Source of the DNA: Colwellia sp.
Lineage (GTDB): Bacteria > Pseudomonadota > Gammaproteobacteria > Enterobacterales > Alteromonadaceae
Reading direction: 5' to 3'
Length of the DNA stretch: 64,000 nucleotides
NCBI GenBank assembly: GCA_002733765.1
Contig: NVWU01000014.1
Span: forward strand, 4,608-68,607
The position numbers and the translations under genes are program-made. Below are positions 1-64,000 of this stretch, one piece after another (the first letter of the stretch is position 1; each line of letters starts with the position of its first letter). A model generated the notes under the pieces. That model worked only from the letters and a program-made list of their open reading frames with translations, ran no database searches and was not told the origin of the DNA.

Positions 1-1361
1 CGTTGTTCGGTAAATTTCTTACCTAGGCTCAATAAACCCATGCAAGCGCGATAGCTTTGCTCTGGATGCTTTTTAGCCTGCATTAATTGAATGACAAACT
101 GCTCAGTTGATGCGCCGAATTTACTTGCCCAACGTTCAAACCGTTGTGGTGTCCATTGCTGTTGTTTTTGATGAGCGATTGGCATATGCAGATCAAGCGT
201 TGTGTGAGCACCTTGTCGGTGTGATCTTGGGTGAACGTGATGGTAAAGTGTCACCAATTGCCCTGTGACATGAGCTTCAAGCTTTTGCTTGATCAAGGTA
301 TGAGGCACTGAGTAATAGTGTTTTTCAACTTCGACATGGTAATCAATATGTACGCTAACTTGTTTTACTAAGGTGTAGCTGTAAGCTTGTGCGGGCAGCG
401 GTTTTAACGCAGGTTTGTCGATACTTTCAAATTGACTGAGTCTTGAGCCAGGGTGCTTTTTCATTTGCCGCTGGTTTAAATCGACCAGTAGCTCCTGTAT
501 TTTTAAGTTTAATTGGCGCAAGCTAAAAAAGTTTTCATTGCGAAGCCGTGCCATGATCCAACGTTCAACAATTTGCACGCCCACTTCAGCCTTAGCTTTA
601 TCCTTTGGTTTATATGGTCTGGCGGGAACAATGACGGTATCGTAATGTGTCGCCAGTTGTTGGTAAGTTGGATTTAAATCAGGCTCATATCGACAGGGTT
701 TGGTTACAGCACTTTTAAGGTTGTCAGGGATTATCAGCTCTGGCACACCTCCAAGAAACTCAAAACAACGGGCATGACTCATTACCCAATCTTCAAGCTT
801 TTGGCTGTATGTGGCCTCGCTATATGTGTAATTTGATGCACCCATGACCGCGACAAACACTTGGGCAGTACGGAATTCACCTGTACTGGCGTCAACAATA
901 TTCATGGTTGGCCCGCAATAATCCACAAACAGTTTTTCACCTGCTTTATGGTTTTGGCGCATAGATGGTTTTTGGCATTTAAGCCATGCCTTGTACTGTC
1001 GGCAGAAGTGCGTGTAACTGTAAAATCCTTCCGAGTGACGTTCTTTGTATTCTTGCCAAAGCAGCAATAGCGTCATAGTTTTAGGTCGAAGCTCTTGCTG
1101 AACTAACGACCAGTCAGGAATGGTAAAGCCTTTTAAGCGAGGCTTTGTTTTGAAGAACGCTTGTTGAAGAGAGTGATCATCCCACTTCTCATCAAGCGGC
1201 CAGCAAGTGATATCTAGCTCTGCTGATTTACAGGCATATTTAGACACGATTGAAGGTGAAACAGATAGGCTTTTTGCTATCTGACGATGACTGAGTTTAC
1301 AGCCGTATTTTAGTCTTAAAATCTCTTTAAGTTTACGCATTGAAATAGGTGCCGTTGGCAT
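1..1361 (-). CDS. istA: IS21-family transposase IstA, C-terminus cut by window edge
   Basis: Reading from the ATG at 1361 leftwards gives an uninterrupted frame of about 453 codons that leaves the window still open. IstA is the DDE transposase of IS21 elements and works with the ATPase IstB, which would lie beyond position 1. Visible features are an N-terminal helix-turn-helix (about residues 10-45, HRQIAKSLSVS) and a DDE core: Asp about 147 in LFVDYCG, Asp about 213 in IPDNLKS, Glu about 259 in KAKAEVG. No stop or frameshift was found, so this gene may be functional. The upstream repeats at 1452-1566 fit the terminus of the same element. Confidence 0.9.
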   Translation of the reverse strand, partial: MPTAPISMRKLKEILRLKYGCKLSHRQIAKSLSVSPSIVSKYACKSAELDITCWPLDEKWDDHSLQQAFFKTKPRLKGFTIPDWSLVQQELRPKTMTLLLLWQEYKERHSEGFYSYTHFCRQYKAWLKCQKPSMRQNHKAGEKLFVDYCGPTMNIVDASTGEFRTAQVFVAVMGASNYTYSEATYSQKLEDWVMSHARCFEFLGGVPELIIPDNLKSAVTKPCRYEPDLNPTYQQLATHYDTVIVPARPYKPKDKAKAEVGVQIVERWIMARLRNENFFSLRQLNLKIQELLVDLNQRQMKKHPGSRLSQFESIDKPALKPLPAQAYSYTLVKQVSVHIDYHVEVEKHYYSVPHTLIKQKLEAHVTGQLVTLYHHVHPRSHRQGAHTTLDLHMPIAHQKQQQWTPQRFERWASKFGASTEQFVIQLMQAKKHPEQSYRACMGLLSLGKKFTEQ

Positions 1362-1451
1362 GGTTATTCTCATCATCGAAAATGAAAAGAATAACGGTTA
1401 TAAACACCTACTGGTTAGACAAAATGTGTATAAATTGAACTATACCATTCA

Positions 1452-1566
1452 AGCCGATCACTCAATACCATTTTGACCGAAAAGTGATCGGTATCGATGG
1501 TATTGAGTGATCGCGATGGATAGTATTAGGTGATCGGCTTAGATGGTATTAGGTGATCGCGATGCA
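1452..1566. repeat. IS21 terminus with multiple spaced repeats
   Basis: Three direct copies of a GATGGTATTAGGTGATCG-like unit start at 1496, 1519 and 1542, exactly 23 bp apart. An inverted copy (GCCGATCACTCAATACCA) lies at 1453-1470. IS21-family elements carry several such repeats in each end as transposase-binding sites and finish in 5'-TG...CA-3'. The outermost copy ends in ...GCGATGCA at 1566, which I take as the element boundary. The boundary is inferred because the other end lies outside the window. Confidence 0.75.
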
Positions 1567-1624
1567 TGAGAATATGCAGTACTGATATTGAATGATATAA
1601 GATAAACGCTATTAGATCACAAAC

Positions 1625-2149
1625 TTAATGGAATTGGTATAAATCCATCACAAGCGCTAGGTACATCCAGCCTTGACCTGTTCTGAGATACGTCACATCG
1701 CCTGCCCAAATTTGATTAGCCTGTTTGGGGTTAAAGTTCTGGTCAACGATATTATCGGCGACACTATGGCTATGTTTGCGCATCGTTGTCACTTTATAAG
1801 CAATACGCTGTTTAACTTGTAAACCAAGTTTATCCATCAAGCGAATAACTTTGTCACGGCCAACCTCAAAGCCTTCTTTACGCAGTTTTTTCATTAACTG
1901 CCTAGAGCCTAAACTTTGTCGACTTTCTCTAAATAAAGCTTTAGTGCGTCGGTACAGCATTAGCTCAGACTCGCTAATTATTTTAGCTGGGCGATTGACC
2001 CAAGCATAATAGCCGCTCCTGCTAATATTCATGACTGACTTCACACAGCTTTTTTACTGGAAAAATGCCTTCGTTCTTTTTAATAAAGTTAAATTTTACT
2101 TCATTTCTCTTGCGAAGAAGGCACTGGTGAATTCAAAGGGTCAGTGCAA
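1625..2149 (-). pseudogene. IS3-family remnant: truncated orfB, orfA tail and a terminal repeat
   Basis: The minus strand encodes the N-terminal half of an IS3 OrfB transposase, with the usual SRSGYYAW start region and QIWAGDVTYLRT carrying the first catalytic Asp. It ends abruptly after VMDLY at 1625, losing the rest of the DDE domain. Upstream, the frame KFNFIKKNEGIFPVKKLCEV (about 2037-2095) belongs to the same protein but is out of phase. A tandem AGTC at the junction looks like a 4-bp duplication causing the shift. The codons AFFAREMK-stop at 2096-2122 are the tail of orfA, whose body is missing. GGTCAGTGCAA at 2139-2149 resembles an IS3-type end. The element is dead. Confidence 0.8.
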
Positions 2150-2180
2150 CATCTTATAATTTATTAAAAATTAGGTTGTT

Positions 2181-3291
2181 ATGACTGACTTATCAAAACG
2201 TGGTTTAAATGATTTTGAACAAACTAAAAGTATGGAGTTTATGGCGTAAGGGGAAAACACTCAGTGAAATAGGTTTGATGGTTGATAGACATGCTGGTTC
2301 TATATTCGGTGTACTTAAATTACAAGATGGTATATCGCCAGTGCAACGAAAACGTCGAGAATCATTTCTTTCTCTAGAAGAATGTGAGGATATTTCTAGA
2401 GGATTAACCTCAGCTATTTCTATAAGAGAAATTGCTCGAAGGATAGCAATTTCACCCTCAACGGTAATCCGTGAAATTAAACGTAATGGCGGTATAATAA
2501 AGTACAGGGCTATAATTGCAGATAAAAATGCGCTACAGCGAGCACTAAGACCGAAACAATGCAAACTTCAAAAAGGTAATCCCCTTAGCAAATTAGTTGA
2601 AGCTAAATTGCTAAGGGAATTGCTCTCCTGAGCAAATAGCAGGCTGGTTAAAAATCACTTACTCATTGTCGCCTGAAATGCTTATTTCACATGAGACCAT
2701 TTATAAAACTCTGTTTGTACCATCTCGCTGTGTGTTTGATAAAACAGTCCTAACTCACCTTCGCTCAAAACGTAAATTAAGGCATGGTAAGTGCTCATCT
2801 AATAAGGGAGTTTGCAAAGGAATTATTGATGCTAAAATTATCCATGAAAGACCTAGTGAAATTGAAAATAGGACAACGTTCGGCCACTGGGAAGGTGATT
2901 TGATTTCAGGAAGTAATAATTCACATATAGCAACGTTAGTTGACCGTAAAACACGATATACAGCATTAGTTCAGGTTGATAGGACACGAAAAGTGTGGTT
3001 GATGCACTTATTCGAAAGTTTAATTCTTTCCCTAAGTCACTTAAAAACACATTAACTTGGAATAGAGGGATGGAATTGGCAGACCACAAGCACTTTACTA
3101 AATACACTGACGTTGATATTTATTTCTGTGATCCAAGTAGCCCTTGGCAAAGAGATACAAATGAAAATACAAATCGTTTATTACGACAATACTTTCCAAA
3201 AAAGACTAGCTTACGTGGCTTTGATCAAAATTATTTAGATAAAATAGCCAACAAATTAAATAAACTCCCTCGAAGTGTCCAATGCCGTTAA
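2181..3291 (+). pseudogene. IS30-family transposase, broken by several frameshifts
   Basis: Consecutive plus-strand frames encode one IS30 transposase. The ATG at 2181 starts MTDLSKRGLNDFEQ, which shifts near 2220 into the frame carrying LWRKGKTLSEIG and the helix-turn-helix SIREIARRIAISPSTVIREIKRNGG. The second shift is near 2628 (LLS/PEQIAGWLK). The DDE domain follows, with HETIYKTLF, GHWEGDLISG and LVDRKTRY. The third shift is near 2990, after which SPWQRDTNENTNRLLRQYFP supplies the C-terminal catalytic Glu region and the frame ends at 3291. All parts of a normal-length protein are present, so this is recent decay by small indels rather than truncation. Confidence 0.85.
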
Positions 3292-3303
3292 ACCAGATTA
3301 GTT

Positions 3304-3347
3304 CACTGTTACAGTAACACCCAGTCATGAGTGTTACTGTAACAGTG
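3304..3347. repeat. Perfect 17-bp inverted repeat
   Basis: CACTGTTACAGTAACAC (3304-3320) is followed by a 10-nt loop and its exact reverse complement (3331-3347). Each arm contains the near-palindrome TGTTAC-A-GTAACA. It lies between the IS30 remnant and the 3' end of the AraC gene. It lacks a T-run, so it may be a dyad binding site, a REP-type hairpin or a factor-dependent terminator for the convergent minus-strand operon. Confidence 0.6.
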
Positions 3348-3450
3348 CTTAATGTTAATACAAACTTAGCTCTGTTATTTTTCTGCGCAAATAGTGGTGA
3401 TAATATCAGGACTACCATTTAGCTGCATTATTCTGGTCTAATATCACAGA

Positions 3451-4410
3451 TCAATTGTGTCTATTTCTTAAAGTGACGGAAGGCAACTCCCCAAAAACTT
3501 TACGATATTCGCTAGAAAAGCGTCCCAAGTGCATAAAACCAAAATCCAGTGCAACCTCTGTTATATTTCGACAAGAACCCTCCTTTCTCTGTAGGGCTTT
3601 ACGTACATGTAATAATTTTTTCTGCTTTATATAGTGCATTGGTGTTACTGATTTATATCGAGTAAATATATTATAAAGTGTGCGTTGGCTTACTTTACTC
3701 AAAACGGCCAGTTGTTCTACTGAAATATCATCTTTAATGTTATTAGTTATAAAGTTATCGATATGTAAAAAACAACGATGAGTTTTAACATCAGTGGACA
3801 TTTGAATATTATTGGAAAAACAGCCCAAAAGCTTAATCGCGAGCAAGCTACCGTAGGGCGCTAGTTCTGAAAAATTTGATTGTGATGATTCGGACTCCCG
3901 AAAAATCAACTTAAGAAGATACATTAAGCATTTATAGTCAGCAGCTTTCCATACTCTATGATCAAACCTCACCCCTCCTTTGGGTACAAGCATGGCGTTA
4001 TCAGCAAGAGAAGAGTAGATTATACTTTCAGGTATTTTTATTATAATTTTTTCACAATCTTTAGAATAATAAAGATCTACTTTATCGTGTGGATTAAGAA
4101 GCAGCATTTCTCCAGCTTGAGTTATTAAATCTTTATCGCCCAGTTTCCAGTAACACTTTCCCCTAGTTACTATTTGTAAATGATAAATATCTTCAAGATC
4201 TGTTGACTGTACTCTCACCTGTCCACCGTAGGTCACCCTAGAAAGTGATACATCAGAGAAATCTCGGTGCCACACAGAAGCCTTCAATATTTCTGATTTA
4301 CCTATAGTAATCATATGATTTCCAATGTTTTTTTTAATATAGTCTGATACTGCATATGGGTCAGACTCTTGATATATTACACTTTCTCTTAGAACATTAT
4401 TCAAAGCCAT
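3451..4410 (-). CDS. AraC/XylS-family transcriptional regulator
   Basis: This is a 319-residue protein. The N-terminal part (about 1-200) resembles the AraC_binding_2 domain found in BenR/XylS/AntR-like activators of aromatic degradation. The C-terminal part (about 215-315) is a double helix-turn-helix: ISVEQLAVLSKVSQRTLYNIF and ITEVALDFGFMHLGRFSSEYRKVFGELPS. It is the last gene of the minus-strand group thioesterase-boxD-flavodoxin-araC, 46 bp after the flavodoxin. The position suggests it responds to benzoate or an analogue and activates part of the box island. The effector is inferred, not visible. Confidence 0.85.
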   Translation of the reverse strand: MALNNVLRESVIYQESDPYAVSDYIKKNIGNHMITIGKSEILKASVWHRDFSDVSLSRVTYGGQVRVQSTDLEDIYHLQIVTRGKCYWKLGDKDLITQAGEMLLLNPHDKVDLYYSKDCEKIIIKIPESIIYSSLADNAMLVPKGGVRFDHRVWKAADYKCLMYLLKLIFRESESSQSNFSELAPYGSLLAIKLLGCFSNNIQMSTDVKTHRCFLHIDNFITNNIKDDISVEQLAVLSKVSQRTLYNIFTRYKSVTPMHYIKQKKLLHVRKALQRKEGSCRNITEVALDFGFMHLGRFSSEYRKVFGELPSVTLRNRHN

Positions 4411-4456
4411 ATAATAACACCTATAAATAGTTGAGTTTTATTTACGAAATTATATA

Positions 4457-4906
4457 TTAGAATTTACCGATATTTTCTTGCACCCAGTCTTCAGCTTTAT
4501 CTTCAGCTTCTGAGTCAGTTTCACGGGCATCAATTAAAAATTTATCTACAATTTGCTGTGAATTCTTTGATAGCAAAAGTGTTTCCATAATTAAAGCGCC
4601 ATGACAATATGAATCAACATAACTAGAATCACCTAAACCGATAATAGCGAATTTTAAGGTACTTAGGTCTTTATTTGTATCGTCTACATTTTCGGCAAAG
4701 GTTTTAATGTTATCGGGTAACTCACCTGTGCCGGAGGTTGATGTACAAATCAACCATATTTGACCTTCAACTGGTAATTCATCGAACACGGGTTTTAAAT
4801 GTAGTTGTACATCATGTCCTGCTGTTTCTAATACATCAGCAGCGGCCTCGGCAACATACTCACTACTACCTAACATACTTCCCGCGATAACTTGAATTGA
4901 ACTCAT
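4457..4906 (-). CDS. Flavodoxin (MioC-like), candidate electron carrier of the box island
   Basis: This single-domain flavodoxin has about 149 residues. The FMN phosphate loop is near the N-terminus (AGSMLGSSEYVAE), and the isoalloxazine-binding loops are STSGTGELPDN and GLGDSSYVDSYCHGA. I start it at the ATG at 4906, preceded by GGAG at good spacing; a TTG lies one codon upstream. It follows boxD by about 30 bp on the same strand and precedes araC. Its presence in a benzoyl-CoA epoxidation island, together with a BoxA that lacks its ferredoxin domain, suggests it relays electrons to BoxB or from BoxA. That role is inference; MioC-like flavodoxins also serve other reductases. Confidence 0.85.
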   Translation of the reverse strand: MSSIQVIAGSMLGSSEYVAEAAADVLETAGHDVQLHLKPVFDELPVEGQIWLICTSTSGTGELPDNIKTFAENVDDTNKDLSTLKFAIIGLGDSSYVDSYCHGALIMETLLLSKNSQQIVDKFLIDARETDSEAEDKAEDWVQENIGKF

Positions 4907-4938
4907 CAACTTACTCCAATTTGAATAATTTATACTTG

Positions 4939-6510
4939 CTAAATTTCAACAGCATTAGCTGTTATCTTTGCTAACAAAGCAATATCGCCTTGAATAGCAC
5001 TACGTTGATGATAAAATTTCAACCCACGTAAACCACCTAATTCTTCACCTCCCCCCGCACGACCAGGACCACCATGAACACATTGTGGCATAACAATACC
5101 GTGTCCAGTATGACCATTAATCACAGCATCATTTACTACCATAACTCGACCATGGCAAGGTGCTAATGCTAACATTGCTGTTACCGCAAAATCATCACTG
5201 CCAGTAAATACCGAACTTGCTAACGAACCACCACCTAAAGCAGCTAATTGCCATGCTTGATCTACCGATTCATACGCCATCAGTGTCGCTACTGGACCAA
5301 AAACTTCAGTATCGTGTAAACGTTTAGCTTTTAATGGCTCATCACAACGTAATAAAGTAGGTTGTACAAAACATCCATCAACTAAATTACCGTCAACAAG
5401 GGTAAAATTATTATTATCACCAAAAACAACCTTTGCTTCTTTTTTTAATATTTCAAGACCTTTTAGTGCAGCGTTTTGTTGAGATTTATTCATTAAAGGC
5501 CCCATGCGAACACCTTCAACACTTGGATCACCAACAACAACTTTAGCTAATTTTGCTGATACGGCATCTGCTACTGCATCAATTAATGTAGTTGGCACAA
5601 GTACACGACGTATTGCCGTGCACTTTTGACCTGCTTTAGTGGTTATTTCTTTAGCCACTTCTTTAACAAAGCCGTTAAATAATGGGCTGCCTACTTCAAC
5701 GTCTTCTCCGAGTAGTGTCATATTGACGCTATCAGCTTCAACATTAAAACGTACTCCTGTTTTAATGACATTGGGATTACTACGCAATGTAGCTGCTGTG
5801 TCTGCAGAGCCAGTAAAGAATACTGCATCGCCTGCTTGAACGTGATCCATTAAATCATGTCCACCGCCACAAATGAGTGAAATACTTCCCACAGGAAAAA
5901 TATCAGCATCAACAACATCTTTAATCATTAAATAGGTCACTAAACATGAGGTTGTTGCTGGTTTAGCAAATACGGGTACACCTGAAAGTAGAGATACTGC
6001 GGCTTTTTCCCATAAGCCCCATGACGGAAAGTTAAAAGCATTAATATGAACAGCAACACCTTTTAACGGTGTTAACACGTGTATAGCTTGAAATGCTTTT
6101 TCACGTGATAAACGCTCCATACCAGGTTCACTGATATAATGTGCATCACCTAAATTTTTACCTATACCAGCATAATATTTTAAAGTTCCTACACCACCAT
6201 CAATATCAATCATGGCATCGACAGCAGTATTTGCTGAGTTACTTAAAGCAGCTTGTACGTATTTTTTACTATTGTTATTTAATACTTCAACTGCCGCATC
6301 AAGTAACTTAGCACGTTCCTCATACGTTAATTTTTGTAACGCGGGACTTGCATTTTTTCGAGCAAAGTTAAGCGCTGATGCTATATCAACTCCTTTTGAA
6401 CCTGCATAAGCAACAACTTCGTTATTAACAGGATTGTGTAATTCAATAGGTTGCCCTTTACCTGTAACCCATTTACCTTCAACATAATTTTGTAAATTCA
6501 ATTTAATCAC
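4939..6510 (-). CDS. boxD: 3,4-dehydroadipyl-CoA semialdehyde dehydrogenase BoxD
   Basis: This 523-residue aldehyde dehydrogenase is of the BoxD/PaaZ N-domain type. It should oxidise the 3,4-dehydroadipyl-CoA semialdehyde made by BoxC to 3,4-dehydroadipyl-CoA with NADP+. Seen in the sequence: the nucleotide-binding stretch HINAFNFPSWG, the active-site Glu region FNVEADSVN, and the catalytic Cys in TKAGQKCTAIRR. The C-terminus carries the PQCVHGGPGRAGGGEELGG stretch typical of PaaZ/BoxD-like enzymes. There is no hydratase domain, so the ring-opening half of PaaZ is absent, as expected for BoxD. It lies about 33 bp downstream of the thioesterase gene. Confidence 0.9.
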   Translation of the reverse strand: MIKLNLQNYVEGKWVTGKGQPIELHNPVNNEVVAYAGSKGVDIASALNFARKNASPALQKLTYEERAKLLDAAVEVLNNNSKKYVQAALSNSANTAVDAMIDIDGGVGTLKYYAGIGKNLGDAHYISEPGMERLSREKAFQAIHVLTPLKGVAVHINAFNFPSWGLWEKAAVSLLSGVPVFAKPATTSCLVTYLMIKDVVDADIFPVGSISLICGGGHDLMDHVQAGDAVFFTGSADTAATLRSNPNVIKTGVRFNVEADSVNMTLLGEDVEVGSPLFNGFVKEVAKEITTKAGQKCTAIRRVLVPTTLIDAVADAVSAKLAKVVVGDPSVEGVRMGPLMNKSQQNAALKGLEILKKEAKVVFGDNNNFTLVDGNLVDGCFVQPTLLRCDEPLKAKRLHDTEVFGPVATLMAYESVDQAWQLAALGGGSLASSVFTGSDDFAVTAMLALAPCHGRVMVVNDAVINGHTGHGIVMPQCVHGGPGRAGGGEELGGLRGLKFYHQRSAIQGDIALLAKITANAVEI

Positions 6511-6543
6511 CTTAAAAATTAGAAAGTTTTTATGCTTATTTCA

Positions 6544-7011
6544 TTAAGCATTAAGCTTGCAGTTTTTAACATAGTCTTCGATATACTTTCTTTGTATGTC
6601 TGGAATAGCGATAGCACCTTTCTTTTCAATACTAGTAAAACAAAAAATAAAATTACCAATAAATGAAGAAATCATTTCATTGGTTTCTTTGTCTTTTCGC
6701 TTACCCTTTAGCTGTAAAGTCACGGTAGAGCGACCAATTTTTACCACATTTACTTCAACTGCTAGCTTATCACCACCTTTTAATGGCCCTTTAAAATCAA
6801 TATCCATATGAACAACAGGTGAGCCCATACCACGCTCGGTGTTGATTTGAAACCAATCAAAATCTATAACGTCTCGAAACCAAACTTCCGCGGCTTCCAT
6901 ACAATAATCAGAAAATCTTGGTGTATACACAATTGCTGCAGCATCTGTGTCGCCAAACGGAATAATACGCCAATGTACATAAGGTTTTAGTTGTTCCATT
7001 TTTTGCTCCAT
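6544..7011 (-). CDS. Acyl-CoA thioesterase, 4-hydroxybenzoyl-CoA thioesterase family
   Basis: This hotdog-fold protein of about 155 residues has the FGDTDAAAIVYTPRFSDYCMEA segment that includes the catalytic Asp region of 4-hydroxybenzoyl-CoA thioesterases. Such enzymes in box clusters are thought to release CoA from dead-end or excess aroyl-CoA. I chose the ATG at 7011 over an upstream GTG at 7020. It is the first gene of the minus-strand operon read from the promoter at 7043-7072, followed by boxD, flavodoxin and araC. Confidence 0.85.
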   Translation of the reverse strand: MEQKMEQLKPYVHWRIIPFGDTDAAAIVYTPRFSDYCMEAAEVWFRDVIDFDWFQINTERGMGSPVVHMDIDFKGPLKGGDKLAVEVNVVKIGRSTVTLQLKGKRKDKETNEMISSFIGNFIFCFTSIEKKGAIAIPDIQRKYIEDYVKNCKLNA

Positions 7012-7042
7012 ACAACACACTCTACGTTAATACTTATACCTT

Positions 7043-7072
7043 ATTATATTGTAAATTTAAGACTAGAGTCAA
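7043..7072 (-). promoter_or_regulatory. Sigma-70 promoter of the thioesterase-boxD operon
   Basis: On the minus strand, TTGACT (7067-7072) is separated by 18 bp from TATAAT (7043-7048), a near-consensus promoter about 30 bp upstream of the thioesterase start. A TACTATAATTCAC sequence at 7084-7096, just upstream, resembles sequences at the bclA and boxC promoters and may be a shared regulator site. The divergent DUF4863 gene starts at 7151. Confidence 0.65.
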
Positions 7073-7150
7073 CACAAAAAGTGTACTATAATTCACGGAA
7101 CAAGGTAAAATAAGAATTATAAATCACAATCACATATATAAGGTAATAAA

Positions 7151-7642
7151 ATGAGTTATTTTTCATTAGATGATTTTTCATTAGACAACTATCAACATTT
7201 ATTGAGTAAAATCACGAGTGCTATTGGCAATAAACCGTTAGATCAAAATCTAGAAGACATGCTAAATAAAGATTTTTCATTCAATTCTGAACTATTTAAA
7301 GAAATTGAAACTGCATGTCATGCAGGTATTAAGTCAGGTGATTTATGTACTCATGAAGCGGGTGGTGTGAAGTTTGGCCGTGCTATTAAACCTTGTGATG
7401 CACTCAATAGCTATAGTGTTGACCTAGTTGATATGTCTGATGTTGTAGGTCCTCATCATAGCCATCCTGAAGGTGAAATTGACATGATCATGCCAATATC
7501 TAAAGAAGCAAAATTTGATGGACATGGAGCAGGTTGGTTAGTGTATGGCCCAGAAAGCGCTCATAAGCCTACTGTAAGCGAAGGTCAAGCCTTAGTTCTT
7601 TATTTACTACCTAATGGTTCAATAAAATTTACTCGTAAATAA
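7151..7642 (+). CDS. DUF4863 (4-hydroxylaminobenzoate lyase-like) family protein
   Basis: This 163-residue cupin-like protein has the GPHHSHPEGEIDMIMP metal-binding stretch (His and Glu ligands) and the GAGWLVYGPESAHKPTV region characteristic of the DUF4863/PnbB family. One member, PnbB, converts 4-hydroxylaminobenzoate to protocatechuate, and relatives are often found beside benzoyl-CoA genes. Its role in a box island is not established. It is the first of three plus-strand genes (DUF4863, enoyl-CoA hydratase, boxR). It starts at an ATG with AAGG about 8 nt upstream. Confidence 0.75.
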   Translation: MSYFSLDDFSLDNYQHLLSKITSAIGNKPLDQNLEDMLNKDFSFNSELFKEIETACHAGIKSGDLCTHEAGGVKFGRAIKPCDALNSYSVDLVDMSDVVGPHHSHPEGEIDMIMPISKEAKFDGHGAGWLVYGPESAHKPTVSEGQALVLYLLPNGSIKFTRK

Positions 7643-7680
7643 AAAAGCAAAAAGTAAAATCTATAATATTAGGAATCACT

Positions 7681-8496
7681 ATGAATTTAGCGCAATACCA
7701 AGAACGTTTTCCAACATTGAAGTTCGAACAAAATCATGAACATGTATTAGAAATAATTTTTGATACGGGTAACCCTATGAATACCATGAGTTCAGAAATG
7801 CATCATGATGTTGCTTATGTTTGGCGCGATATTGATTTAGATAAGTCAATACATTCTGTATTGGTACGAAGTATAGGAAAAGCTTTCTCCGCAGGTGGTG
7901 ATTTTGATTTAGTCAATAGGATGATTACCGATGATGAAGCATTACTTAATGTATGGAAAGAAGGAAAAGATCTTGTTTATAACATGATCAATTGCTCAAA
8001 ACCAATTATATCGGCAATACATGGACCGGCCGTAGGTGCAGGATTAGCCGTTGCATTACTTGCAGATATATCTATCGCTTCAAAAAATGCTCGTTTAATT
8101 GATAGCCATACAAAGCTAGGTGTAACAGCAGGTGATTTTAGTGTAATTATATGGCCATTATTATGTAGTTTAGCTAAAGCAAAATATTATTTGCTAACAG
8201 GAAGGTCTATCAACGGAGAAGAGGCTGAACGTATTGGTTTAGTATCAATGTGTGTTGATCAAGATGAGCTTTATGATATTGCCTTAAGTACAGCACAAGA
8301 AATTGCTAATAATAGCCCAACGGCTGTTCGATGGACAAAACATGCATTAAATAATTGGTTACGTATGATGGGACCAAGTTTCGACCATTCACTTGCATTG
8401 GAAATGTTAGGTTTTAGACTACCTGATATTAATGAGGGTTTAGCATCTATGAAAAATAAAGATTCTGCCAATTTTTCTAAGAATTGTCCCATTTAA
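7681..8496 (+). CDS. Enoyl-CoA hydratase/isomerase family protein
   Basis: This 271-residue crotonase-fold protein has oxyanion-hole segments FSAGGDFDL and GPAVGAGLAVALLADISIA. The usual catalytic Glu positions of hydratases are not conserved; the second segment reads KLGVTAGDFSVIIWPLL, which suggests a non-hydratase activity such as isomerase or thioesterase. It lies 38 bp after the DUF4863 gene and upstream of boxR. In the box pathway it could act on dehydroadipyl-CoA or on a substituted aroyl-CoA, but the substrate cannot be read from the sequence. Confidence 0.8.
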   Translation: MNLAQYQERFPTLKFEQNHEHVLEIIFDTGNPMNTMSSEMHHDVAYVWRDIDLDKSIHSVLVRSIGKAFSAGGDFDLVNRMITDDEALLNVWKEGKDLVYNMINCSKPIISAIHGPAVGAGLAVALLADISIASKNARLIDSHTKLGVTAGDFSVIIWPLLCSLAKAKYYLLTGRSINGEEAERIGLVSMCVDQDELYDIALSTAQEIANNSPTAVRWTKHALNNWLRMMGPSFDHSLALEMLGFRLPDINEGLASMKNKDSANFSKNCPI

Positions 8497-8572
8497 ATAT
8501 ATGATTCAGATTAAATAATCAGGCATAATACAAACAATAATTTAGAAAATAAATAACTTGGCTGCTTGGAAT

Positions 8573-9472
8573 ATGAACACGAAAATGAATAGTGATAATG
8601 AAAGTGATCTTTTCTTACAACAAGCTGGAGACTTGATTAGAGGAATGAGAGCAATTCGAGGCATGACACGAAAAATGTTAGCTAAAGATTCTAAAGTTTC
8701 AGAGAGATATTTGGCTAATTTAGAGCAAGGAAAAGGAAACATTTCAATTAGTTTATTACGTCAAGTTTCTCGTGCTTTGAATGTGTCAGTGGCAGAATTA
8801 ATACCTTCACCGATGAAACAAACTCCTGAACAAAAATTAATCAGTGAATTTGTAAATGGTTTAACTCAACGAGATCAAAAGATAGCCCTTGATATATTAC
8901 ATTATAAATTTTCTTCAGTTAGCCCACAAAATAAAACCCGTATCGCTCTAATTGGATTAAGAGGTGCTGGTAAAACTACCTTAGGTAGTTTATTACAAGA
9001 ACGAGAAAATATACCATTTATTCGATTAGCTCAAGAAATTGAAAACTTAGGTGGTATGCCTATCGCTGAAATTTTTTCATTATCCGGTCAACAAGGTTAT
9101 AGAAGATTAGAAGAAAAAGCATTAACTCAAACAATTAGTATTTATGATTGTTGTTGTATTGAAACGGGAGGAAGTATTGTTTCTCAATTAAAAGATTTCA
9201 ATTTAATGTTAACAACTTGCATGGTTATTTGGATCAAAACATCACCAACAGAACATATGGAGAGGGTAATAGCTCAAGGTGATATGCGACCAATGACTAA
9301 CAATATTGATGCAATGGCAGATTTAGAACAAATTTTAATAGAAAGAGCACCATTTTATGAAAAAGCACATGCAATATTAGATACTTCAAATAAAACTGTT
9401 CAAGAATCGTTTAGTGAATTATTAACATTAATTAAAGAACACCATAAGCTTAAAGATTCAGTAATTAACTAG
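8573..9472 (+). CDS. boxR: Benzoyl-CoA-responsive regulator BoxR
   Basis: This fusion protein has about 300 residues. The N-terminal XRE-type helix-turn-helix (about 15-70, TRKMLAKDSKVSERYLANLEQGKGNIS) is followed by a shikimate-kinase-like domain with Walker A GLRGAGKTT near residue 130. This architecture defines BzdR/BoxR regulators, which repress aerobic benzoate genes until benzoyl-CoA binds the kinase-like domain. The open frame could begin at a TTG at 8558, but the ATG at 8573 is more likely. The stop codon overlaps the start of a terminator hairpin at 9471. Its targets are probably the boxC and bclA promoters. Confidence 0.9.
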   Translation: MNTKMNSDNESDLFLQQAGDLIRGMRAIRGMTRKMLAKDSKVSERYLANLEQGKGNISISLLRQVSRALNVSVAELIPSPMKQTPEQKLISEFVNGLTQRDQKIALDILHYKFSSVSPQNKTRIALIGLRGAGKTTLGSLLQERENIPFIRLAQEIENLGGMPIAEIFSLSGQQGYRRLEEKALTQTISIYDCCCIETGGSIVSQLKDFNLMLTTCMVIWIKTSPTEHMERVIAQGDMRPMTNNIDAMADLEQILIERAPFYEKAHAILDTSNKTVQESFSELLTLIKEHHKLKDSVIN

Positions 9473-9501
9473 GATGTCCATTAAATATTAATGGACATCC
9501 T
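9471..9501. terminator. Hairpin terminator between boxR and bclA
   Basis: AGGATGTCCATTAA (9471-9484), a 3-nt loop, and its exact complement (9488-9501) form a 14-bp stem that begins at the boxR stop codon. It sits between convergent genes, so it can end transcription from both sides although the T-run is weak. Confidence 0.65.
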
Positions 9502-9610
9502 TATGAATACTTCTTACGAGTAACATGCTTACTCCAAAGAAACATTAAATAATCAATCTGTATAACTTATATAAATGGGTTACATAAATTGATTATTTTC
9601 GCATAGAAGA

Positions 9611-11248
9611 TTAACTTTTATTTGTACTTTGCTTTACCATTTCTTTTAATACAAAATGTTGTATCTTACCTGTTTTAGTACGGGGTAACTCATCAATGAA
9701 TTTAATTGAACGTGGATATTTATAAGGAGCAGCTTGTTGTTTAGCGAAATCCTGAATGTCTTTTACCAATACATCACTGGGTAAAAATGATTCATTTAAT
9801 ACAATGTAAGCTCTAACAATATTTCCGCGCGCTGTATTGGGAATACCAATTACGGCACACTCAGCGACTGATGGATGTCGACTAATAGTTGCTTCAACAT
9901 CTGGTGCTGCAATATTATAACCAGAAGAGATAATCATACCATCAGTACGAGCTTGATACCAAAAGAAGCCATTTTCATCCATTTTTGCTGTATCACCAGT
10001 TATATTCCAACCATTTTTGACATAGTTTTTTTGCCTTTTATCATTTAAGTAAAGACAGCCTGTTGGACCACGTACTGCTAACAACCCTACTTGATTAATG
10101 CCTAGTTCTTGCCCATTGTCATCTAAGATGCATACTTCATACCCTTGTACCGGTTTTCCTAATGAACCAATAGGATCGGTTTTATTTTGAACAGATAAAA
10201 ATATATGCAATAATTCTGTAGACCCTATACCATCCATTAAACGTATTCCTGCCTTCTCTACCCACCCTTCAGAGACATAAGTTGGTAATGCTTCCCCTGC
10301 AGAAAAGCATTTCGTTAAAGAATCAAGTTTGTTTTTATCTATTTCATTCTCATAAAAATTTAATAGTGCTTTGTATGCTGTAGGAGCTGTAAATAAAATA
10401 CTTATTTTAAATTCAGCAATTGCCTCAGCAAATGATTGTGGATTAACATTTTCTAATAAAACTACCGTGGCGCGTGCATATAAAGGAAAAAGTAATAAAG
10501 CCCCCAAACCATATACAAAACCTAACGGTGGAGTGCCTGAAAAAACATCATTAGATGTTGCTTTTACCACATGAGTAGCAAAAGTTTCACAGACAGCCAT
10601 AACTGCATTATGGGAATGCATAGCACCTTTGGGTTTACCCGTTGTACCTGAGGTAAAACCAATTAAGGCAATATCATCATTTAAAGGTTGATGTGCTACA
10701 AAGTTTACTGATTTTTTGGCCATACTTGCTTCTAAACTAAGAGGAGCAGAGACTTCAGTATTAAAATAAAGAGCTTGTAAGTTTGTTAACTCACTTTGTG
10801 TTAACTTTAATTCTTTTTTAAGTCTAACGTCACATAAAGCGATAGAGGCTCCGCTTCGTGATGCAATTGTTGTTATTTCTTTTGCTCGTAACATTGCTAT
10901 TGTAGTAACAACAATACCACCGGCTTTTATTACGGCAAGCCAACAAGCAGCTAACATTGGAGTGTTAGCAGAACGAAGTAAAACTCTATTTCCTGGAAGT
11001 AAACCTAAATCATCCACCAATACATTGGCTATTTGGTTAACTTTATTTAGTAATTCTTGATAAGTCCATTTTTCGTTAAGTGAACAAATAGCTATTTTTT
11101 TACCATAGCCTTCACTAACCGCATTATCTAATAAGGAAGTTACACAATTAATAGTGGTGTTATTAGTATTTATGAAATTTGGCCAGTCATTCTTTTGTGG
11201 CATATTTTCAAAGATAAAATTATCTGTTGTTTTATTGTTCAGGCTCAT
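9611..11248 (-). CDS. bclA: Benzoate-CoA ligase
   Basis: This 545-residue AMP-forming acyl-CoA synthetase activates benzoate to benzoyl-CoA with ATP, the first step of the box pathway. The adenylation signature GFTSGTTGKPKGAMHSH lies near residues 198-215. Other visible motifs are GIGSTE, the hinge-proximal GDTAKMDENGFFWYQARTDG, and the C-terminal catalytic Lys in PRTKTGKIQ. The length and the SSGYNIAAPDVE motif fit the benzoate-CoA ligase family rather than phenylacetate-CoA ligase. It is a single gene on the minus strand, convergent with boxR and downstream of the NUDIX gene. Confidence 0.88.
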   Translation of the reverse strand: MSLNNKTTDNFIFENMPQKNDWPNFINTNNTTINCVTSLLDNAVSEGYGKKIAICSLNEKWTYQELLNKVNQIANVLVDDLGLLPGNRVLLRSANTPMLAACWLAVIKAGGIVVTTIAMLRAKEITTIASRSGASIALCDVRLKKELKLTQSELTNLQALYFNTEVSAPLSLEASMAKKSVNFVAHQPLNDDIALIGFTSGTTGKPKGAMHSHNAVMAVCETFATHVVKATSNDVFSGTPPLGFVYGLGALLLFPLYARATVVLLENVNPQSFAEAIAEFKISILFTAPTAYKALLNFYENEIDKNKLDSLTKCFSAGEALPTYVSEGWVEKAGIRLMDGIGSTELLHIFLSVQNKTDPIGSLGKPVQGYEVCILDDNGQELGINQVGLLAVRGPTGCLYLNDKRQKNYVKNGWNITGDTAKMDENGFFWYQARTDGMIISSGYNIAAPDVEATISRHPSVAECAVIGIPNTARGNIVRAYIVLNESFLPSDVLVKDIQDFAKQQAAPYKYPRSIKFIDELPRTKTGKIQHFVLKEMVKQSTNKS

Positions 11249-11329
11249 ATTTTCCTCTTTATTAATTTTATATTCGTTACAAAAAAATTTCCTCTTTAAG
11301 TACAGGTAGACTTAAAATGATATTTTTTG

Positions 11330-11371
11330 TTCTTATAATAGTGAATTAGTCAAAAACAAGAACTATAGTGC
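11330..11371 (-). promoter_or_regulatory. Control region of bclA with CACTAT motifs
   Basis: Read on the minus strand, GCACTATAG (11363-11371) and TTCACTAT (11338-11345) lie within 30 bp and overlap a plausible -35/-10 pair (TTGTTT, 16 bp, TATAAG). The same CACTATA core recurs upstream of boxC, so this is a candidate BoxR operator. The assignment to BoxR is inferred. Confidence 0.4.
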
Positions 11372-11458
11372 ATTATTTTGGTGTGTTTGTGAATTATTTA
11401 TCATAAGTAATATGACATATTCAATAACTTTTTTAGATTGTACCTTGCGGAAATTAGT

Positions 11459-12145
11459 TTATATGTCTTTAATATAGTGCCATTGCTCATTTAACAATAG
11501 CAAACGATGATGTTTACCTTTTATGTTTTGATCACACTTTTGATAACCTGAGTCACCTTTATATAGGGAACAAAATCCATTTTTAAGCTTGATGGTCTTA
11601 GGTGTATAGTAAGTAGGATTACGACGATACATTGCTAATGCTTCAACAACACTTTTACAATTGGAAAGTTCAGATAAAGTTACGAAGGTTGGTGCCATGA
11701 TTTTAATTTTTTTATCATTAAAATCCAGTAAAGCATCTGAAGGTTTGTACCATTGATATTGAATTATTTCGCTGTTATCAATACAAATATCAACATTTTC
11801 ATTAATCTCTGTCACATAATACCATGTGGAAAATCTAGTTTTCATCTCTTGAGGGCTAGTCCAATGTGAGGTGAATATTAATTTATTTTCATTTAAAACT
11901 AAGCCTGCTTCTTCTTTTGATTCACGTATTGCCGCTATACGAGCTGCCACATGTATATTATTTATTCCTGCATTATAATCCATTTTGTTAATCTTACCTC
12001 CAGGAAATACCCAATAACCGCTACCAAACTTAAGCTGTAAAGATCGGCGAAGCATTAAAACTTGTAAACCTTTATCACTGTCACAAACAATAATAACAGT
12101 AGCTGAAGGTATTAATTTTTTTTTATGATTTTTTTTTGTATACAT
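11459..12145 (-). CDS. NUDIX hydrolase, NUDT19-like
   Basis: This 228-residue protein has a NUDIX domain covering most of the chain. The motif is of the long-insert type, VFPGGKINKMD, then about 15 residues, then AAIRESKEEAGL, resembling NUDT19-like proteins that hydrolyse CoA or acyl-CoA. Its place between bclA and boxC suggests it may limit CoA or benzoyl-CoA pools or remove a damaged CoA ester. The C-terminal region (HHRLLLLNEQWHYI) is less typical. The frame is intact from the ATG at 12145, and it is divergent from boxC. Confidence 0.75.
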   Translation of the reverse strand: MYTKKNHKKKLIPSATVIIVCDSDKGLQVLMLRRSLQLKFGSGYWVFPGGKINKMDYNAGINNIHVAARIAAIRESKEEAGLVLNENKLIFTSHWTSPQEMKTRFSTWYYVTEINENVDICIDNSEIIQYQWYKPSDALLDFNDKKIKIMAPTFVTLSELSNCKSVVEALAMYRRNPTYYTPKTIKLKNGFCSLYKGDSGYQKCDQNIKGKHHRLLLLNEQWHYIKDI

Positions 12146-12213
12146 ATTTTATATTACTCGGTAAGTATTTTATTGTTTGGCACCTGATGAATGTTGACTC
12201 TTAAACTGAAGAC

Positions 12214-12380
12214 GCACTATAAGTCATCTTTATTGATCTGAAATCAACATTTTTAATATAGTTAATACAAACACAATGTAAAATAATTTTAATGATGTTA
12301 GCACTATAAGACATAAAATATGATTTTATCACACCACTATGAAATATAAAGCTTGTATAATTGCTATTATGCATTATAAT
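12214..12380 (+). promoter_or_regulatory. boxC promoter with repeated GCACTATAAG motif
   Basis: Two identical GCACTATAAG sequences lie at 12214-12223 and 12301-12310, and a further CACTAT at 12335-12340. The likely promoter is TTGTAT (12353-12358), 16 bp, TATAAT (12375-12380), giving a leader of about 50 nt before boxC. TATAATTCAC spanning the -10 recurs at 7087-7096. This 291-bp space between the divergent NUDIX and boxC genes contains no other gene. Confidence 0.5.
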
Positions 12381-12436
12381 TCACTTATCGTATTCTGTAG
12401 CACACATATTGTAATATTATAAAGGTGAATTAAGGC

Positions 12437-14113
12437 ATGATTGATTTTCAAACCAACCCAGAAAGTTATAACCATTGGAAACTTAAATTTGATGGCTCTG
12501 TTGCTACATTAAGCATGGATGTTAATCCAGATAAAACATTAGTAGAGGGTTATAAACTAAAACTCAATTCATACGACTTAGGCGTAGATATTGAATTATA
12601 TGATGCGGTTCAACGTTTGAGATTTGAACATCCGGAAGTAAAAACAGTCATTTTTAACTCAGCAAACGAAAAAGTTTTTTGTGCTGGCGCTAATATCAAC
12701 ATGTTAAGTGTTTCTAGCCATGCACATAAAGTTAACTTTTGTAAATTTACTAATGAAACTCGTAACTCTATTGAAGATGCAAGTGAATTTTCTAAACAAC
12801 GTTATTTATGTGCTGTTAAAGGGGTTGCTGCTGGTGGTGGTTATGAATTAGCCCTAGCAACAGACCACATTATTTTGTCAGATGATGGTTCTTCTGCCGT
12901 TTCTTTACCAGAAGTACCTTTATTAGCCGTATTACCAGGTACAGGTGGTTTAACACGTGTAGTTGACAAACGTAAAGTTCGTCGTGATCGTGCTGATATA
13001 TTTTGTTCACTTGAAGACGGTATTCTAGGTCAAAAAGCTGTTGATTGGCGTTTAGTCGATGAAGTAGCTCCAGGGTCTAAATTTGATGCTGCGGTTCAAC
13101 ATCGTGCACTTGAAATGGCTAAAACATCAGATCGTCCAGATGAAGAAATAGGTGTTAAATTTACTCCACTTAATCGTAAAATTACCGATGATACAATTAC
13201 CTATGATTATGTTGATGTAAAAATTGAGCGTAATAAAAGTATTGCTACTATAACGGTAAAGTCTCCTAATAGTGATGACTTAGCCGGTTCTACAGCTAAC
13301 TTGGCTGGTTTAACACTTGACGAAGCATTAAGCGCGGGTGCAGATTTTTGGGCATTAGCGGCATGTCGTCAATTAGATGATGCTATTTTACATTTACGTG
13401 CTAATGAAAAAGAAATGGGTACATTAATATTAAAAACTGAAGGTGATTCAGCTACCGTACTTGCTTATGATGATTTTGTTAATAGAAATCAAAGTAACTG
13501 GTTTATGCGCGAAATTTCACTCTACTGGCGTCGTACGTTAAAGCGTATTGATTTATCTTCACGTACTATCTTTACCTACGTAGATCAAGGTAGTTGTTTT
13601 GTAGGTATGTTAGCTGAATTCTTATTCGCCGCTGACCGTGCCTACATGCTAGAAGATCAATTTGATGAAGATTGCCGTCCAGCTCCAAGTATTGTATTAA
13701 CTGCATCAAACTTTGGATCTTTCCAAATGTCTAATGGTATTACTCGATTAGAGACTCGTTTCTTAGGTGAGCCAGAGAGTGTCGATATTTGCAAAACTAA
13801 AATAGGTAAAAAATTAACAGCTGAAGATTGTAATAAACTTGGTTTAGTGACTGATATTTATGATTCATTAGATTGGAATGATGAATTAAGAATAATGGTT
13901 GAAGAACGTGTAAGTTACTCTCCAGATTGTCTTACCGGTATGGAAGCAAACTTACGTTTTGCAGGCCCTGAAACAATGGAAACTAAAATATTTGGTCGTT
14001 TGACCGCATGGCAAAACTGGATCTTCCAACGTCCTAACGCTGTTGCAGAAGGTGGCGCACTGAAACTTTATGGTACAGGTGTTCGTGCTAAGTACGATAT
14101 GAACCGTGTTTAA
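12437..14113 (+). CDS. boxC: Benzoyl-CoA-dihydrodiol lyase / 2,3-epoxybenzoyl-CoA dihydrolase BoxC
   Basis: BoxC is a crotonase-superfamily enzyme that hydrolytically opens 2,3-epoxybenzoyl-CoA, giving 3,4-dehydroadipyl-CoA semialdehyde plus formate. The 558-residue length matches the family. Visible segments include the oxyanion-hole pair FCAGANINML and GVAAGGGYELALATDHI in the first half, followed by the second, diverged crotonase-like half (SCFVGMLAEFLFAADRAYML). It opens the plus-strand box operon, with AAAGG about 9 nt before the ATG. The formate it releases is the probable reason for the fds operon downstream. Confidence 0.93.
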   Translation: MIDFQTNPESYNHWKLKFDGSVATLSMDVNPDKTLVEGYKLKLNSYDLGVDIELYDAVQRLRFEHPEVKTVIFNSANEKVFCAGANINMLSVSSHAHKVNFCKFTNETRNSIEDASEFSKQRYLCAVKGVAAGGGYELALATDHIILSDDGSSAVSLPEVPLLAVLPGTGGLTRVVDKRKVRRDRADIFCSLEDGILGQKAVDWRLVDEVAPGSKFDAAVQHRALEMAKTSDRPDEEIGVKFTPLNRKITDDTITYDYVDVKIERNKSIATITVKSPNSDDLAGSTANLAGLTLDEALSAGADFWALAACRQLDDAILHLRANEKEMGTLILKTEGDSATVLAYDDFVNRNQSNWFMREISLYWRRTLKRIDLSSRTIFTYVDQGSCFVGMLAEFLFAADRAYMLEDQFDEDCRPAPSIVLTASNFGSFQMSNGITRLETRFLGEPESVDICKTKIGKKLTAEDCNKLGLVTDIYDSLDWNDELRIMVEERVSYSPDCLTGMEANLRFAGPETMETKIFGRLTAWQNWIFQRPNAVAEGGALKLYGTGVRAKYDMNRV

Positions 14114-14197
14114 GTAATTATTACCCTACTATCCGTAAATTCCTTACGATAAATTGGTTTTTAATACAGATAAAAATAGTAACCAAAGGAAAAAACT

Positions 14198-15670
14198 ATG
14201 AGTGATTTAACAGAAGATGTACTAGGTGAAACAGTAGTTGAAATTAACTATGATGAGCTTATACCTAATAATGTTGACTTAATGAATGATAAACAATTAA
14301 AAAAGGCATTAGAAAGTTGGCAACCAAAGTACGTTGATTGGTGGAATGAAGCAGGCCCTGTAAATACTAAAGATTTTGAAGTTTATCTACGTACTGCTGT
14401 AGGCGTTGACCCTAAAGGTTGGGCTAAATTTGGTCATGTTAAGATGCCTGACTATCGTTGGGGAATTTTATTAGCTCCCAAAGAAGAAGGCCGTACTATT
14501 CCTTTTGGCAAACATAAAGGCGAGCCTGTATGGCAAGAAGTGCCAGGTGAATACCGAGCATTGTTGCGTCGTCTTATTATTATTCAAGGTGATACTGAAC
14601 CAGCGTCGGTTGAGCAACAACGTATTTTAAGTGCAACTGCTCCTTCTTTATATGACATGCGTAACTTGTTTCAAGTCAACGTTGAAGAAGGTCGTCATCT
14701 ATGGGCAATGGTTTATCTACTTGTTAAATACTTTGGTCGTGAAGGTCGCCAAGATGCAGAAGGTATGCTTGAACGTCGTTCAGCTGATGAAGATAAGCCG
14801 CGTATTTTGGGTGCATTTAATGAAGCTACAGATGATTGGTTATCTTTCTTTATGTTCACTTACTTCACAGACCGTGATGGTAAAATGCAATTAGCGTCTT
14901 TAGCTGAATCAGGCTTTGATCCGTTATCTCGCACATGTCGTTTTATGTTAACCGAAGAAGCGCATCACATGTTTGTAGGTGAAACAGGTGTTGGTCGTGT
15001 TATTCAACGTACTTGTGAAGCAATGGAAGAAGCAGGAATCACTAATGTTAATGATATTGAAGCAGTTCGTAAACTAGGTGTTATTGATTTACCAACATTA
15101 CAGAAAAAAATTAACTTTCATGTATCTGTTACCTCTGATTTATTTGGTGCTGAAGTGTCAACTAATGGTGCTTCTGCTTTTATCGCAGGTATCAAAGGTC
15201 GATTTAACGAAACTAAAATTGATGATGATCATCAATTAAATGATGACAATTACACAGTAACCCGTGCCGTTGACGGCAAGTTGGTTGATGTTGAAGAAAC
15301 AGCCCATAACGCAATTAACTCACGTTTATTAGATGATTATCATGATGATGCTGCTGGCGGGTTAGGTCGTTGGAATAAAGTAATTAAACGTGCAGGTTTT
15401 GATTTTAAGTTAACGCTTCCTTATAAAGGTTTTTCACGTAAAATTGGTACTTTTTCTGAAGATTTTATCACTCCAGATGCTCAAGTTGTAACAGAAGCAG
15501 AATGGAATGCTAAAAAAGACGAGTGGTTATGTACTGATTCTGATAACGCCTTTATTCAATCATTAATGGTTCCGTGTAAAGAAAAAGGCAAATATGCTGG
15601 TTGGATTGCAGCACCTCGCGTTGGTATTAATAACCAACCTGAAGACTTTGAATATGTAAAACTTTTCTAG
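14198..15670 (+). CDS. boxB: Benzoyl-CoA 2,3-epoxidase oxygenase component BoxB
   Basis: BoxB is the diiron oxygenase that epoxidises benzoyl-CoA with O2 and electrons from the BoxA reductase. The protein has 490 residues, close to the usual size. Diiron ligands can be seen in the helices FQVNVEEGRHLWAMV (EX2H type) and FMLTEEAHHMFVG. It follows boxC by 84 bp with a strong AAAGGA site. A perfect hairpin after its stop separates it from boxA. No frameshift or missing ligand was noticed. Confidence 0.93.
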   Translation: MSDLTEDVLGETVVEINYDELIPNNVDLMNDKQLKKALESWQPKYVDWWNEAGPVNTKDFEVYLRTAVGVDPKGWAKFGHVKMPDYRWGILLAPKEEGRTIPFGKHKGEPVWQEVPGEYRALLRRLIIIQGDTEPASVEQQRILSATAPSLYDMRNLFQVNVEEGRHLWAMVYLLVKYFGREGRQDAEGMLERRSADEDKPRILGAFNEATDDWLSFFMFTYFTDRDGKMQLASLAESGFDPLSRTCRFMLTEEAHHMFVGETGVGRVIQRTCEAMEEAGITNVNDIEAVRKLGVIDLPTLQKKINFHVSVTSDLFGAEVSTNGASAFIAGIKGRFNETKIDDDHQLNDDNYTVTRAVDGKLVDVEETAHNAINSRLLDDYHDDAAGGLGRWNKVIKRAGFDFKLTLPYKGFSRKIGTFSEDFITPDAQVVTEAEWNAKKDEWLCTDSDNAFIQSLMVPCKEKGKYAGWIAAPRVGINNQPEDFEYVKLF

Positions 15671-15693
15671 TAAATAAGTTATATATTTCAATA

Positions 15694-15725
15694 ACAGTAC
15701 TAATATCAATAGATATTAGTACTGT
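15694..15725 (+). terminator. Intra-operon hairpin between boxB and boxA
   Basis: ACAGTACTAATATC (15694-15707), loop AATA, and its exact complement (15712-15725) are followed by CTCCATTTTT. The 14-bp stem could act as a partial terminator or as a 3' stabiliser of the boxCB message, lowering BoxA relative to BoxB and BoxC. Confidence 0.55.
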
Positions 15726-15755
15726 CTCCATTTTTAAAAAATTTAATGGTTATCT

Positions 15756-16634
15756 ATGTCTATACCTCACGTTATACCTCCAAAAACCGCAAAAAAACCT
15801 GAAATCAATCTTTACGATAGAAAAAATACGGTTTCTGCAACGTTAGTTTCTAATGATCGTATTACTTCTCCTGATGTTGAGTCTGAAATTCATCATATTG
15901 TTTTAGATTTTGGTAAACAAAATTTCCCCGTATTGGAAGGACAAAATATTGGCATTATTCCTCCTGGCACAAATAAAAGAGGGCGACCTCATATCGCTCG
16001 TTTATATTCTATTGCCAGTGCCCGCGACGGAGAGTGGCGTAATACCAATACATTAGCTTTAACGGTTAAGCGAGTAACGTATGAAGAAAATGGTGAAACA
16101 AAATCAGGTTTAGCCTCTAGTTATGTTTGTGATTTAAGTATTGGTGATGAAGTGCAAGTAACAGGTCCTTTTGGCGATACGTTCTTAATGCCAAATAATC
16201 CAGATGCCAATATTATTATGATTTGTACGGGCACAGGCGCTGCACCTTTTAGAGCCATGACTGAGCGTCGTCGCCGTCAACCTGACGTTCCTGGCCAGCT
16301 AAAACTTTACTTTGGTGCTCGTACTGAAGGCGAACTTCCCTATTTTGATTCATTAAATAAATTATCAAATAAACTGATTAATAAACAATTAGTATTTTCT
16401 CGTGAAGCGGGTAAACCTAAGAAATATGTTCAACATCATATGCTTGATGAAAGCAATGAGTTAGCAGAATTATTAAAATCACCTGAAACCTATGTATATA
16501 TTTGTGGTTTAAGGGATATGGAACTGGGTGTAGAAGAAGCTTTTGATGAAATTTGTTCTGATGCAGATTTAAATTGGGAAACATTAAAGAACGAAATGAA
16601 AAGTTCTGGCCGTTATCACGTAGAAACTTACTAA
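15756..16634 (+). CDS. boxA: BoxA reductase, short form without the ferredoxin domain
   Basis: This FAD/NADPH reductase component of the benzoyl-CoA epoxidase has 292 residues. It has the FNR-like fold: FAD-binding ARLYSIAS near residues 80-87, GPFGDTF, the NAD(P) motif CTGTGAAPFRAM, and the C-terminal YICGLRDME and YHVETY. The described Azoarcus BoxA is a fusion with an N-terminal two-cluster ferredoxin domain. That domain is missing here, the region before residue 20 is only a short linker, and no room exists upstream for it. An external carrier, perhaps the flavodoxin at 4457-4906, is needed or BoxB is reduced directly. The identity as BoxA rests on context and on similarity of the C-terminal part. 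Confidence 0.88.
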   Translation: MSIPHVIPPKTAKKPEINLYDRKNTVSATLVSNDRITSPDVESEIHHIVLDFGKQNFPVLEGQNIGIIPPGTNKRGRPHIARLYSIASARDGEWRNTNTLALTVKRVTYEENGETKSGLASSYVCDLSIGDEVQVTGPFGDTFLMPNNPDANIIMICTGTGAAPFRAMTERRRRQPDVPGQLKLYFGARTEGELPYFDSLNKLSNKLINKQLVFSREAGKPKKYVQHHMLDESNELAELLKSPETYVYICGLRDMELGVEEAFDEICSDADLNWETLKNEMKSSGRYHVETY

Positions 16635-16653
16635 AAAAACAACAGTTTAATAA

Positions 16654-17433
16654 ATGAAAAAATATAACACCTTATTAATAGATAACAGTGTTAAACAGCT
16701 TGTTATTGTAAAAATTAATCGACCAGAAGCACGCAATGCATTAACAACTGAATTGTTAATTGAATTAGCTGACGTACTTGAAAATGTAACCGAAAATGAT
16801 GCATTAAAGGCCATTGTTATTACTGGAACTGAAAAAGTGTTTGCAGCAGGAGCCGATTTAAAAGAAATGGCTGCTTTAGATATGATAGGCGTACTAGAAG
16901 ATATTCGCCCTAAAATTTGGAAAAAAATAGCTAATTTTCCAAAGCCGATCATTGCTGCCGTAAATGGCTTTGCACTTGGCGGTGGTTGTGAATTAGTAAT
17001 GCATGCCGATATCGTTATTGCAGGTGACAATGCTCAGTTTGGTCAACCTGAAATAAATTTGGGAATTATTCCTGGTGCAGGTGGAACACAACGTTTAATA
17101 CGTACAGTAGGTAAAGCCCTTGCGATGAAAATGGTACTGTCAGGTGAATTTATTAGCGCCGAAGAAGCTTTATCTGCTGGTTTAGTGGCTGAAATTACTA
17201 TCCCTGAACTTACGTTAGAACGAGCAATAGCCCTAGCTAAGCTAATAGCCTCTAAACCTCCGTTAGCGGTTAAACAAGCAAAAGAAGTTCTCCTTAAAGC
17301 CTTTGAAACACACCTTGATACTGGCATGCAATATGAGCGTAAAGCTTTTACAGTACTGTCGGGAACTGAGGATCGCAATGAAGGTATTGCTGCTTTTTTT
17401 GAAAAACGTAAACCAGTTTTTAAAGGACGTTAA
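16654..17433 (+). CDS. paaF: Enoyl-CoA hydratase (2,3-dehydroadipyl-CoA hydratase, PaaF-like)
   Basis: This 259-residue crotonase has oxyanion-hole segments FAAGADLKEM and GFALGGGCELVMHADIVIA. Both catalytic Glu residues of a true hydratase are present, in GGGCELVM and GQPEINLGIIPGAGGTQRL. It should hydrate 2,3-dehydroadipyl-CoA to 3-hydroxyadipyl-CoA, the lower pathway shared with phenylacetate. It lies 19 bp after boxA and 2 bp before paaG, so the genes are cotranscribed. Confidence 0.85.
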   Translation: MKKYNTLLIDNSVKQLVIVKINRPEARNALTTELLIELADVLENVTENDALKAIVITGTEKVFAAGADLKEMAALDMIGVLEDIRPKIWKKIANFPKPIIAAVNGFALGGGCELVMHADIVIAGDNAQFGQPEINLGIIPGAGGTQRLIRTVGKALAMKMVLSGEFISAEEALSAGLVAEITIPELTLERAIALAKLIASKPPLAVKQAKEVLLKAFETHLDTGMQYERKAFTVLSGTEDRNEGIAAFFEKRKPVFKGR

Positions 17434-17435
17434 TC

Positions 17436-18254
17436 ATGAAAAACGTAACGGGAATATATAAAACACTTGAATATAGTATAGATAAAGGGGTAGCTATTCT
17501 TCGTCTTAATCGTCCTAAACGCTATAATAGCTTTACTGATGAAATGCATGAAGAAATGCGTTCAGTAATGAAACTTGTTAAAAAACAAATTAATAACAAT
17601 GTACTACGTTGCTTAGTGATTACGGGAAATGGTAAAGGTTTTTGTACAGGGCAAGATCTTAATAGCCGTTATGAATTAGTGAAAGCGGGCAATACCAATT
17701 TAGGTAAGTCATTAAATAAAAACTATAATCCACTTATTGAAAATATTAGCAATCTTAATATCCCCGTTGTTTGTGCTGTTAATGGTATTGCGGCAGGTGC
17801 AGGAATTGGTTTAGCGCTTGCCTGTGACATTGTTATTGCGGCGCATTCGGCAAGTTTTACTTTTGCTTTTGCTAAAGTAGGTTTAGTGCCCGATTCAGGT
17901 TGTAGTTGGTCATTAGTACAGACGGTAGGTTTAGCACGAGCAAAAGCATTAAGTTTATTAGGTGATACGTTAAGTGCACAAAATGCCGTTGACTTTGGTT
18001 TAATTTGGCAATGTGTTGCTGATGATGTTTTAGATGATAAAGTCGCAGAAACTGTACAGCGATTAATTGCTAACCCTGCACAAGGATTAATGTTAACCAA
18101 ACGTGCTTTAAATCATAGCGTAAATCATAGTTTAACTGAGCAATTATTACAAGAAGCGCAATTACAAACAATTGCAGGGCGTACAGACGATTATGCTGAA
18201 GCCGTTTGTGCTTTTGTAGAAAAACGTCCAGCGGTATTTTCCGGAAGATTTTAG
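17436..18254 (+). CDS. paaG: Enoyl-CoA isomerase/hydratase family protein, PaaG-like
   Basis: This 272-residue crotonase-family protein has FCTGQDLNSR and GIAAGAGIGLALACDIVIA as oxyanion-hole segments, and an Asp in FAKVGLVPDSGCSW as in PaaG. PaaG isomerises both ring-1,2-epoxyphenylacetyl-CoA and cis-3,4-dehydroadipyl-CoA. In this island the second activity is needed, moving the double bond of 3,4-dehydroadipyl-CoA made by BoxD to the 2,3 position. It starts 2 bp after paaF ends. Confidence 0.82.
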   Translation: MKNVTGIYKTLEYSIDKGVAILRLNRPKRYNSFTDEMHEEMRSVMKLVKKQINNNVLRCLVITGNGKGFCTGQDLNSRYELVKAGNTNLGKSLNKNYNPLIENISNLNIPVVCAVNGIAAGAGIGLALACDIVIAAHSASFTFAFAKVGLVPDSGCSWSLVQTVGLARAKALSLLGDTLSAQNAVDFGLIWQCVADDVLDDKVAETVQRLIANPAQGLMLTKRALNHSVNHSLTEQLLQEAQLQTIAGRTDDYAEAVCAFVEKRPAVFSGRF

Positions 18255-18304
18255 GCTTTGTTGACCATTTAATAAACTCTTAAATAATTTAATTGGATAT
18301 AAAT

Positions 18305-19825
18305 ATGTATGAATTACAAACAACAGTAACTATTGGTGTGATTGGTGCTGGAGCAATGGGCGCTGGTATTGCACAAGTTGCGGCTTCGGCAGGTCATGTT
18401 GTCTATTTACATGATCAAAATAGTAATGCGATAACTACAGGTATTAACAACATTAACACAGGTTTAAAAAAACAGGTTAAACGTGGAAAAATGACGGAAG
18501 AAGACCGACTGGCGCTAATTGATCGCATTCGACCAACAACCAATATTAATGACTTAGCCAATACGGGTCTAATCGTTGAAGCAATTATTGAAAGCCTAGA
18601 AATCAAACAAAGCTTATTCGCTAAACTTGAAGAAATTTGTTCTTCTAGTACTATTTTAGCGACAAATACTTCGTCTTTATCTATTACTTCTATTGCCGCA
18701 AAATTAACAACTCCTAAACGCTTCGTTGGCATGCATTTTTTTAACCCTGCCCCTATTTTAAAATTAGTAGAAGTGGTAACTGGCTTAGCAACAGATCAAC
18801 GTGTTGCACAAACTATATATAACACGGCAAAAAAATGGGGCAAGTCACCTGTCTATACTAAGTCAAGCCCTGGCTTCATTGTAAATAGAGTTGCACGACC
18901 TTTTTATGCTGAAGGATTAAGAGTATTAGAAGAGGGAGGAGCAAGTGTTTCTACATTAGATACAATTATGCGAGAAACAGCAAACTTTAGAATGGGTCCA
19001 TTTGAACTAATGGACTTAATTGGGCACGATGTAAACTATGCTGTTACCTGTTCAGTCTTTAATGCTTATTATCAAGATCCACGTTTTAAACCTTCTTTAT
19101 ACCAACAAGAATTAGTGAATGCTGGATTTTTAGGCTGTAAATCAGGTAAGGGGTTTTATGACTACAATAATGATGAAAAACCATCTTATAGTGAAGAATC
19201 GATACAAGCTATTCCTAAAAATGTTTTAGTTGATGGTGATCTAGGCGTAGCTTCGCCTTTAATAGATTTAATTAAAAACTCACAATTATCATCAAAAATT
19301 AATGCAGATTCAACAGAATCTAAGTTAGTAGTAGATGCCGTTACAATAGTGCTAACCAATGGCTTAAGTGCGAGTGAAGTTGCTCGAAAATCTAACCAAG
19401 AAAACCTTATTGTTTTTGATCTCGCTTTTGATTACCTATCAAGTAATCGTATCGTATTAGCAAAAGCTGAACAAGCAAGTGACTTAGCATTAAATACTGC
19501 TATAGGATTTTTTCAAGCATTAGGTAAAAAAGTTACCGTAATAAATGATATTCCTGGTCTATTGGTTATGCGCACCGTTTGTATGCTAGCTAATGAAGCT
19601 GCTGATGCCGTTAATCAAAATGTTGCCAGTGCAGTAGATGTGGATATCGCTATGTGTAAAGGGGTTAACTATCCCAAAGGACCTTTGTTATGGGCAGATG
19701 AACTTGGTGTTGATACCGTATTTACGGTATTAACTAATTTACAAGAAAGTTACGGTGAAGACCGTTATCGCCCCTCTATTTTATTGAGAAAAAAATATTT
19801 TTCTCGTACTAATTTTCATATTTAA
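18305..19825 (+). CDS. paaH: 3-hydroxyadipyl-CoA dehydrogenase PaaH
   Basis: This NAD+-dependent 3-hydroxyacyl-CoA dehydrogenase oxidises 3-hydroxyadipyl-CoA to 3-oxoadipyl-CoA. The Rossmann motif GVIGAGAMGAGIAQVAA is at the N-terminus, followed by ATNTSSLSIT and the catalytic HFFNPAP segment. At about 506 residues it is the two-domain long form, with a duplicated C-terminal dimerisation domain (VKGVNYPKGPLLWADELG-like end). I prefer the ATG at 18305 over an upstream TTG at 18293. Confidence 0.88.
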   Translation: MYELQTTVTIGVIGAGAMGAGIAQVAASAGHVVYLHDQNSNAITTGINNINTGLKKQVKRGKMTEEDRLALIDRIRPTTNINDLANTGLIVEAIIESLEIKQSLFAKLEEICSSSTILATNTSSLSITSIAAKLTTPKRFVGMHFFNPAPILKLVEVVTGLATDQRVAQTIYNTAKKWGKSPVYTKSSPGFIVNRVARPFYAEGLRVLEEGGASVSTLDTIMRETANFRMGPFELMDLIGHDVNYAVTCSVFNAYYQDPRFKPSLYQQELVNAGFLGCKSGKGFYDYNNDEKPSYSEESIQAIPKNVLVDGDLGVASPLIDLIKNSQLSSKINADSTESKLVVDAVTIVLTNGLSASEVARKSNQENLIVFDLAFDYLSSNRIVLAKAEQASDLALNTAIGFFQALGKKVTVINDIPGLLVMRTVCMLANEAADAVNQNVASAVDVDIAMCKGVNYPKGPLLWADELGVDTVFTVLTNLQESYGEDRYRPSILLRKKYFSRTNFHI

Positions 19826-19868
19826 TGCTTTTAGCAGTTAATGATAATAAATTTTTGAAGGATAAATC

Positions 19869-21074
19869 ATGGTAGATGTTTTTATATGTGATGCAATTAG
19901 AACGCCAATAGGTCGTTATGGTGGTGCTTTGTCTTCTGTTCGTGCTGATGATTTAGGTGCTGTACCTATTAAAGCATTACTTGAACGTAATCCACAACTT
20001 GATCCAGAAAATATTGATGAAGTTGTCTTTGGTTGTGCGAACCAAGCCGGTGAAGATAACCGAAACGTTGGGCGTATGAGTAGTTTATTAGCGGGTATGC
20101 CGGTAAGTGTTCCAGCAAACACAGTAAATCGCTTATGTGGATCTGGTATGGATGCCATTGGTAGTGCTGCAAGAGCAATTAAATCTGGCGAAATGGATAT
20201 AATGATTGCTGGCGGTGTAGAGTCAATGTCTCGTGCTCCCTTGGTAATGGGTAAAGCTGAAACTGCTTTTAGCCGTCAAGCTGAAATGTTTGATACTACA
20301 ATTGGTTGGCGCTTTGTTAATTCGTTGATGAAAGCCCAGTATGGTGTGGATTCTATGCCTGAAACCGCCGAAAATGTTGCGGAAGATTTTAAAATTTCAC
20401 GTGCAGATCAAGACGCATTTGCACTGCGTAGCCAACAAAAAGCAGGCGCAGCACAAGCATCAGATATCTTTGCTGAAGAAATTACCCCTGTTATTATCCC
20501 TCGTCGTAAAAAAGTCGATTTAGTGGTTGATGATGATGAGCATTTGCGTCCACAAACTACCCTAGCTGATTTAACTAAATTAAGAACGCCATTCCGTGAA
20601 AACGGGAGTGTTACCGCTGGTAATGCTTCTGGAGTTAATGATGGTGCATGCGCATTATTATTAGCCTCTTCTGATGCGGTTAGAATGCATAAATTAACAC
20701 CAAAAGCGCGTATTGTTGCTATGGCAACAGCAGGTGTTGAACCACGGATTATGGGATATGGTCCTAAACCAGCAATAGATAAAATTCTTGCAAAAACAGG
20801 GTTAAGTATTGATCAAATGGATGTTATTGAACTTAACGAAGCTTTTGCTGCTCAGGCATTAGCTTGTATGCGTGCATTAGGAATAAGTGATGATGCGGCA
20901 AATGTTAACCCAAATGGTGGCGCAATTGCTTTGGGTCACCCCTTAGGTATGAGCGGCGCACGTCTAGTTACAACAGCGATGTATCAATTGCAACGCACTA
21001 AAAAACAGTATGCCCTTTGTGCTATGTGTATTGGTGTTGGCCAAGGCATTGCGCTTATCATTGAACGTGTTTAA
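19869..21074 (+). CDS. paaJ: 3-oxoadipyl-CoA thiolase
   Basis: This 401-residue thiolase cleaves 3-oxoadipyl-CoA with CoA to succinyl-CoA and acetyl-CoA, the last step of the pathway. Catalytic residues are visible: Cys about 90 in NRLCGSGMDAI, the NEAFAAQ motif, His in GGAIALGHPLGMSGAR, and the second Cys in CAMCIGVGQG. Length and motifs match PcaF/PaaJ. The start has AAGGA about 6 nt upstream of the ATG. Confidence 0.9.
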   Translation: MVDVFICDAIRTPIGRYGGALSSVRADDLGAVPIKALLERNPQLDPENIDEVVFGCANQAGEDNRNVGRMSSLLAGMPVSVPANTVNRLCGSGMDAIGSAARAIKSGEMDIMIAGGVESMSRAPLVMGKAETAFSRQAEMFDTTIGWRFVNSLMKAQYGVDSMPETAENVAEDFKISRADQDAFALRSQQKAGAAQASDIFAEEITPVIIPRRKKVDLVVDDDEHLRPQTTLADLTKLRTPFRENGSVTAGNASGVNDGACALLLASSDAVRMHKLTPKARIVAMATAGVEPRIMGYGPKPAIDKILAKTGLSIDQMDVIELNEAFAAQALACMRALGISDDAANVNPNGGAIALGHPLGMSGARLVTTAMYQLQRTKKQYALCAMCIGVGQGIALIIERV

Positions 21075-21113
21075 TTATTAAGTTTAGACGTAAATAGAAG
21101 AGATTTATTCAAC

Positions 21114-21914
21114 ATGATTCAACAAATTTTAAACGAAAACTTATCAATGCTAACCATTAATGGTGTTGATCTTGAGATAAAATATTTTATCGGTGAAAAA
21201 AATAAACCTACATTAATATTTTTACATGAAGGTTTAGGTTGTGTAGAAATGTGGCGAGATTTTCCTGAAAAATTATCAGTCTTAACTGGCTGCCCTACAT
21301 TAGTTTATAGCCGCCAAGGGTACGGGCGTTCATCTTCTTGTGAAGTTCCACGTCCATTAACTTATATGCAAGATGAAGGATTAGAAGTATTACCTGAAAT
21401 AATTAGAGTAACAGGTATTCAACAGCATATTTTAATTGGTCATTCTGACGGTGGATCTATTGCGTTAATAAATGCAGGCGGTAAACCCGCATCAGGACTA
21501 CTCGGTGTTGTCACCATGGCAGCGCACACTTTTTGTGAAGACTTATCAATTAGTTCAATTAAGTTAGGTTTAACCGCATATACCGGTGGTAACTTACGCG
21601 CAGGACTTGAAAAATATCATTATGATAATGTTGATTGTGCTTTTTGGGGATGGAACAATGCTTGGTTAGATGCTGATTTCATCAACTTTAATATTGAAAA
21701 TTTCCTTCCTCAAATTAAAGTACCTCAATTGGTAATACAAGGCATAGATGATCCTTATGGCACAATTAAACAAGTGGAGTCCATAGCCGATAAATCAGCA
21801 GGTAATGTTGAGGTATATATGTTTGAAAATTGTAAGCATTCTCCTTATAAAGAAAAAGCAACAGAGAGTCTTGCTTTAATAGATTCCTTTATGGCTAAAA
21901 AATGTTTGCGTTAA
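21114..21914 (+). CDS. Alpha/beta hydrolase of the box cluster
   Basis: This 266-residue alpha/beta hydrolase has FLHEGLGCVEMWRDFP as oxyanion loop, the nucleophile elbow GHSDGGSIAL, a late Asp in GIDDPYG, and His in ENCKHSPYKE, so the triad is complete. Hydrolases of this type accompany box genes in other bacteria and have been proposed to be lactonases or thioesterases acting on spontaneous by-products. The substrate is unknown. It ends the box run about 110 bp before the formate dehydrogenase genes. Confidence 0.8.
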   Translation: MIQQILNENLSMLTINGVDLEIKYFIGEKNKPTLIFLHEGLGCVEMWRDFPEKLSVLTGCPTLVYSRQGYGRSSSCEVPRPLTYMQDEGLEVLPEIIRVTGIQQHILIGHSDGGSIALINAGGKPASGLLGVVTMAAHTFCEDLSISSIKLGLTAYTGGNLRAGLEKYHYDNVDCAFWGWNNAWLDADFINFNIENFLPQIKVPQLVIQGIDDPYGTIKQVESIADKSAGNVEVYMFENCKHSPYKEKATESLALIDSFMAKKCLR

Positions 21915-22025
21915 ATTTAATGTGTTCATTGTTATTTTATTTTGGTTTAGTCGTAAAAATCAGCAATTTCACATTAGATTAACTAATCGATTACTACAGG
22001 AATATTACCTAAGGTTAATAACAAT

Positions 22026-22529
22026 ATGAAGAATTCTTCTCAACATGATTCTACATGGGACGTTGATTTAATCGAAAAGACTATTAAATCATTAAAGGAC
22101 AAACCGGGGGCGTTACTACCCATATTACATGCTATTCAGAGTGTTTGTGGTTATATACCCAAAGATACAATTAGTTTAATTGCTAAAGCGTTAAATCAAA
22201 CCTCAGCGGAAATACATGGTGTCATTAGCTTTTATCATTACTTTCGTACATCACCATCTGGGAATCATTCAATTCAAGTTTGTCGAGGTGAAGCTTGTCA
22301 GGCTCGTGGCTCTAGGGCATTAGAAACTTATGTCAAAGGTAAATTAAAAATTAATTACCACGAAAAAACTCCTGATGGTGAGTTTGATTTAACCGCAGTT
22401 TATTGTTTAGGAAATTGCGCCAGAGGTCCTTCTATTCGAGTGGGTGATGATATTATTGGCAGTGTTGATAAAAATAAATTTAATCAAATAATCAATACCT
22501 TAACTACCTTTGTTGTCGAGTTAAATTAA
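22026..22529 (+). CDS. fdsG: NAD-dependent formate dehydrogenase, gamma subunit
   Basis: This 167-residue NuoE-type subunit carries a [2Fe-2S] cluster. The four Cys are visible as CRGEACQARG and VYCLGNCARGPSI. It passes electrons between the molybdenum subunit and the FMN subunit of a soluble FdsGBACD formate dehydrogenase. Its stop overlaps the fdsB start (TAATG), which implies translational coupling. Confidence 0.9.
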   Translation: MKNSSQHDSTWDVDLIEKTIKSLKDKPGALLPILHAIQSVCGYIPKDTISLIAKALNQTSAEIHGVISFYHYFRTSPSGNHSIQVCRGEACQARGSRALETYVKGKLKINYHEKTPDGEFDLTAVYCLGNCARGPSIRVGDDIIGSVDKNKFNQIINTLTTFVVELN

Positions 22530-24127
22530 TGAGCATTAAAGTATTTATTCCCCGTGATACTGTATCTTTAGCCCATAATGGTGAAAAAGTTTCTCAAATT
22601 ATTCAAGCAGAAGCTTCAATACGAAATATAGATATTAATATAATTCGTAATGGATCAAGAGGTTTGTGCTGGCTTGAACCCATGATTGAGATTGAGACTA
22701 GTCAAGGACGAATTGCTTATGGCCCAGTTGAAGTAAGCGACATTCCTGCTTTATTTGATCAAGGTATGCTTGACGGTACTGAGCAACATACTTTGTATTT
22801 AGGTAAAACTGAAGATATTCCGTATTTAAAAAATCAGCAACGATTAACATTTTCTCGCGCTGGAATTATCGATCCCGTTTCTCTTAGTGACTATCAAGCA
22901 CATGACGGTTTTAAAGGACTTACTAGAGCAATAGAACTTATTTCATCTACCAATAGCGGGCAGATGATTGTTGATGAAGTTAAACTTTCTGGCTTACGTG
23001 GACGAGGGGGCGCAGCTTTTCCTACAGGAATAAAATGGCAGACAGTTCATGATTGTTCTCCTACTCAAAAATATATTGTCTGTAATGCCGATGAAGGTGA
23101 TTCAGGTACTTTTGCCGATCGTTTGGTGATGGAAGCAGATCCTTTCATGTTAATTGAAGGTATGATCATTGCAGGTTTAGCCGTAGGGGCAACACGAGGT
23201 TATATTTATTTACGGTCAGAATATCCAGTTGCACATACTATTTTAAATGAAGCCATAAGCGGGGCTTATGCAACAAATTTTTTAGGTAACAACATACAAG
23301 GCAGTAAACATACCTTTCACTTAGAAGTTCGTCTTGGTGCTGAAGCGTATATTTGTGGTGAAGAAACCTCATTATTAGAAAGCTTAGAAGGTAAACGTGG
23401 TTTAGTTCGTTTTAAACCACCGCTACCTGCTATTGAAGGGCTTTTCGGTCAACCTACTGTGGTTAATAACGTGTTATCTTTAGCCGCTATCCCCTATATA
23501 TTAGCTTGTGGTGGCCAAGCTTATGCTGATTTTGGCATGGGACGTTCACGCGGTACTTTACCTTTTCAGTTAGCAGGTAATTTAAAGTATGGCGGTTTAG
23601 TTGAGTTAGCTTTTGGTACAACATTACGTGACATAATTGAAAAATTTGGTGGTGGTAGTGCAAGTAAACGACCTATGCGTGCCATTCAAGTAGGCGGACC
23701 GTTAGGGGCTTATTTGCCAGAAAGCCAGTGGGATACTCAACTTGATTATGAAGCTTTTTCTGCCATTGGCGCTGTTTTAGGTCACGGCGGCATTGTAGTC
23801 TTTGATGATACCGTTGATATGGTTGAACAAGCACGTTTTTCGATGGAATTTTGTGTAGCAGAATCTTGTGGTAAATGTACGCCATGTCGTATCGGCTCTA
23901 CTCGCGGGGTTGAAGTGATTGATAAAATCACCACGAGTACTGATAGTACAGCTCTGAATGCCTATTTAGAATTACTGGATGATCTTTGTGAAACTATGAT
24001 TCATGGTTCTTTATGTGCAATGGGTGGTATGACACCTATTCCGGTACAAAGTGCATTGAAATATTTTCCTGAAGATTTACCTCAAATCAAAGGTTTTTTA
24101 ATTTCACCAACGCAGCAACAACGTTAG
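22529..24127 (+). CDS. fdsB: NAD-dependent formate dehydrogenase, beta subunit
   Basis: This 532-residue NuoF-like subunit has an N-terminal thioredoxin-like extension (about 1-110). The FMN/NADH domain follows, with SGLRGRGGAAFPTG and NADEGDSGTFADR. A [4Fe-4S] site lies in AESCGKCTPCRIGSTRG plus the later Cys in HGSLCAMGG. It reduces NAD+ with electrons from formate oxidation. It starts at the overlap with fdsG and ends 11 bp before fdsA. Confidence 0.92.
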   Translation: MSIKVFIPRDTVSLAHNGEKVSQIIQAEASIRNIDINIIRNGSRGLCWLEPMIEIETSQGRIAYGPVEVSDIPALFDQGMLDGTEQHTLYLGKTEDIPYLKNQQRLTFSRAGIIDPVSLSDYQAHDGFKGLTRAIELISSTNSGQMIVDEVKLSGLRGRGGAAFPTGIKWQTVHDCSPTQKYIVCNADEGDSGTFADRLVMEADPFMLIEGMIIAGLAVGATRGYIYLRSEYPVAHTILNEAISGAYATNFLGNNIQGSKHTFHLEVRLGAEAYICGEETSLLESLEGKRGLVRFKPPLPAIEGLFGQPTVVNNVLSLAAIPYILACGGQAYADFGMGRSRGTLPFQLAGNLKYGGLVELAFGTTLRDIIEKFGGGSASKRPMRAIQVGGPLGAYLPESQWDTQLDYEAFSAIGAVLGHGGIVVFDDTVDMVEQARFSMEFCVAESCGKCTPCRIGSTRGVEVIDKITTSTDSTALNAYLELLDDLCETMIHGSLCAMGGMTPIPVQSALKYFPEDLPQIKGFLISPTQQQR

Positions 24128-24138
24128 GAACTATTATC

Positions 24139-27033
24139 ATGGTAGAAATTTTTGATCCCAAAACCTTTGATCCAAAAAACATTGATTTTAATAAAGATTA
24201 CGGTACGTTACCTAGTACCTCAACAACATTAGTAAACCTAAATATTGATGGTGTTGAAATTTCTGTCCCAGAAGGAACGTCAGTATTTCGTGCAGCGGCT
24301 ATTGCAGATATTAATATTCCTAAATTATGTGCCACTGACAGTTTAGAAGCGTTTGGCTCGTGCCGTTTATGTACCGTACAAATTGAAGGTCGTCGGGGTT
24401 TCCCTGCTTCGTGTACTACCCCAGTTGAAGCGGGTATGAATGTGACTACACAAAATGATGCGATTGCTAAATTACGTCGCAATATCATGGAATTATATAT
24501 TTCAGATCATCCTTTAGATTGTTTAACTTGCCCGACCAATGGCGATTGTGAATTACAAGATATGGCAGGTGCTGTTGGTTTACGTGAAGTGCGTTATGGT
24601 TTTGACGGTGAAAATCATCTCGATGCTGAAAAAGACAAATCTAATCCTTACTTCACGTTTGATGCCAGCAAGTGCATTGTGTGTTCACGTTGTGTTCGTG
24701 CTTGTGAAGAAGTACAAGGTACATTTGCTTTAACCGTTGAAGGTCGTGGTTTTGATTCAAAAATTTCAGCAGGTACAGCTGAACAATCATTTTTAGAGTC
24801 TGACTGTGTATCTTGTGGTGCTTGTGTACAAGCTTGTCCAACCGCTACCTTAGTTGAAAATGAAGTTATTGACAAAGGTCAACCTGAACACAGTATAGTG
24901 ACAACTTGTGCTTATTGTGGTGTAGGGTGCTCGTTCAAAGCCGAAATGAAAGGCGAAGAAGTTATTCGCATGGTGCCCTATAAAGGCGGTGAAGCTAACC
25001 AAGGTCATTCATGTGTCAAAGGTCGTTTTGCTTTTGGTTATGCCACTCACAAAGACCGCGTAACTGAACCAATGATCCGTGATTCTATCGATCAACCTTG
25101 GAAAAAAGTAAGCTGGGAAGAAGCCATTGGCTTCGCGGCAACACGTTTAAAAAGTATTCAAGATAAATATGGTCGAGAAAGCGTGGGCGGCATTACTTCG
25201 TCACGTTGTACTAATGAAGAAACCTATTTAGTACAAAAATTAATTAGAGCTGCTTTTGGTAACAACAATACCGATACTTGTGCTCGTGTATGTCATAGTC
25301 CTACTGGTTTTGGTTTAAAGGCTACCATTGGTGAATCAGCTGGTACACAGACTTTTAATTCAGTAAAGTACACTGACACCATGTTGGTTATTGGCGCTAA
25401 TCCTACTGATGCTCACCCTGTATTTGGCTCAATGATGCGTAAGCGTTTACGTGAAGGAGCAAAATTAATTGTTGCTGACCCACGTGAAATTGATTTATTA
25501 ACTACGCCACACCTCAAAGATGCCATTCATTTACCTTTGCGTCCGGGTACTAATGTAGCGTTAATCAATTCGCTTGCTCATACTATTATGAGCGAAGGTC
25601 TTCAAGATGAAGCTTTTATTAATGAGCGTTGTGAAGATGAAGCTTTTGAAAAGTGGCGTGCGTTTATTTTAGAAGAATTTAACTCGCCAGAAGCCATGAG
25701 TGAAACAACAGGCCTTGATGCGACAAAAGTAAGAGAAGCTGCTCGTGTTTATGCTAATGCAGGCAATGGTGCAATATTTTATGGGTTAGGCGTAACGGAG
25801 CATAGCCAAGGTTCAACAACTGTTATGGGTATAGCTAACCTTGCTTTAGTCACGGGAAATATTGGTAGAGAAGGTGTAGGTATTAACCCATTACGTGGAC
25901 AAAACAATGTACAGGGTTCGTGTGATATGGGGTCTTTCCCGCATGAGTTGCCAGGTTATCAACATGTGGCAGATGATAAAGTTCGTGGATTGTTTGAAAA
26001 AGCTTGGGGAGTTAAATTAGATAACGAACCTGGTCTACGTATTCCTAACATGTTTGATGCCGCTATTGCTGGTAATTTTAAAGCACTGTATGTGCAAGGT
26101 GAAGATATAGCGCAATCAGATCCAAATACGCACCATGTAGAAAAAGCGTTAAAATCGTTAGAGTGTTTAATCGTACAAGATATTTTTCTTAACGAAACGG
26201 CTAAATTTGCCCATGTACTATTACCTGGCTCTACCTTTTTAGAAAAAAATGGTACTTTTACCAACGCTGAACGTCGTATTAACCGCGTGCGCAAAGTAAT
26301 GAAGCCAGTCGCTGGGAAAGAAGATTGGGAAGTTACTGTCGCTTTATCTAACGCATTGGGTTATCCCATGAACTACACTCATCCATCGGAGATTATGGAT
26401 GAAATTTCGAGCTTAGTACCTAGTTTTACCGGGGTAAGTTATGACAAGCTCGAAGAACAAGGCAGTATACAGTGGCCTTGTAATGACGAGTTTCCTGATG
26501 GCATGCCAATTATGCATGAAGTGGACTTCCCTATAGGTAAAGCTAATTTTGCATTAACTAATTATATTGCGACCACTGAAAAATCAACACGTCGCTTTCC
26601 ATTGTTATTAACCACTGGTCGGATTTTATCGCAATATAATGTTGGCGCACAAACACGTCGTACAGAAAATCAAACTTGGCATGCAGAAGATCAATTAGAA
26701 TTGCATCCTCATGATGCTGAAGAGCGTGGTATTAATGATGGTGACTGGTTAGGTATTTCTAGTCGAGCAGGCCAAACAGTGTTGCGTGCTAAGGTAAGTG
26801 AACGTATGCAACCTGGTGTTGTGTATACCACATTCCACCACCCCAATAGTGGCGCTAATGTCATTACAACTAATAATTCAGATTGGGCGACAAACTGCCC
26901 AGAATATAAAGTCACCGCAGTTCAAATCGAAAAGGTATCTCAACCTTCAATTTGGCAGAAAAATTATGTTGCTTTTGATAAACAGCAACAGAAATTTTTT
27001 AAACGTAAAAAATATCATGCTGCAAGTGATTAA
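24139..27033 (+). CDS. fdsA: Formate dehydrogenase alpha subunit, molybdenum-containing
   Basis: This is the 964-residue catalytic subunit. The N-terminal part has a NuoG-like [2Fe-2S] domain (FGSCRLCTV, FPASCTTP), a His-Cys cluster (DHPLDCLTCPTNGDCELQ) and two [4Fe-4S] ferredoxin motifs (CIVCSRCVRACEE, CVSCGACVQACP). The MGD domain begins with CAYCGVGC. The Mo ligand is a Cys, in ARVCHSPTGFG, so selenocysteine is not used. It oxidises formate to CO2. Its place in the same strand as boxC suggests it disposes of the formate released at ring opening and returns NADH. Confidence 0.93.
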   Translation: MVEIFDPKTFDPKNIDFNKDYGTLPSTSTTLVNLNIDGVEISVPEGTSVFRAAAIADINIPKLCATDSLEAFGSCRLCTVQIEGRRGFPASCTTPVEAGMNVTTQNDAIAKLRRNIMELYISDHPLDCLTCPTNGDCELQDMAGAVGLREVRYGFDGENHLDAEKDKSNPYFTFDASKCIVCSRCVRACEEVQGTFALTVEGRGFDSKISAGTAEQSFLESDCVSCGACVQACPTATLVENEVIDKGQPEHSIVTTCAYCGVGCSFKAEMKGEEVIRMVPYKGGEANQGHSCVKGRFAFGYATHKDRVTEPMIRDSIDQPWKKVSWEEAIGFAATRLKSIQDKYGRESVGGITSSRCTNEETYLVQKLIRAAFGNNNTDTCARVCHSPTGFGLKATIGESAGTQTFNSVKYTDTMLVIGANPTDAHPVFGSMMRKRLREGAKLIVADPREIDLLTTPHLKDAIHLPLRPGTNVALINSLAHTIMSEGLQDEAFINERCEDEAFEKWRAFILEEFNSPEAMSETTGLDATKVREAARVYANAGNGAIFYGLGVTEHSQGSTTVMGIANLALVTGNIGREGVGINPLRGQNNVQGSCDMGSFPHELPGYQHVADDKVRGLFEKAWGVKLDNEPGLRIPNMFDAAIAGNFKALYVQGEDIAQSDPNTHHVEKALKSLECLIVQDIFLNETAKFAHVLLPGSTFLEKNGTFTNAERRINRVRKVMKPVAGKEDWEVTVALSNALGYPMNYTHPSEIMDEISSLVPSFTGVSYDKLEEQGSIQWPCNDEFPDGMPIMHEVDFPIGKANFALTNYIATTEKSTRRFPLLLTTGRILSQYNVGAQTRRTENQTWHAEDQLELHPHDAEERGINDGDWLGISSRAGQTVLRAKVSERMQPGVVYTTFHHPNSGANVITTNNSDWATNCPEYKVTAVQIEKVSQPSIWQKNYVAFDKQQQKFFKRKKYHAASD

Positions 27034-27035
27034 AA

Positions 27036-27890
27036 ATGGCGGAACTTATGTCGGGTGATTCCTTTCAGCATTCAGAAAAAGAAGCAGCTTTACAAAAAAA
27101 TGTGTCGGTGACTCGTTGGGATAATAACATTACTAGTGAAACAACAGACATACTTGCTGAAGAAGTTGCCGTAGCATTAGTATTTAATGGTATCTCTCAT
27201 GCAGTAATGATGGCAAGTCCCAATGATTTATTTGATTTTGCATTAGGTTTTAGTTTGACTGAAGGAATTATTAAATCGTCGAGTGACATCTATGAATTTG
27301 ACTGTGTAATACTCGATGATGGCCTTGAGTTACAGTTAACAATTGCATCAAGACGGATGACAACGTTAAAAGAAAAAAGGCGTAGCCTTGTTGGTGTAAC
27401 CGGTTGTGGAATTTGTGGTTCAGAATCCATAGAGCAGGTAATGAGGCCGGTAAAAAAAATACGCAATAATGCTTTAAATGTTACAAATACTATTCGTGAT
27501 CAAGCAATACAAACAGCGGTTGCAATGCTTGAACAACATCAGCCATTGCAAAATCAAACAGGTGCTCATCATGGTGCTGCTTGGTGTAACTTACAGGGCG
27601 AAATAATATTAATTCGTGAAGATGTTGGCAGACATAATGCCTTAGATAAGTTAATAGGAGCTATGCATCATTTAAACATAAATATCGCAGAAGGATTTGT
27701 CCTTGTTTCAAGTCGTGCTAGTTATGAAATGGTACAAAAAATAGCCGTATCATCAATAAGCGCTTTAGTCTCAGTGTCTGCGCCTACAGCATTGGCGTTA
27801 CGCATTGCTAAATTGGCAAATATACAACTTATTGGTTTTGCTCGCCCTAATAGGCATGTGCATTATAACATAACAAAATCAACAATTTAA
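27036..27890 (+). CDS. fdhD: Formate dehydrogenase sulfurtransferase FdhD (FdsC)
   Basis: This 284-residue FdhD-family protein transfers sulfur to the molybdenum cofactor and is required for active formate dehydrogenase. The conserved TGCGICG Cys motif lies near residues 124-130, and the EDVGRHNALDKL and VLVSSRASYEMVQK motifs follow. It starts 3 bp after fdsA, the usual fdsC position. Confidence 0.92.
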   Translation: MAELMSGDSFQHSEKEAALQKNVSVTRWDNNITSETTDILAEEVAVALVFNGISHAVMMASPNDLFDFALGFSLTEGIIKSSSDIYEFDCVILDDGLELQLTIASRRMTTLKEKRRSLVGVTGCGICGSESIEQVMRPVKKIRNNALNVTNTIRDQAIQTAVAMLEQHQPLQNQTGAHHGAAWCNLQGEIILIREDVGRHNALDKLIGAMHHLNINIAEGFVLVSSRASYEMVQKIAVSSISALVSVSAPTALALRIAKLANIQLIGFARPNRHVHYNITKSTI

Positions 27891-27912
27891 TATAATGATG
27901 CAGGTATAATGA

Positions 27913-28140
27913 ATGAAAGATAATCAATTAGAGCAGCTTATTCTTATGGTTAACCAGATTGTAGATAATAACATTTATAATGGTAATGATGAGGAAGTTA
28001 TAGAAATAACACGTAATCATTTAAGTTTGTTTTGGGCACGTTCTATGAAAAAATCAATTATAGATTATGCAAATTCAGATGGAAAAGAATTAAATGAACT
28101 TGCAATAAAATCAGTTGAACTTTTATCTAAATATTCTTGA
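27913..28140 (+). CDS. fdsD: Formate dehydrogenase delta subunit
   Basis: This small protein of 75 residues has the family features NQIVDNN and HLSLFWARSMKKSIIDYA. FdsD is a small accessory subunit of FdsGBACD enzymes. It lies 22 bp after fdhD and is followed at once by an unknown gene. Its size and position fit the family well. Confidence 0.85.
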   Translation: MKDNQLEQLILMVNQIVDNNIYNGNDEEVIEITRNHLSLFWARSMKKSIIDYANSDGKELNELAIKSVELLSKYS

Positions 28141-28154
28141 TAAAAAAGCTAATA

Positions 28155-28889
28155 ATGAATAAAAAACATTTCGATTTTTATAACCTAATATTGGGTGGTT
28201 TGATTGCATTATCATCTGAACAAGCTATTGGAAATGTCTCTATGGCTTTTTCAAGTGAGTCAATATTTCTTGGGAAGTGGTTAAAAAAAGTAAAAAAACA
28301 AAAACGTTACCCTAAGTCAATTTCAATTGAAATTGATACATTCTTGGAGTTGTATTCACAACATGGTCAAAATTCAGCTTTAGGAAAATTATTTAATGAA
28401 AAACATAAAGAAATACAAATTCGTAATAATCTTTCCTGTGTTTTTACTGGGAATGTAAAATTTCATTTTGATAAAGTAATAAATATACTCAAAAATGAAG
28501 GGTGGTTTATATCTTTACCCTTAGATCATGATCACAAGTTATTTGGACCATATCGACCTTCCCAAAAAAAAGAGCTTTTTACAACTGCATGGCATTGGGA
28601 TGGAGCTTTTCATGAGTCAGGTTGTTTTATTAAGCCCTTCAGTTTTTTTATATTTGGTTGTCCGCAAGAAGTCATAGACTCTTTTTATTTGAATGGTTTA
28701 ATTCTAATTGAAGGTGTAACAACCGAAGATGAAAATGGTAATAAATATCACCAACTTAAAGTTTTTCCAAACAATGAAGGTATTGGAAAAGTAGCAATAC
28801 CTACTGAATTTAAGCTAAGTACTAAACTTAAAAAATTTTCTATGTTCAAGGTGAAAAATAATAACAATAGAAGAATGGGCTTTAACTAA
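28155..28889 (+). CDS. Hypothetical protein downstream of fdsD
   Basis: I do not recognise this protein of about 244 residues. The open frame begins at a TTG at 28137 that overlaps the fdsD stop; an ATG at 28155 is more plausible. The N-terminus FYNLILGGLIALSSEQAIGNV is mildly hydrophobic and might be a short membrane segment or signal-like sequence. The middle contains a Lys-rich stretch (KWLKKVKKQKRYPK) and an aromatic-rich segment (TTAWHWDGAFHESGCF). Its coding frame is clean, and its position suggests cotranscription with the formate dehydrogenase genes. No function is proposed. Confidence 0.65.
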   Translation: MNKKHFDFYNLILGGLIALSSEQAIGNVSMAFSSESIFLGKWLKKVKKQKRYPKSISIEIDTFLELYSQHGQNSALGKLFNEKHKEIQIRNNLSCVFTGNVKFHFDKVINILKNEGWFISLPLDHDHKLFGPYRPSQKKELFTTAWHWDGAFHESGCFIKPFSFFIFGCPQEVIDSFYLNGLILIEGVTTEDENGNKYHQLKVFPNNEGIGKVAIPTEFKLSTKLKKFSMFKVKNNNNRRMGFN

Positions 28890-28995
28890 ATATATACTTT
28901 TACAATTAATACTAGTCAATTTACGGGCTGATATTTCTAGCTAGAATTAACTTATGTTTAATTTAATAACTTTCAACACAACAGACAAAAAATAG

Positions 28996-29418
28996 ATGAG
29001 TAAGACAATAAAAATTAGCCAAACTAAGTACTCGATAGGTGAATTATCCAAAGAATTCGATATTACAACACGTTGTATTCGGTTTTACGAAGATCAAAGT
29101 TTGCTTGCACCAAAACGTAAAGGGCAAACTCGCATTTATAATAAAAAAGATAAAGTTAGACTCAAACTAATATTACGAGGAAAACGCCTAGGATTTTCAT
29201 TAGCAGAAATAGGATGTATATTTGAACTTTATGATGCAGACAAATCAAGTGTTACACAATTAACAAGCATGTTGACGTTGATTGATCAGAAAAATAAATA
29301 TTTAAAGCAACAGCTTGATGATATTAATGCTTTATTAATTGAACTTAATCATTTAGAAAGTAATTGCAAAAAAATATTGACTAAATTAATAGAGAAAAAA
29401 GAGTTACATATTGATTAA
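28996..29418 (+). CDS. MerR-family transcriptional regulator, LiuR-like
   Basis: This 140-residue protein has an N-terminal winged helix-turn-helix (YSIGELSKEFDITTRCIRFYE, then the wing KGQTRIYNKKDKVRLKLILRGKRLGFSL), followed by a dimerisation coiled coil (about 85-130). The recognition helix and GKRLGFSLAEI match LiuR-like MerR proteins, which control acyl-CoA/leucine catabolism. It lies after the formate dehydrogenase group with about 100 bp between, so it may be separately transcribed. The target is not determined. Confidence 0.85.
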   Translation: MSKTIKISQTKYSIGELSKEFDITTRCIRFYEDQSLLAPKRKGQTRIYNKKDKVRLKLILRGKRLGFSLAEIGCIFELYDADKSSVTQLTSMLTLIDQKNKYLKQQLDDINALLIELNHLESNCKKILTKLIEKKELHID

Positions 29419-29429
29419 TAAAATTACTA

Positions 29430-30058
29430 GGCCTGTTGATCTTTCGTGATTAGATTTTGAACTAAAAAGGCAATCTCGACTAATTATTTAGCCAAAAACA
29501 GAAATACGAGATCACCATGCCCCGAACAATGCTTAACGATGAGCACTGGTCAAAACTAATCGTTATAATGCTTAAAGATAGAGTGTATAACAAATCCACG
29601 CATAGAAATGGCAAAAGTGTTGCAGGCAACACAACTAAAATTCATATGGCGGTAGATAGTTACGGCTTACCGATTGAGTTTTACATTACAGGCGGTGAAG
29701 TTCATGACAGTAAAGCCGCACCAACACTTATAGATATGCTACCGAGTGCGGATTATGTCATTGCAGATAGAGGCTATGATAGTGAAGCACTTAGAGAGCA
29801 AATACGTGATAAACATGCTATTCCAGTTATCCCGAGAAAGAAAAACTCTAAAGTAGGTAATGCTGATATCGATTGGTGTTTATATAAATACCGACTCTTA
29901 GTTGAAAATGTATTTGCTCGCCTCAAGCAGTACAGGGGCATAGCGACAAGATATGATAAATTAAAAAGAAACTATGAGAGTACGCTCACATTAGAATGCT
30001 CCATGATATGGCTACCAATGTAAGTGGACAAATTATGAACTTAAAAGATAAACAGACC
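29430..30058 (+). mobile_element. IS5-family element, internally deleted
   Basis: Imperfect terminal inverted repeats are seen: GGCCTGTTGATCTTT at 29430-29444 and, at 30044-30058, the complement of GGTCTGTTTATCTTT (13 of 15 bases agree). Both ends are flanked by CTA (27-29 bp past 29400 and 30059-30061), a 3-bp target duplication. The element is only 629 bp, shorter than usual because the transposase gene has an internal deletion. The intact ends could still be mobilised by a related element. Confidence 0.75.
29517..30023 (+). pseudogene. IS5-family (IS427-like) transposase with internal deletion
   Basis: A 168-residue frame starts with MPRTMLNDEHWSKL as in IS427-group transposases, then jumps after KDRVYNKSTHRN straight to GKSVAGNTTKIHMAVDSYG. 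The intervening region with the first catalytic Asp is lost. The second Asp (ADRGYDSE) and the Glu region (VENVFARLKQYRG) are retained. The protein cannot be an active transposase. Confidence 0.85.
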
Positions 30059-30111
30059 CTACTATCGTTTCTTTTAAAAATATTTTTCTCCCCTCGTACA
30101 CATCACATGTA

Positions 30112-30370
30112 TATACCCGTGTTACCTCAAAATGCAGGATTCAGCTGGAATTAGAAACGCCTTTAGGCAAGGCATGGAGTGAAGATAATAGTTGTTCTAT
30201 TGTCGAAATCAATAACGCTGCATAAAACGTTTCTAAACCAGCCCAACGGGGATGTCTGAGAAAATCATGCTCTTCGTTGCATCTGTTTATAACCCTTAAT
30301 AAAAAGATGCTCCTTGATCATGAATCGCTCAGGCATCCTGAAACGTGCATTTTGAAGTATTACGGGTATA
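30112..30370. repeat. Inverted-repeat, hairpin-forming dispersed element, copy A
   Basis: The 259-bp stretch is bounded by TATACCCGTGTTACCTCAAAATGCA (in parts, 30112-30136) and the complement of a similar sequence ending at 30370. Inside, TTAGAAACG (30151-30159) pairs with CGTTTCTAA (30228-30236). The segment GGAATTAGAAACGcCTTTAG and GGCAAGGCATgGA recurs at 33487-33554 and, inverted, at 49425-49499. No protein is encoded. This region fills the gap between the IS5 copy and the tannase gene. Confidence 0.6.
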
Positions 30371-30563
30371 AGTATATTTTAAATAAAGTGATTACATCAA
30401 TACTGTTGGTGATTTATTGCACGCTAACATGAAGTATTGTGCTACATTTGTTCGTGTTCTACTTGATTAATTCCGTTTTAATGTATTGTAGTTGATGTAT
30501 GTGCACAATAGTACACTATTGGGGTTGTTCAGGTATATTGAATAATTATATAAAAATTATAAA

Positions 30564-32348
30564 ATGAGAAAAAATATGAATGTTTTGAAACCTATCAGTT
30601 TAATTTTATTGCTACCTCTCTGTTTAACAGGGTGTGGAAGTGATGATGAAAAATAAAATTCTGTGTCGTGTGACTCTAGTATAAATTCTGTTTTTGAAGA
30701 TGATGAATTAACTCAAGTGTTATTGACTCATGAGTTTAAAAAAGGTGATATTCTAAAGTTAGATGAATCCTCAACTACTACAAAAATAGCGGAAAATGAC
30801 ATTTGTGTAGTTAAATTACTTGTAGGGCCTGGGAACCCAGGTCCAGCAGATGCTCCTTCCACATCTGCTGGAATTGGCATAGAAATTTGGTTACCTAGTC
30901 ATGAAAATTGGAATAATCGCATTCATGTATTGGGCGGTGGCGGCTGGGCCGGTGGTGTTCATACTTCATTAACTGAATTAGCGGGGTTAAATGGTATGGC
31001 TGAAATAGCTGGCATTGAAAATTCGGTTACCGCTAACACAGACGCAGGACATACAGGTAATTCTGGGGCTTTTGCAATGAACCCTGATGGTAGTATTAAT
31101 AGATCATTATGGGATGACTTTTCTTATAGGGCAATTCATGAAATGGCTGTTAAAACTAAATTTTTGACTGCGGCGTATTATGCCAAAGAAGCGGATTACT
31201 CATATTGGGATGGATTTTCTACAGGAGGTCGTCAAGGGCATAAAGAAGCTCAAGTTAACCCAAATGATTTTGATGGAATATTAGCAGGTGCTCCAGCGAT
31301 TAATTGGACTAATTTTATTACTAATGAATTATATCCTATGGTTGTAAACCAAAGAGATTTAGGTGGTATACCACTCACAATGGGGCAATTAACGTTAGTT
31401 GGTAATAAAGCGATTGATGTTTGTGATGATGTCGGCGGAATTGATCTTGGTTATATCACTGATCTTGAAAGCTGTACTTATGATCCAACCTTAGATACTT
31501 CTGTATTATGTGAAATGGATGGTGGTGATAATGCTACTGACGACTGTTTTTCTATGGTACAAGCTACAGCAATGAATAAAATTTGGTATGGTCAAACTAC
31601 CGATGGCACAGTACCAAGTCCAAGCGAACACAATGGATATTCATCTTCATTAAATTCTGGTCAACGTTGGTTTGGTCTTCCTCGTGGCACAAGCGTTGCT
31701 GCAATAAGTGGCTCTATTGCTGGAGGTCCATTTTTTATCGCTTCTGATCTGGTTGCGCTGGAACTTCAAGATCCTCGATATGCCGTGGCAAATTTTGATC
31801 CCGTATTTGGGATTCCTGGATTTATAAATGCTACAAATAATGGCGAAGATTTATGGAAAGAATTAACTTATGCCGAATTGAATGAAGCTACCTTTCAAGG
31901 GATTTCGTTACAATCAAGTTTTGGTGATATTAATACTGACAATCCTGATTTAATAGGCTTTAAAAGTAGTGGCGGTAAGTTATTAGCTTATCATGGTATG
32001 GCTGATACATTAATAGCTCCACAAGGTACTATTCATTATTATGAACGTGTTATTAATGAGATGGGAGGTTTAACTGAAGTAAATAATTTTTATAAGCTCT
32101 TTATGGTTCCCGCTATGGCCCATGGTTTCTCTAATGGCACAACTAATCCCGGTGCAAATCCTCCATTACCAACACGAAATCAACTTTTTGATGTGCTAGT
32201 AGATTGGGTTGAAAACGGGATTGAGCCTAATAGTATTGAAATATTGAGTCAAGATGAAACTAAATCAAGACCTATTTGTGCATATCCTACTAAAGCTATT
32301 TACAATAGTGGAGATGCAAACCAAGCTAGCAGTTATAGCTGCCAGTAA
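30564..32348 (+). pseudogene. Tannase/feruloyl esterase-family lipoprotein, split by in-frame stop
   Basis: ATG at 30564 (or 30576) begins a lipoprotein signal: PISLILLLPLCLTGC with a lipobox ending at the Cys. Seven codons later a TAA at 30654-30656 interrupts the same frame, which resumes and runs to 32348 as a 561-residue tannase-family alpha/beta hydrolase from GTG at 30663. Nucleophile Ser is in DGFSTGGRQG, Asp in GMADTLIAP, His in VPAMAHGF. The Cys residues next to Ser and His that form a disulfide in fungal feruloyl esterases are absent. The body frame is undamaged. If the GTG is used, the product is cytoplasmic and untethered, so function is doubtful. Confidence 0.75.
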
Positions 32349-32372
32349 TTTAAAAACTGTGTATGACATGTT

Positions 32373-32531
32373 ATACCAATCAGACTAACTAAGTGATCTT
32401 TTTAAATGGTCTTAATATCCAATAACATCGTTGCTTTCAATCCCAATAGCCCGCTATTGGTCAATCAAGCGTCTTGTTCTTGAAGATTTACCCTTATTAA
32501 AATTTGAACCATTAATTAATCTGATTGATAT
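32373..32531. repeat. Small inverted-repeat element (MITE-like)
   Basis: ATACCAATCAGACTAACTAA (32373-32392) and, at 32512-32531, the complement of ATATCAATCAGATTAATTAA match at 17 of 20 bases and bound a 159-bp non-coding segment. A similar end (ATACCAATTCCATTAAG, minus strand near 1643) occurs where the IS3 remnant is cut. I infer a non-autonomous element of unknown origin. Confidence 0.5.
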
Positions 32532-32569
32532 TAAAGCCTTGGCTTTAATATTTGATCGTTTTGAACATG

Positions 32570-32599
32570 GCCTATATTTGATAATATAGGCTTTTTTTT
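32570..32599 (+). terminator. Rho-independent terminator after the tannase gene
   Basis: GCCTATATT, loop TGAT, AATATAGGC followed by eight T residues. The 9-bp stem and T-run are typical of a plus-strand terminator for the gene ending at 32348. A second small hairpin, ATTAAAGCC/GGCTTTAAT, lies at about 32530-32549. Confidence 0.75.
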
Positions 32600-32921
32600 G
32601 CTATATTATTACATCTTATCACTTTTGATATGTCACGGTGTAATGCTTCAGCTCAGCAATATTATGAAAGGAAATTGACCTAGAAATACATTGTAAAACA
32701 TTTTTCTTTAAGTTGTTTATTGTTAGATTAGGTAATATGTGGTCAATTAAATTAAGGCAACTCAATACAGCATGTTTTTCACTGAACTCGCCCTTATTTT
32801 CAGTTATAAAAAATAAAAAAAGAGGCTAAATATACTAATTTAGACTTTATTATTCATTAGAAAGTTTAAATAGACTTAAAATACTTTGATAAAGCGGACG
32901 TTAATGCGGTTTGCCTCTGAG

Positions 32922-32955
32922 AAACGCCGATAACATATCTATGTTATCGGCGTTT
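32922..32955. terminator. Perfect 15-bp hairpin
   Basis: AAACGCCGATAACAT (32922-32936), 4-nt loop, exact complement (32941-32955), followed by TT on the plus strand. It lies between the tannase terminator and a coding remnant ending at 32993 on the minus strand, about 40 bp beyond that remnant's stop, so it may be the remnant's terminator. Confidence 0.5.
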
Positions 32956-32992
32956 TTCAAGGCAGTTATTGTTTAAATTGTTAAGCAGCTTC

Positions 32993-33068
32993 TTTGTGTT
33001 GCTCTGGATTTAACTCCACAGCGCCTATTGGTTGAGAGTTTCTTGGTGATATCAAGTGGTCAGTGCAA
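32993..33068 (-). pseudogene. C-terminal coding remnant next to an IS-like end
   Basis: The minus strand encodes ISPRNSQPIGAVELNPEQHK, then EAA and a stop at about 32993, preceded by an open frame that reaches TTGCACTGACC at the other edge (33068). The same motif (TTGCACTGACC, then CTTTGA or CTTGA) borders the IS3 remnant at 2149. I do not recognise the protein. It looks like the tail of a gene or transposase whose body was lost. Otherwise the 32615-33240 stretch holds no gene. Confidence 0.4.
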
Positions 33069-33239
33069 TAAATATTTACCGAAATTGAAATCGGCACATA
33101 TTTGTCACAGCTCTGTCACAGGCACTTTTTTATATTTTGTGACAATAAAAAGCTGCAACCATGCTTTTGGTACTTTGTTGAAAATAGAGTGTTATGAACG
33201 GGAATGACAATGTGACTTAAAAGCGTGAAAACCCTGAAG

Positions 33240-33316
33240 TGGCGCACCATGCAGGAGTCGAACCTGCGACCTCGCCCTCCGGAGGGGCGCACTCTATCCA
33301 GCTGAGCTAATGGTGC
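33240..33316 (-). tRNA. tRNA-Arg (anticodon CCG)
   Basis: The minus strand folds as a cloverleaf: acceptor GCACCAT/ATGGTGC, D arm TAGCTCAGCTGGATAGAG, anticodon stem CGCCC/GGGCG with loop CTCCGGA, and T arm GCAGGTTCGACTCCTGC. The discriminator is G and CCA is encoded. The CCG anticodon reads the Arg codon CGG. All arms pair, so it should be functional. Confidence 0.93.
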
Positions 33317-33337
33317 ATATTACTATTTTTGACTGTT

Positions 33338-33409
33338 TCCCCCGTGGCAACTTTTGCTATGACCTCTCCCTCCGGAGGCCAACGCTCTATCCAGCTGAGC
33401 TACGGGTGG
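33338..33409 (-). pseudogene. Degenerate tRNA-Arg(CCG)-like copy
   Basis: A second tRNA-like sequence sits just upstream of the tRNA-Arg on the minus strand. D arm TAGCTCAGCTGGATAGAG and anticodon loop CTCCGGA are identical. The anticodon stem (TTGGC against GGGAG) does not pair, the T arm has lost its GGTTCGA motif, and the acceptor ends pair only partly. It is a tRNA pseudogene, or a tRNA remnant left by recombination. Confidence 0.75.
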
Positions 33410-33486
33410 AAATTAAGAGGTAGCATTCTATAAAAAGCCCTGCACTAATGCCAGCACTTAATTTCTTCTGTCTATATTATATTCCT

Positions 33487-33590
33487 ATTCCACTTAAATA
33501 TGCATGATTTAGTTGGAATTATAAACGACTTTAGGCAAGGCATTGATTGAAGAGCAGAGGATAACGATGCTCTTTATCAATGTCTTGCCC
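33487..33590. repeat. Dispersed hairpin repeat, copy B
   Basis: ATGCATGATTTAGTTGGAAT followed by ATAAACGACTTTAGGCAAGG matches copies A (30112) and C (49425). Its 3' part forms an imperfect long hairpin in which GGCAAGGCATTGAT pairs with ATCAATGTCTTGCC (33535-33590). It lies downstream of the aminotransferase gene's 3' end and could act as a terminator or mRNA stabiliser. No gene is seen in 33410-33656. Confidence 0.55.
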
Positions 33591-33656
33591 ATTAGTTTTT
33601 ACATTATCGCTAAATGAGCACCTTTTTATACGGATTGGTATTCATTGGAATTAACT

Positions 33657-35012
33657 CTAAATAAGATTATAAAACCTAGCGGTATCATCTAGTGTTTTTT
33701 TCGCTTTCTCTATTAATTCATCAATTTCAGCTTTGGTAATAACCAACGGTGGTGAAATAACCATAATGTCACCACATGGGCGCATAATTAAACCGTTATC
33801 CATTGAGTAATCACGACAAACACCACCGGCAGCAGAGTCGGGTGCTATACGTTCTTTAGTTTCTTTATTTTTAACAAGTTCAATCGCTGCAACCATACCT
33901 AAACCACGGGCTTCACCAACAATAGGATGATCGGAAAGTTCTTGCCAACGCTTTTGTAAATAAGGTGAAATCTCACTGTTAACTTGCTCAATAATACCTT
34001 CAGATTCTAATATTTCGATATTTTTTAGCGCGACGGCCGCCGCAACAGGATGACCTGAATAAGTGTAACCATGGTTAAAATCTGCGCCTTTTTCGATAAG
34101 CACATCAGCAACTTTATCTGAAACAATAACGCCGCCAATAGGTAAATAACCTGAAGACATACCTTTAGCTATGGTCATCAAGTCAGGTTTTAAATCAAAG
34201 TATTCACAAGCAAACCAATTGCCTGTACGACCAAAGCCAGAAATAACTTCATCTAAAATAAATAAAATATCGTACTTAGCTAAAATTCGTTTAATTTCAG
34301 GCCAGTAAGTATCTGGGGGTATGATAACTCCGCCAGCACCTTGGAAAGGTTCTGCAATAAAAGCAGCAACATTATCTTCGCCTATTTCTAATATTTTCTG
34401 TTCTAAAGACTGAGCCGCTTTAAGTCCAAATTCATCTTTAGATAAATCGCCACCTTCAGCAAACCAATAAGGTTGATCAACGTGTACTACGCCATCAATA
34501 GGTAAGTCACCTTGCTCATGCATATAACCCATACCACCTAAACTTGCCGCCGCAACGGTAGAACCATGATAAGCATTTTTACGACTGATGAAGGTTTTTT
34601 TTGTTGGTTTCCCTTTTAAGTCCCAGTATCGGCGCACCATTCTAAAGTTGGTATCATTAGCATCAGAGCCTGAACCGGTAAAAAACACTTTATTCATGTG
34701 TGCAGGAGCAAAAGATGCTATTTTTGCTGCTAGGTTAGTTGCTGGCGCGGTGGTTGTTTTAAAAAATAAGTTGTAATAAGGCAGTTCTGCCATTTGTTGG
34801 CTCGCTGCGTCAATAAGTTCTTTACGACCGTAACCAAGATTTACACACCATAAACCTGCCATGCCATCGAGGTATTTTTTACCATTATCTTCATAAATAT
34901 AAACACCTTCTGCTTTAGATATTAATTTAATACCTCTTTCTGCAAGCTCTTTATTATCACTAAATGGTTGAAAATGATGCGCGGTATTTTTTTGTTGAAA
35001 TGCTGTTTTCAT
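33657..35012 (-). CDS. Class III aminotransferase, putrescine/omega-amino acid:pyruvate type
   Basis: This 451-residue PLP enzyme is similar in size and motifs to SpuC-like putrescine or cadaverine:pyruvate aminotransferases. Visible: the PLP loop FFTGSGSDANDTNFRM, ILDEVISGFGRTG with the cofactor Asp, the Schiff-base Lys in MTIAKGMSSGYLPIGG, and GYTYSGHPVAAAVAL. It ends the minus-strand group gabD-gabT-aminotransferase and may make 4-aminobutanal from putrescine. Beta-alanine or other omega-amino acids are alternatives. Confidence 0.82.
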   Translation of the reverse strand: MKTAFQQKNTAHHFQPFSDNKELAERGIKLISKAEGVYIYEDNGKKYLDGMAGLWCVNLGYGRKELIDAASQQMAELPYYNLFFKTTTAPATNLAAKIASFAPAHMNKVFFTGSGSDANDTNFRMVRRYWDLKGKPTKKTFISRKNAYHGSTVAAASLGGMGYMHEQGDLPIDGVVHVDQPYWFAEGGDLSKDEFGLKAAQSLEQKILEIGEDNVAAFIAEPFQGAGGVIIPPDTYWPEIKRILAKYDILFILDEVISGFGRTGNWFACEYFDLKPDLMTIAKGMSSGYLPIGGVIVSDKVADVLIEKGADFNHGYTYSGHPVAAAVALKNIEILESEGIIEQVNSEISPYLQKRWQELSDHPIVGEARGLGMVAAIELVKNKETKERIAPDSAAGGVCRDYSMDNGLIMRPCGDIMVISPPLVITKAEIDELIEKAKKTLDDTARFYNLI

Positions 35013-35091
35013 AACATAACCTCATTAATTTTTATTGTAAATAATCCACTTTATTCAAGTGGTCTGTTTAAGCGTTTTGTAAAATTAGGTT

Positions 35092-36378
35092 CTAATCAAC
35101 AAGCTGTTTGAACATATTTTCAAACGCATCTAAGCCTTCTGCTAGTATTTCGTCTGTGATGGTTAATGGTGGTAAGAAACGAATGACGTTTCCATAAAAA
35201 CCACAAGCGAGTAATACCAAACCATTTTTTGCCGCGTTAGCAATAATGGCTTGCGTGAGTTCAGTATTGGGTTGATCTACATCGCCGTTCTGGATTAATT
35301 CCATCGCGATCATTGAACCTTGGTTACGTACCTCTAAAATCAATTCAGGATATGCCGTTTTTAATTGGCTTAAACGCTGATTAAATTGCTCACCAATCTG
35401 TACCGAACGTTCAATTAAATTTTCTTCTTTTATAATATCTAAAACGGCTAATGCTGCAGCACAAGCCACGGGTGAACCACCATAAGTTCCACCTAAACCA
35501 CCGGGTAATGGTGCATCCATTACTTCACTTTTGCCCACAACTGCTGCAATAGGGAAACCACCAGCAATGCCTTTTGCCATAGTCATTAAATCAGCTTCTA
35601 CACCGGAATATTCAAAAGCAAACATTTTTCCTGTACGACCAAAACCTGTTTGAATTTCATCTGCAATTAACATAATGCCGTGTTGATCACAGAGTTGACG
35701 TAAGGCTTGTAAAAATTCAGTAGGCGCTGCATAAAAACCACCTTCACCTTGTACCGGCTCAACAATAATGGCGGCAACATCGCTAGGTGCAATATCTACT
35801 TTAAATAAGTTTTCAAGCGCTTTTAATGATTGTTTAACCGTAATGTCATGGCATTCGATTGGGAAAGGTGCATGAAAAATATCACCAGGGAATGGGCCGA
35901 ATAAGTTTTTATATGGTGTGATCTTACCCGTTAGCGCCATCGTTAAGTTTGTACGTCCGTGAAAACCACCATTAAAGGCAATTACACCACGACGACCAGT
36001 ATGGGCTCGAGCAATTTTTACACAGTTTTCAACCGCTTCAGCACCCGTTGAAACAAATATCGCTTTTTTCTCCGAATCTCCAGGAGCGATATCAATTAAT
36101 TTTTCAGCTAATTCAACAGCAACCTCATAAGGATTAACCATCACACAAGTATGGCTAAACTTGTCTAACTGTGCTTTTGCAGCAGCGACAACTTTTGGAT
36201 GGCTATGACCGGTATTACAAACGGCAATACCCGCACCAAAGTCGATGTAGCGATTACCTTCTACATCCCATATTTCTGAATTTTCTGCACGCTCTACATA
36301 CACTTGATACATGTTGCCTTGACCACGAGCGATTACTTTAGCTTTTCTATTTTGTAATTCTTGATTTGATGTTGTCAT
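35092..36378 (-). CDS. gabT: 4-aminobutyrate aminotransferase GabT
   Basis: This 428-residue class III aminotransferase has VSTGAEAVENCVKIARA, IADEIQTGFGRTG and the Schiff-base Lys in MTMAKGIAGGFPIAAVVG. It converts GABA and 2-oxoglutarate to succinate semialdehyde and glutamate. It sits about 107 bp downstream of gabD. The start ATG at 36378 is supported by its length against GabT. Confidence 0.9.
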   Translation of the reverse strand: MTTSNQELQNRKAKVIARGQGNMYQVYVERAENSEIWDVEGNRYIDFGAGIAVCNTGHSHPKVVAAAKAQLDKFSHTCVMVNPYEVAVELAEKLIDIAPGDSEKKAIFVSTGAEAVENCVKIARAHTGRRGVIAFNGGFHGRTNLTMALTGKITPYKNLFGPFPGDIFHAPFPIECHDITVKQSLKALENLFKVDIAPSDVAAIIVEPVQGEGGFYAAPTEFLQALRQLCDQHGIMLIADEIQTGFGRTGKMFAFEYSGVEADLMTMAKGIAGGFPIAAVVGKSEVMDAPLPGGLGGTYGGSPVACAAALAVLDIIKEENLIERSVQIGEQFNQRLSQLKTAYPELILEVRNQGSMIAMELIQNGDVDQPNTELTQAIIANAAKNGLVLLACGFYGNVIRFLPPLTITDEILAEGLDAFENMFKQLVD

Positions 36379-36484
36379 TGTAATATCTCTATATTCTATT
36401 TTTTAATTAAACATTGAGGGAAGCTCTCATTCTTTATAACGCTCCCGACACAATATAAATTAGACTAAATTTGTTTAAACGAAA

Positions 36485-37969
36485 TTATTTATCCAAACCA
36501 CCCATGCATAAGTATTTAATTTCTAGGTAATCGTCTAAGCCGTATTTTGAGCCTTCTCGGCCGTTACCCGATTGTTTTACACCGCCAAATGGGGCCGCGG
36601 CGTTAGAAATAATGCCTTCATTGATGCCGATCATGCCAAACTCAAGGCCTTCAGCAACTCGCCAAACTGTTCCAATATCACGAGAATAGAAGTACGCCGC
36701 TAAGCCGTACTCTGTATCATTAGCAAGTTCAATCGCTTCTTCTTCTGTTTCAAAAGCAATAATAGGTGATACCGGACCAAAAATTTCATTGGCTGCAATT
36801 GCCATATCATTGGTAACGCCGGTCAAAATTGTTGGCTGATAAAAAAGCTCTCCAACTTCTGAACGCTGTCCGCCAAAGGCAATTTTTGCACCTGCTTTGA
36901 CAGAATCAGCAACAAGTTTCTCAACATCACAAACCGCTTTATCTGAAATCATTGGTCCAAGATCTACGCCTGTGGATAAGCCATCACCGAGGTGTAATTC
37001 AGCCACGGCATTTTTGAATTTTTCAGTAAATTCTGCTAATACGCCTTGTTGTACCAGAATACGATTGGTACAAACACAGGTTTGACCTGCATTACGGTAT
37101 TTAGAAATAACGGCACCTTGTACTGCTGCGTCTATGTCGGCATCGTTAAAGACAATAAAGGGGGCATTACCACCTAACTCCATTGATACTTTTTTCACGG
37201 TTGTTGCACATTGAGTCAATAATAATTTACCAACGCCGGTCGAACCGGTAAAAGTGAATTTTGCAACATCTGGATGTTGAGTTAATACTTCTCCCATTCC
37301 TCTGGCGTTATTACCAACAACAACATTAAATACACCAGCAGGAATACCTGCACGCTCTGCTAATTCAGCCATCGCTAATGCCGATAATGGTGTTGATTCA
37401 GACGGTCTAACAACAAAGGTACAGCCTGCTGCTAATGCAGCAGCAGCTTTACGGGCAATCATCGCATTGGGAAAGTTCCATGGCGTAATAGAGGCAACCA
37501 CACCAACCGGTTGCTTAATTACAATGATCTTTTTATCGCTCGAAAGTGCAGGGATAGTATCACCATAAATGCGCTTACCTTCTTCAGCAAACCATTCTAA
37601 AAATGCTGCACCATAAGCAATCTCACCTTTAGCTTCTGCTAACGGTTTGCCTTGCTCTAATGTTAATATACGCCCTAAGTCATCTTGATTTTCCATCACT
37701 AAATTAAACCAATTACGTAACAAGGTTGCCCGTTCATTTGCTGATTTAGCTGACCACATTTTTAATGCACCTTTGGCAGCAGAGACCGCTAATTCAGTTT
37801 CTGCTACATCGGCATTGCTCACTTGAGCAACAACTTCTCCAGTGGCTGGGTTAGTTACTGCAAACTGAGCTTCACTGCTATGCCAACTGCCGTTAATATA
37901 TGAAAATGGTTTGATAAGCTGGCTGTCTTTTATGCCCGCGGCGGCTAGATCACAAGTAACTTTAGTCAT
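36485..37969 (-). CDS. gabD: Succinate-semialdehyde dehydrogenase GabD
   Basis: This 494-residue aldehyde dehydrogenase has SITPWNFPNAMIARK, FTGSTGVGKLL, MELGGNAPFIVF, the catalytic Cys in AGQTCVCTNRI and PFGGVKQSGNGREG. The CVCTNR motif is typical of NADP-type GabD. It oxidises succinate semialdehyde to succinate, so GABA carbon enters the TCA cycle. Divergent from the LysR regulator with about 105 bp between, which may regulate it. Confidence 0.9.
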   Translation of the reverse strand: MTKVTCDLAAAGIKDSQLIKPFSYINGSWHSSEAQFAVTNPATGEVVAQVSNADVAETELAVSAAKGALKMWSAKSANERATLLRNWFNLVMENQDDLGRILTLEQGKPLAEAKGEIAYGAAFLEWFAEEGKRIYGDTIPALSSDKKIIVIKQPVGVVASITPWNFPNAMIARKAAAALAAGCTFVVRPSESTPLSALAMAELAERAGIPAGVFNVVVGNNARGMGEVLTQHPDVAKFTFTGSTGVGKLLLTQCATTVKKVSMELGGNAPFIVFNDADIDAAVQGAVISKYRNAGQTCVCTNRILVQQGVLAEFTEKFKNAVAELHLGDGLSTGVDLGPMISDKAVCDVEKLVADSVKAGAKIAFGGQRSEVGELFYQPTILTGVTNDMAIAANEIFGPVSPIIAFETEEEAIELANDTEYGLAAYFYSRDIGTVWRVAEGLEFGMIGINEGIISNAAAPFGGVKQSGNGREGSKYGLDDYLEIKYLCMGGLDK

Positions 37970-38074
37970 GGTTTTATCTCGATAATTAGTTAATAAACGA
38001 TAGTTGTATTGAAACCTAGTTTTAAATCAGGTTAAATACAAAACAATAAACCTTTAGTTTGAAGTAAACCAAAC

Positions 38075-38998
38075 ATGTATAAGCATTCAATTATTCCTAA
38101 GCCTGTTAATGAATATGATTTACGTTTGCTGCGTATTTTTATTTCGGTCGTTGAACACGGAGGATTTTCATCCGCCGCTAATGCTTTAGGGATAACGCGT
38201 TCAACTATTAGTGTGCATATGTCTAATTTAGAAACTCGCATGAAATTAAAATTGTGTTTACGCGGCAGAGGCGGATTTTCTTTAACTGAGGATGGTCAGG
38301 CCGTTTACCAAGCGGTACTTGATTTGTTTGCCACAATGGATGATTTTTCTTTATTAATTGATAGTTTAGGCAGTGAATTAAGTGGTGAATTAGTTATTTT
38401 GTGTGCCGATCAACTTGATGAAAACAAGCAGCATAAAATGGCGAAAGTCATTAAAAAAATTAATGAGGCTTCGCCTAATTTACATATAGTGCTAGACGGG
38501 GACTCTATCTCAAATATAGAGAAATCTTTACTCAAAGATAAAGCTCATATCGGTTTATTCCCAAGTTATCAACAAATAGAAGGGTTAAAATATCAACCGT
38601 TATTTAGCGAATCCATTTATCTATGCTGTGGGAAGCTACACCCATTTTTTAATCAAGTCGATACTGCTATATCTGAAGACAAATTAGGTGAAGCTGCTGC
38701 GATACATCCAGGCATCAATATAGATTTAGCCGGGAAACAACAATTAGAAAAACTTAACTTAGCAGCAAAGTCTTATCAATTTGATACTCGTAAAGCCATG
38801 ATTTTATCTGGTTGCTATATCGGTTATATGCAACAAAGCTTTATACAAGCAGAGCTAAACCGTGGCGATATGAGAATAATAAAGCCGAGTAGTCATTATT
38901 ATCAATTTAGATTATCTTTAGTGAGTAAAAAAATACCGAGAGAAAATAAAAAAGTTGAGTTATTAACGGATGTATTTTCTCAAGTGTTTGCGTTGTAA
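38075..38998 (+). CDS. LysR-family transcriptional regulator
   Basis: This 307-residue LysR-type protein has its winged helix-turn-helix in the first 70 residues (LRIFISVVEHGGFSSAANAL, ITRSTISVHMSNLETR), then a periplasmic-binding-like effector domain. Divergent orientation to gabD suggests it controls the gabD-gabT-aminotransferase genes in response to GABA or a related compound. The LysR subgroup cannot be fixed from the sequence. Confidence 0.85.
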   Translation: MYKHSIIPKPVNEYDLRLLRIFISVVEHGGFSSAANALGITRSTISVHMSNLETRMKLKLCLRGRGGFSLTEDGQAVYQAVLDLFATMDDFSLLIDSLGSELSGELVILCADQLDENKQHKMAKVIKKINEASPNLHIVLDGDSISNIEKSLLKDKAHIGLFPSYQQIEGLKYQPLFSESIYLCCGKLHPFFNQVDTAISEDKLGEAAAIHPGINIDLAGKQQLEKLNLAAKSYQFDTRKAMILSGCYIGYMQQSFIQAELNRGDMRIIKPSSHYYQFRLSLVSKKIPRENKKVELLTDVFSQVFAL

Positions 38999-39195
38999 AA
39001 CTTTAGTTAACAATTGGTATTAGACTCTCTCAATCGATTGGTTCAGATAAATTTTATGCAAATATCCAATCGCTATTTTCTGCCCTAGTAGATTTTGATA
39101 AATTAGCGGTATGATAAATTATAATTATTTTTCTAAGGTGCATTTAGCGCCCAAAACCGTAGAACGGTCATGGGAAGCGCTGAAGGATATTGGAA

Positions 39196-40113
39196 CTAAT
39201 TTTTATTTGCGACTATATGTAGCATTTCTAACGCTATTGTTGCCCCAGCTAAAGAGGTTATTTCAGAGTTATCATATGCGGGTGCTACTTCCATCAAATC
39301 CATCGCAATGATGTTTAAGCCAGATAAAGCACGTATTATTTGTAATACTCGAACGCTTGTTAAGCCCCCAGAAACCGGCGTACCAGTACCCGGTGCAAAA
39401 GCAGGGTCTAGGCAATCAATATCAACGCTTAAATAAACAGGTGTTTCACCAACAGTTTTACGAATAGCTTTGACTATTTCCTCCACACTTTGGTTATTTG
39501 CCTGCTCAGCATTAATGACTTTAAAGGGATGGTTACTATAGTTATAAGCGGTTCTAATACCAATTTGAATGGTTTTGTCAGCGTCAATTAGTCCTTCACG
39601 TGGGGCATGATGAAACATGGTGCCGTGGTCAAAGGATAACTCGCCATAATCATTATCGGTATGCGCATCAAAATGGATCAAGGCAAGTTTACCGTGATGT
39701 TTATGTGCTGCACGCAATAGTGGGAGAGTAATAAAGTGATCCCCGCCAAAAGTAAGTAATATTTTTTTGGCAGAAAATATTTTATAAGCTTCATTTTCAA
39801 CTGATGTCATCATACTTTCACTATTGCCAACATTAAAAGATAAGTCACCGTAATCTATAACATTTAATTTATCAGCTAAGCAAAAGGTCCAAGGCCAACG
39901 CTTTTCTTCCCAACGCAATTGGGCCGAAGCCTGTCGTATACCATTAGGTCCATATCGAGAACCGGAGCGGCCTGTTGTAGCTAAGTCATATGGAACACCC
40001 ATCACTACCGCATCAACGGCATCCGATAAATCTCGGCTAAGAGGTAAGCCCATATAAGTAAAAATATTAGCAAAAGTATTTGTTTCTTCTTTTAAAAATT
40101 GATTATTAAACAT
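39196..40113 (-). CDS. speB: Agmatinase (ureohydrolase family)
   Basis: This 305-residue arginase/agmatinase-family enzyme has the Mn ligands in GGDHFIT, HFDAHTDNDYG and SVDIDCLDPAFAPGTGTP. It would hydrolyse agmatine to putrescine and urea, feeding the putrescine genes nearby. Guanidinobutyrase is an alternative given its position among GABA genes, since it yields GABA directly. It is monocistronic on the minus strand. Confidence 0.8.
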   Translation of the reverse strand: MFNNQFLKEETNTFANIFTYMGLPLSRDLSDAVDAVVMGVPYDLATTGRSGSRYGPNGIRQASAQLRWEEKRWPWTFCLADKLNVIDYGDLSFNVGNSESMMTSVENEAYKIFSAKKILLTFGGDHFITLPLLRAAHKHHGKLALIHFDAHTDNDYGELSFDHGTMFHHAPREGLIDADKTIQIGIRTAYNYSNHPFKVINAEQANNQSVEEIVKAIRKTVGETPVYLSVDIDCLDPAFAPGTGTPVSGGLTSVRVLQIIRALSGLNIIAMDLMEVAPAYDNSEITSLAGATIALEMLHIVANKN

Positions 40114-40489
40114 TTTATATTCCTAATTTTTTAAGTATATCAACGTTAAAGTCGTGGCTATAACGCCAACTTCTGTGATGTTTTGTGCCTGTTTTATACG
40201 GTAATTTCAATCCTTTCAATTTCGTCACAGTAGGAATAGAGCCTTACTGTTGATATTATCGTTAATGCGATAGTTGCTTTAGCAAAAATCAGATTTGTTT
40301 TCACAATCAATTTCCAAAGGCTATCGTGGTAATATCCATCATTCAGTTATCACTGATTTTATATTTCAAGGTGCTTTTAATAGCTAAAACAATTATTGCA
40401 GCTTTAGCTGAATTTGTTTATCCCCTAAAAAGGGGACAGACTTGTTTGGTAAAATTACTAGAATAGTCAATTGGGAAAGCATTAATCTT
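40114..40489. other. Intergenic region between agmatinase and luxR genes
   Basis: No gene is seen. It holds a CCCCT-AAAA-AGGGG hairpin (40422-40435) whose right arm forms AGGGGA, a strong ribosome-binding site for a TTG at 40442 that opens the same frame as the LuxR gene. That raises a possible alternative start for LuxR with its binding site hidden in a hairpin. Confidence 0.4.
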
Positions 40490-41317
40490 ATGAGTAGTAT
40501 TAATAACTCAATGCGGTGGTATAAAACTCTTGCTTCAGTTGTTGAAAAGAACTTTAATTCGGTTGCCATGGCCGAATTATTAAAGGGCTTAGAGCACCTG
40601 ATTCATGGCAGCAGTGGTTTAATTACAATTTTTCCTGCATATCAGTCGCCGCAAACAACTCATCATCGACTATTAGCCAATGAAGATCCTATCTCTCAGG
40701 TAGAACTTTATGACAGTGGTGCTTACTTACTAGATCCTTTTTACCGCATCGCGTTCGATAAAAAAGCAGAGGGAGCTTTTACTATTAAGGATGTTTCACC
40801 AGAAGATTTTGAAGCGTCAGAATATTATAATTTATTTTATAAAAAGTTAGGGCTTTCGGATGAAATTTGTATTTTATTTCAGTTCGATGATAGTAGCATC
40901 ATTAGTATTTCTTTGGTTAGACATATAGATGAAGAACCTTTTAGCAAGAACAACATCGAGCAACTTAATACGGTTTATCCTCTTATTAAAAGTATTTTGA
41001 CTGAATGGCGTAAGTATTTAACTCAGCCAGAGGCGCCCAATCTCGAATATCAATTAGATAACGCGTTAGTTAAATTTGGTAGCTCGGTACTAACGCCCAG
41101 AGAAGGAGTAATATTACATTTAATATTACATGGCTATTCGATTAAAACTATTGCTGAAAAATTAGAAAACAGTCTTGAAACCATTAAACATCACCGTAAG
41201 AAAATTTATATTAAACTAGATGTTAGCTCTCAATCTGAATTGTTTTACTTGTTTATCGCTTCTTTAAAAGCGATGCCAGAAGGAGCAATAGGGGATCCAT
41301 TAACCTTTTTAGATTAA
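40490..41317 (+). CDS. LuxR-family transcriptional regulator
   Basis: This protein of about 276 residues has a C-terminal LuxR helix-turn-helix (TPREGVILHLILHGYSIKTIAEKLENSLETIKHHRKKIYIKL) after an N-terminal domain of about 190 residues that I do not recognise as an autoinducer-binding domain. I place the start at the ATG at 40490; the TTG at 40442 with a good Shine-Dalgarno is an alternative. Gene order next to glutaryl-CoA dehydrogenase suggests control of that gene. Confidence 0.8.
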   Translation: MSSINNSMRWYKTLASVVEKNFNSVAMAELLKGLEHLIHGSSGLITIFPAYQSPQTTHHRLLANEDPISQVELYDSGAYLLDPFYRIAFDKKAEGAFTIKDVSPEDFEASEYYNLFYKKLGLSDEICILFQFDDSSIISISLVRHIDEEPFSKNNIEQLNTVYPLIKSILTEWRKYLTQPEAPNLEYQLDNALVKFGSSVLTPREGVILHLILHGYSIKTIAEKLENSLETIKHHRKKIYIKLDVSSQSELFYLFIASLKAMPEGAIGDPLTFLD

Positions 41318-41471
41318 TACTGTTTAGTGAAAGCGGAGAAGTTAGATTGTTATCGCGCTTTGGTGACGTTACATGAATATATTTAGCATCATACTGCGCT
41401 GACGGGCGCCATTGAAAAGGGTAACTGTCAGCGTTAGGTATAATGAATACAGGGTAGTTTAACTCAGCTTA

Positions 41472-42656
41472 TTAACAGAATGCTTGTAAACCCGTTTGCG
41501 CCCGACCGAGTATTAAACCATGTACATCGTAAGTCCCTTCATAGGTATTGACTGTTTCTAAATTAACCATATGACGAATAACATGAAATTCATCTGAAAT
41601 ACCGTTACCACCGTGCATGTCACGCGCCATGCGAGCAATATCAAGTGACTTACCACAGTTATTGCGTTTTACCATTGATATCATTGCTGGCTCCCATTTT
41701 TTGGTATCAATAATACGGCCAACGCGTAGCGATGCCTGTAAGCCTAACGATATTTCAGTTTGCATATTAGCGAGTTTAGTTTGGAATAACTGCGTTTGTG
41801 CAAGTGGTCGATTAAATTGAATACGATCTAAACCGTACTGACGAGCAGCATGCCAACAGAATTCGGCACTGCCCAGAGCACCCCAAGAAATACCATATCT
41901 AGCCATATTTAAACAACCAAAGGGACCGACTAAACCACGTACTTCAGGAAACATATTCTCTTTGGGTACAAACACATTATCCATTACGATTTCACCCGTG
42001 ATGGATGCACGTAAAGACATTTTACCCTCAATTTTTGGTGCGGATAAACCCTTCATGCCTTTTTCTAAAACAAAACCACAAATTTGATTTCCTTCGGCTT
42101 CATTTTTTGCCCATACAACAAATACATCGGCAATAGGTGAATTAGTTATCCACATTTTTGTCCCTGATAAACGATAACCACCGGCTACTTTTTTAGCGCG
42201 AGTGAGCATACTTGCTGGATCAGAGCCTGACCCAGGCTCTGTTAAACCGAAACAACCAATGTATTCACCTGTGGCAAGCTTTGGCAAATATTTTTCTTTT
42301 TGCTCCGTGGTGCCGTACGTATTAATAGGGTGCATAACTAATGAAGACTGCACGCTCATTGCACTTCGATAACCACTGTCGACACGTTCTACTTCACGAG
42401 CGACTAAACCATAACTTACGTAGTTAACACCTGAACAACCGTAACCATTAATCGTTGATCCTAATAATCCAAGCTCACCAAATTGACGCATGATATTTGG
42501 ATCAAAGTTTTCGTTACGATTCGCCATTAATATACCCGGCATTAATTCTTCTTGGCAAAAGGTATGTGCCATATCACGGACCATTCGCTCATCTTCTGAT
42601 AATTGGTCGTTAAGTAAAAGTATGTCATCCCAATTGGTTAGTACTGAATTTGTCAT
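41472..42656 (-). CDS. gcdH: Glutaryl-CoA dehydrogenase
   Basis: This 394-residue FAD acyl-CoA dehydrogenase matches GcdH. Seen: [45 protein letters not shown], and the catalytic Glu in [22 protein letters not shown]. It oxidatively decarboxylates glutaryl-CoA to crotonyl-CoA in lysine/cadaverine or aromatic breakdown. It is convergent with the LuxR gene with 155 bp between. Confidence 0.85.
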
Positions 42657-42751
42657 GTTATTCCTCTATTATAAGTCATTGGTATTTTTAAAGTATTACC
42701 AGATTGCCTACCTGCGACACATACTAACGCTAGGCTGATATAGTTCAAATA

Positions 42752-43010
42752 TCATTTTTCGGTATTTAATTTGTCGGCTTTGAACCCCCGTACAGTTGAA
42801 TTAATTGAATCACAAGGGCATGTACTTACGAAAGCCCTGCTTGTCCATACATCTAATTCAATCGATTTTTCACCTCGATTAGTGACAATATAATAAGCTG
42901 ATTCAATGATATCATCACCCTTTTTATTGTTCTCATTAGGGAGAACCCAGTGATGGGTGTTATCTCCTTTCTCAGCTCGCTTGGGTATAAAATACCAATA
43001 AATATGTGTT
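42752..43010 (-). pseudogene. Possible gene remnant (about 80 codons without a start)
   Basis: The minus strand carries an open frame ending at 42752 that reads like protein (for example WVLPNENNKKGDDIIESAYY and SIELDVWTSRAFVSTCPCD). It has no usable start codon: a stop lies just upstream of about 43013. An ATG-starting short frame (MNTYLLVFYTQAS) lies in a neighbouring phase, which would fit a frameshift. I do not recognise the protein. The remainder of 42657-43202 holds a candidate regulatory 16-mer at 43122-43137. Confidence 0.3.
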
Positions 43011-43202
43011 CATTTTAAATGGCCTAAATTAACTAAGTCAACTTTAAAAAAAATAACTGAATGATTTTTAATATAATCATTTTATAACCTCATTGAAGTA
43101 TTATTTACAACATAAAATTAATATTTATTGATGTTTTGGCTGTTATTGTTTATTTTATCTAACACTGTGGTTATTTAAAATAAGTGATAAGGCAACGTGT
43201 TT

Positions 43203-44621
43203 ATGAAGAATTTACGCCATTTTTATATTAACGGACAATGGGTAGCCCCAGAAAACCCGAAGGAATTTATCGTTGAAAACCCTTCAACGGAAAATCAAAT
43301 TGGTGTTATTTCTCTCGGGTCTACTATCGATGTTGATAAAGCGGTTACCGCGGCTAGAAATGCATTTACTCATTATGCTTTTAGTTCAAGAGAAGAGCGT
43401 ATTGCTTTATTAGAGAAGCTATTAAGTGCCTATATGAATCGTTATGATGAAATGGCACAGGCAATTTCCCAAGAAATGGGAGCACCTATTGATTTTGCCA
43501 TGTCTGCTCAGGCAGATTGTGGCCGAGGTCATATTCAAACGGCGTTAGATGCTTTAAAGACTTTTGAATTTGAGCATACTTCAGGAAATGCCACCATAAC
43601 TCATGAGCCGATAGGCGTTTGTGGATTTATTACGCCGTGGAACTGGCCTATTAATCAAATTGTTTGCAAAGTTGCGCCTGCATTGGCCACAGGTTGCACT
43701 GTGGTTTTAAAACCGAGTGAAATAGCGCCGTTATCGGCCCATGTTTTTGCCAAAATAATTGATGATGCCGGTTATCCAGCAGGCGTTTTTAATCTGGTTA
43801 ACGGTGATGGAATGGGCGTTGGCTCTGCCATATCGTCTCACCAAGATATAGATATGGTTTCTTTTACTGGCTCAACTAGAGCAGGCTCCTTAATTTCGAA
43901 ATCTGCAGCAGATACGGTGAAACGAGTCGCATTAGAATTAGGCGGTAAATCACCCAACATTATATTTGACGATGTAGACTTAGAAACTATCGTGACCAAA
44001 GGTGTGGTTGGTTGTATGGAAAATACTGGCCAGTCATGTAATGCACCAACACGTATGCTCGTGCAAGAGTCAGTTTATGATGAGGCTGTAAAAATAGCGA
44101 CTCGTGTTGCTAATAATATAAAAGTTGATAGTGCTGATAAGTCAGGTAATCACATTGGGCCATTAGTTAGCAAAGCGCATTTTGATAAAGTACAAAGCAT
44201 GATCAAAGCAGCAGTAGAAGCTGGCGCTAAATTATCCGCTGGCGGACTCGGCAAGCCTGAAGGACTTGAAGTGGGTCATTTCACCAAACCAACAATATTT
44301 TCAAATGTGTGCAATAAAATGAACATTGCTCAAGAGGAAGTATTTGGCCCTGTTCTGGTGATCATTCCATTTAAAGATGAACAAGAAGCTATTACCTTAG
44401 CCAACGACTCCCCTTATGGTTTAGCGGCCTATATTAATACTGCAGATGAAACAAAAGCGAGCCGTGTTGCAAGGCAAATAAGAGCGGGCATGGTAAGGAT
44501 TAATTGGGCTTCACATCATTACACCTCTCCGTTTGGTGGCTATAAACAATCAGGAAACGGTCGTGAATGGGGGGTATATGGCTTTGATGATTATTTAGAA
44601 ATTAAAGCCACCAGTCGTTAG
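43203..44621 (+). CDS. NAD(P)-dependent aldehyde dehydrogenase, candidate PuuC
   Basis: This protein of about 472 residues has GFITPWNWPINQIVCK, FTGSTRAGSLI, LELGGKSPNIIFDD, the catalytic Cys in NTGQSCNAPTR, and PFGGYKQSGNGREWG. Located upstream of the putrescine transporter and near puuA/puuB, it probably oxidises gamma-glutamyl-gamma-aminobutyraldehyde or 4-aminobutanal. Its motifs are of a broader ALDH subgroup, not clearly those of E. coli PuuC. The ATG at 43203 is preferred to a GTG at 43197. Confidence 0.82.
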   Translation: MKNLRHFYINGQWVAPENPKEFIVENPSTENQIGVISLGSTIDVDKAVTAARNAFTHYAFSSREERIALLEKLLSAYMNRYDEMAQAISQEMGAPIDFAMSAQADCGRGHIQTALDALKTFEFEHTSGNATITHEPIGVCGFITPWNWPINQIVCKVAPALATGCTVVLKPSEIAPLSAHVFAKIIDDAGYPAGVFNLVNGDGMGVGSAISSHQDIDMVSFTGSTRAGSLISKSAADTVKRVALELGGKSPNIIFDDVDLETIVTKGVVGCMENTGQSCNAPTRMLVQESVYDEAVKIATRVANNIKVDSADKSGNHIGPLVSKAHFDKVQSMIKAAVEAGAKLSAGGLGKPEGLEVGHFTKPTIFSNVCNKMNIAQEEVFGPVLVIIPFKDEQEAITLANDSPYGLAAYINTADETKASRVARQIRAGMVRINWASHHYTSPFGGYKQSGNGREWGVYGFDDYLEIKATSR

Positions 44622-44790
44622 TTTATAAAATTTCTATTGGGCTTTAAATACAGCTAAAGGGCTATTGATTTATTTACTTTACTATGCTTTTATAGGTAAA
44701 GGTTGAAGAATATATTTAACAAAATTATGTCATTCTTCGTATTATGGTAGCTTTACTAAGTAAATAACAAACAAAAATAGGGTGTTAACT

Positions 44791-45876
44791 ATGAAAAAGA
44801 AGAGTGTATTATTAATAACAACAATGCTTGCTTCAATGGCAGTATCGGCATCAGATAGAGTGGTTAATGTTTACAACTGGTCAGATTATATCGATCCAGC
44901 TGCGGTTAAACAATTTGAAAAAGAAACTGGTATCAAAGTTAACTACGATGTTTATGACTCTAATGAAATACTAGAAGCCAAACTGATGGCTGGTGGTTCA
45001 GGTTATGATGTTGTAGTACCAACAGGTTCATTTTTGGAACGACAAGCAAAAGCAGGTATTTACGCACCAATAGATAAAAATAGCCTATCAAATTACAGCA
45101 ACATTGATAAATCAATGGCAAGTAAAATGGCACTACATGACCCAGATAATAAACACGGTGTCCCTTACACATGGGGAACGATTGGGTTAGGTGTTAATCC
45201 TGATATGGTTAAAGCACGCTTAGGTGATGTAAAATTTAATAGCTTAGATTTAATCTTTAAGCCTGAAGTGGCAGCGAAGCTAGCTGATTGTGGTATTGGT
45301 ATATTGGACTCACCTGCTGAAGTGATGGCTATCGCAATGAATTATGAAGGGTTAGATCCTAACTCTGAAGACGGTAAAGATCTTAAAGCAACCAAAGCAA
45401 TGATTAAAAAGGCTCGTCCTCATTATAAATACTTTGACTCAAGTCGCTTAATTTCTGATTTAGCCAATGGTGATATTTGTGTTGCGTTAGGTTATAACGG
45501 CGATATGTTACAAGCAGGTAGCCGTGCAAGCGAAGCTGGACAAGGCGTTAAAGTTGAATACTTTATTCCTAAAGAAGGAACTATTGCTTGGTTCGATATG
45601 ATGGCAATTCCTGCCGATGCGCCACATAAGAAAGAAGCCTATGCCTTTATCAACTACATCTTAAAAGCTGAAACGGGTGCGGGTATTTCTAATTATGTTT
45701 ATTATGCTGTTGCTAATGAAGCTGCGGCTGAGTTTGTTAACGAGGATATTAAATCTAATGTGGGTATTTATCCGGTTGGCGAAACGAAAGAAAAACTATT
45801 TTCTCAACTCGCTCACACTTCTCGTTTTGATCGTAAGTTAACGCGAGCGTGGACACAAATCAAAACAGGTAGATAG
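44791..45876 (+). CDS. potF: Putrescine-binding periplasmic protein PotF
   Basis: This 361-residue protein has an N-terminal signal peptide (KKKSVLLITTMLASMAVSAS). The mature region starts with VVNVYNWSDYIDPAA, and the binding-protein motifs YDVVVPTGSFL and LGYNGDMLQA match PotF/PotD. It captures putrescine or spermidine for the PotGHI transporter encoded just downstream. ATG at 44791 is preferred to GTG at 44782, with AGGG upstream. Confidence 0.88.
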   Translation: MKKKSVLLITTMLASMAVSASDRVVNVYNWSDYIDPAAVKQFEKETGIKVNYDVYDSNEILEAKLMAGGSGYDVVVPTGSFLERQAKAGIYAPIDKNSLSNYSNIDKSMASKMALHDPDNKHGVPYTWGTIGLGVNPDMVKARLGDVKFNSLDLIFKPEVAAKLADCGIGILDSPAEVMAIAMNYEGLDPNSEDGKDLKATKAMIKKARPHYKYFDSSRLISDLANGDICVALGYNGDMLQAGSRASEAGQGVKVEYFIPKEGTIAWFDMMAIPADAPHKKEAYAFINYILKAETGAGISNYVYYAVANEAAAEFVNEDIKSNVGIYPVGETKEKLFSQLAHTSRFDRKLTRAWTQIKTGR

Positions 45877-45998
45877 TTTTTACTTATTGTGCATAAGGGC
45901 ATTAGCTTGCTCTTATGCAATAAAGCATTAATTTACTCTTATTTTTCAGAGTCTACAAAATATCTAAACCCTGTCGAAAATATCCCTAGGAATCTCGA

Positions 45999-47129
45999 AT
46001 GACTCAAGAAACAACAATCCCTCTTTGGAAGCAAGATGGCGCTAAACCTTTTATTCAAATAAAAAACGTAACTAAAAAATTTGGTGAATTTACCGCTGTA
46101 GATAATGTTTCGTTAGATATTTATGAAAATGAATTATTTTGTTTATTAGGGGGATCGGGATCAGGAAAAAGTACTCTGCTAAGGATACTAGCCGGATTTG
46201 AAGAGCTAACTTCTGGTCAGGTACTTATCGATGGCATCGATATGGCTAATATTGAGCCGTGGAATCGTCCGATAAATATGATGTTTCAATCATACGCATT
46301 ATTTCCTCATATGACCGTCGCTAAAAATATAGCTTTTGGCTTAAAGCGCGATAAGGTGCCGAAAAAAGAAATAGAACTACGTGTTGCTGAAATGCTTAGC
46401 ATGATGCAAATAGAAGAGTTTGCTCATAGAAAGCCGGATCAATTATCAGGCGGTCAGCGCCAACGTGTCGCTTTAGCTAGAGCGCTGATCAAACGACCGA
46501 AATTACTTTTACTTGATGAGCCTTTAGGTGCACTAGATAAAAAACTTAGAGAAGAAACTCAATTTGAATTAGTTAATATTCAAGATAAGTTAGGGGTTAC
46601 TTTTATTGTGGTAACTCATGACCAAGAAGAAGCCATGACACTTGCCACCCGCATTGGGGTGATGGGTAATGGTATTATTACCCAAGTAGATGAACCTCGC
46701 GATGTTTATGAATACCCAAGCAGCCGCTTTGTTGCAGAATTTGTTGGCTCTATTAATTTATTCGATGGCCGTATTTATGAAGATGACGTTGAACATGTCA
46801 AAATAAAATCAAAAAAAGCTGGCTGTAACTTTTTTGTTAATCATGGTATTAGCTGTTCCCCTAATCAAAAAGTGACGGTTGCTATTCGACCTGAAAAAAT
46901 GAAAGTCACCCGAAGACAGCCAGATCAGGAATATAACTGTTTATATGGTCAAATTGTCGACATTGCTTATATGGGTAACCTTTCAATATTTAGGGTCAAG
47001 TTAAAAAGTGGTAAAATTGTTCGTGTCACCTTACCTAATCTTGTGAGAGAAAATCGCAATCCATTAACCTGGGATGATTTTGTTTACCTTGCTTGGGATT
47101 ACGACAGTAGCGTGGTATTAACATCATGA
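45999..47129 (+). CDS. potG: Polyamine ABC transporter ATP-binding protein PotG
   Basis: This 376-residue ATPase has Walker A GGSGSGKST (about 50-58), Q-loop MFQSYALFPHMTV, signature LSGGQRQRVALARAL, Walker B LLLLDEPLGALD and a His switch VTHDQEEA. A TOBE-like C-terminal domain (FDGRIYEDD) follows. It energises polyamine import with PotH and PotI. Its stop overlaps potH by 4 bp. Confidence 0.92.
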   Translation: MTQETTIPLWKQDGAKPFIQIKNVTKKFGEFTAVDNVSLDIYENELFCLLGGSGSGKSTLLRILAGFEELTSGQVLIDGIDMANIEPWNRPINMMFQSYALFPHMTVAKNIAFGLKRDKVPKKEIELRVAEMLSMMQIEEFAHRKPDQLSGGQRQRVALARALIKRPKLLLLDEPLGALDKKLREETQFELVNIQDKLGVTFIVVTHDQEEAMTLATRIGVMGNGIITQVDEPRDVYEYPSSRFVAEFVGSINLFDGRIYEDDVEHVKIKSKKAGCNFFVNHGISCSPNQKVTVAIRPEKMKVTRRQPDQEYNCLYGQIVDIAYMGNLSIFRVKLKSGKIVRVTLPNLVRENRNPLTWDDFVYLAWDYDSSVVLTS

Positions 47130-48079
47130 GTAAAGCAACCGGCACCTTTTGGCTGGGTCGTTATGACACAGTCAAGACTCGATTTAGTATACTAAAAAAA
47201 ATCCGATGGGGTAGATACGCGGTTATCTCGATCCCTTCATTATGGTTAGCCTTGTTTTTCTTTATTCCTTTTCTGGTCGTGTTTAAAATTTCATTGGCTG
47301 AATCTGCAATAGCCGTACCACCTTACACCGATATGTTTGGCTGGAATGTGGAAGATGCAATTCTCGATGTAAAAATAAAACTTGGAAATTATTTATACCT
47401 TTTTGAAGACTCCTTTTATTTAGATGCTTATTTAAGTTCAGTTAAGATCGCCGGTATTTCTACTTTTTTTACTTTAATCATTGGCTTTCCCATGGCCTAT
47501 TTTATTGCAAGTAAATCAGGTTCAACCCGAATACTATTATTAACGCTAGTTATTCTACCTTTTTGGACTTCATTTTTATTAAGAGTCTATGCATGGATGG
47601 GCTTTCTTAAAAAGAACGGTATCGTCAATGAATTTTTACAGGGTATTGGCATTATTGACCAACCTATTCAAATGTTACAAACCGACTTTGCCGTTTATAT
47701 TGGTATTGTTTATACGTATTTACCTTTTATGATATTACCCTTGTATACCACCTTAGAAAAACTCGATGCTAGTTTAATTGAGGCGTCTAAAGATTTGGGT
47801 GCAGGGCCAATTAGAACCTTTTTCTTGATTACCTTGCCGATGTCTATGCCCGGTATTTTAGCAGGTTGTTTATTAGTATTTATACCCGCTGTTGGGGAAT
47901 TTGTTATTCCTGCACTATTAGGCGCATCAGACACCTTAATGATTGGCCGAGTGCTTTGGGATGAGTTTTTCCAAAATAGAGATTGGCCAATGGCTTCAGC
48001 GGTGGCAACCGTGATGTTACTTATTTTGGTTGTTCCTATTATGTTTTTACGTAATGGCAAAAAAGAAGGATCAGAATAA
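47126..48079 (+). CDS. potH: Polyamine ABC transporter permease PotH
   Basis: This 317-residue inner-membrane permease has about six hydrophobic segments and the EAA loop EASKDLGAGPIRTFFLITLPMS near residue 215. It overlaps the ends of potG and potI, so translation is coupled. It forms the channel with PotI. Confidence 0.92.
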   Translation: MSKATGTFWLGRYDTVKTRFSILKKIRWGRYAVISIPSLWLALFFFIPFLVVFKISLAESAIAVPPYTDMFGWNVEDAILDVKIKLGNYLYLFEDSFYLDAYLSSVKIAGISTFFTLIIGFPMAYFIASKSGSTRILLLTLVILPFWTSFLLRVYAWMGFLKKNGIVNEFLQGIGIIDQPIQMLQTDFAVYIGIVYTYLPFMILPLYTTLEKLDASLIEASKDLGAGPIRTFFLITLPMSMPGILAGCLLVFIPAVGEFVIPALLGASDTLMIGRVLWDEFFQNRDWPMASAVATVMLLILVVPIMFLRNGKKEGSE

Positions 48080-48882
48080 TGACTAGAAATTCAAAGTTTT
48101 TATCAATCTCATCGTTATTTGGTTTTATATTTCTTTATGCGCCAATACTGTCATTAATTATTTATAGCTTTAATAAATCCAAGCTAGTGACGGTATGGGG
48201 TGGTTGGTCGGTAAAATGGTACGTTGAATTATTTAATAATCAACAAATTATTGATGCTGCAATCGTGAGTTTTAAAGTGGCATTTATCACCGCAACACTC
48301 TCGGTTATTCTCGGCGTTTTGGCCGGTTATGTGCTAAGTCGAATGGGTAAATTCCCTGGTAAATTAATCGTTTCAGGTTGGGTAAGTGCACCACTTATTA
48401 TGCCTGAGGTGATCACGGGTTTATCGTTATTATTACTATTCGTTTCATTGGAAAACTTAATTGGTTGGCCTGCAGGAAGAGGAATTACCACGATTATTAT
48501 TGCCCATACTACCTTTTGTATGGCTTATGTTGCGGTAATTGTGCAATCTCGCTTATCACAGATGGATGACTCATTAGAAGAAGCGGCAATGGATTTAGGT
48601 GCAAAGCCACAGAGTTTATTTTTTCTAATCACGTTACCCATTATATCACCCGCGATAATTTCGGGTTGGTTACTTGCGTTTACGATGTCGTTAGATGACT
48701 TGGTCATTGCAAGTTTTGTTTCCGGTCCTGGTAATAGTACTCTACCGATGGTTATATTTTCTAAGATAAGACTAGGTGTGACACCTGAAGTGAACGCATT
48801 GGCAACAATCATGATTTTAATTGTCGCCATTGGCGTAGTCGCGGCTATGTGGCAAATGAGGAAAAAGGAAAAAGCACTCTAA
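48079..48882 (+). CDS. potI: Polyamine ABC transporter permease PotI
   Basis: This 267-residue permease has the EAA loop EEAAMDLGAKPQSLFFLITLP near residue 170 and several membrane segments. It starts at the potH stop (A of TAATG shared) and completes the PotFGHI operon. A hairpin-plus-T-run terminator follows at 48917-48950. Confidence 0.92.
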   Translation: MTRNSKFLSISSLFGFIFLYAPILSLIIYSFNKSKLVTVWGGWSVKWYVELFNNQQIIDAAIVSFKVAFITATLSVILGVLAGYVLSRMGKFPGKLIVSGWVSAPLIMPEVITGLSLLLLFVSLENLIGWPAGRGITTIIIAHTTFCMAYVAVIVQSRLSQMDDSLEEAAMDLGAKPQSLFFLITLPIISPAIISGWLLAFTMSLDDLVIASFVSGPGNSTLPMVIFSKIRLGVTPEVNALATIMILIVAIGVVAAMWQMRKKEKAL

Positions 48883-48916
48883 ATATTGCTCATTGTTAGG
48901 TGCTTTTATTAAGATT

Positions 48917-48950
48917 AAGGTTGTATCGTTTTACGTTATAACCTTTTTTT
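48917..48950 (+). terminator. Rho-independent terminator of potFGHI
   Basis: AAGGTTGTA, 11-nt loop, TATAACCTT (one G-T pair), followed by a T-run. It is 35 bp after the potI stop. Confidence 0.7.
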
Positions 48951-48977
48951 AAAGGGGCTTTTACCACATGATTTGTA

Positions 48978-49007
48978 CCTAATTAATGAATTGTCTCATT
49001 AATTAGG
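48978..49007. repeat. Perfect 12-bp hairpin
   Basis: CCTAATTAATGA, loop ATTGTC, TCATTAATTAGG. No T-run; could be a bidirectional terminator or a regulatory dyad between the convergent pot and puu groups. In 49008-49424 I see no convincing gene. Confidence 0.5.
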
Positions 49008-49424
49008 CACTCTATTTTATGTGCTATAAAATTGGCCAAATACAAGGTATTTATTTAATAACTATTTGTTCTTATTGTTAAATAAATAACGAGGCACTTA
49101 TTTGTTTTACTAATAGAAATCATCACAAAGTTAGTGAGCATTGGTATTATTTGCGTTAAACGTGAATACCTAAGCAGTAAGGGCAGGTCTATTATATCGT
49201 GGCTTTACTGTATGTTGTGGATAAATTGGAGCTACTTGAAAAGATTCGTTTCAGCCGTCCTCAGGGGCTGGCTTAGAAACACTTTATGCTGCGTGATTGA
49301 TTTAGCTAAGGACGTTTATGAATAATGGTATGAGCTCACTCCTCTTCCTAACGGCTTCGGAATGAGTCAAAAGAAAGTGTCGCTTATTTGAGAATGCAGG
49401 AGCTTATTCTCCTAAGCAATCACT

Positions 49425-49499
49425 CTCTTCAATCTATGTCTTGCCTAAAGTTATTTCTAATTTCAGTTGCATCATCTATCTTCAAGCGGAACCGGTATA
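49425..49499 (-). repeat. Dispersed hairpin repeat, copy C
   Basis: Read on the minus strand: TATACCGGTTCCGCTTGAAG, then GAAATTAGAAATAACTTTAG and GCAAGACATAGATTGAAGAG. It matches copies A and B in the GGAATTAGAAACGACTTTAG core and lies between potI and puuB, at the puuB stop. Confidence 0.55.
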
Positions 49500-49504
49500 A
49501 GCAG

Positions 49505-50788
49505 TTAGATACCTAGCTTATCCCTTAGATTGTAATACCAAGCACCCATAGAGATATAAGGCATTCTTAATAATCTTCCACCAGGAAATGGATATTGGGG
49601 TAAGCCTGAAAAAACATCAAACCGTTCTGCTTGGCCTGCAATTGCATCCGCAATGACTTTACCCGCTAAGTGTGTTGAAGTAACGCCATGGCCACTATAA
49701 CCTTGAGCATAATAGACATTGTCATTAATACGGCCAAATTGTGGTAACCGCATTAATGTTAATAAAAAGTTACCTGTCCAAGCATAATCAATTTTCACGC
49801 CTTTAAGTTGAGGGAATGTTTTTAACATTTTAGGAATGATAATTGATTCAATTTCAGAGGGCTCTCTAGCACCATACGTTGTGCCACCACCGTAGATAAG
49901 GCGACCATCTCCAGATAAGCGGAAATAATCTAACAGATAGTTACAATCTTCCACGCAAACACCTGTAGGTAATAATTGTTTTTGCACGGCCTCTGGTAGT
50001 ATTTCTGTGGTGATGATTTGAGTACCACATGGCATTGATTTTTTCTGTTGCTTAGGTAAAAGCCCTTCTAAATAAGCGTTACCTGCTACTACAACAAAGT
50101 CAGCAGTTACACTACCTGAATCAGTTTTAATTACTGCTTTTTTACCATGGATGATATCAACGACTGTACTGTCTTCATAAATTACACCACCTAATTTTTC
50201 AAATGCAGCGGCTTCACCAAGCGCTAAATTTAGTGGATGAATATGACCACCTGACTTATCTAATAACCCTCCAACGTAACGGCCTGTGCCAACATGGTTT
50301 TGAATGTCGCTTGAACTTAACAATTCAGTCTCATGGTAACCATGTTTAGCCCAAAGCTTTTGTTTCTCTGCCATCTCATCAAACTGTTTGTTGTTACAAG
50401 CGGCAAAAATCCCACCTGGTTTTAAATCACATTCGATGTTGTAGTCGTTAATTAACCGTTTAATTATTTGACTACCTTCAAAGGCCATTTTTCCCATTTC
50501 AGTACTAACATGTTGACCATAATGACGTTCAATAAAGTCCATATCTCGACTATAGCTATTCACTAATTGACCACCGTTGCGACCTGAAGCGCCAAAACCA
50601 ATGCGACTGCCTTCAACCACCACCACTTTATAACCTTTTTCAGCTAAATGTAATGCGCTTGATAACCCAGTAAAGCCAGAGCCAACCACGCATATGTCAG
50701 CGGTAATATCTTCTGTCAATTTTGCTCGTTGAATTTTGTCATTAGCACTTGCTGCATAATAAGAACCTGTGTGGGAAATTTTATTCAT
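49505..50788 (-). CDS. puuB: Gamma-glutamylputrescine oxidase PuuB
   Basis: This 427-residue DAO-family FAD oxidase has the N-terminal dinucleotide motif ICVVGSGFTGLSSALHLAE and the QGYSGHGVTSTHLAGKVIA region near the C-terminus. It oxidises gamma-glutamylputrescine to the aldehyde with H2O2. It lies 38 bp after puuA on the same strand, so they form an operon. It was chosen as PuuB rather than another amino-acid oxidase because of this context. Confidence 0.85.
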   Translation of the reverse strand: MNKISHTGSYYAASANDKIQRAKLTEDITADICVVGSGFTGLSSALHLAEKGYKVVVVEGSRIGFGASGRNGGQLVNSYSRDMDFIERHYGQHVSTEMGKMAFEGSQIIKRLINDYNIECDLKPGGIFAACNNKQFDEMAEKQKLWAKHGYHETELLSSSDIQNHVGTGRYVGGLLDKSGGHIHPLNLALGEAAAFEKLGGVIYEDSTVVDIIHGKKAVIKTDSGSVTADFVVVAGNAYLEGLLPKQQKKSMPCGTQIITTEILPEAVQKQLLPTGVCVEDCNYLLDYFRLSGDGRLIYGGGTTYGAREPSEIESIIIPKMLKTFPQLKGVKIDYAWTGNFLLTLMRLPQFGRINDNVYYAQGYSGHGVTSTHLAGKVIADAIAGQAERFDVFSGLPQYPFPGGRLLRMPYISMGAWYYNLRDKLGI

Positions 50789-50826
50789 AACGTTTCTCTG
50801 AAATTTTAAATTGATTAACTATTTGA

Positions 50827-52197
50827 TTAACTATTAGATAAGTACCATTTAACTTCTAGCTCACTAATGTGCATATCAAATTTTTCTAACTCTTTTTGTT
50901 TAACAAGGTGATAATTTTTAGTAAATTCTTCACCTAAATAGCTTGTAAGTATTTGATCTTTTTCTAACTCGGCAAGTGCTCTATCCAATTTTAATGGTAG
51001 CGCTTCACAGTCTTCATCAAACGCATTGCCTACGGTAGGACTTATCGGCTTGATTTTATTGGTTATACCATGATGTATAGAGGCTAATATTACGCTCATC
51101 ACTAAATATGGATTGGCATCGGCGCCAGAAACTCGATGTTCTATACGCGTTGCATTTTTATGCCCCCTAGGAAGACGAAGTGCCACTGTTCTGTTGTCTA
51201 CTCCCCAATTTTTTGCCATCGCAACATAATATCCGGGCATAAATCGACGATATGAGTTTACGTTAGGGCATAATAACGGCATAGAGGCAGGCATTAGCTC
51301 AAGTAAGCCACCGATAGCATGCTCTAATATTTCACTGTACTGTTTATTGTCATCAGCAAAAACATTGTTGCCTTTTTCATCTAACAAGCTGGCGTGAACA
51401 TGCATGCCACTGCCTGCTTCATTTGAATAAGGTTTAGCCATAAATGTTGCATCAAAACTATGTTTGTCAGCAACAGCTTTTATAATACGCTTTAATAAAA
51501 TCGCATTATCACAAGCCGTTATTGGATCGGCTTCATGTTTTAAGTTTATTTCAAATTGACCAGGAGCACACTCTGCTACGGCTGTATCTGCAGGTACATT
51601 CTGCTCAATACATGCTCTATTAATATCATCTAATAATGCACTGTAATCATTAAGTGTATCGACGGAGTAAACTTGGGTATGTTCATCTCGCTTACCTGTT
51701 TTAGGCGAAATAGGTGCTTGTAAATTTCCATTTTTATCTTTGTTTTTATCTAAAAGATAAAATTCCAATTCAACGGCAACTACAGGGAATAAATTCAATT
51801 CAACTAATTGGTCAACTATGTTACTCAATACATTACGCGGATCGGCAAAAAAAGGTGTTCCGTCGTGATTGAACATGCTCATTAATACTTGTGCTATTGG
51901 GCGCTGATGCCAAGAAGCGATATGAAGAGTGTTAGCTATGGGTTTACAGAGCATATCCGGCTCGCCAATGTCTTGCCCAAGTCCACATTCTTCAATAGTC
52001 TCACCAAGCACATTCATGGAAAACACCGTAGCAGGCATATTTAGACCACTACTATAAATCTTTTCTAAGCTACTTTTTTCAATGCGCTTTCCTCGAGCAA
52101 AACCGACTAAATCAGAAATAAGGACATCTATAGCCTCAACTTCTGGGTGATTGGAGAGAAAATTTTCTACTTCTGTTGTCCGTCCAACTTTTATCAT
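50827..52197 (-). CDS. puuA: Gamma-glutamylputrescine synthetase PuuA
   Basis: This 456-residue glutamine-synthetase-like ligase has EFYLLDK, ECAPGQFEINLKH, GSGMHVHASL and NPYLVMSVILA. It ligates glutamate to putrescine with ATP, the first step of the Puu route. It starts the minus-strand puuA-puuB operon, divergent from puuD across 250 bp. Confidence 0.88.
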   Translation of the reverse strand: MIKVGRTTEVENFLSNHPEVEAIDVLISDLVGFARGKRIEKSSLEKIYSSGLNMPATVFSMNVLGETIEECGLGQDIGEPDMLCKPIANTLHIASWHQRPIAQVLMSMFNHDGTPFFADPRNVLSNIVDQLVELNLFPVVAVELEFYLLDKNKDKNGNLQAPISPKTGKRDEHTQVYSVDTLNDYSALLDDINRACIEQNVPADTAVAECAPGQFEINLKHEADPITACDNAILLKRIIKAVADKHSFDATFMAKPYSNEAGSGMHVHASLLDEKGNNVFADDNKQYSEILEHAIGGLLELMPASMPLLCPNVNSYRRFMPGYYVAMAKNWGVDNRTVALRLPRGHKNATRIEHRVSGADANPYLVMSVILASIHHGITNKIKPISPTVGNAFDEDCEALPLKLDRALAELEKDQILTSYLGEEFTKNYHLVKQKELEKFDMHISELEVKWYLSNS

Positions 52198-52337
52198 AAA
52201 GTTACCTTCGAAATTGATACATATAATTTATTCACCACTAAATGATGAATATTTTCTTCACTGTCTATTAATAGATAATTGTAATGGCCACGTCAAGGAT
52301 AAATCAAATGTTTAGGTGTTATTCTTTACATAAAGTC

Positions 52338-52353
52338 TATTTATTGGTGTTTT
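52338..52353. promoter_or_regulatory. Candidate PuuR site between puuA and puuD
   Basis: TATTTATTGGTGTTTT here and TATTTATTGATGTTTT at 43122-43137 upstream of the aldehyde dehydrogenase gene agree at 15 of 16 bases. Both lie in the control regions of putrescine genes, and PuuR is encoded nearby. Assignment to PuuR is inference; an AT-rich chance match cannot be excluded. Confidence 0.35.
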
Positions 52354-52450
52354 ATTGTCTTTTTGTAAAAAATATTGATTGAAAGTGGGTGTATTTTAAT
52401 TTACCTTAGAACTATTGAAATTACGCGATAACTTATTTGGAAATGATTAT

Positions 52451-53218
52451 ATGATTAATTCAAATCATAAACCTATTGTTGGTATTACTTGTTGCAGCAG
52501 TCTTAACGGGATTCATCATCAACAAGTTGTTGGTGATAAATATATTCGCGCATTGATAGCTGGTAGTAATGTTATCCCTGTATTAATTCCTAGTTTTGGT
52601 GAAGCCATGCTAGAGATATTACCGCATTTAGATGGAATATATTTAACAGGCAGTTACTCGAATATGGAGCCACATCATTTTGGCGGTACTGAGTTAGGGG
52701 TAGCTATGCCACGAGATCCAAATCGAGATACCACTAACTTAGCCTTATTAAAAAAAGCGGTCGCGCTAAAAATTCCAGTATTAGGTATTTGTCGGGGTTT
52801 TCAAGAAATGAATGTTGCGTTAGGTGGGACATTACACCAACAAGTATTTGAACTTGACAATATGACAGAACATAGAGAAAACAAATCGTTATCTATGGAT
52901 GAGCAATACGGTTTGTCTCATGATTTAAACTTAGCTGAGGTCGGAATATTATCTTCGATAATGAATGGGGAGTTAATTCAACAAGTTAATTCATTGCATG
53001 GACAAGGCGTTGATAAACTAGCAAGCGCCTTAAAAATTGAAGGAACTGCACCTGATGGATTAATCGAAGCTTTTTCATTAGCGAATAACGCGAGTTATTA
53101 TTTAGGATTACAGTGGCACCCTGAGTGGAAAATTACAGAGAATTCATTTTATACCGAAATCTTTAAGAGTTTTGGTGATGCATGTCGACAATACAAAATA
53201 AATGAAGCATACAGTTAA
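52451..53218 (+). CDS. puuD: Gamma-glutamyl-gamma-aminobutyrate hydrolase PuuD
   Basis: This class I glutamine-amidotransferase-like protein of about 255 residues has nucleophile Cys in LGICRGFQEMNVALGG and the His-Glu pair in GLQWHPEWK. It releases GABA and glutamate from gamma-glutamyl-GABA; GabT and GabD then finish to succinate. The ATG at 52451 is preferred; the frame extends to a TTG at 52415. Confidence 0.88.
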   Translation: MINSNHKPIVGITCCSSLNGIHHQQVVGDKYIRALIAGSNVIPVLIPSFGEAMLEILPHLDGIYLTGSYSNMEPHHFGGTELGVAMPRDPNRDTTNLALLKKAVALKIPVLGICRGFQEMNVALGGTLHQQVFELDNMTEHRENKSLSMDEQYGLSHDLNLAEVGILSSIMNGELIQQVNSLHGQGVDKLASALKIEGTAPDGLIEAFSLANNASYYLGLQWHPEWKITENSFYTEIFKSFGDACRQYKINEAYS

Positions 53219-53295
53219 ACCCATTAATGTAATAAACTAACCCTTTATCAACACAGGTACTACTTTTCAGTGTAGTAAGCTTATTAAGGGTAATT

Positions 53296-53838
53296 ATGGA
53301 CGTAGGCAAAAGATTAAAAGAAGTTAGAGAAATGTATGGGCTTTCACAACGTGAATTAGCAAAGCGCGTTGGGTTAACAAATAGTACTATTTCAATGATA
53401 GAAAGAGATGTCGTAAGCCCCTCAATTAGCTCTTTAAAGAAAATTTTAGAAGGGGTTTCGTTAACGGTTACTCAGTTTTTTACTTTAGAAATTCCTGTTG
53501 AATCCCAAACAGTTTTTAAAAAAGGCACCTTAATTGATATGGGAAGTGACGGTGTAGAGATGCACTTGGTTGGCGGGGTAGAGCCAGGTTCTAAACTTGC
53601 CTTTATGATTGAAACTTACCAATCAGGCTCTAGTACTGGGAAAGATATGATAACTCATACCGGTGAAGAAGCGGGTACGGTAATTGAAGGAAGTATTGTA
53701 ATCACAGTAGCCGGACGTAGCTTTAAGTTATCTAAAGGCGATAGTTACAAATTTCAGACAATACTACCCCATGAGTTTAAGAATACATCGAAAAAAGTTT
53801 GTAAAATTATTAGCGCGCATACGCCTCCTTCTTTTTAG
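53296..53838 (+). CDS. puuR: HTH-cupin regulator PuuR
   Basis: This 180-residue protein has an N-terminal XRE helix-turn-helix (LSQRELAKRVGLTNSTISMIERD) and a C-terminal cupin (HTGEEAGTVIEGSI, LSKGDSYKF). This architecture matches PuuR, the putrescine-responsive repressor of puu genes. It is 77 bp after puuD. Confidence 0.85.
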   Translation: MDVGKRLKEVREMYGLSQRELAKRVGLTNSTISMIERDVVSPSISSLKKILEGVSLTVTQFFTLEIPVESQTVFKKGTLIDMGSDGVEMHLVGGVEPGSKLAFMIETYQSGSSTGKDMITHTGEEAGTVIEGSIVITVAGRSFKLSKGDSYKFQTILPHEFKNTSKKVCKIISAHTPPSF

Positions 53839-53968
53839 CGTGACTATATAGTTTTTAAAACAAGCTGTTATTAATTATTTAGCACCCAAATGGGAGTTAA
53901 TTAACAAGTAAAAGTACATTTAATTGTATTTGATTTAAAAAACTATATAACCATAAAAAAGGAATAAC

Positions 53969-54634
53969 ATGAAAAAAATTAAATTATTAGTAGCAGCACT
54001 CGCGCTTACAACTATAGCGCCACTTGCCTCAGCAGAGGTAAGTGTTACTGGAACATTAATTTCGGATTACGTATTTAGAGGTGTTAGTCAAACGGATAGC
54101 TCACCCGCTATCCAACTTGGTTTAGATTACGAACATGAAAGTGGATTTTTTGCCGGTGCTTGGGCGTCAAATGTTGACTTTGAAGATGATGCTGATGCAG
54201 AAATTGATTTCTTCGCAGGTTATTTTGGTGAAATTAATGACATGTTTTCTTATGATGTTATGTATAACTACTACACCTATCAAGGATACAGTTCAGCAGA
54301 TGATTCTGATTATGGCGAATTTCTTTTTAATGCTTATATTGACTCATTTACGTTAGGCCTTGGTTATGCTTCTGATTTTGTGAACTCTGGTGATTCAGCA
54401 CAGTATATTTCAGTTGCTTATGATATTGAACTACCTAGTGAGTATGCTTTAACATTACAAGCTGGCTATACGTCAGGTGATGCATATAAAAATGAAGAAT
54501 ACCTCGATTACAGCGTAACCGTTGCAAAAACATTTTATGATTTTGATTTTACTGCTGCCGTGATAAATACCGATATTGATGACTCTGATATAGCAGACTT
54601 TCGATTTGTTTTAGGTGTTTCTCGCACATTCTAA
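53969..54634 (+). CDS. TorF-family outer membrane protein
   Basis: This 221-residue exported protein has a signal peptide (KKIKLLVAALALTTIAPLASA) and a TorF/TIGR02001-type body of alternating aromatic beta-strands (SDYVFRGVSQTDSSPAIQLG, LGLGYASDF, ending FRFVLGVSRTF). It is acidic and of unknown substrate. Its terminal Phe suits beta-barrel assembly. Its relation to the putrescine genes upstream is not clear. Confidence 0.82.
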   Translation: MKKIKLLVAALALTTIAPLASAEVSVTGTLISDYVFRGVSQTDSSPAIQLGLDYEHESGFFAGAWASNVDFEDDADAEIDFFAGYFGEINDMFSYDVMYNYYTYQGYSSADDSDYGEFLFNAYIDSFTLGLGYASDFVNSGDSAQYISVAYDIELPSEYALTLQAGYTSGDAYKNEEYLDYSVTVAKTFYDFDFTAAVINTDIDDSDIADFRFVLGVSRTF

Positions 54635-54767
54635 TGATGTTATTTGTATAGTACTAACATCTATTATGTCATTTCGTATGAAAAGCGCTCACTTCTTTAT
54701 ATGGAATGGCATTGCTTTTAAAACAAGCTTGTTATTTTTAATCAGTGTGCTTGGTTAATTACGTGCT

Positions 54768-55553
54768 ATGTTTTTTACATGGCGGGAGAGAAAAATCGAA
54801 TTATCTCTAACACTTTTTATTAGCTTGATTATTGTGGCCTTTATTGCAGGTTTTATCAGCGCTATTGCTGGTTCAGGTGGCGCCATTGTTTTACCTGTTC
54901 TGCTGTGGGCTGGCTTGCCTCCGCTTAATGCTTTGGCGACCAATAAATTTCAAAGTGTTTTTGGTACACTCTCTTCAACAATTAATTTCTTTTACAAGGG
55001 GCATATTGATTTGCATGCCCTACGGCCTATGCTGTGTTATGCCTTTGTTGGCTCAGTATTAGGGACTTTTTTGGTTCAGCAGATATCTACAGACTATTTA
55101 TCGTTAATGATGCCCTATCTGTTAATTGTATTAGCGCTTTATATGTTGCTTTCCCCGACTCTTGACGATGAGGATTTGCCACCGAAATTATCAGAATGTA
55201 TTTTTTCTCCTGTTATCGGCGGCGGCATTGGGCTATATGGTGGTTTTTTTGGACCGGGTATGGGCTCATTCTTCGCTATTGCCTTTGCCTCATTTCGGGG
55301 TTTTAACATGCGTAAAGCGACTGCCTTTACCAAACCCTTGGTATTGATCGTTAATACCACCTCTATGGTTATTTTTTTGTGGGGAGGACACATTGTGTGG
55401 GGCTTGGCTATTGCTATGGCTGCCTCACAGATCGTTGGCGCGCGCTTGGGTTCGAATTTAGTGATTCACCGCGGTGTGACTTTGATCAAGCCCATTATTG
55501 TGCTGATGACATTGGCTATTGCTTTTAAGTTGTTACTTGAAGGCGCTAGCTGA
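54768..55553 (+). CDS. TSUP-family (TauE/SafE) membrane permease
   Basis: This 261-residue integral membrane protein has about eight hydrophobic segments and the family glycine-rich motifs AGFISAIAGSGGAIVLP and GGGIGLYGGFFGPGMGSF. It may export sulfonates, sulfite or organic acids. Its codons look more GC-rich than those of neighbours, which may signal transfer. No operon partner is evident. Confidence 0.82.
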   Translation: MFFTWRERKIELSLTLFISLIIVAFIAGFISAIAGSGGAIVLPVLLWAGLPPLNALATNKFQSVFGTLSSTINFFYKGHIDLHALRPMLCYAFVGSVLGTFLVQQISTDYLSLMMPYLLIVLALYMLLSPTLDDEDLPPKLSECIFSPVIGGGIGLYGGFFGPGMGSFFAIAFASFRGFNMRKATAFTKPLVLIVNTTSMVIFLWGGHIVWGLAIAMAASQIVGARLGSNLVIHRGVTLIKPIIVLMTLAIAFKLLLEGAS

Positions 55554-55739
55554 AGGATTTAAAAATGAAAGTTTAGACTGTGTTGTCAATTCAATCACGG
55601 TGCCACCAGCCGCGAGTGATTATTAAATGAAATTTTTTAACTTGTGTTATGTACATTATCTAATATCAATCACTTCGTTTACTCTAAGCACACGATAATA
55701 ATGTACTTTATTGTAAAAACTACCTAAAGTAGGAACAAT

Positions 55740-56819
55740 ATGGAATATTTTATTAATTATATTGTGATGAAAATACGATTACCTTCTATTTTACTGACTA
55801 TATTTGCTAAGTTTTTTAGGCTTAAACTTACCGGTGTTTTTTTACTTTTTAGTATAGGCACTTTTGCGCAGAGCATGTCTAATGAAAGCTATCAGGTTAC
55901 GCACGTCAATGTTGAACCTTATATTCAAGTGATTAAACGAACAGGTAAGGTGAATTTTAGGCATACCGTAAATTTATCATTTAAAACAGCCGGTTTTTTA
56001 ACACAATTAAACGTTGATGAAGGTGATACTTTTGAGGCTAAACAGCTGTTAGCGGCATTAGACACTGCAGAATTAACAGCGGAAAAAAATGCGACTTATG
56101 CTCGTTTATTTCAAGCTAAGCGCAATGTTAATCGAATTCAAACATTACTGGTAAAAAAGTTAAGCTCACAGCGAGAACTTGATGATGCGCTTACTGCTAT
56201 TGAAACGACCAGAGCCGCATATCGTATTGCGGTGTATAATTTAGAAAAAGCTCAGGTGTTTGCGCCTTTTCCTGGCGTAGTTGTTCAACGTAATACTGAA
56301 TTGGGGGAATTACAATCTCCCGGTGAAATTGCTCTACAAGTAGCCGCGTTAGAACATAATTTAATTGTCAGTGTCGCGCTAACTAGTGAAGAAATAGGCT
56401 TTGTTAGATTAAAGCAAAAAGTTCAAGTACATATAGCACGTTTTGGTTTAATTGACGGCGTGATAAGCAAAATTCCAGCAATATCGAATAGCCGAAATCA
56501 CTTGTTCATGATTGAAGTATTATTACCAGAAACGAGTTTTACTCGGCCGTTAATTGTTGGTCAGTTAGCGCAAATTTTAATTTATACGCAAAGTCATGAT
56601 TTTGTCTACCGTTTACCAATAGAGGCGCTGAATGCAGTAAATAGCCAAGGGCAAGCATTAATTATGCTTGAGAAAAACAGTAAGCCAATCCAACAAGCCT
56701 TTTCTATCTATAAAGTAGATAATGATTATTTATATTTGCAAGCTGATCAAAGTGATATGTTTTTATCGGTGATCGCTCAAGGATGGAATAAGTTACCGCT
56801 TATTTCTACCGAGAAATAA
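55740..56819 (+). CDS. RND efflux periplasmic adaptor (membrane fusion protein)
   Basis: This 359-residue protein has an N-terminal hydrophobic segment (about 27-45), the biotinyl-lipoyl half motifs (AGFLTQLNVDEGDTFEAKQ and APFPGVVVQRNTELGE), and a helical hairpin between them (about 105-165). It couples the RND pump to an outer-membrane factor, which is not encoded here. AGGA upstream supports the ATG at 55740, though an ATG at 55767 is possible. The RND gene starts 5 bp later. Confidence 0.88.
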   Translation: MEYFINYIVMKIRLPSILLTIFAKFFRLKLTGVFLLFSIGTFAQSMSNESYQVTHVNVEPYIQVIKRTGKVNFRHTVNLSFKTAGFLTQLNVDEGDTFEAKQLLAALDTAELTAEKNATYARLFQAKRNVNRIQTLLVKKLSSQRELDDALTAIETTRAAYRIAVYNLEKAQVFAPFPGVVVQRNTELGELQSPGEIALQVAALEHNLIVSVALTSEEIGFVRLKQKVQVHIARFGLIDGVISKIPAISNSRNHLFMIEVLLPETSFTRPLIVGQLAQILIYTQSHDFVYRLPIEALNAVNSQGQALIMLEKNSKPIQQAFSIYKVDNDYLYLQADQSDMFLSVIAQGWNKLPLISTEK

Positions 56820-56824
56820 GCGGT

Positions 56825-59800
56825 ATGAAATTACCTAGTTTAGCGATTAAAAATGCACAATTCACCATTACCATAGTCGCCTTATTGGTGCTGGTAGGTA
56901 TAGTGTCGTATTTTAATATGCCCCGTAGTGAAGATCCGCAATTTGATTTGCCTATCACCATTATAGAGGTTATTTACCCTGGCGCTTCACCAAATGATAT
57001 TGAAACCTTGGTGGTTGATGTGCTTGAAGCTGAAATTGCTGAAATCGCCAATATTAAAAAAATTGAATCAGAAGTGCGTAATGGTGCAGCAAGGATCTCA
57101 GTCACCTTTATCTATGGTACTGATGCTGAAGCATCATTTAATAAAGTCAAACAAGCTATTGCTACAGTAAAACCTGATCTACCGCTTGGAATTCAACAAC
57201 TATTAGTACTAAAAGCTACGCCAAGCAGTGTTGCTATTATGCAACTTGCGTTGTGGAGTGATCCTGTTGATTATAAAACCATGGAATTTTATGCTAAGCA
57301 ATTAGAAAAACGTTTAGAAACCATCGCATCAGTGAGAAAATCTGATATATGGGGTTATCCGCAACAAATTGTTGCTGTCGATTTAAAGCTTGATTTACTA
57401 CAGCATTATGCTCTTTCAGTAACGGATATTAACCGTGTATTACAAGGGCGTGCTGTTAATATTGCACCAGGATTTGTTGATGCCAACACCCGCCGGTTTA
57501 ATGTTAAAGCGAGTGGTAATTTTCAAGATATTGAAGTATTAGCTGAAACGGTTATTTCATCAGATGAAAACTTCGTTTTACGCTTAAAAGACGTTGCTAG
57601 CATTGAGTTTTCTGATAGGGAGCCAAGTTATTTGGCTTACTATGATAATCGTCCGGTAATTTTTATTACCGCAGAACAAAGAGCGGGCACTAATATATTT
57701 TCGTTAACGCAGAAAATAAATGCAGAAATAGAAATATTTAAACAAGGCTTACCCCAACAAATAAAATTATCGGTAATATTTCAACAAGCTGAAAGTGTTG
57801 AAGTTCGTGTCGATGGCTTTTTTGAAAACCTAGGTCAAGGTTTAGTACTTGTTGGTTTGTTAGCGTTATTGTTTTTAGGGGTGCGCGAAGCTATTGTGGT
57901 AATTTCTGTTATTCCTTTATCTTTTTTAATTGCTATTGGTTGGCTTGACTTTACTGGCTTTGGCTTGCAACAAATGTCCATTGTTGGGTTGATCATCGCA
58001 TTAGGTTTACTTGTTGATAATGCGATTGTAGTTACTGAAAGTATTCATCGAGAAAAACGTTTTTGTTCAAATTTAAATGAGGCGGCAAAAGTAGGCACAA
58101 GCCGAGTTGGCTGGGCTATTACCAGTGGTACAGTAACAACGATGTTAGCTTTTTTACCTATGTTGATGCTTGATAGTAGTACCGGGGATTTTGTTCGCTC
58201 TATGCCGGTTACGGTAGTGTTAGTGCTATTGGCATCTTTATTAATTGCTTTAACGTTAACGCCATTAATTGCGAGTCGATTTTTCACCTTGAAACCGTCT
58301 AAATTTAAAACCTTACAACACTATGTTAATGCTTTTTCCGAAGGAATATATCAACGTTTTTTACAAAAAATAATGCGCTTTCGTTTGATGGTTATTGTCG
58401 TCGCTTTGTTGTGTTTATTTGCTATGTTGTCGTTATTTAGTGAGGTGGGAGTAAGTTTGTTTCCTCGCGCTGAAAAACCAATGATTATGATTGATGTAGA
58501 AACTCCGGTAAATTCTTCATTAGCTCATACTGATACGGTGATACAACAGGTAGCGTTAAAAGTTAAAGATTATCCATTAGTGGCTAAAGTTGCTTTAAAT
58601 GTAGGTAATTCTAACCCACGTATTTATTATAATGAAATACCTAAGCGTGGCCGCGTAACCTTTGGTCAAATATTGGTAGTATTAAATGAATATGATGCTG
58701 TTAACGTTGCTGAGTTAGTAACCAAATTACGTGCAGAGTTTGTTTTATGGCCGCAAGCGAACATAAACATAAAAGAATTTACTCAAGGCCCAGTGACCGA
58801 TCAGCCAATTTCTATTAGGCTAATGAGTGAGTCTCTTGATGATTTAGAAACCGTTGCCAATGCTTTAGCCGCTAAAATGTCATCCACAGCAGGGGTCATC
58901 AATATTGATAACCCTATCGGCATGGCAAATACTGAACTAGCGTTAAGTATTGATTATGAGCAAGCTGGCTTAAGTAATATAGATATTAATACCTTAGATA
59001 ACACCTTAAAAACAGTCTTGTCAGGTACTAATGTTGGTATTTTTAATGATATAAATGGTGAAGATTACCCGATTGTTGTTCGCCGTAATAAACCGAGTAT
59101 TGATGGTTTAGCCGATATTTATATTAGCAATACCCAAGGTGAAAATATCCCATTAGAGCAACTAACCACGATGAATTTACAAAAAGGCCAAACAGACTTT
59201 TTTCATTATCAAAAATTGCGTATGGCAAAAGTATCTGCTGATGTCGCTAAAGGTTACTCTATTAATGAGCTAACCAAACAAATGGTAAGCTTTTTAGAGC
59301 AATATAATTTACCGCAAGGTATGTACTACTCGCTAGGCGGTGAGGAAGAGTCGAGGCAAGAATCCTTTTCTGGTTTAGCAAAAATAATGATAATCACTGC
59401 GGTTGGTATTTTTGGCGTATTGGTGTTGCAGTTTAAATCATTTTTACAACCAATGATCATTTTTTCTTCAATTCCCTTTGCCATGGCAGGCTCTGTTTTA
59501 GGGCTTTATTTTACTGGTCTATCATTTTCTATGATGGCATTTATTGGTTTGATTAGTTTATTTGGAATCGTGGTTAATAATGCTATTATTTTAATTGATA
59601 CCACCAATAGAAATATTATTGGCGGCTTTGATACCACAGAAGCCATATTGAGTGCGAGTGTTACAAGGTTTACGCCCATATTATTAACCACACTTACAAC
59701 CATAGTCGGCTTATTACCTCTCACCTTACTTGGTGGTGATTTATGGCAGCCCTTAGGCGTAGTACTTATTTCAGGGCTATGTATTTCGGCACTATCGAGC

Positions 59801-59884
59801 TTTTTACTTGTACCGATATTGACAGGGCTGTTTACTCGTAATGAGCAAGCACATATTTCTATTAGAAAGAAAGCGTTGGAGTAA
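56825..59884 (+). CDS. RND-family efflux permease
   Basis: This 1019-residue pump has twelve expected membrane segments in two halves. In TM4 the motif GLLVDNAIVVTESI has one Asp followed by Asn, unlike the Asp-Asp of AcrB. NMPRSEDPQFDLPIT near the N-terminus and GIVVNNAIILIDTTNR in the second half are typical of HAE1-like members. The substrate is not determined. It overlaps no gene and ends well before prsK. Confidence 0.9.
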   Translation: MKLPSLAIKNAQFTITIVALLVLVGIVSYFNMPRSEDPQFDLPITIIEVIYPGASPNDIETLVVDVLEAEIAEIANIKKIESEVRNGAARISVTFIYGTDAEASFNKVKQAIATVKPDLPLGIQQLLVLKATPSSVAIMQLALWSDPVDYKTMEFYAKQLEKRLETIASVRKSDIWGYPQQIVAVDLKLDLLQHYALSVTDINRVLQGRAVNIAPGFVDANTRRFNVKASGNFQDIEVLAETVISSDENFVLRLKDVASIEFSDREPSYLAYYDNRPVIFITAEQRAGTNIFSLTQKINAEIEIFKQGLPQQIKLSVIFQQAESVEVRVDGFFENLGQGLVLVGLLALLFLGVREAIVVISVIPLSFLIAIGWLDFTGFGLQQMSIVGLIIALGLLVDNAIVVTESIHREKRFCSNLNEAAKVGTSRVGWAITSGTVTTMLAFLPMLMLDSSTGDFVRSMPVTVVLVLLASLLIALTLTPLIASRFFTLKPSKFKTLQHYVNAFSEGIYQRFLQKIMRFRLMVIVVALLCLFAMLSLFSEVGVSLFPRAEKPMIMIDVETPVNSSLAHTDTVIQQVALKVKDYPLVAKVALNVGNSNPRIYYNEIPKRGRVTFGQILVVLNEYDAVNVAELVTKLRAEFVLWPQANINIKEFTQGPVTDQPISIRLMSESLDDLETVANALAAKMSSTAGVINIDNPIGMANTELALSIDYEQAGLSNIDINTLDNTLKTVLSGTNVGIFNDINGEDYPIVVRRNKPSIDGLADIYISNTQGENIPLEQLTTMNLQKGQTDFFHYQKLRMAKVSADVAKGYSINELTKQMVSFLEQYNLPQGMYYSLGGEEESRQESFSGLAKIMIITAVGIFGVLVLQFKSFLQPMIIFSSIPFAMAGSVLGLYFTGLSFSMMAFIGLISLFGIVVNNAIILIDTTNRNIIGGFDTTEAILSASVTRFTPILLTTLTTIVGLLPLTLLGGDLWQPLGVVLISGLCISALSSFLLVPILTGLFTRNEQAHISIRKKALE

Positions 59885-60007
59885 GGGCACTGATTTCAGG
59901 GCTTTGTGTCACTATAATTTCTATATTTTTACTTGTGTTAATAATAACCGAATGCTTATTCATCCAATGACTAAATATAATCTTACTTAGGAAATAAAAA
60001 TCAATTT

Positions 60008-62035
60008 ATGGATATGTATACTGTAGGCGTTTGGGGATATAGCTTTGCTAGTATTGCCTACGTCATTTTTTCTCTACTTATTCTTGCTGCGGATAATCAA
60101 TCGAGTATCGCTAAATGGATTTTATTTAGCGCTTTGATAGCGGGTGGAGCTAATATTGTCGCGGCCTTACAAATATATATTGGTTTTTCTTTACAGTGGG
60201 CCATGTTGGCCGACGTAACTAAAATAGTGGCTTTTTCGGTATTAACGCTAAGTTTTAATACTGAAAAAGGCAGTATTCAAGAAATTTTAAAGAATAAAGC
60301 GATCAGTAAGTATTTATTTTTTTGTTTTAGCTCAACGGTTGTTTGCTGGGGAGCGAGTTATATTCTGAAATTCTCTTATGAGTATTTGTTTTTATTGTTT
60401 GTTTTACTCAACCTAACCACCTTAGTAGTGCTTGAGCAACTTTATCGAGGGGCGAATGTTGAAGCGAGAAGATCAATAACGCCACTCGTAATTGCGTTAG
60501 GAGGCATCTCTGTATTTGATTTCGTTCTCTATGCTCAAGCAACAATGGTTGGAGGTATCGAATTTGATTTTTGGTATCTCAGAGGTTATTTATCAGCCTT
60601 AGCTGTTCCTTTGTTGTTGATTAGTCTTCGACGATTTAAAGAAGGCTCAGTGCGAATATTTGTCTCGCGTAATGTTGTTTTTTATAGCTCAATGTTAATG
60701 ATTGCAGGCCTGTATTTATTATTAATGGCTATTGCAGGTTATTTAATTAATTACTTTGGTGGCGAATGGGGGCAGTTAGTTAGTTTTGGTTTTTTTATTC
60801 TGGGTAGCATAGTCTTAGTTGTTTTACTGATTACCGAAACGGTTCGGCGTCAGGTAAAAGTTTTCATTTCTAAACATTTTTTTGCAAATAAGTACGAATA
60901 TAGAGAAGAATGGCTAGAGCTTATTGGCAAAATAGAAGCGGCGAGCGCTGAAAATCATTATCAAATGTCACTGCAAATAATGATGTCTAAAGTCGATGCC
61001 AGTGGGGGGGTAATACTCAAAGCTAATGCGAGTAATTATTTTGAAATAAAATATAGTGATGCACTTGAGCTAGATAAATCGTTTAATGAAGACTTACTTT
61101 TACTTGGTCATTTTACCAAGCATCAAGGCTGGATTATTGATATAAATGAATATGATGAAGATCCATTATCTTATCCTGGCTTATTTATTCACTCAAAGAA
61201 TTGGCAATCGGTAGCGGTTAATATTTTAGTACCTATTTTTATTGGTAAAGAATTTTATGGTTTTTTTGTGCTTTCAAGTGCAGATGAACATAAAAAGTTT
61301 AACTGGGAAGACAGAGATTTACTTTTTGCAATAGCGAAACAGTTAGGTAGTTTTATTTCGCTCAATGAGGCTAATGATAAATTAGCCGAATCAAAACAAT
61401 TTGATGCTTTTAATCAAATGTCAGCTTTTCTCGTACATGATTTGAAAAACGTCCAAGCTCAATTATCATTAATCACCTCTAATGCAAAGCAACACCGTAA
61501 TAACCCTGAATTTGTTGATGATGTTTTTGAAACTGTTGAGTCAGCAACAGAGCGACTGGCTAAAGTATTAGCACAATTAAGAAATAAACAAGTAGCCCAA
61601 TCAACGAGTAAAATAGTTGACCTTGGTGATATTATTAAACAAGTTACCGCCCAACGAAACGTAATAGCACCACAAGTTGTGATTAAAAATAATGAAGAGT
61701 GTTTAGCGACTATAGATCATGAGCGTTTTTTCTCAGTAATAAACCATTTAATTCAAAATGCACAAGAAGCTACATCAGATGATGGTTGGGTAGAAATAGG
61801 GTTAGAGAAACAGCAAAATCGTATAAATATTATTGTTAGTGATAACGGTTGTGGAATGTCTGAAAGTTTTATTAAAACTAGGCTTTTCAAACCGTTTGAT
61901 ACAACCAAAGGTAATGCCGGTATGGGTATCGGCGTTTTTGAAGCAAAGCAGTTTTTTGAAAGCGTAGCCGGTAGCTTAACGGTTGAAAGTGTTGAAGGGC
62001 AAGGCACAAAAATGATTATTTTTTTACCTGTGTAG
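60008..62035 (+). CDS. prsK: PEP-CTERM system sensor histidine kinase PrsK
   Basis: This 675-residue kinase has an N-terminal multi-membrane region (about eight segments, 1-280), a GAF-like domain (about 310-455), and a HisKA/HATPase core: H box FLVHDLKN, N box NHLIQNAQEA, G boxes SDNGCGM and GNAGMGIGVF. This matches PrsK, which pairs with PrsR in exosortase (XrtA)/PEP-CTERM bacteria. It is followed by prsR after 185 bp. Confidence 0.88.
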   Translation: MDMYTVGVWGYSFASIAYVIFSLLILAADNQSSIAKWILFSALIAGGANIVAALQIYIGFSLQWAMLADVTKIVAFSVLTLSFNTEKGSIQEILKNKAISKYLFFCFSSTVVCWGASYILKFSYEYLFLLFVLLNLTTLVVLEQLYRGANVEARRSITPLVIALGGISVFDFVLYAQATMVGGIEFDFWYLRGYLSALAVPLLLISLRRFKEGSVRIFVSRNVVFYSSMLMIAGLYLLLMAIAGYLINYFGGEWGQLVSFGFFILGSIVLVVLLITETVRRQVKVFISKHFFANKYEYREEWLELIGKIEAASAENHYQMSLQIMMSKVDASGGVILKANASNYFEIKYSDALELDKSFNEDLLLLGHFTKHQGWIIDINEYDEDPLSYPGLFIHSKNWQSVAVNILVPIFIGKEFYGFFVLSSADEHKKFNWEDRDLLFAIAKQLGSFISLNEANDKLAESKQFDAFNQMSAFLVHDLKNVQAQLSLITSNAKQHRNNPEFVDDVFETVESATERLAKVLAQLRNKQVAQSTSKIVDLGDIIKQVTAQRNVIAPQVVIKNNEECLATIDHERFFSVINHLIQNAQEATSDDGWVEIGLEKQQNRINIIVSDNGCGMSESFIKTRLFKPFDTTKGNAGMGIGVFEAKQFFESVAGSLTVESVEGQGTKMIIFLPV

Positions 62036-62062
62036 GTTATAATTTATTCTGACAAAAGGACC

Positions 62063-62088
62063 CCTACAGTTGTTATCGGTTCTGTAGG
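62063..62088 (+). other. Small hairpin between prsK and prsR
   Basis: CCTACAG (62063-62069) and CTGTAGG (62082-62088) form a 7-bp stem with a 12-nt loop in the leader of prsR. It lacks a T-run; it could influence the prsK/prsR ratio. Confidence 0.3.
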
Positions 62089-62220
62089 TTAGACTTCAGT
62101 CTGACTGTCTAAAGTTACGGATTGTGTGTTAATAGTTACGAAGATAATCTGATAAGTGTAGGGCTTCGAAATTTGTTACCTTCTTTGCTCGTAACTTATA
62201 CTAATTAGGAATAGGCTCTA

Positions 62221-63570
62221 ATGGAAAAAGTATTAATTGTTGATGATGATAAAGGAATTCAAAAACAGCTGAAATGGAGTTTGTCTGATTACAGCCCAAT
62301 TCTTGCTGGAGATCGGGAGGCCGCTATCGCGGCTGTTAGACGTCATGAGCCTAAAGTGGTTACTTTAGATTTAGGCTTGCCGCCAGATGCGGCTAATGCG
62401 AGTGAGGGTTTAAAAGCACTAGAAGAAATTCTTGCTATAGCACCACACACAAAAATCATCGTTATCACCGGGAATGAGGATAGAACTAATGCTTTAAAGG
62501 CTATTTCTGCCGGCGCTTATGATTTCTATCAAAAGCCTATTGATGCAGAAGTGATTAATGTCATTATTTCACGTGCGTTGACTTTAGCAAACATTGAAAG
62601 TGAAAATCGCACAATGCGTGCAGTTACTGATAGTAATATTGGCATTATTGGTAATAGCGAAGCAGTTGAACGTTTATGTACTATGGTAAAGCGCATTGCA
62701 CCTACAAATATTACCGCATTATTGTTAGGTGAGAGTGGTACGGGTAAAGAAGTAACCGCCAAAGCTATTCACCTTGCGAGCGAGCGGGCGAACAAGCCTT
62801 TTATCGCTATTAATTGTGCCTCTATACCGGAAGCTCTATTAGAGAGTGAGCTATTTGGCTTTGAAAAAGGCGCATTTACTGGTGCTCATAAAACGACTAA
62901 AGGAAAAATAGAATGTGCTGAAGGAGGGACCTTATTTCTTGATGAAATAGGTGATATGCCTTTTAATTTACAAGCTAAACTATTACGTTTTTTACAAGAA
63001 AAAATAATTGAACGACTAGGAGGAAGGCAGGAAATCCCGGTAAATGTTCGAGTGATTTGTGCAACCAATCAAAATTTAGAAGAAATGGTTGCTAATAAAG
63101 AATTTAGAGAAGATTTATTTTACCGAGTGAGCGAGATAACACTAAATATTCCCCCATTACGTGACCGAGACGAAGATGTTTTAATTCTTGCGCAATATTT
63201 TCTGCAACTTTATGCTACTGAGTATAAAAGTAATGCAAAATCATTCTCTGATGATGCGATTAGTGCTATTAAGGCCCATAAGTGGCCAGGTAATATTCGT
63301 GAATTACAAAACAAAGTAAAATCGTCTGTAGTGATGTGTACTGGGGTACAAGTGACAGCTTTTGACTTAGGGTTCTTTGATCATAATGATAGCAATTATG
63401 AATTATCATTAAACTTACGTACGGTAAGAGAAAAGGCCGAATCGATTGCGATTCAAAAGGCCTATGCGCTTTCTGAAGGTAATATGTCTAAGGCATCAGA
63501 ATTATTAGGCGTAACAAGGCCAACATTGTACTCACTAATTGAAAAATACGAATTAAATATTAATAGTTAA
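62221..63570 (+). CDS. prsR: PEP-CTERM system sigma-54 response regulator PrsR
   Basis: This 449-residue NtrC-family activator has a receiver domain with phosphoacceptor Asp in VVTLDLGLPPD. The AAA+ domain follows, with Walker A LLLGESGTGKEV, the sigma-54 contact GAFTGAHK and Walker B TLFLDEIGDMP. A C-terminal Fis-type HTH ends it (MSKASELLGVTRPTLYSLIEKY). It drives sigma-54 promoters of PEP-CTERM and exopolysaccharide genes, one of which is at 63731. Confidence 0.92.
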   Translation: MEKVLIVDDDKGIQKQLKWSLSDYSPILAGDREAAIAAVRRHEPKVVTLDLGLPPDAANASEGLKALEEILAIAPHTKIIVITGNEDRTNALKAISAGAYDFYQKPIDAEVINVIISRALTLANIESENRTMRAVTDSNIGIIGNSEAVERLCTMVKRIAPTNITALLLGESGTGKEVTAKAIHLASERANKPFIAINCASIPEALLESELFGFEKGAFTGAHKTTKGKIECAEGGTLFLDEIGDMPFNLQAKLLRFLQEKIIERLGGRQEIPVNVRVICATNQNLEEMVANKEFREDLFYRVSEITLNIPPLRDRDEDVLILAQYFLQLYATEYKSNAKSFSDDAISAIKAHKWPGNIRELQNKVKSSVVMCTGVQVTAFDLGFFDHNDSNYELSLNLRTVREKAESIAIQKAYALSEGNMSKASELLGVTRPTLYSLIEKYELNINS

Positions 63571-63600
63571 CTAGATACCTATTTAAATATAGCTATCTAG
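63571..63600 (+). terminator. Hairpin after prsR
   Basis: CTAGATACCTATTT and ATATAGCTATCTAG pair with two mismatches over 14 positions, starting one base after the prsR stop. The T-run is weak, so the terminator call is tentative. Confidence 0.45.
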
Positions 63601-63730
63601 TCGGATTTTCAGTGTGAAAATTAATAGTCCATTAGACTTCTCTGAAGATAGTGTCAGTTTTTTTTACATAGATAAAATCATAACATTGCAGGTCAGTATA
63701 ACCACCTGTATTATAAGTAAAAAATATATG

Positions 63731-63746
63731 CGGCATGTTTTTTGCC
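63731..63746 (+). promoter_or_regulatory. Sigma-54 promoter of the exported-protein gene
   Basis: CGGCATGTTTTTTGCC has the -24 GG and -12 GC elements at the required 10-bp spacing (consensus TGGCAC-N5-TTGC). Transcription would start near 63758, leaving a leader of about 48 nt. It sits just after prsR, whose family activates such promoters. Confidence 0.7.
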
Positions 63747-63805
63747 TATGTGTTCTGTTAATTAGATTAAATTTAGAAATAATATTACATCCTTGGAGTA
63801 TAACG

Positions 63806-64000
63806 ATGTTTAAATGTAACTTGATGAAAAATTTTTTGGTGGCTGCTGCTCTCGTTGTAGCTCTACCTGCTGCGGCACAAATTGATACATGGGGTTTAAG
63901 CAACGGTGTTAAAAGTAGCAATACTACGTTGTTTAATTCTATGACTATTGATGGCTTATTAAATAACAATAGCCTAACGATTACTGGCTGGTCTGATACC
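63806..64000 (+). CDS. Exported protein, C-terminus cut by window edge
   Basis: An ATG at 63806 with TTGGAG upstream opens a frame of 65 codons that continues past the window. The first 25 residues are a signal peptide (MKNFLVAAALVVALPAAA), followed by a polar mature part (QIDTWGLSNGVKSSNTT). The PrsR neighbourhood and sigma-54 promoter suggest a PEP-CTERM substrate, which would show a C-terminal PEP motif plus membrane segment beyond the edge. Confidence 0.7.
   Translation, partial: MFKCNLMKNFLVAAALVVALPAAAQIDTWGLSNGVKSSNTTLFNSMTIDGLLNNNSLTITGWSDT

Follow-up and report, generated by a model that had tools for sequence, protein, structure and literature searches.

The closest described counterpart of the genes reported here is BoxAB of Azoarcus evansii. 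This system, described in the accessible text of PMC4498308, shares the BoxB and BoxC families, the FAD/NADPH reductase core and the pathway with the window (the entire 64,000-nucleotide stretch of Colwellia sp. DNA analysed here), and its BoxA acts in minor amounts through transient contact. In the known BoxA a fused N-terminal domain carries two [4Fe-4S] clusters; the window has lost this domain and encodes a separate flavodoxin. A second point of reference is the P450cin system, for which the accessible part of PMC9687028 describes a chain from NADPH via the FAD of cindoxin reductase and the FMN of cindoxin to the monooxygenase P450cin, i.e. the order of FAD reductase, short FMN flavodoxin and monooxygenase that we propose for the window. 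The oxygenase is a P450 in that case, as opposed to a diiron epoxidase, and the likeness rests on the order of the chain and on cindoxin, which the window flavodoxin matches both in sequence and in fold. CysJ and cytochrome P450 reductase share the flavodoxin plus FNR architecture, and both window parts match CysJ, but these are fused single chains whereas the window has separate genes approximately 11 kb apart. Finally, E. coli MioC (PDB codes 2HNA/2HNB) is the best sequence match of the window flavodoxin among solved structures. The combination of a short BoxA with an island flavodoxin is a new variant of the known BoxAB system. Our literature searches turned up no publication that connects a flavodoxin with BoxB; in the accessible portions, two papers mention both words, separately, and PMC6716667, a flavodoxin paper, contains nothing on box genes.

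The window features are listed below (window coordinates, strand, description).

4457-4906 (or 4909), minus: fld, MioC-like short flavodoxin (PF00258, 75 bits); ATG at 4906 following GGAG, alternative TTG at 4909
4939-6510, minus: boxD (NF008868, 721 bits)
6544-7020, minus: hotdog thioesterase (PF13279/PF03061), first gene of the thioesterase-boxD-fld unit
7043-7072, minus: sigma-70-like promoter ahead of thioesterase-boxD-fld, 11/12 match to consensus only, with no regional excess over shuffles
8558-9472, plus: boxR-type regulator with shikimate-kinase-like domain (NF006015, 361 bits)
9611-11248, minus: benzoate-CoA ligase-family protein (TIGR02262, 325 bits, under the cut-off of 375)
12437-14113, plus: gene matching TIGR03222 (889 bits)
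14198-15670, plus: boxB, diiron benzoyl-CoA 2,3-epoxidase (TIGR03225, 867 bits, passing the cut-off of 499.1)
15671-15755, plus: boxB-boxA gap of 85 nt, its sequence without a ferredoxin domain
15694-15725, plus: 14-bp perfect hairpin with T-rich tail, terminator- or attenuator-like (MFE -20.7, z -7.1)
15756-16634, plus: boxA, ferredoxin-less, 292 residues, stand-alone FAD/NADPH reductase (FNR) half by TIGR03224 match and predicted FNR fold

An earlier note on this DNA had claimed that the 292-residue BoxA lacks the N-terminal two-cluster ferredoxin domain and that the 85-bp gap has no room for it, and both points hold. Residues 7-292 align to positions 124-411 of the 411-position TIGR03224 model (397 bits, under the curated cut-off of 459.2), so that the FNR-related FAD/NADPH reductase core at the C-terminus is present while the domain with the two [4Fe-4S] clusters is absent. 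The gap cannot accommodate the approximately 115 residues concerned, and holds the hairpin instead; when a conserved hairpin was sought in the nearest relative, L066, the corresponding gap proved only mildly structured (z -1.9), and conservation of the hairpin was rejected. A CxxCxxCxxxC motif occurs within the first 90 residues of all 68 BoxA sequences in a set selected for alignment with the N-terminal end of a full-length BoxA, and 60 of them contain two motifs by the pattern used. The predicted structure is an FNR fold, all 50 listed Foldseek matches being ferredoxin-NADP reductases (query TM 0.83-0.87), and the alignment reveals that RLYSIAS, GTGAAPF, S215/R216/Y224 and the C-terminal ETY are retained. 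What remains is a whole ferredoxin-NADP reductase of the plant type, with NADPH-dependent reduction of BoxB as its putative role. Its gene adjoins boxB and its product groups among BoxA proteins in the tree, as sister to that of L066 (SH-aLRT 85) inside a 20-row set supported at 97. As it is nested among full-length forms, loss of the ferredoxin domain is derived, and a primitive ferredoxin-less BoxA can be dismissed. Chance or artefact is likewise excluded by the clean ORF start, the intact core and the short gap.

No ferredoxin-less BoxA was found beside boxB in any of 80 boxB loci scanned. Among 35 boxB-positive genomes, a BoxA over the cut-off occurs in 21, the short form in one (the window genome) and none in 13; 16 further genomes contain a full BoxA in five cases and a BoxA split across two contigs in one. 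Draws of 369 and 289 genomes yielded 4 and 10 TIGR03224 matches over the cut-off, every one full length, counting only matches listed at 1e-60 or better and including four in genomes already counted; one cut match (G1192) has its ferredoxin part present. None of these genome searches produced a second intact ferredoxin-less BoxA. Three Sedimenticola genomes encode proteins that consist of the FNR part only and score 128-142 bits; these were not counted as BoxA. In a plasmid search, with 40 of 235 records listed, two matches were examined at the N-terminus, one full length and one a fragment. The former, on a Cupriavidus KK10 plasmid, was thereby rejected as a second short BoxA; the latter is a boxA remnant on a Sulfitobacter plasmid, interrupted by an IS6 element and not adjacent to boxB. 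The short BoxA is known from one genome only.

The stand-alone flavodoxin lies, as the earlier note stated, in the boxD operon of the island: fld is the last gene of its unit, 29-32 bp downstream of boxD on the same strand, and no minus-strand terminator-like site was found between the two, with thioesterase, boxD and fld probably forming one transcript. The protein passes the PF00258 cut-off of 25 bits and is predicted to adopt a flavodoxin fold (pLDDT 95.8), with PA3435, YqcA and cindoxin as structural matches. FMN-type loops are present, with conserved residues within them altered, and FMN binding is putative. The best NCBIfam model is MioC (NF006531), although the score of 143 bits is under the cut-off of 158. 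The flavodoxin belongs to the broad gammaproteobacterial MioC lineage carried by 37 of 38 congeners, but differs from MioC proper in falling outside the host-family clade: its sister group is a clade of 13 MioC rows from the family and the genus, and it has 44-47% identity to the MioC of nine congeners that share 60-98% among themselves. Seven of 37 conserved MioC positions are changed, including a stretch that we take to be the 50s FMN loop, and one extra residue occurs in what is presumably the 90s loop.

With its fused 2[4Fe-4S] ferredoxin gone, BoxA persists as a stand-alone NADPH:FAD reductase of plant-type FNR fold, and we suggest that the MioC-like flavodoxin of the boxD unit substitutes for the lost domain. 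Electrons would pass from NADPH via the FAD of BoxA and the FMN of the flavodoxin to the diiron centre of BoxB, and reduced BoxB would then epoxidise benzoyl-CoA. We put the probability that the flavodoxin has replaced the ferredoxin domain as carrier to BoxB at roughly 0.55. The sequence shows the domain loss, the way the genes are arranged, the fold and motifs retained in both the FNR and the flavodoxin, and an fld in the boxA place behind boxB of unrelated bacteria; that the short BoxA reduces the flavodoxin, which in turn reduces BoxB, is inferred. An altered chain of this kind, as proposed in the earlier note, is thus plausible and receives independent support from seven boxB-fld loci, but it is weakened by the distance of approximately 10 kb between fld and boxB (fld adjoins neither boxA nor boxB), by the wide occurrence of the MioC lineage in the genus, by a non-significant association and by several BoxA-less genomes that contain no flavodoxin. 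The short BoxA is acidic (pI 5.9, versus a median of 7.9 for full-length cores), therefore docking of a flavodoxin of pI 4.15 is not favoured.

The seven loci are of Rhodobacteraceae type, represent at least five genera and have the order boxC-boxB-fld-thioesterase-boxR. A short flavodoxin thus occupies the usual position of boxA behind boxB, the common arrangement being boxB-boxA-thioesterase-boxR (19 of 80 scanned loci). They resemble the window in having a flavodoxin in the box gene set, but theirs is linked to boxB and belongs to another lineage, and no BoxA match was found within the 12-21 kb read around them. BoxA is absent genome-wide from the three boxB-fld genomes searched whole; G463 and G487 give no TIGR03224 match, and PF00258 finds nothing in either genome besides the box-linked flavodoxin. 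The two box-linked flavodoxins that were scanned likewise have MioC as best NCBIfam model, and a plasmid search with the Roseicyclus flavodoxin returned 88 records, all below 60% identity, of which 40 were listed. The seven loci suggest that a flavodoxin can feed BoxB, and are the best, independent support for it. There is about an even chance that, on at least two independent occasions, a free flavodoxin took over from the fused Fe-S donor of benzoyl-CoA epoxidase, fully in the Rhodobacteraceae lineage (boxA replaced by fld) and half-way in the window gammaproteobacterium (BoxA kept as an FNR, with a MioC-derived flavodoxin). If true, a diiron oxygenase, BoxB, would be able to work with different electron donors, and the replacement of an Fe-S donor by one that needs no iron would be in keeping with iron-poor sea water. 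The accessible part of one genome survey (PMC10803450) classes BoxA-less box clusters as incomplete and takes the absence as an impediment; if a flavodoxin can feed BoxB, some of these clusters may be functional, which would alter the prediction of benzoate degradation from genomes.

Alternatively, the short BoxA could be a general ferredoxin-NADP reductase using a ferredoxin encoded elsewhere, with the flavodoxin incidental. We consider this unlikely, although it agrees with the canonical FNR fold and with the distribution of flavodoxins. No full-length stand-alone flavodoxin was found in nine of nine BoxA-less Bradyrhizobium-type genomes, nor in the genomes of L068 and L095, hence some unlinked donor must serve BoxB in these. 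Near the boxB of the closest relatives, no flavodoxin occurs in the stretch examined, be it with a full BoxA (L066, L067, L071) or without BoxA (L068, L069). The earlier note had called for a survey of BoxA length against flavodoxin presence, and the genome-wide association is not significant: a flavodoxin is present in 8 of 24 genomes without a full BoxA and in 2 of 24 with one (Fisher p 0.07; median p 0.25 for independent pairs). This covers 48 of 51 genomes searched for both (the 35, G194 aside, plus 16), leaving out G592, G349 and G507, for which the boxB sequence was not to hand; G592 has both BoxA and flavodoxin. G1349, G1525, G1582 and G1429, found via their flavodoxin, were ineligible, the rows of L066 (0.9 Mb) and L069 (2.1 Mb) clearly stand for incomplete genomes, and the flavodoxin counted for L097 is a 173-residue frame of a longer type. 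Against a general ferredoxin, only one (C19) of five TIGR03224 matches in the window genome spans the N-terminal domain, and it was rejected as a stand-alone BoxA-type ferredoxin since by sequence and neighbours it reads as what we take to be RnfB. A general ferredoxin also leaves the flavodoxin behind boxD unexplained.

It is less probable still that the flavodoxin is a housekeeping MioC, either relocated to the island or gained along with it, that is unrelated to BoxB, which would be supplied otherwise while the short BoxA decays. The window flavodoxin is the sole MioC-like PF00258 match in the draft assembly, and may thus have to fill the MioC role. The core of the short BoxA shows 9 deviations among 88 conserved positions, one of which is probably due to the edge of the alignment; full-length BoxA have a median of 0 and a maximum of 9. 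The Sulfitobacter remnant likewise fits decay. However, the checked catalytic motifs are intact, and the flavodoxin lies outside the congener MioC clade with conserved positions altered. Its gene is located in a catabolic unit, between boxD and an araC-type gene. A flavodoxin conserved at this place in box-negative relatives, which the earlier note had held would count against its proposal, was not seen: in all five relatives read (three congeners and two of the family, boxB having been tested in one congener only), MioC is not part of a box island and lies beside a gene that we take to be mnmG, and in two also beside a presumed mnmE.

Certain two-component oxygenases take electrons directly from a flavoprotein reductase. 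Direct transfer from the FAD of the short BoxA to BoxB, for which this precedent and the transient contact of minor amounts of BoxA (accessible text of PMC4498308) speak, is nevertheless very improbable, as BoxA matches over the cut-off are full length in the genomes found, i.e. the cluster domain is kept, and what occupies the boxA place in the seven loci is a flavodoxin as opposed to a bare reductase.

The BoxA encoded in the window comprises 292 residues and aligns with the BoxA model TIGR03224 at positions 124-411 of 411 only (397 bits, under the cut-off of 459.2), in line with the earlier note, which had described the N-terminal two-cluster ferredoxin domain as missing. The gap preceding boxA is indeed 85 bp. 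The stand-alone flavodoxin that the same note placed with boxD was also found there: the two genes are spaced by 29-32 bp, GGAG precedes the flavodoxin ATG at 4906, and no minus-strand terminator-like site was found between them. The genes concerned are:

4457-4906, minus strand: flavodoxin, same unit as boxD and the thioesterase
4939-6510, minus strand: boxD, same unit
6544-7020, minus strand: thioesterase, first gene of the unit
12437-16634: boxC, boxB and boxA, followed by beta-oxidation genes

Along the island, an AraC-type gene and the minus-strand unit come first, then a gene of the PnbB family, one for an enoyl-CoA hydratase, boxR and a gene of benzoate-CoA ligase type, and finally boxC-boxB-boxA and the beta-oxidation genes. 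The host assembly is a draft of 4.05 Mb in 41 contigs (completeness 98.9%). It was the only one of 295 genomes drawn from its order to contain boxB, which makes the box island unusual for its lineage. Transposase-like ORFs, recognised from their translations, flank the box and formate-dehydrogenase genes (1625-3055 and 29517-30023), which is consistent with a mobile island. The PnbB-family (PF16155) gene, at 7151-7642, also occurs in six other box loci (L066, L084, L087, L093, L099 and L121).

The short BoxA was aligned with 68 distinct BoxA proteins selected for reaching the N-terminus of a full-length one, all 68 of which carry CxxCxxCxxxC within their first 90 residues. It retains RLYSIAS, GTGAAPFRAM and the C-terminal ETY, whose last tyrosine presumably stacks on FAD, as well as the invariant S215, R216 and Y224, which from work on ferredoxin-NADP reductases (FNR) we take to bind the NADPH 2'-phosphate. 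An AlphaFold model is a single FNR-like protein (pLDDT 81, low at residues 1-13 and 91-96), and the best 50 of 1461 Foldseek matches (E up to 10) are all ferredoxin-NADP reductases. Membership rules class the protein as an FNR derived from BoxA and not as a standard BoxA. With its pI of 5.9, the reductase is more acidic than full-length BoxA cores (median 7.9), an unexpected feature in a docking partner of an acidic flavodoxin.

In the boxB-boxA gap, a perfect hairpin of 14 bp precedes a T-rich tail (15694-15725, z -7.1). This terminator-like element could reduce boxA transcription. A passage in a review puts the BoxA level far under that of BoxB, with minor amounts of BoxA being sufficient (PMC4498308). 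The corresponding gap of the nearest relative, L066, is longer and only mildly structured (z -1.9). Large folding energies, calculated with no shuffle control, were also seen in boxB-boxA gaps of 200-360 nt at several other loci.

The short form is rare. In a draw of 398 genomes from across the phylum, boxB occurs in 35; 21 of these hold a BoxA over the cut-off, one (the host itself) the short form, and 13 no BoxA, meaning no TIGR03224 match or distant matches under 100 bits only. These 13 are nine genomes of one genus (g173, here labelled Bradyrhizobium-type), G463 and G487 of another, G546 and G423. Two further draws, of 369 and 289 genomes with matches taken at 1e-60 or better, yielded 4 and 10 above the cut-off. 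Every one of these is full length, and 4 lie in genomes that were part of the first count; the sub-cut-off matches were the window's own and a cut one with the ferredoxin part present (G1192). Across 80 boxB loci, BoxA adjoins boxB in 41 and does not adjoin it in 37 that continue for at least 1.5 kb, and two loci end too soon. The 41 include one BoxA broken by a frame change (L130) and three cut by contig ends with the ferredoxin domain at the start (L067, L111, L145), and BoxA is encoded away from boxB in part of the 37, as with L070, L072 and L135, where it lies on other contigs. FNR-only proteins in three Sedimenticola genomes, two of these without BoxA, are too distant to count as BoxA (128-142 bits). 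In Sedimenticola hydrogenitrophicus (genomes of L073 and L074), boxB occurs without BoxA and an FNR-like protein lies elsewhere (140-142 bits, TIGR03224 positions 142-406); L072 comes from a genome with BoxA and an FNR-like protein of 128 bits. A boxA fragment on a Sulfitobacter plasmid is interrupted by an IS6 element.

In a quick tree of BoxA cores (70 rows, two being the window's own sequence), the short BoxA nests among full-length proteins, as sister to L066 (SH-aLRT branch support 85) within a 20-row set supported at 97. Judged from these sequences, the loss of the ferredoxin domain is derived. Of 88 positions with at least 95% conservation, the short BoxA departs at 9, and the departure at residue 2 probably reflects the edge of the alignment; among full-length proteins, each left out in turn, the median was 0 departures and the highest number 9. 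Three of the changes, N99T, G198D and D227H, yield the residues aligned in cyanobacterial FNR 8hfq, and it is speculation that these positions were once in contact with the lost ferredoxin. On a 48-row BoxB tree, presence or absence of full-length BoxA requires 9 changes, at least 7 of them forced by well-supported (starred) branches, and the five-row clade of the window's BoxB brings full, short and absent BoxA together.

Full-length BoxA is described, in the relevant part of the review, as an NADPH-specific protein with FAD and two [4Fe-4S] clusters (PMC4498308). We infer a route from NADPH via FAD and the clusters to BoxB. With the clusters gone, a one-electron carrier between FAD and the diiron site would probably be needed. 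FNR-type reductases work with flavodoxins, and another precedent comes from NrdI, which resembles flavodoxins and partners a dimetal protein. The P450cin system, as outlined in PMC9687028, provides a similar chain from NADPH via FAD and flavodoxin to a monooxygenase. On the basis of this probable need and these precedents, we favour a chain in which electrons would pass from NADPH to the short BoxA, the flavodoxin and BoxB, at a probability of roughly 0.55. The literature searched yielded no paper that connects a flavodoxin with BoxB.

The window flavodoxin is a PF00258 protein whose closest model is MioC (NF006531, 143 bits, under the cut-off of 158) and whose closest solved chain is E. coli MioC; cindoxin matches too. 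By the membership rules it is MioC-like and not MioC. The host assembly has three more PF00258 matches, a 613-aa frame that we take to be of CysJ type and two proteins on other contigs, presumably of FldA and FldB types. MioC is common in the order, with matches to the window flavodoxin in 118 of 148 genomes (in some of them through CysJ-type proteins only), and a stand-alone match, partial in a few cases, was found in 37 of 38 other genomes of the genus, the exception (G1284) being 76% complete. In all five relatives examined for its neighbours (three congeners and two of the family), MioC lies beside what we take to be mnmG, in two of them with a presumed mnmE opposite. The island flavodoxin is sister to, and outside, the starred clade of family and genus MioC; it shares 44-47% identity with the MioC of nine congeners, which share 60-98% with each other, and differs at 7 of 37 conserved MioC positions, compared with 0-5 in 18 others (leave-one-out). 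These three observations mean that it either arrived together with the island or evolved rapidly. The changes include THGAG to TSGTG in the 50s, presumably the FMN loop, and one inserted residue in the 90s, likewise taken to be a loop. The extra residue was rejected as a box signature, as it is also present in the aligned Rhodobacteraceae-type flavodoxins (a label after the Roseicyclus loci L077 and L096), whether linked to boxB or not.

In these two Roseicyclus loci, a flavodoxin lies immediately behind boxB (11502-11957 in L077) and BoxA is absent. When 345 genomes of the family of G463 were searched with the L077 flavodoxin, 25 of them had a match at 1e-8 or better; 18 of these genomes have their own flavodoxins and 7 have CysJ-like frames only. 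The five best (G463, which is the genome counted with L096, G1349, G1525, G1582 and G1429) all have the order boxB-flavodoxin-thioesterase-boxR. With G487 and L077, boxC-boxB-flavodoxin-thioesterase-boxR is found at seven loci (L077, L096, L167, L258-L261) from at least five genus groups, with no BoxA within the 12-21 kb read. Because 19 of the 80 scan loci have the order boxB-boxA-thioesterase-boxR, the flavodoxin sits exactly in the place of boxA. Absence of BoxA at the genome level covers three of these: TIGR03224 searches gave no match in G463 and G487, and none at 1e-15 or better in the genome of L077. The box-linked flavodoxin is the sole PF00258 match of G463 and G487; the L077 genome has one more, weak match. 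The Rhodobacteraceae-type flavodoxins form a starred nine-row group with L206 and L233, far from the window flavodoxin. L206 is from the genome of L124, in which boxB is present, no BoxA was matched and the flavodoxin is unlinked. Related flavodoxins of the same family (L234-L245) lie, in 10 of 12 loci by eye (two scanned), beside a GltD/adrenodoxin-reductase-like FAD protein, and several also have a further conserved protein and an IclR-type regulator, apparently an uncharacterised redox module.

The earlier note had proposed a survey of whether BoxA length and flavodoxin presence co-vary. Stand-alone flavodoxins (PF00258 over nearly the whole profile, at least 60 bits, frame under 310 aa) occur in 5 of 14 boxB genomes without full-length BoxA and 3 of 21 with it, the former splitting into none of the nine Bradyrhizobium-type genomes, all BoxA-less, and all five others. 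Near boxB, a flavodoxin was found in 2 of the 37 scan loci that lack an adjacent BoxA and in none of the 41 that have one. Over the 48 tree rows the counts are 8/24 and 2/24 (Fisher p 0.07), and seven independent pairs gave an average of 3.2 in the expected direction with none opposed (median p 0.25). The association is not significant.

The main rival to the flavodoxin route is a host ferredoxin acting as the carrier. The Bradyrhizobium-type genomes and those of L068 and L095 have neither BoxA nor a stand-alone flavodoxin, so other donors to BoxB exist, which speaks for this alternative; the precedents for reductase-flavodoxin pairs favour the flavodoxin. Absence of BoxA has been noticed before and, in the passage concerned, interpreted as an impediment (PMC10803450). 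Bradyrhizobium-type boxBC clusters include L006-L013 and L016, plus the Bradyrhizobium loci among L086-L141. In the BoxA-less locus L095, a thioredoxin-reductase-like flavoprotein, possibly a TrxR-type FNR, is encoded beside boxR (6252-7286).
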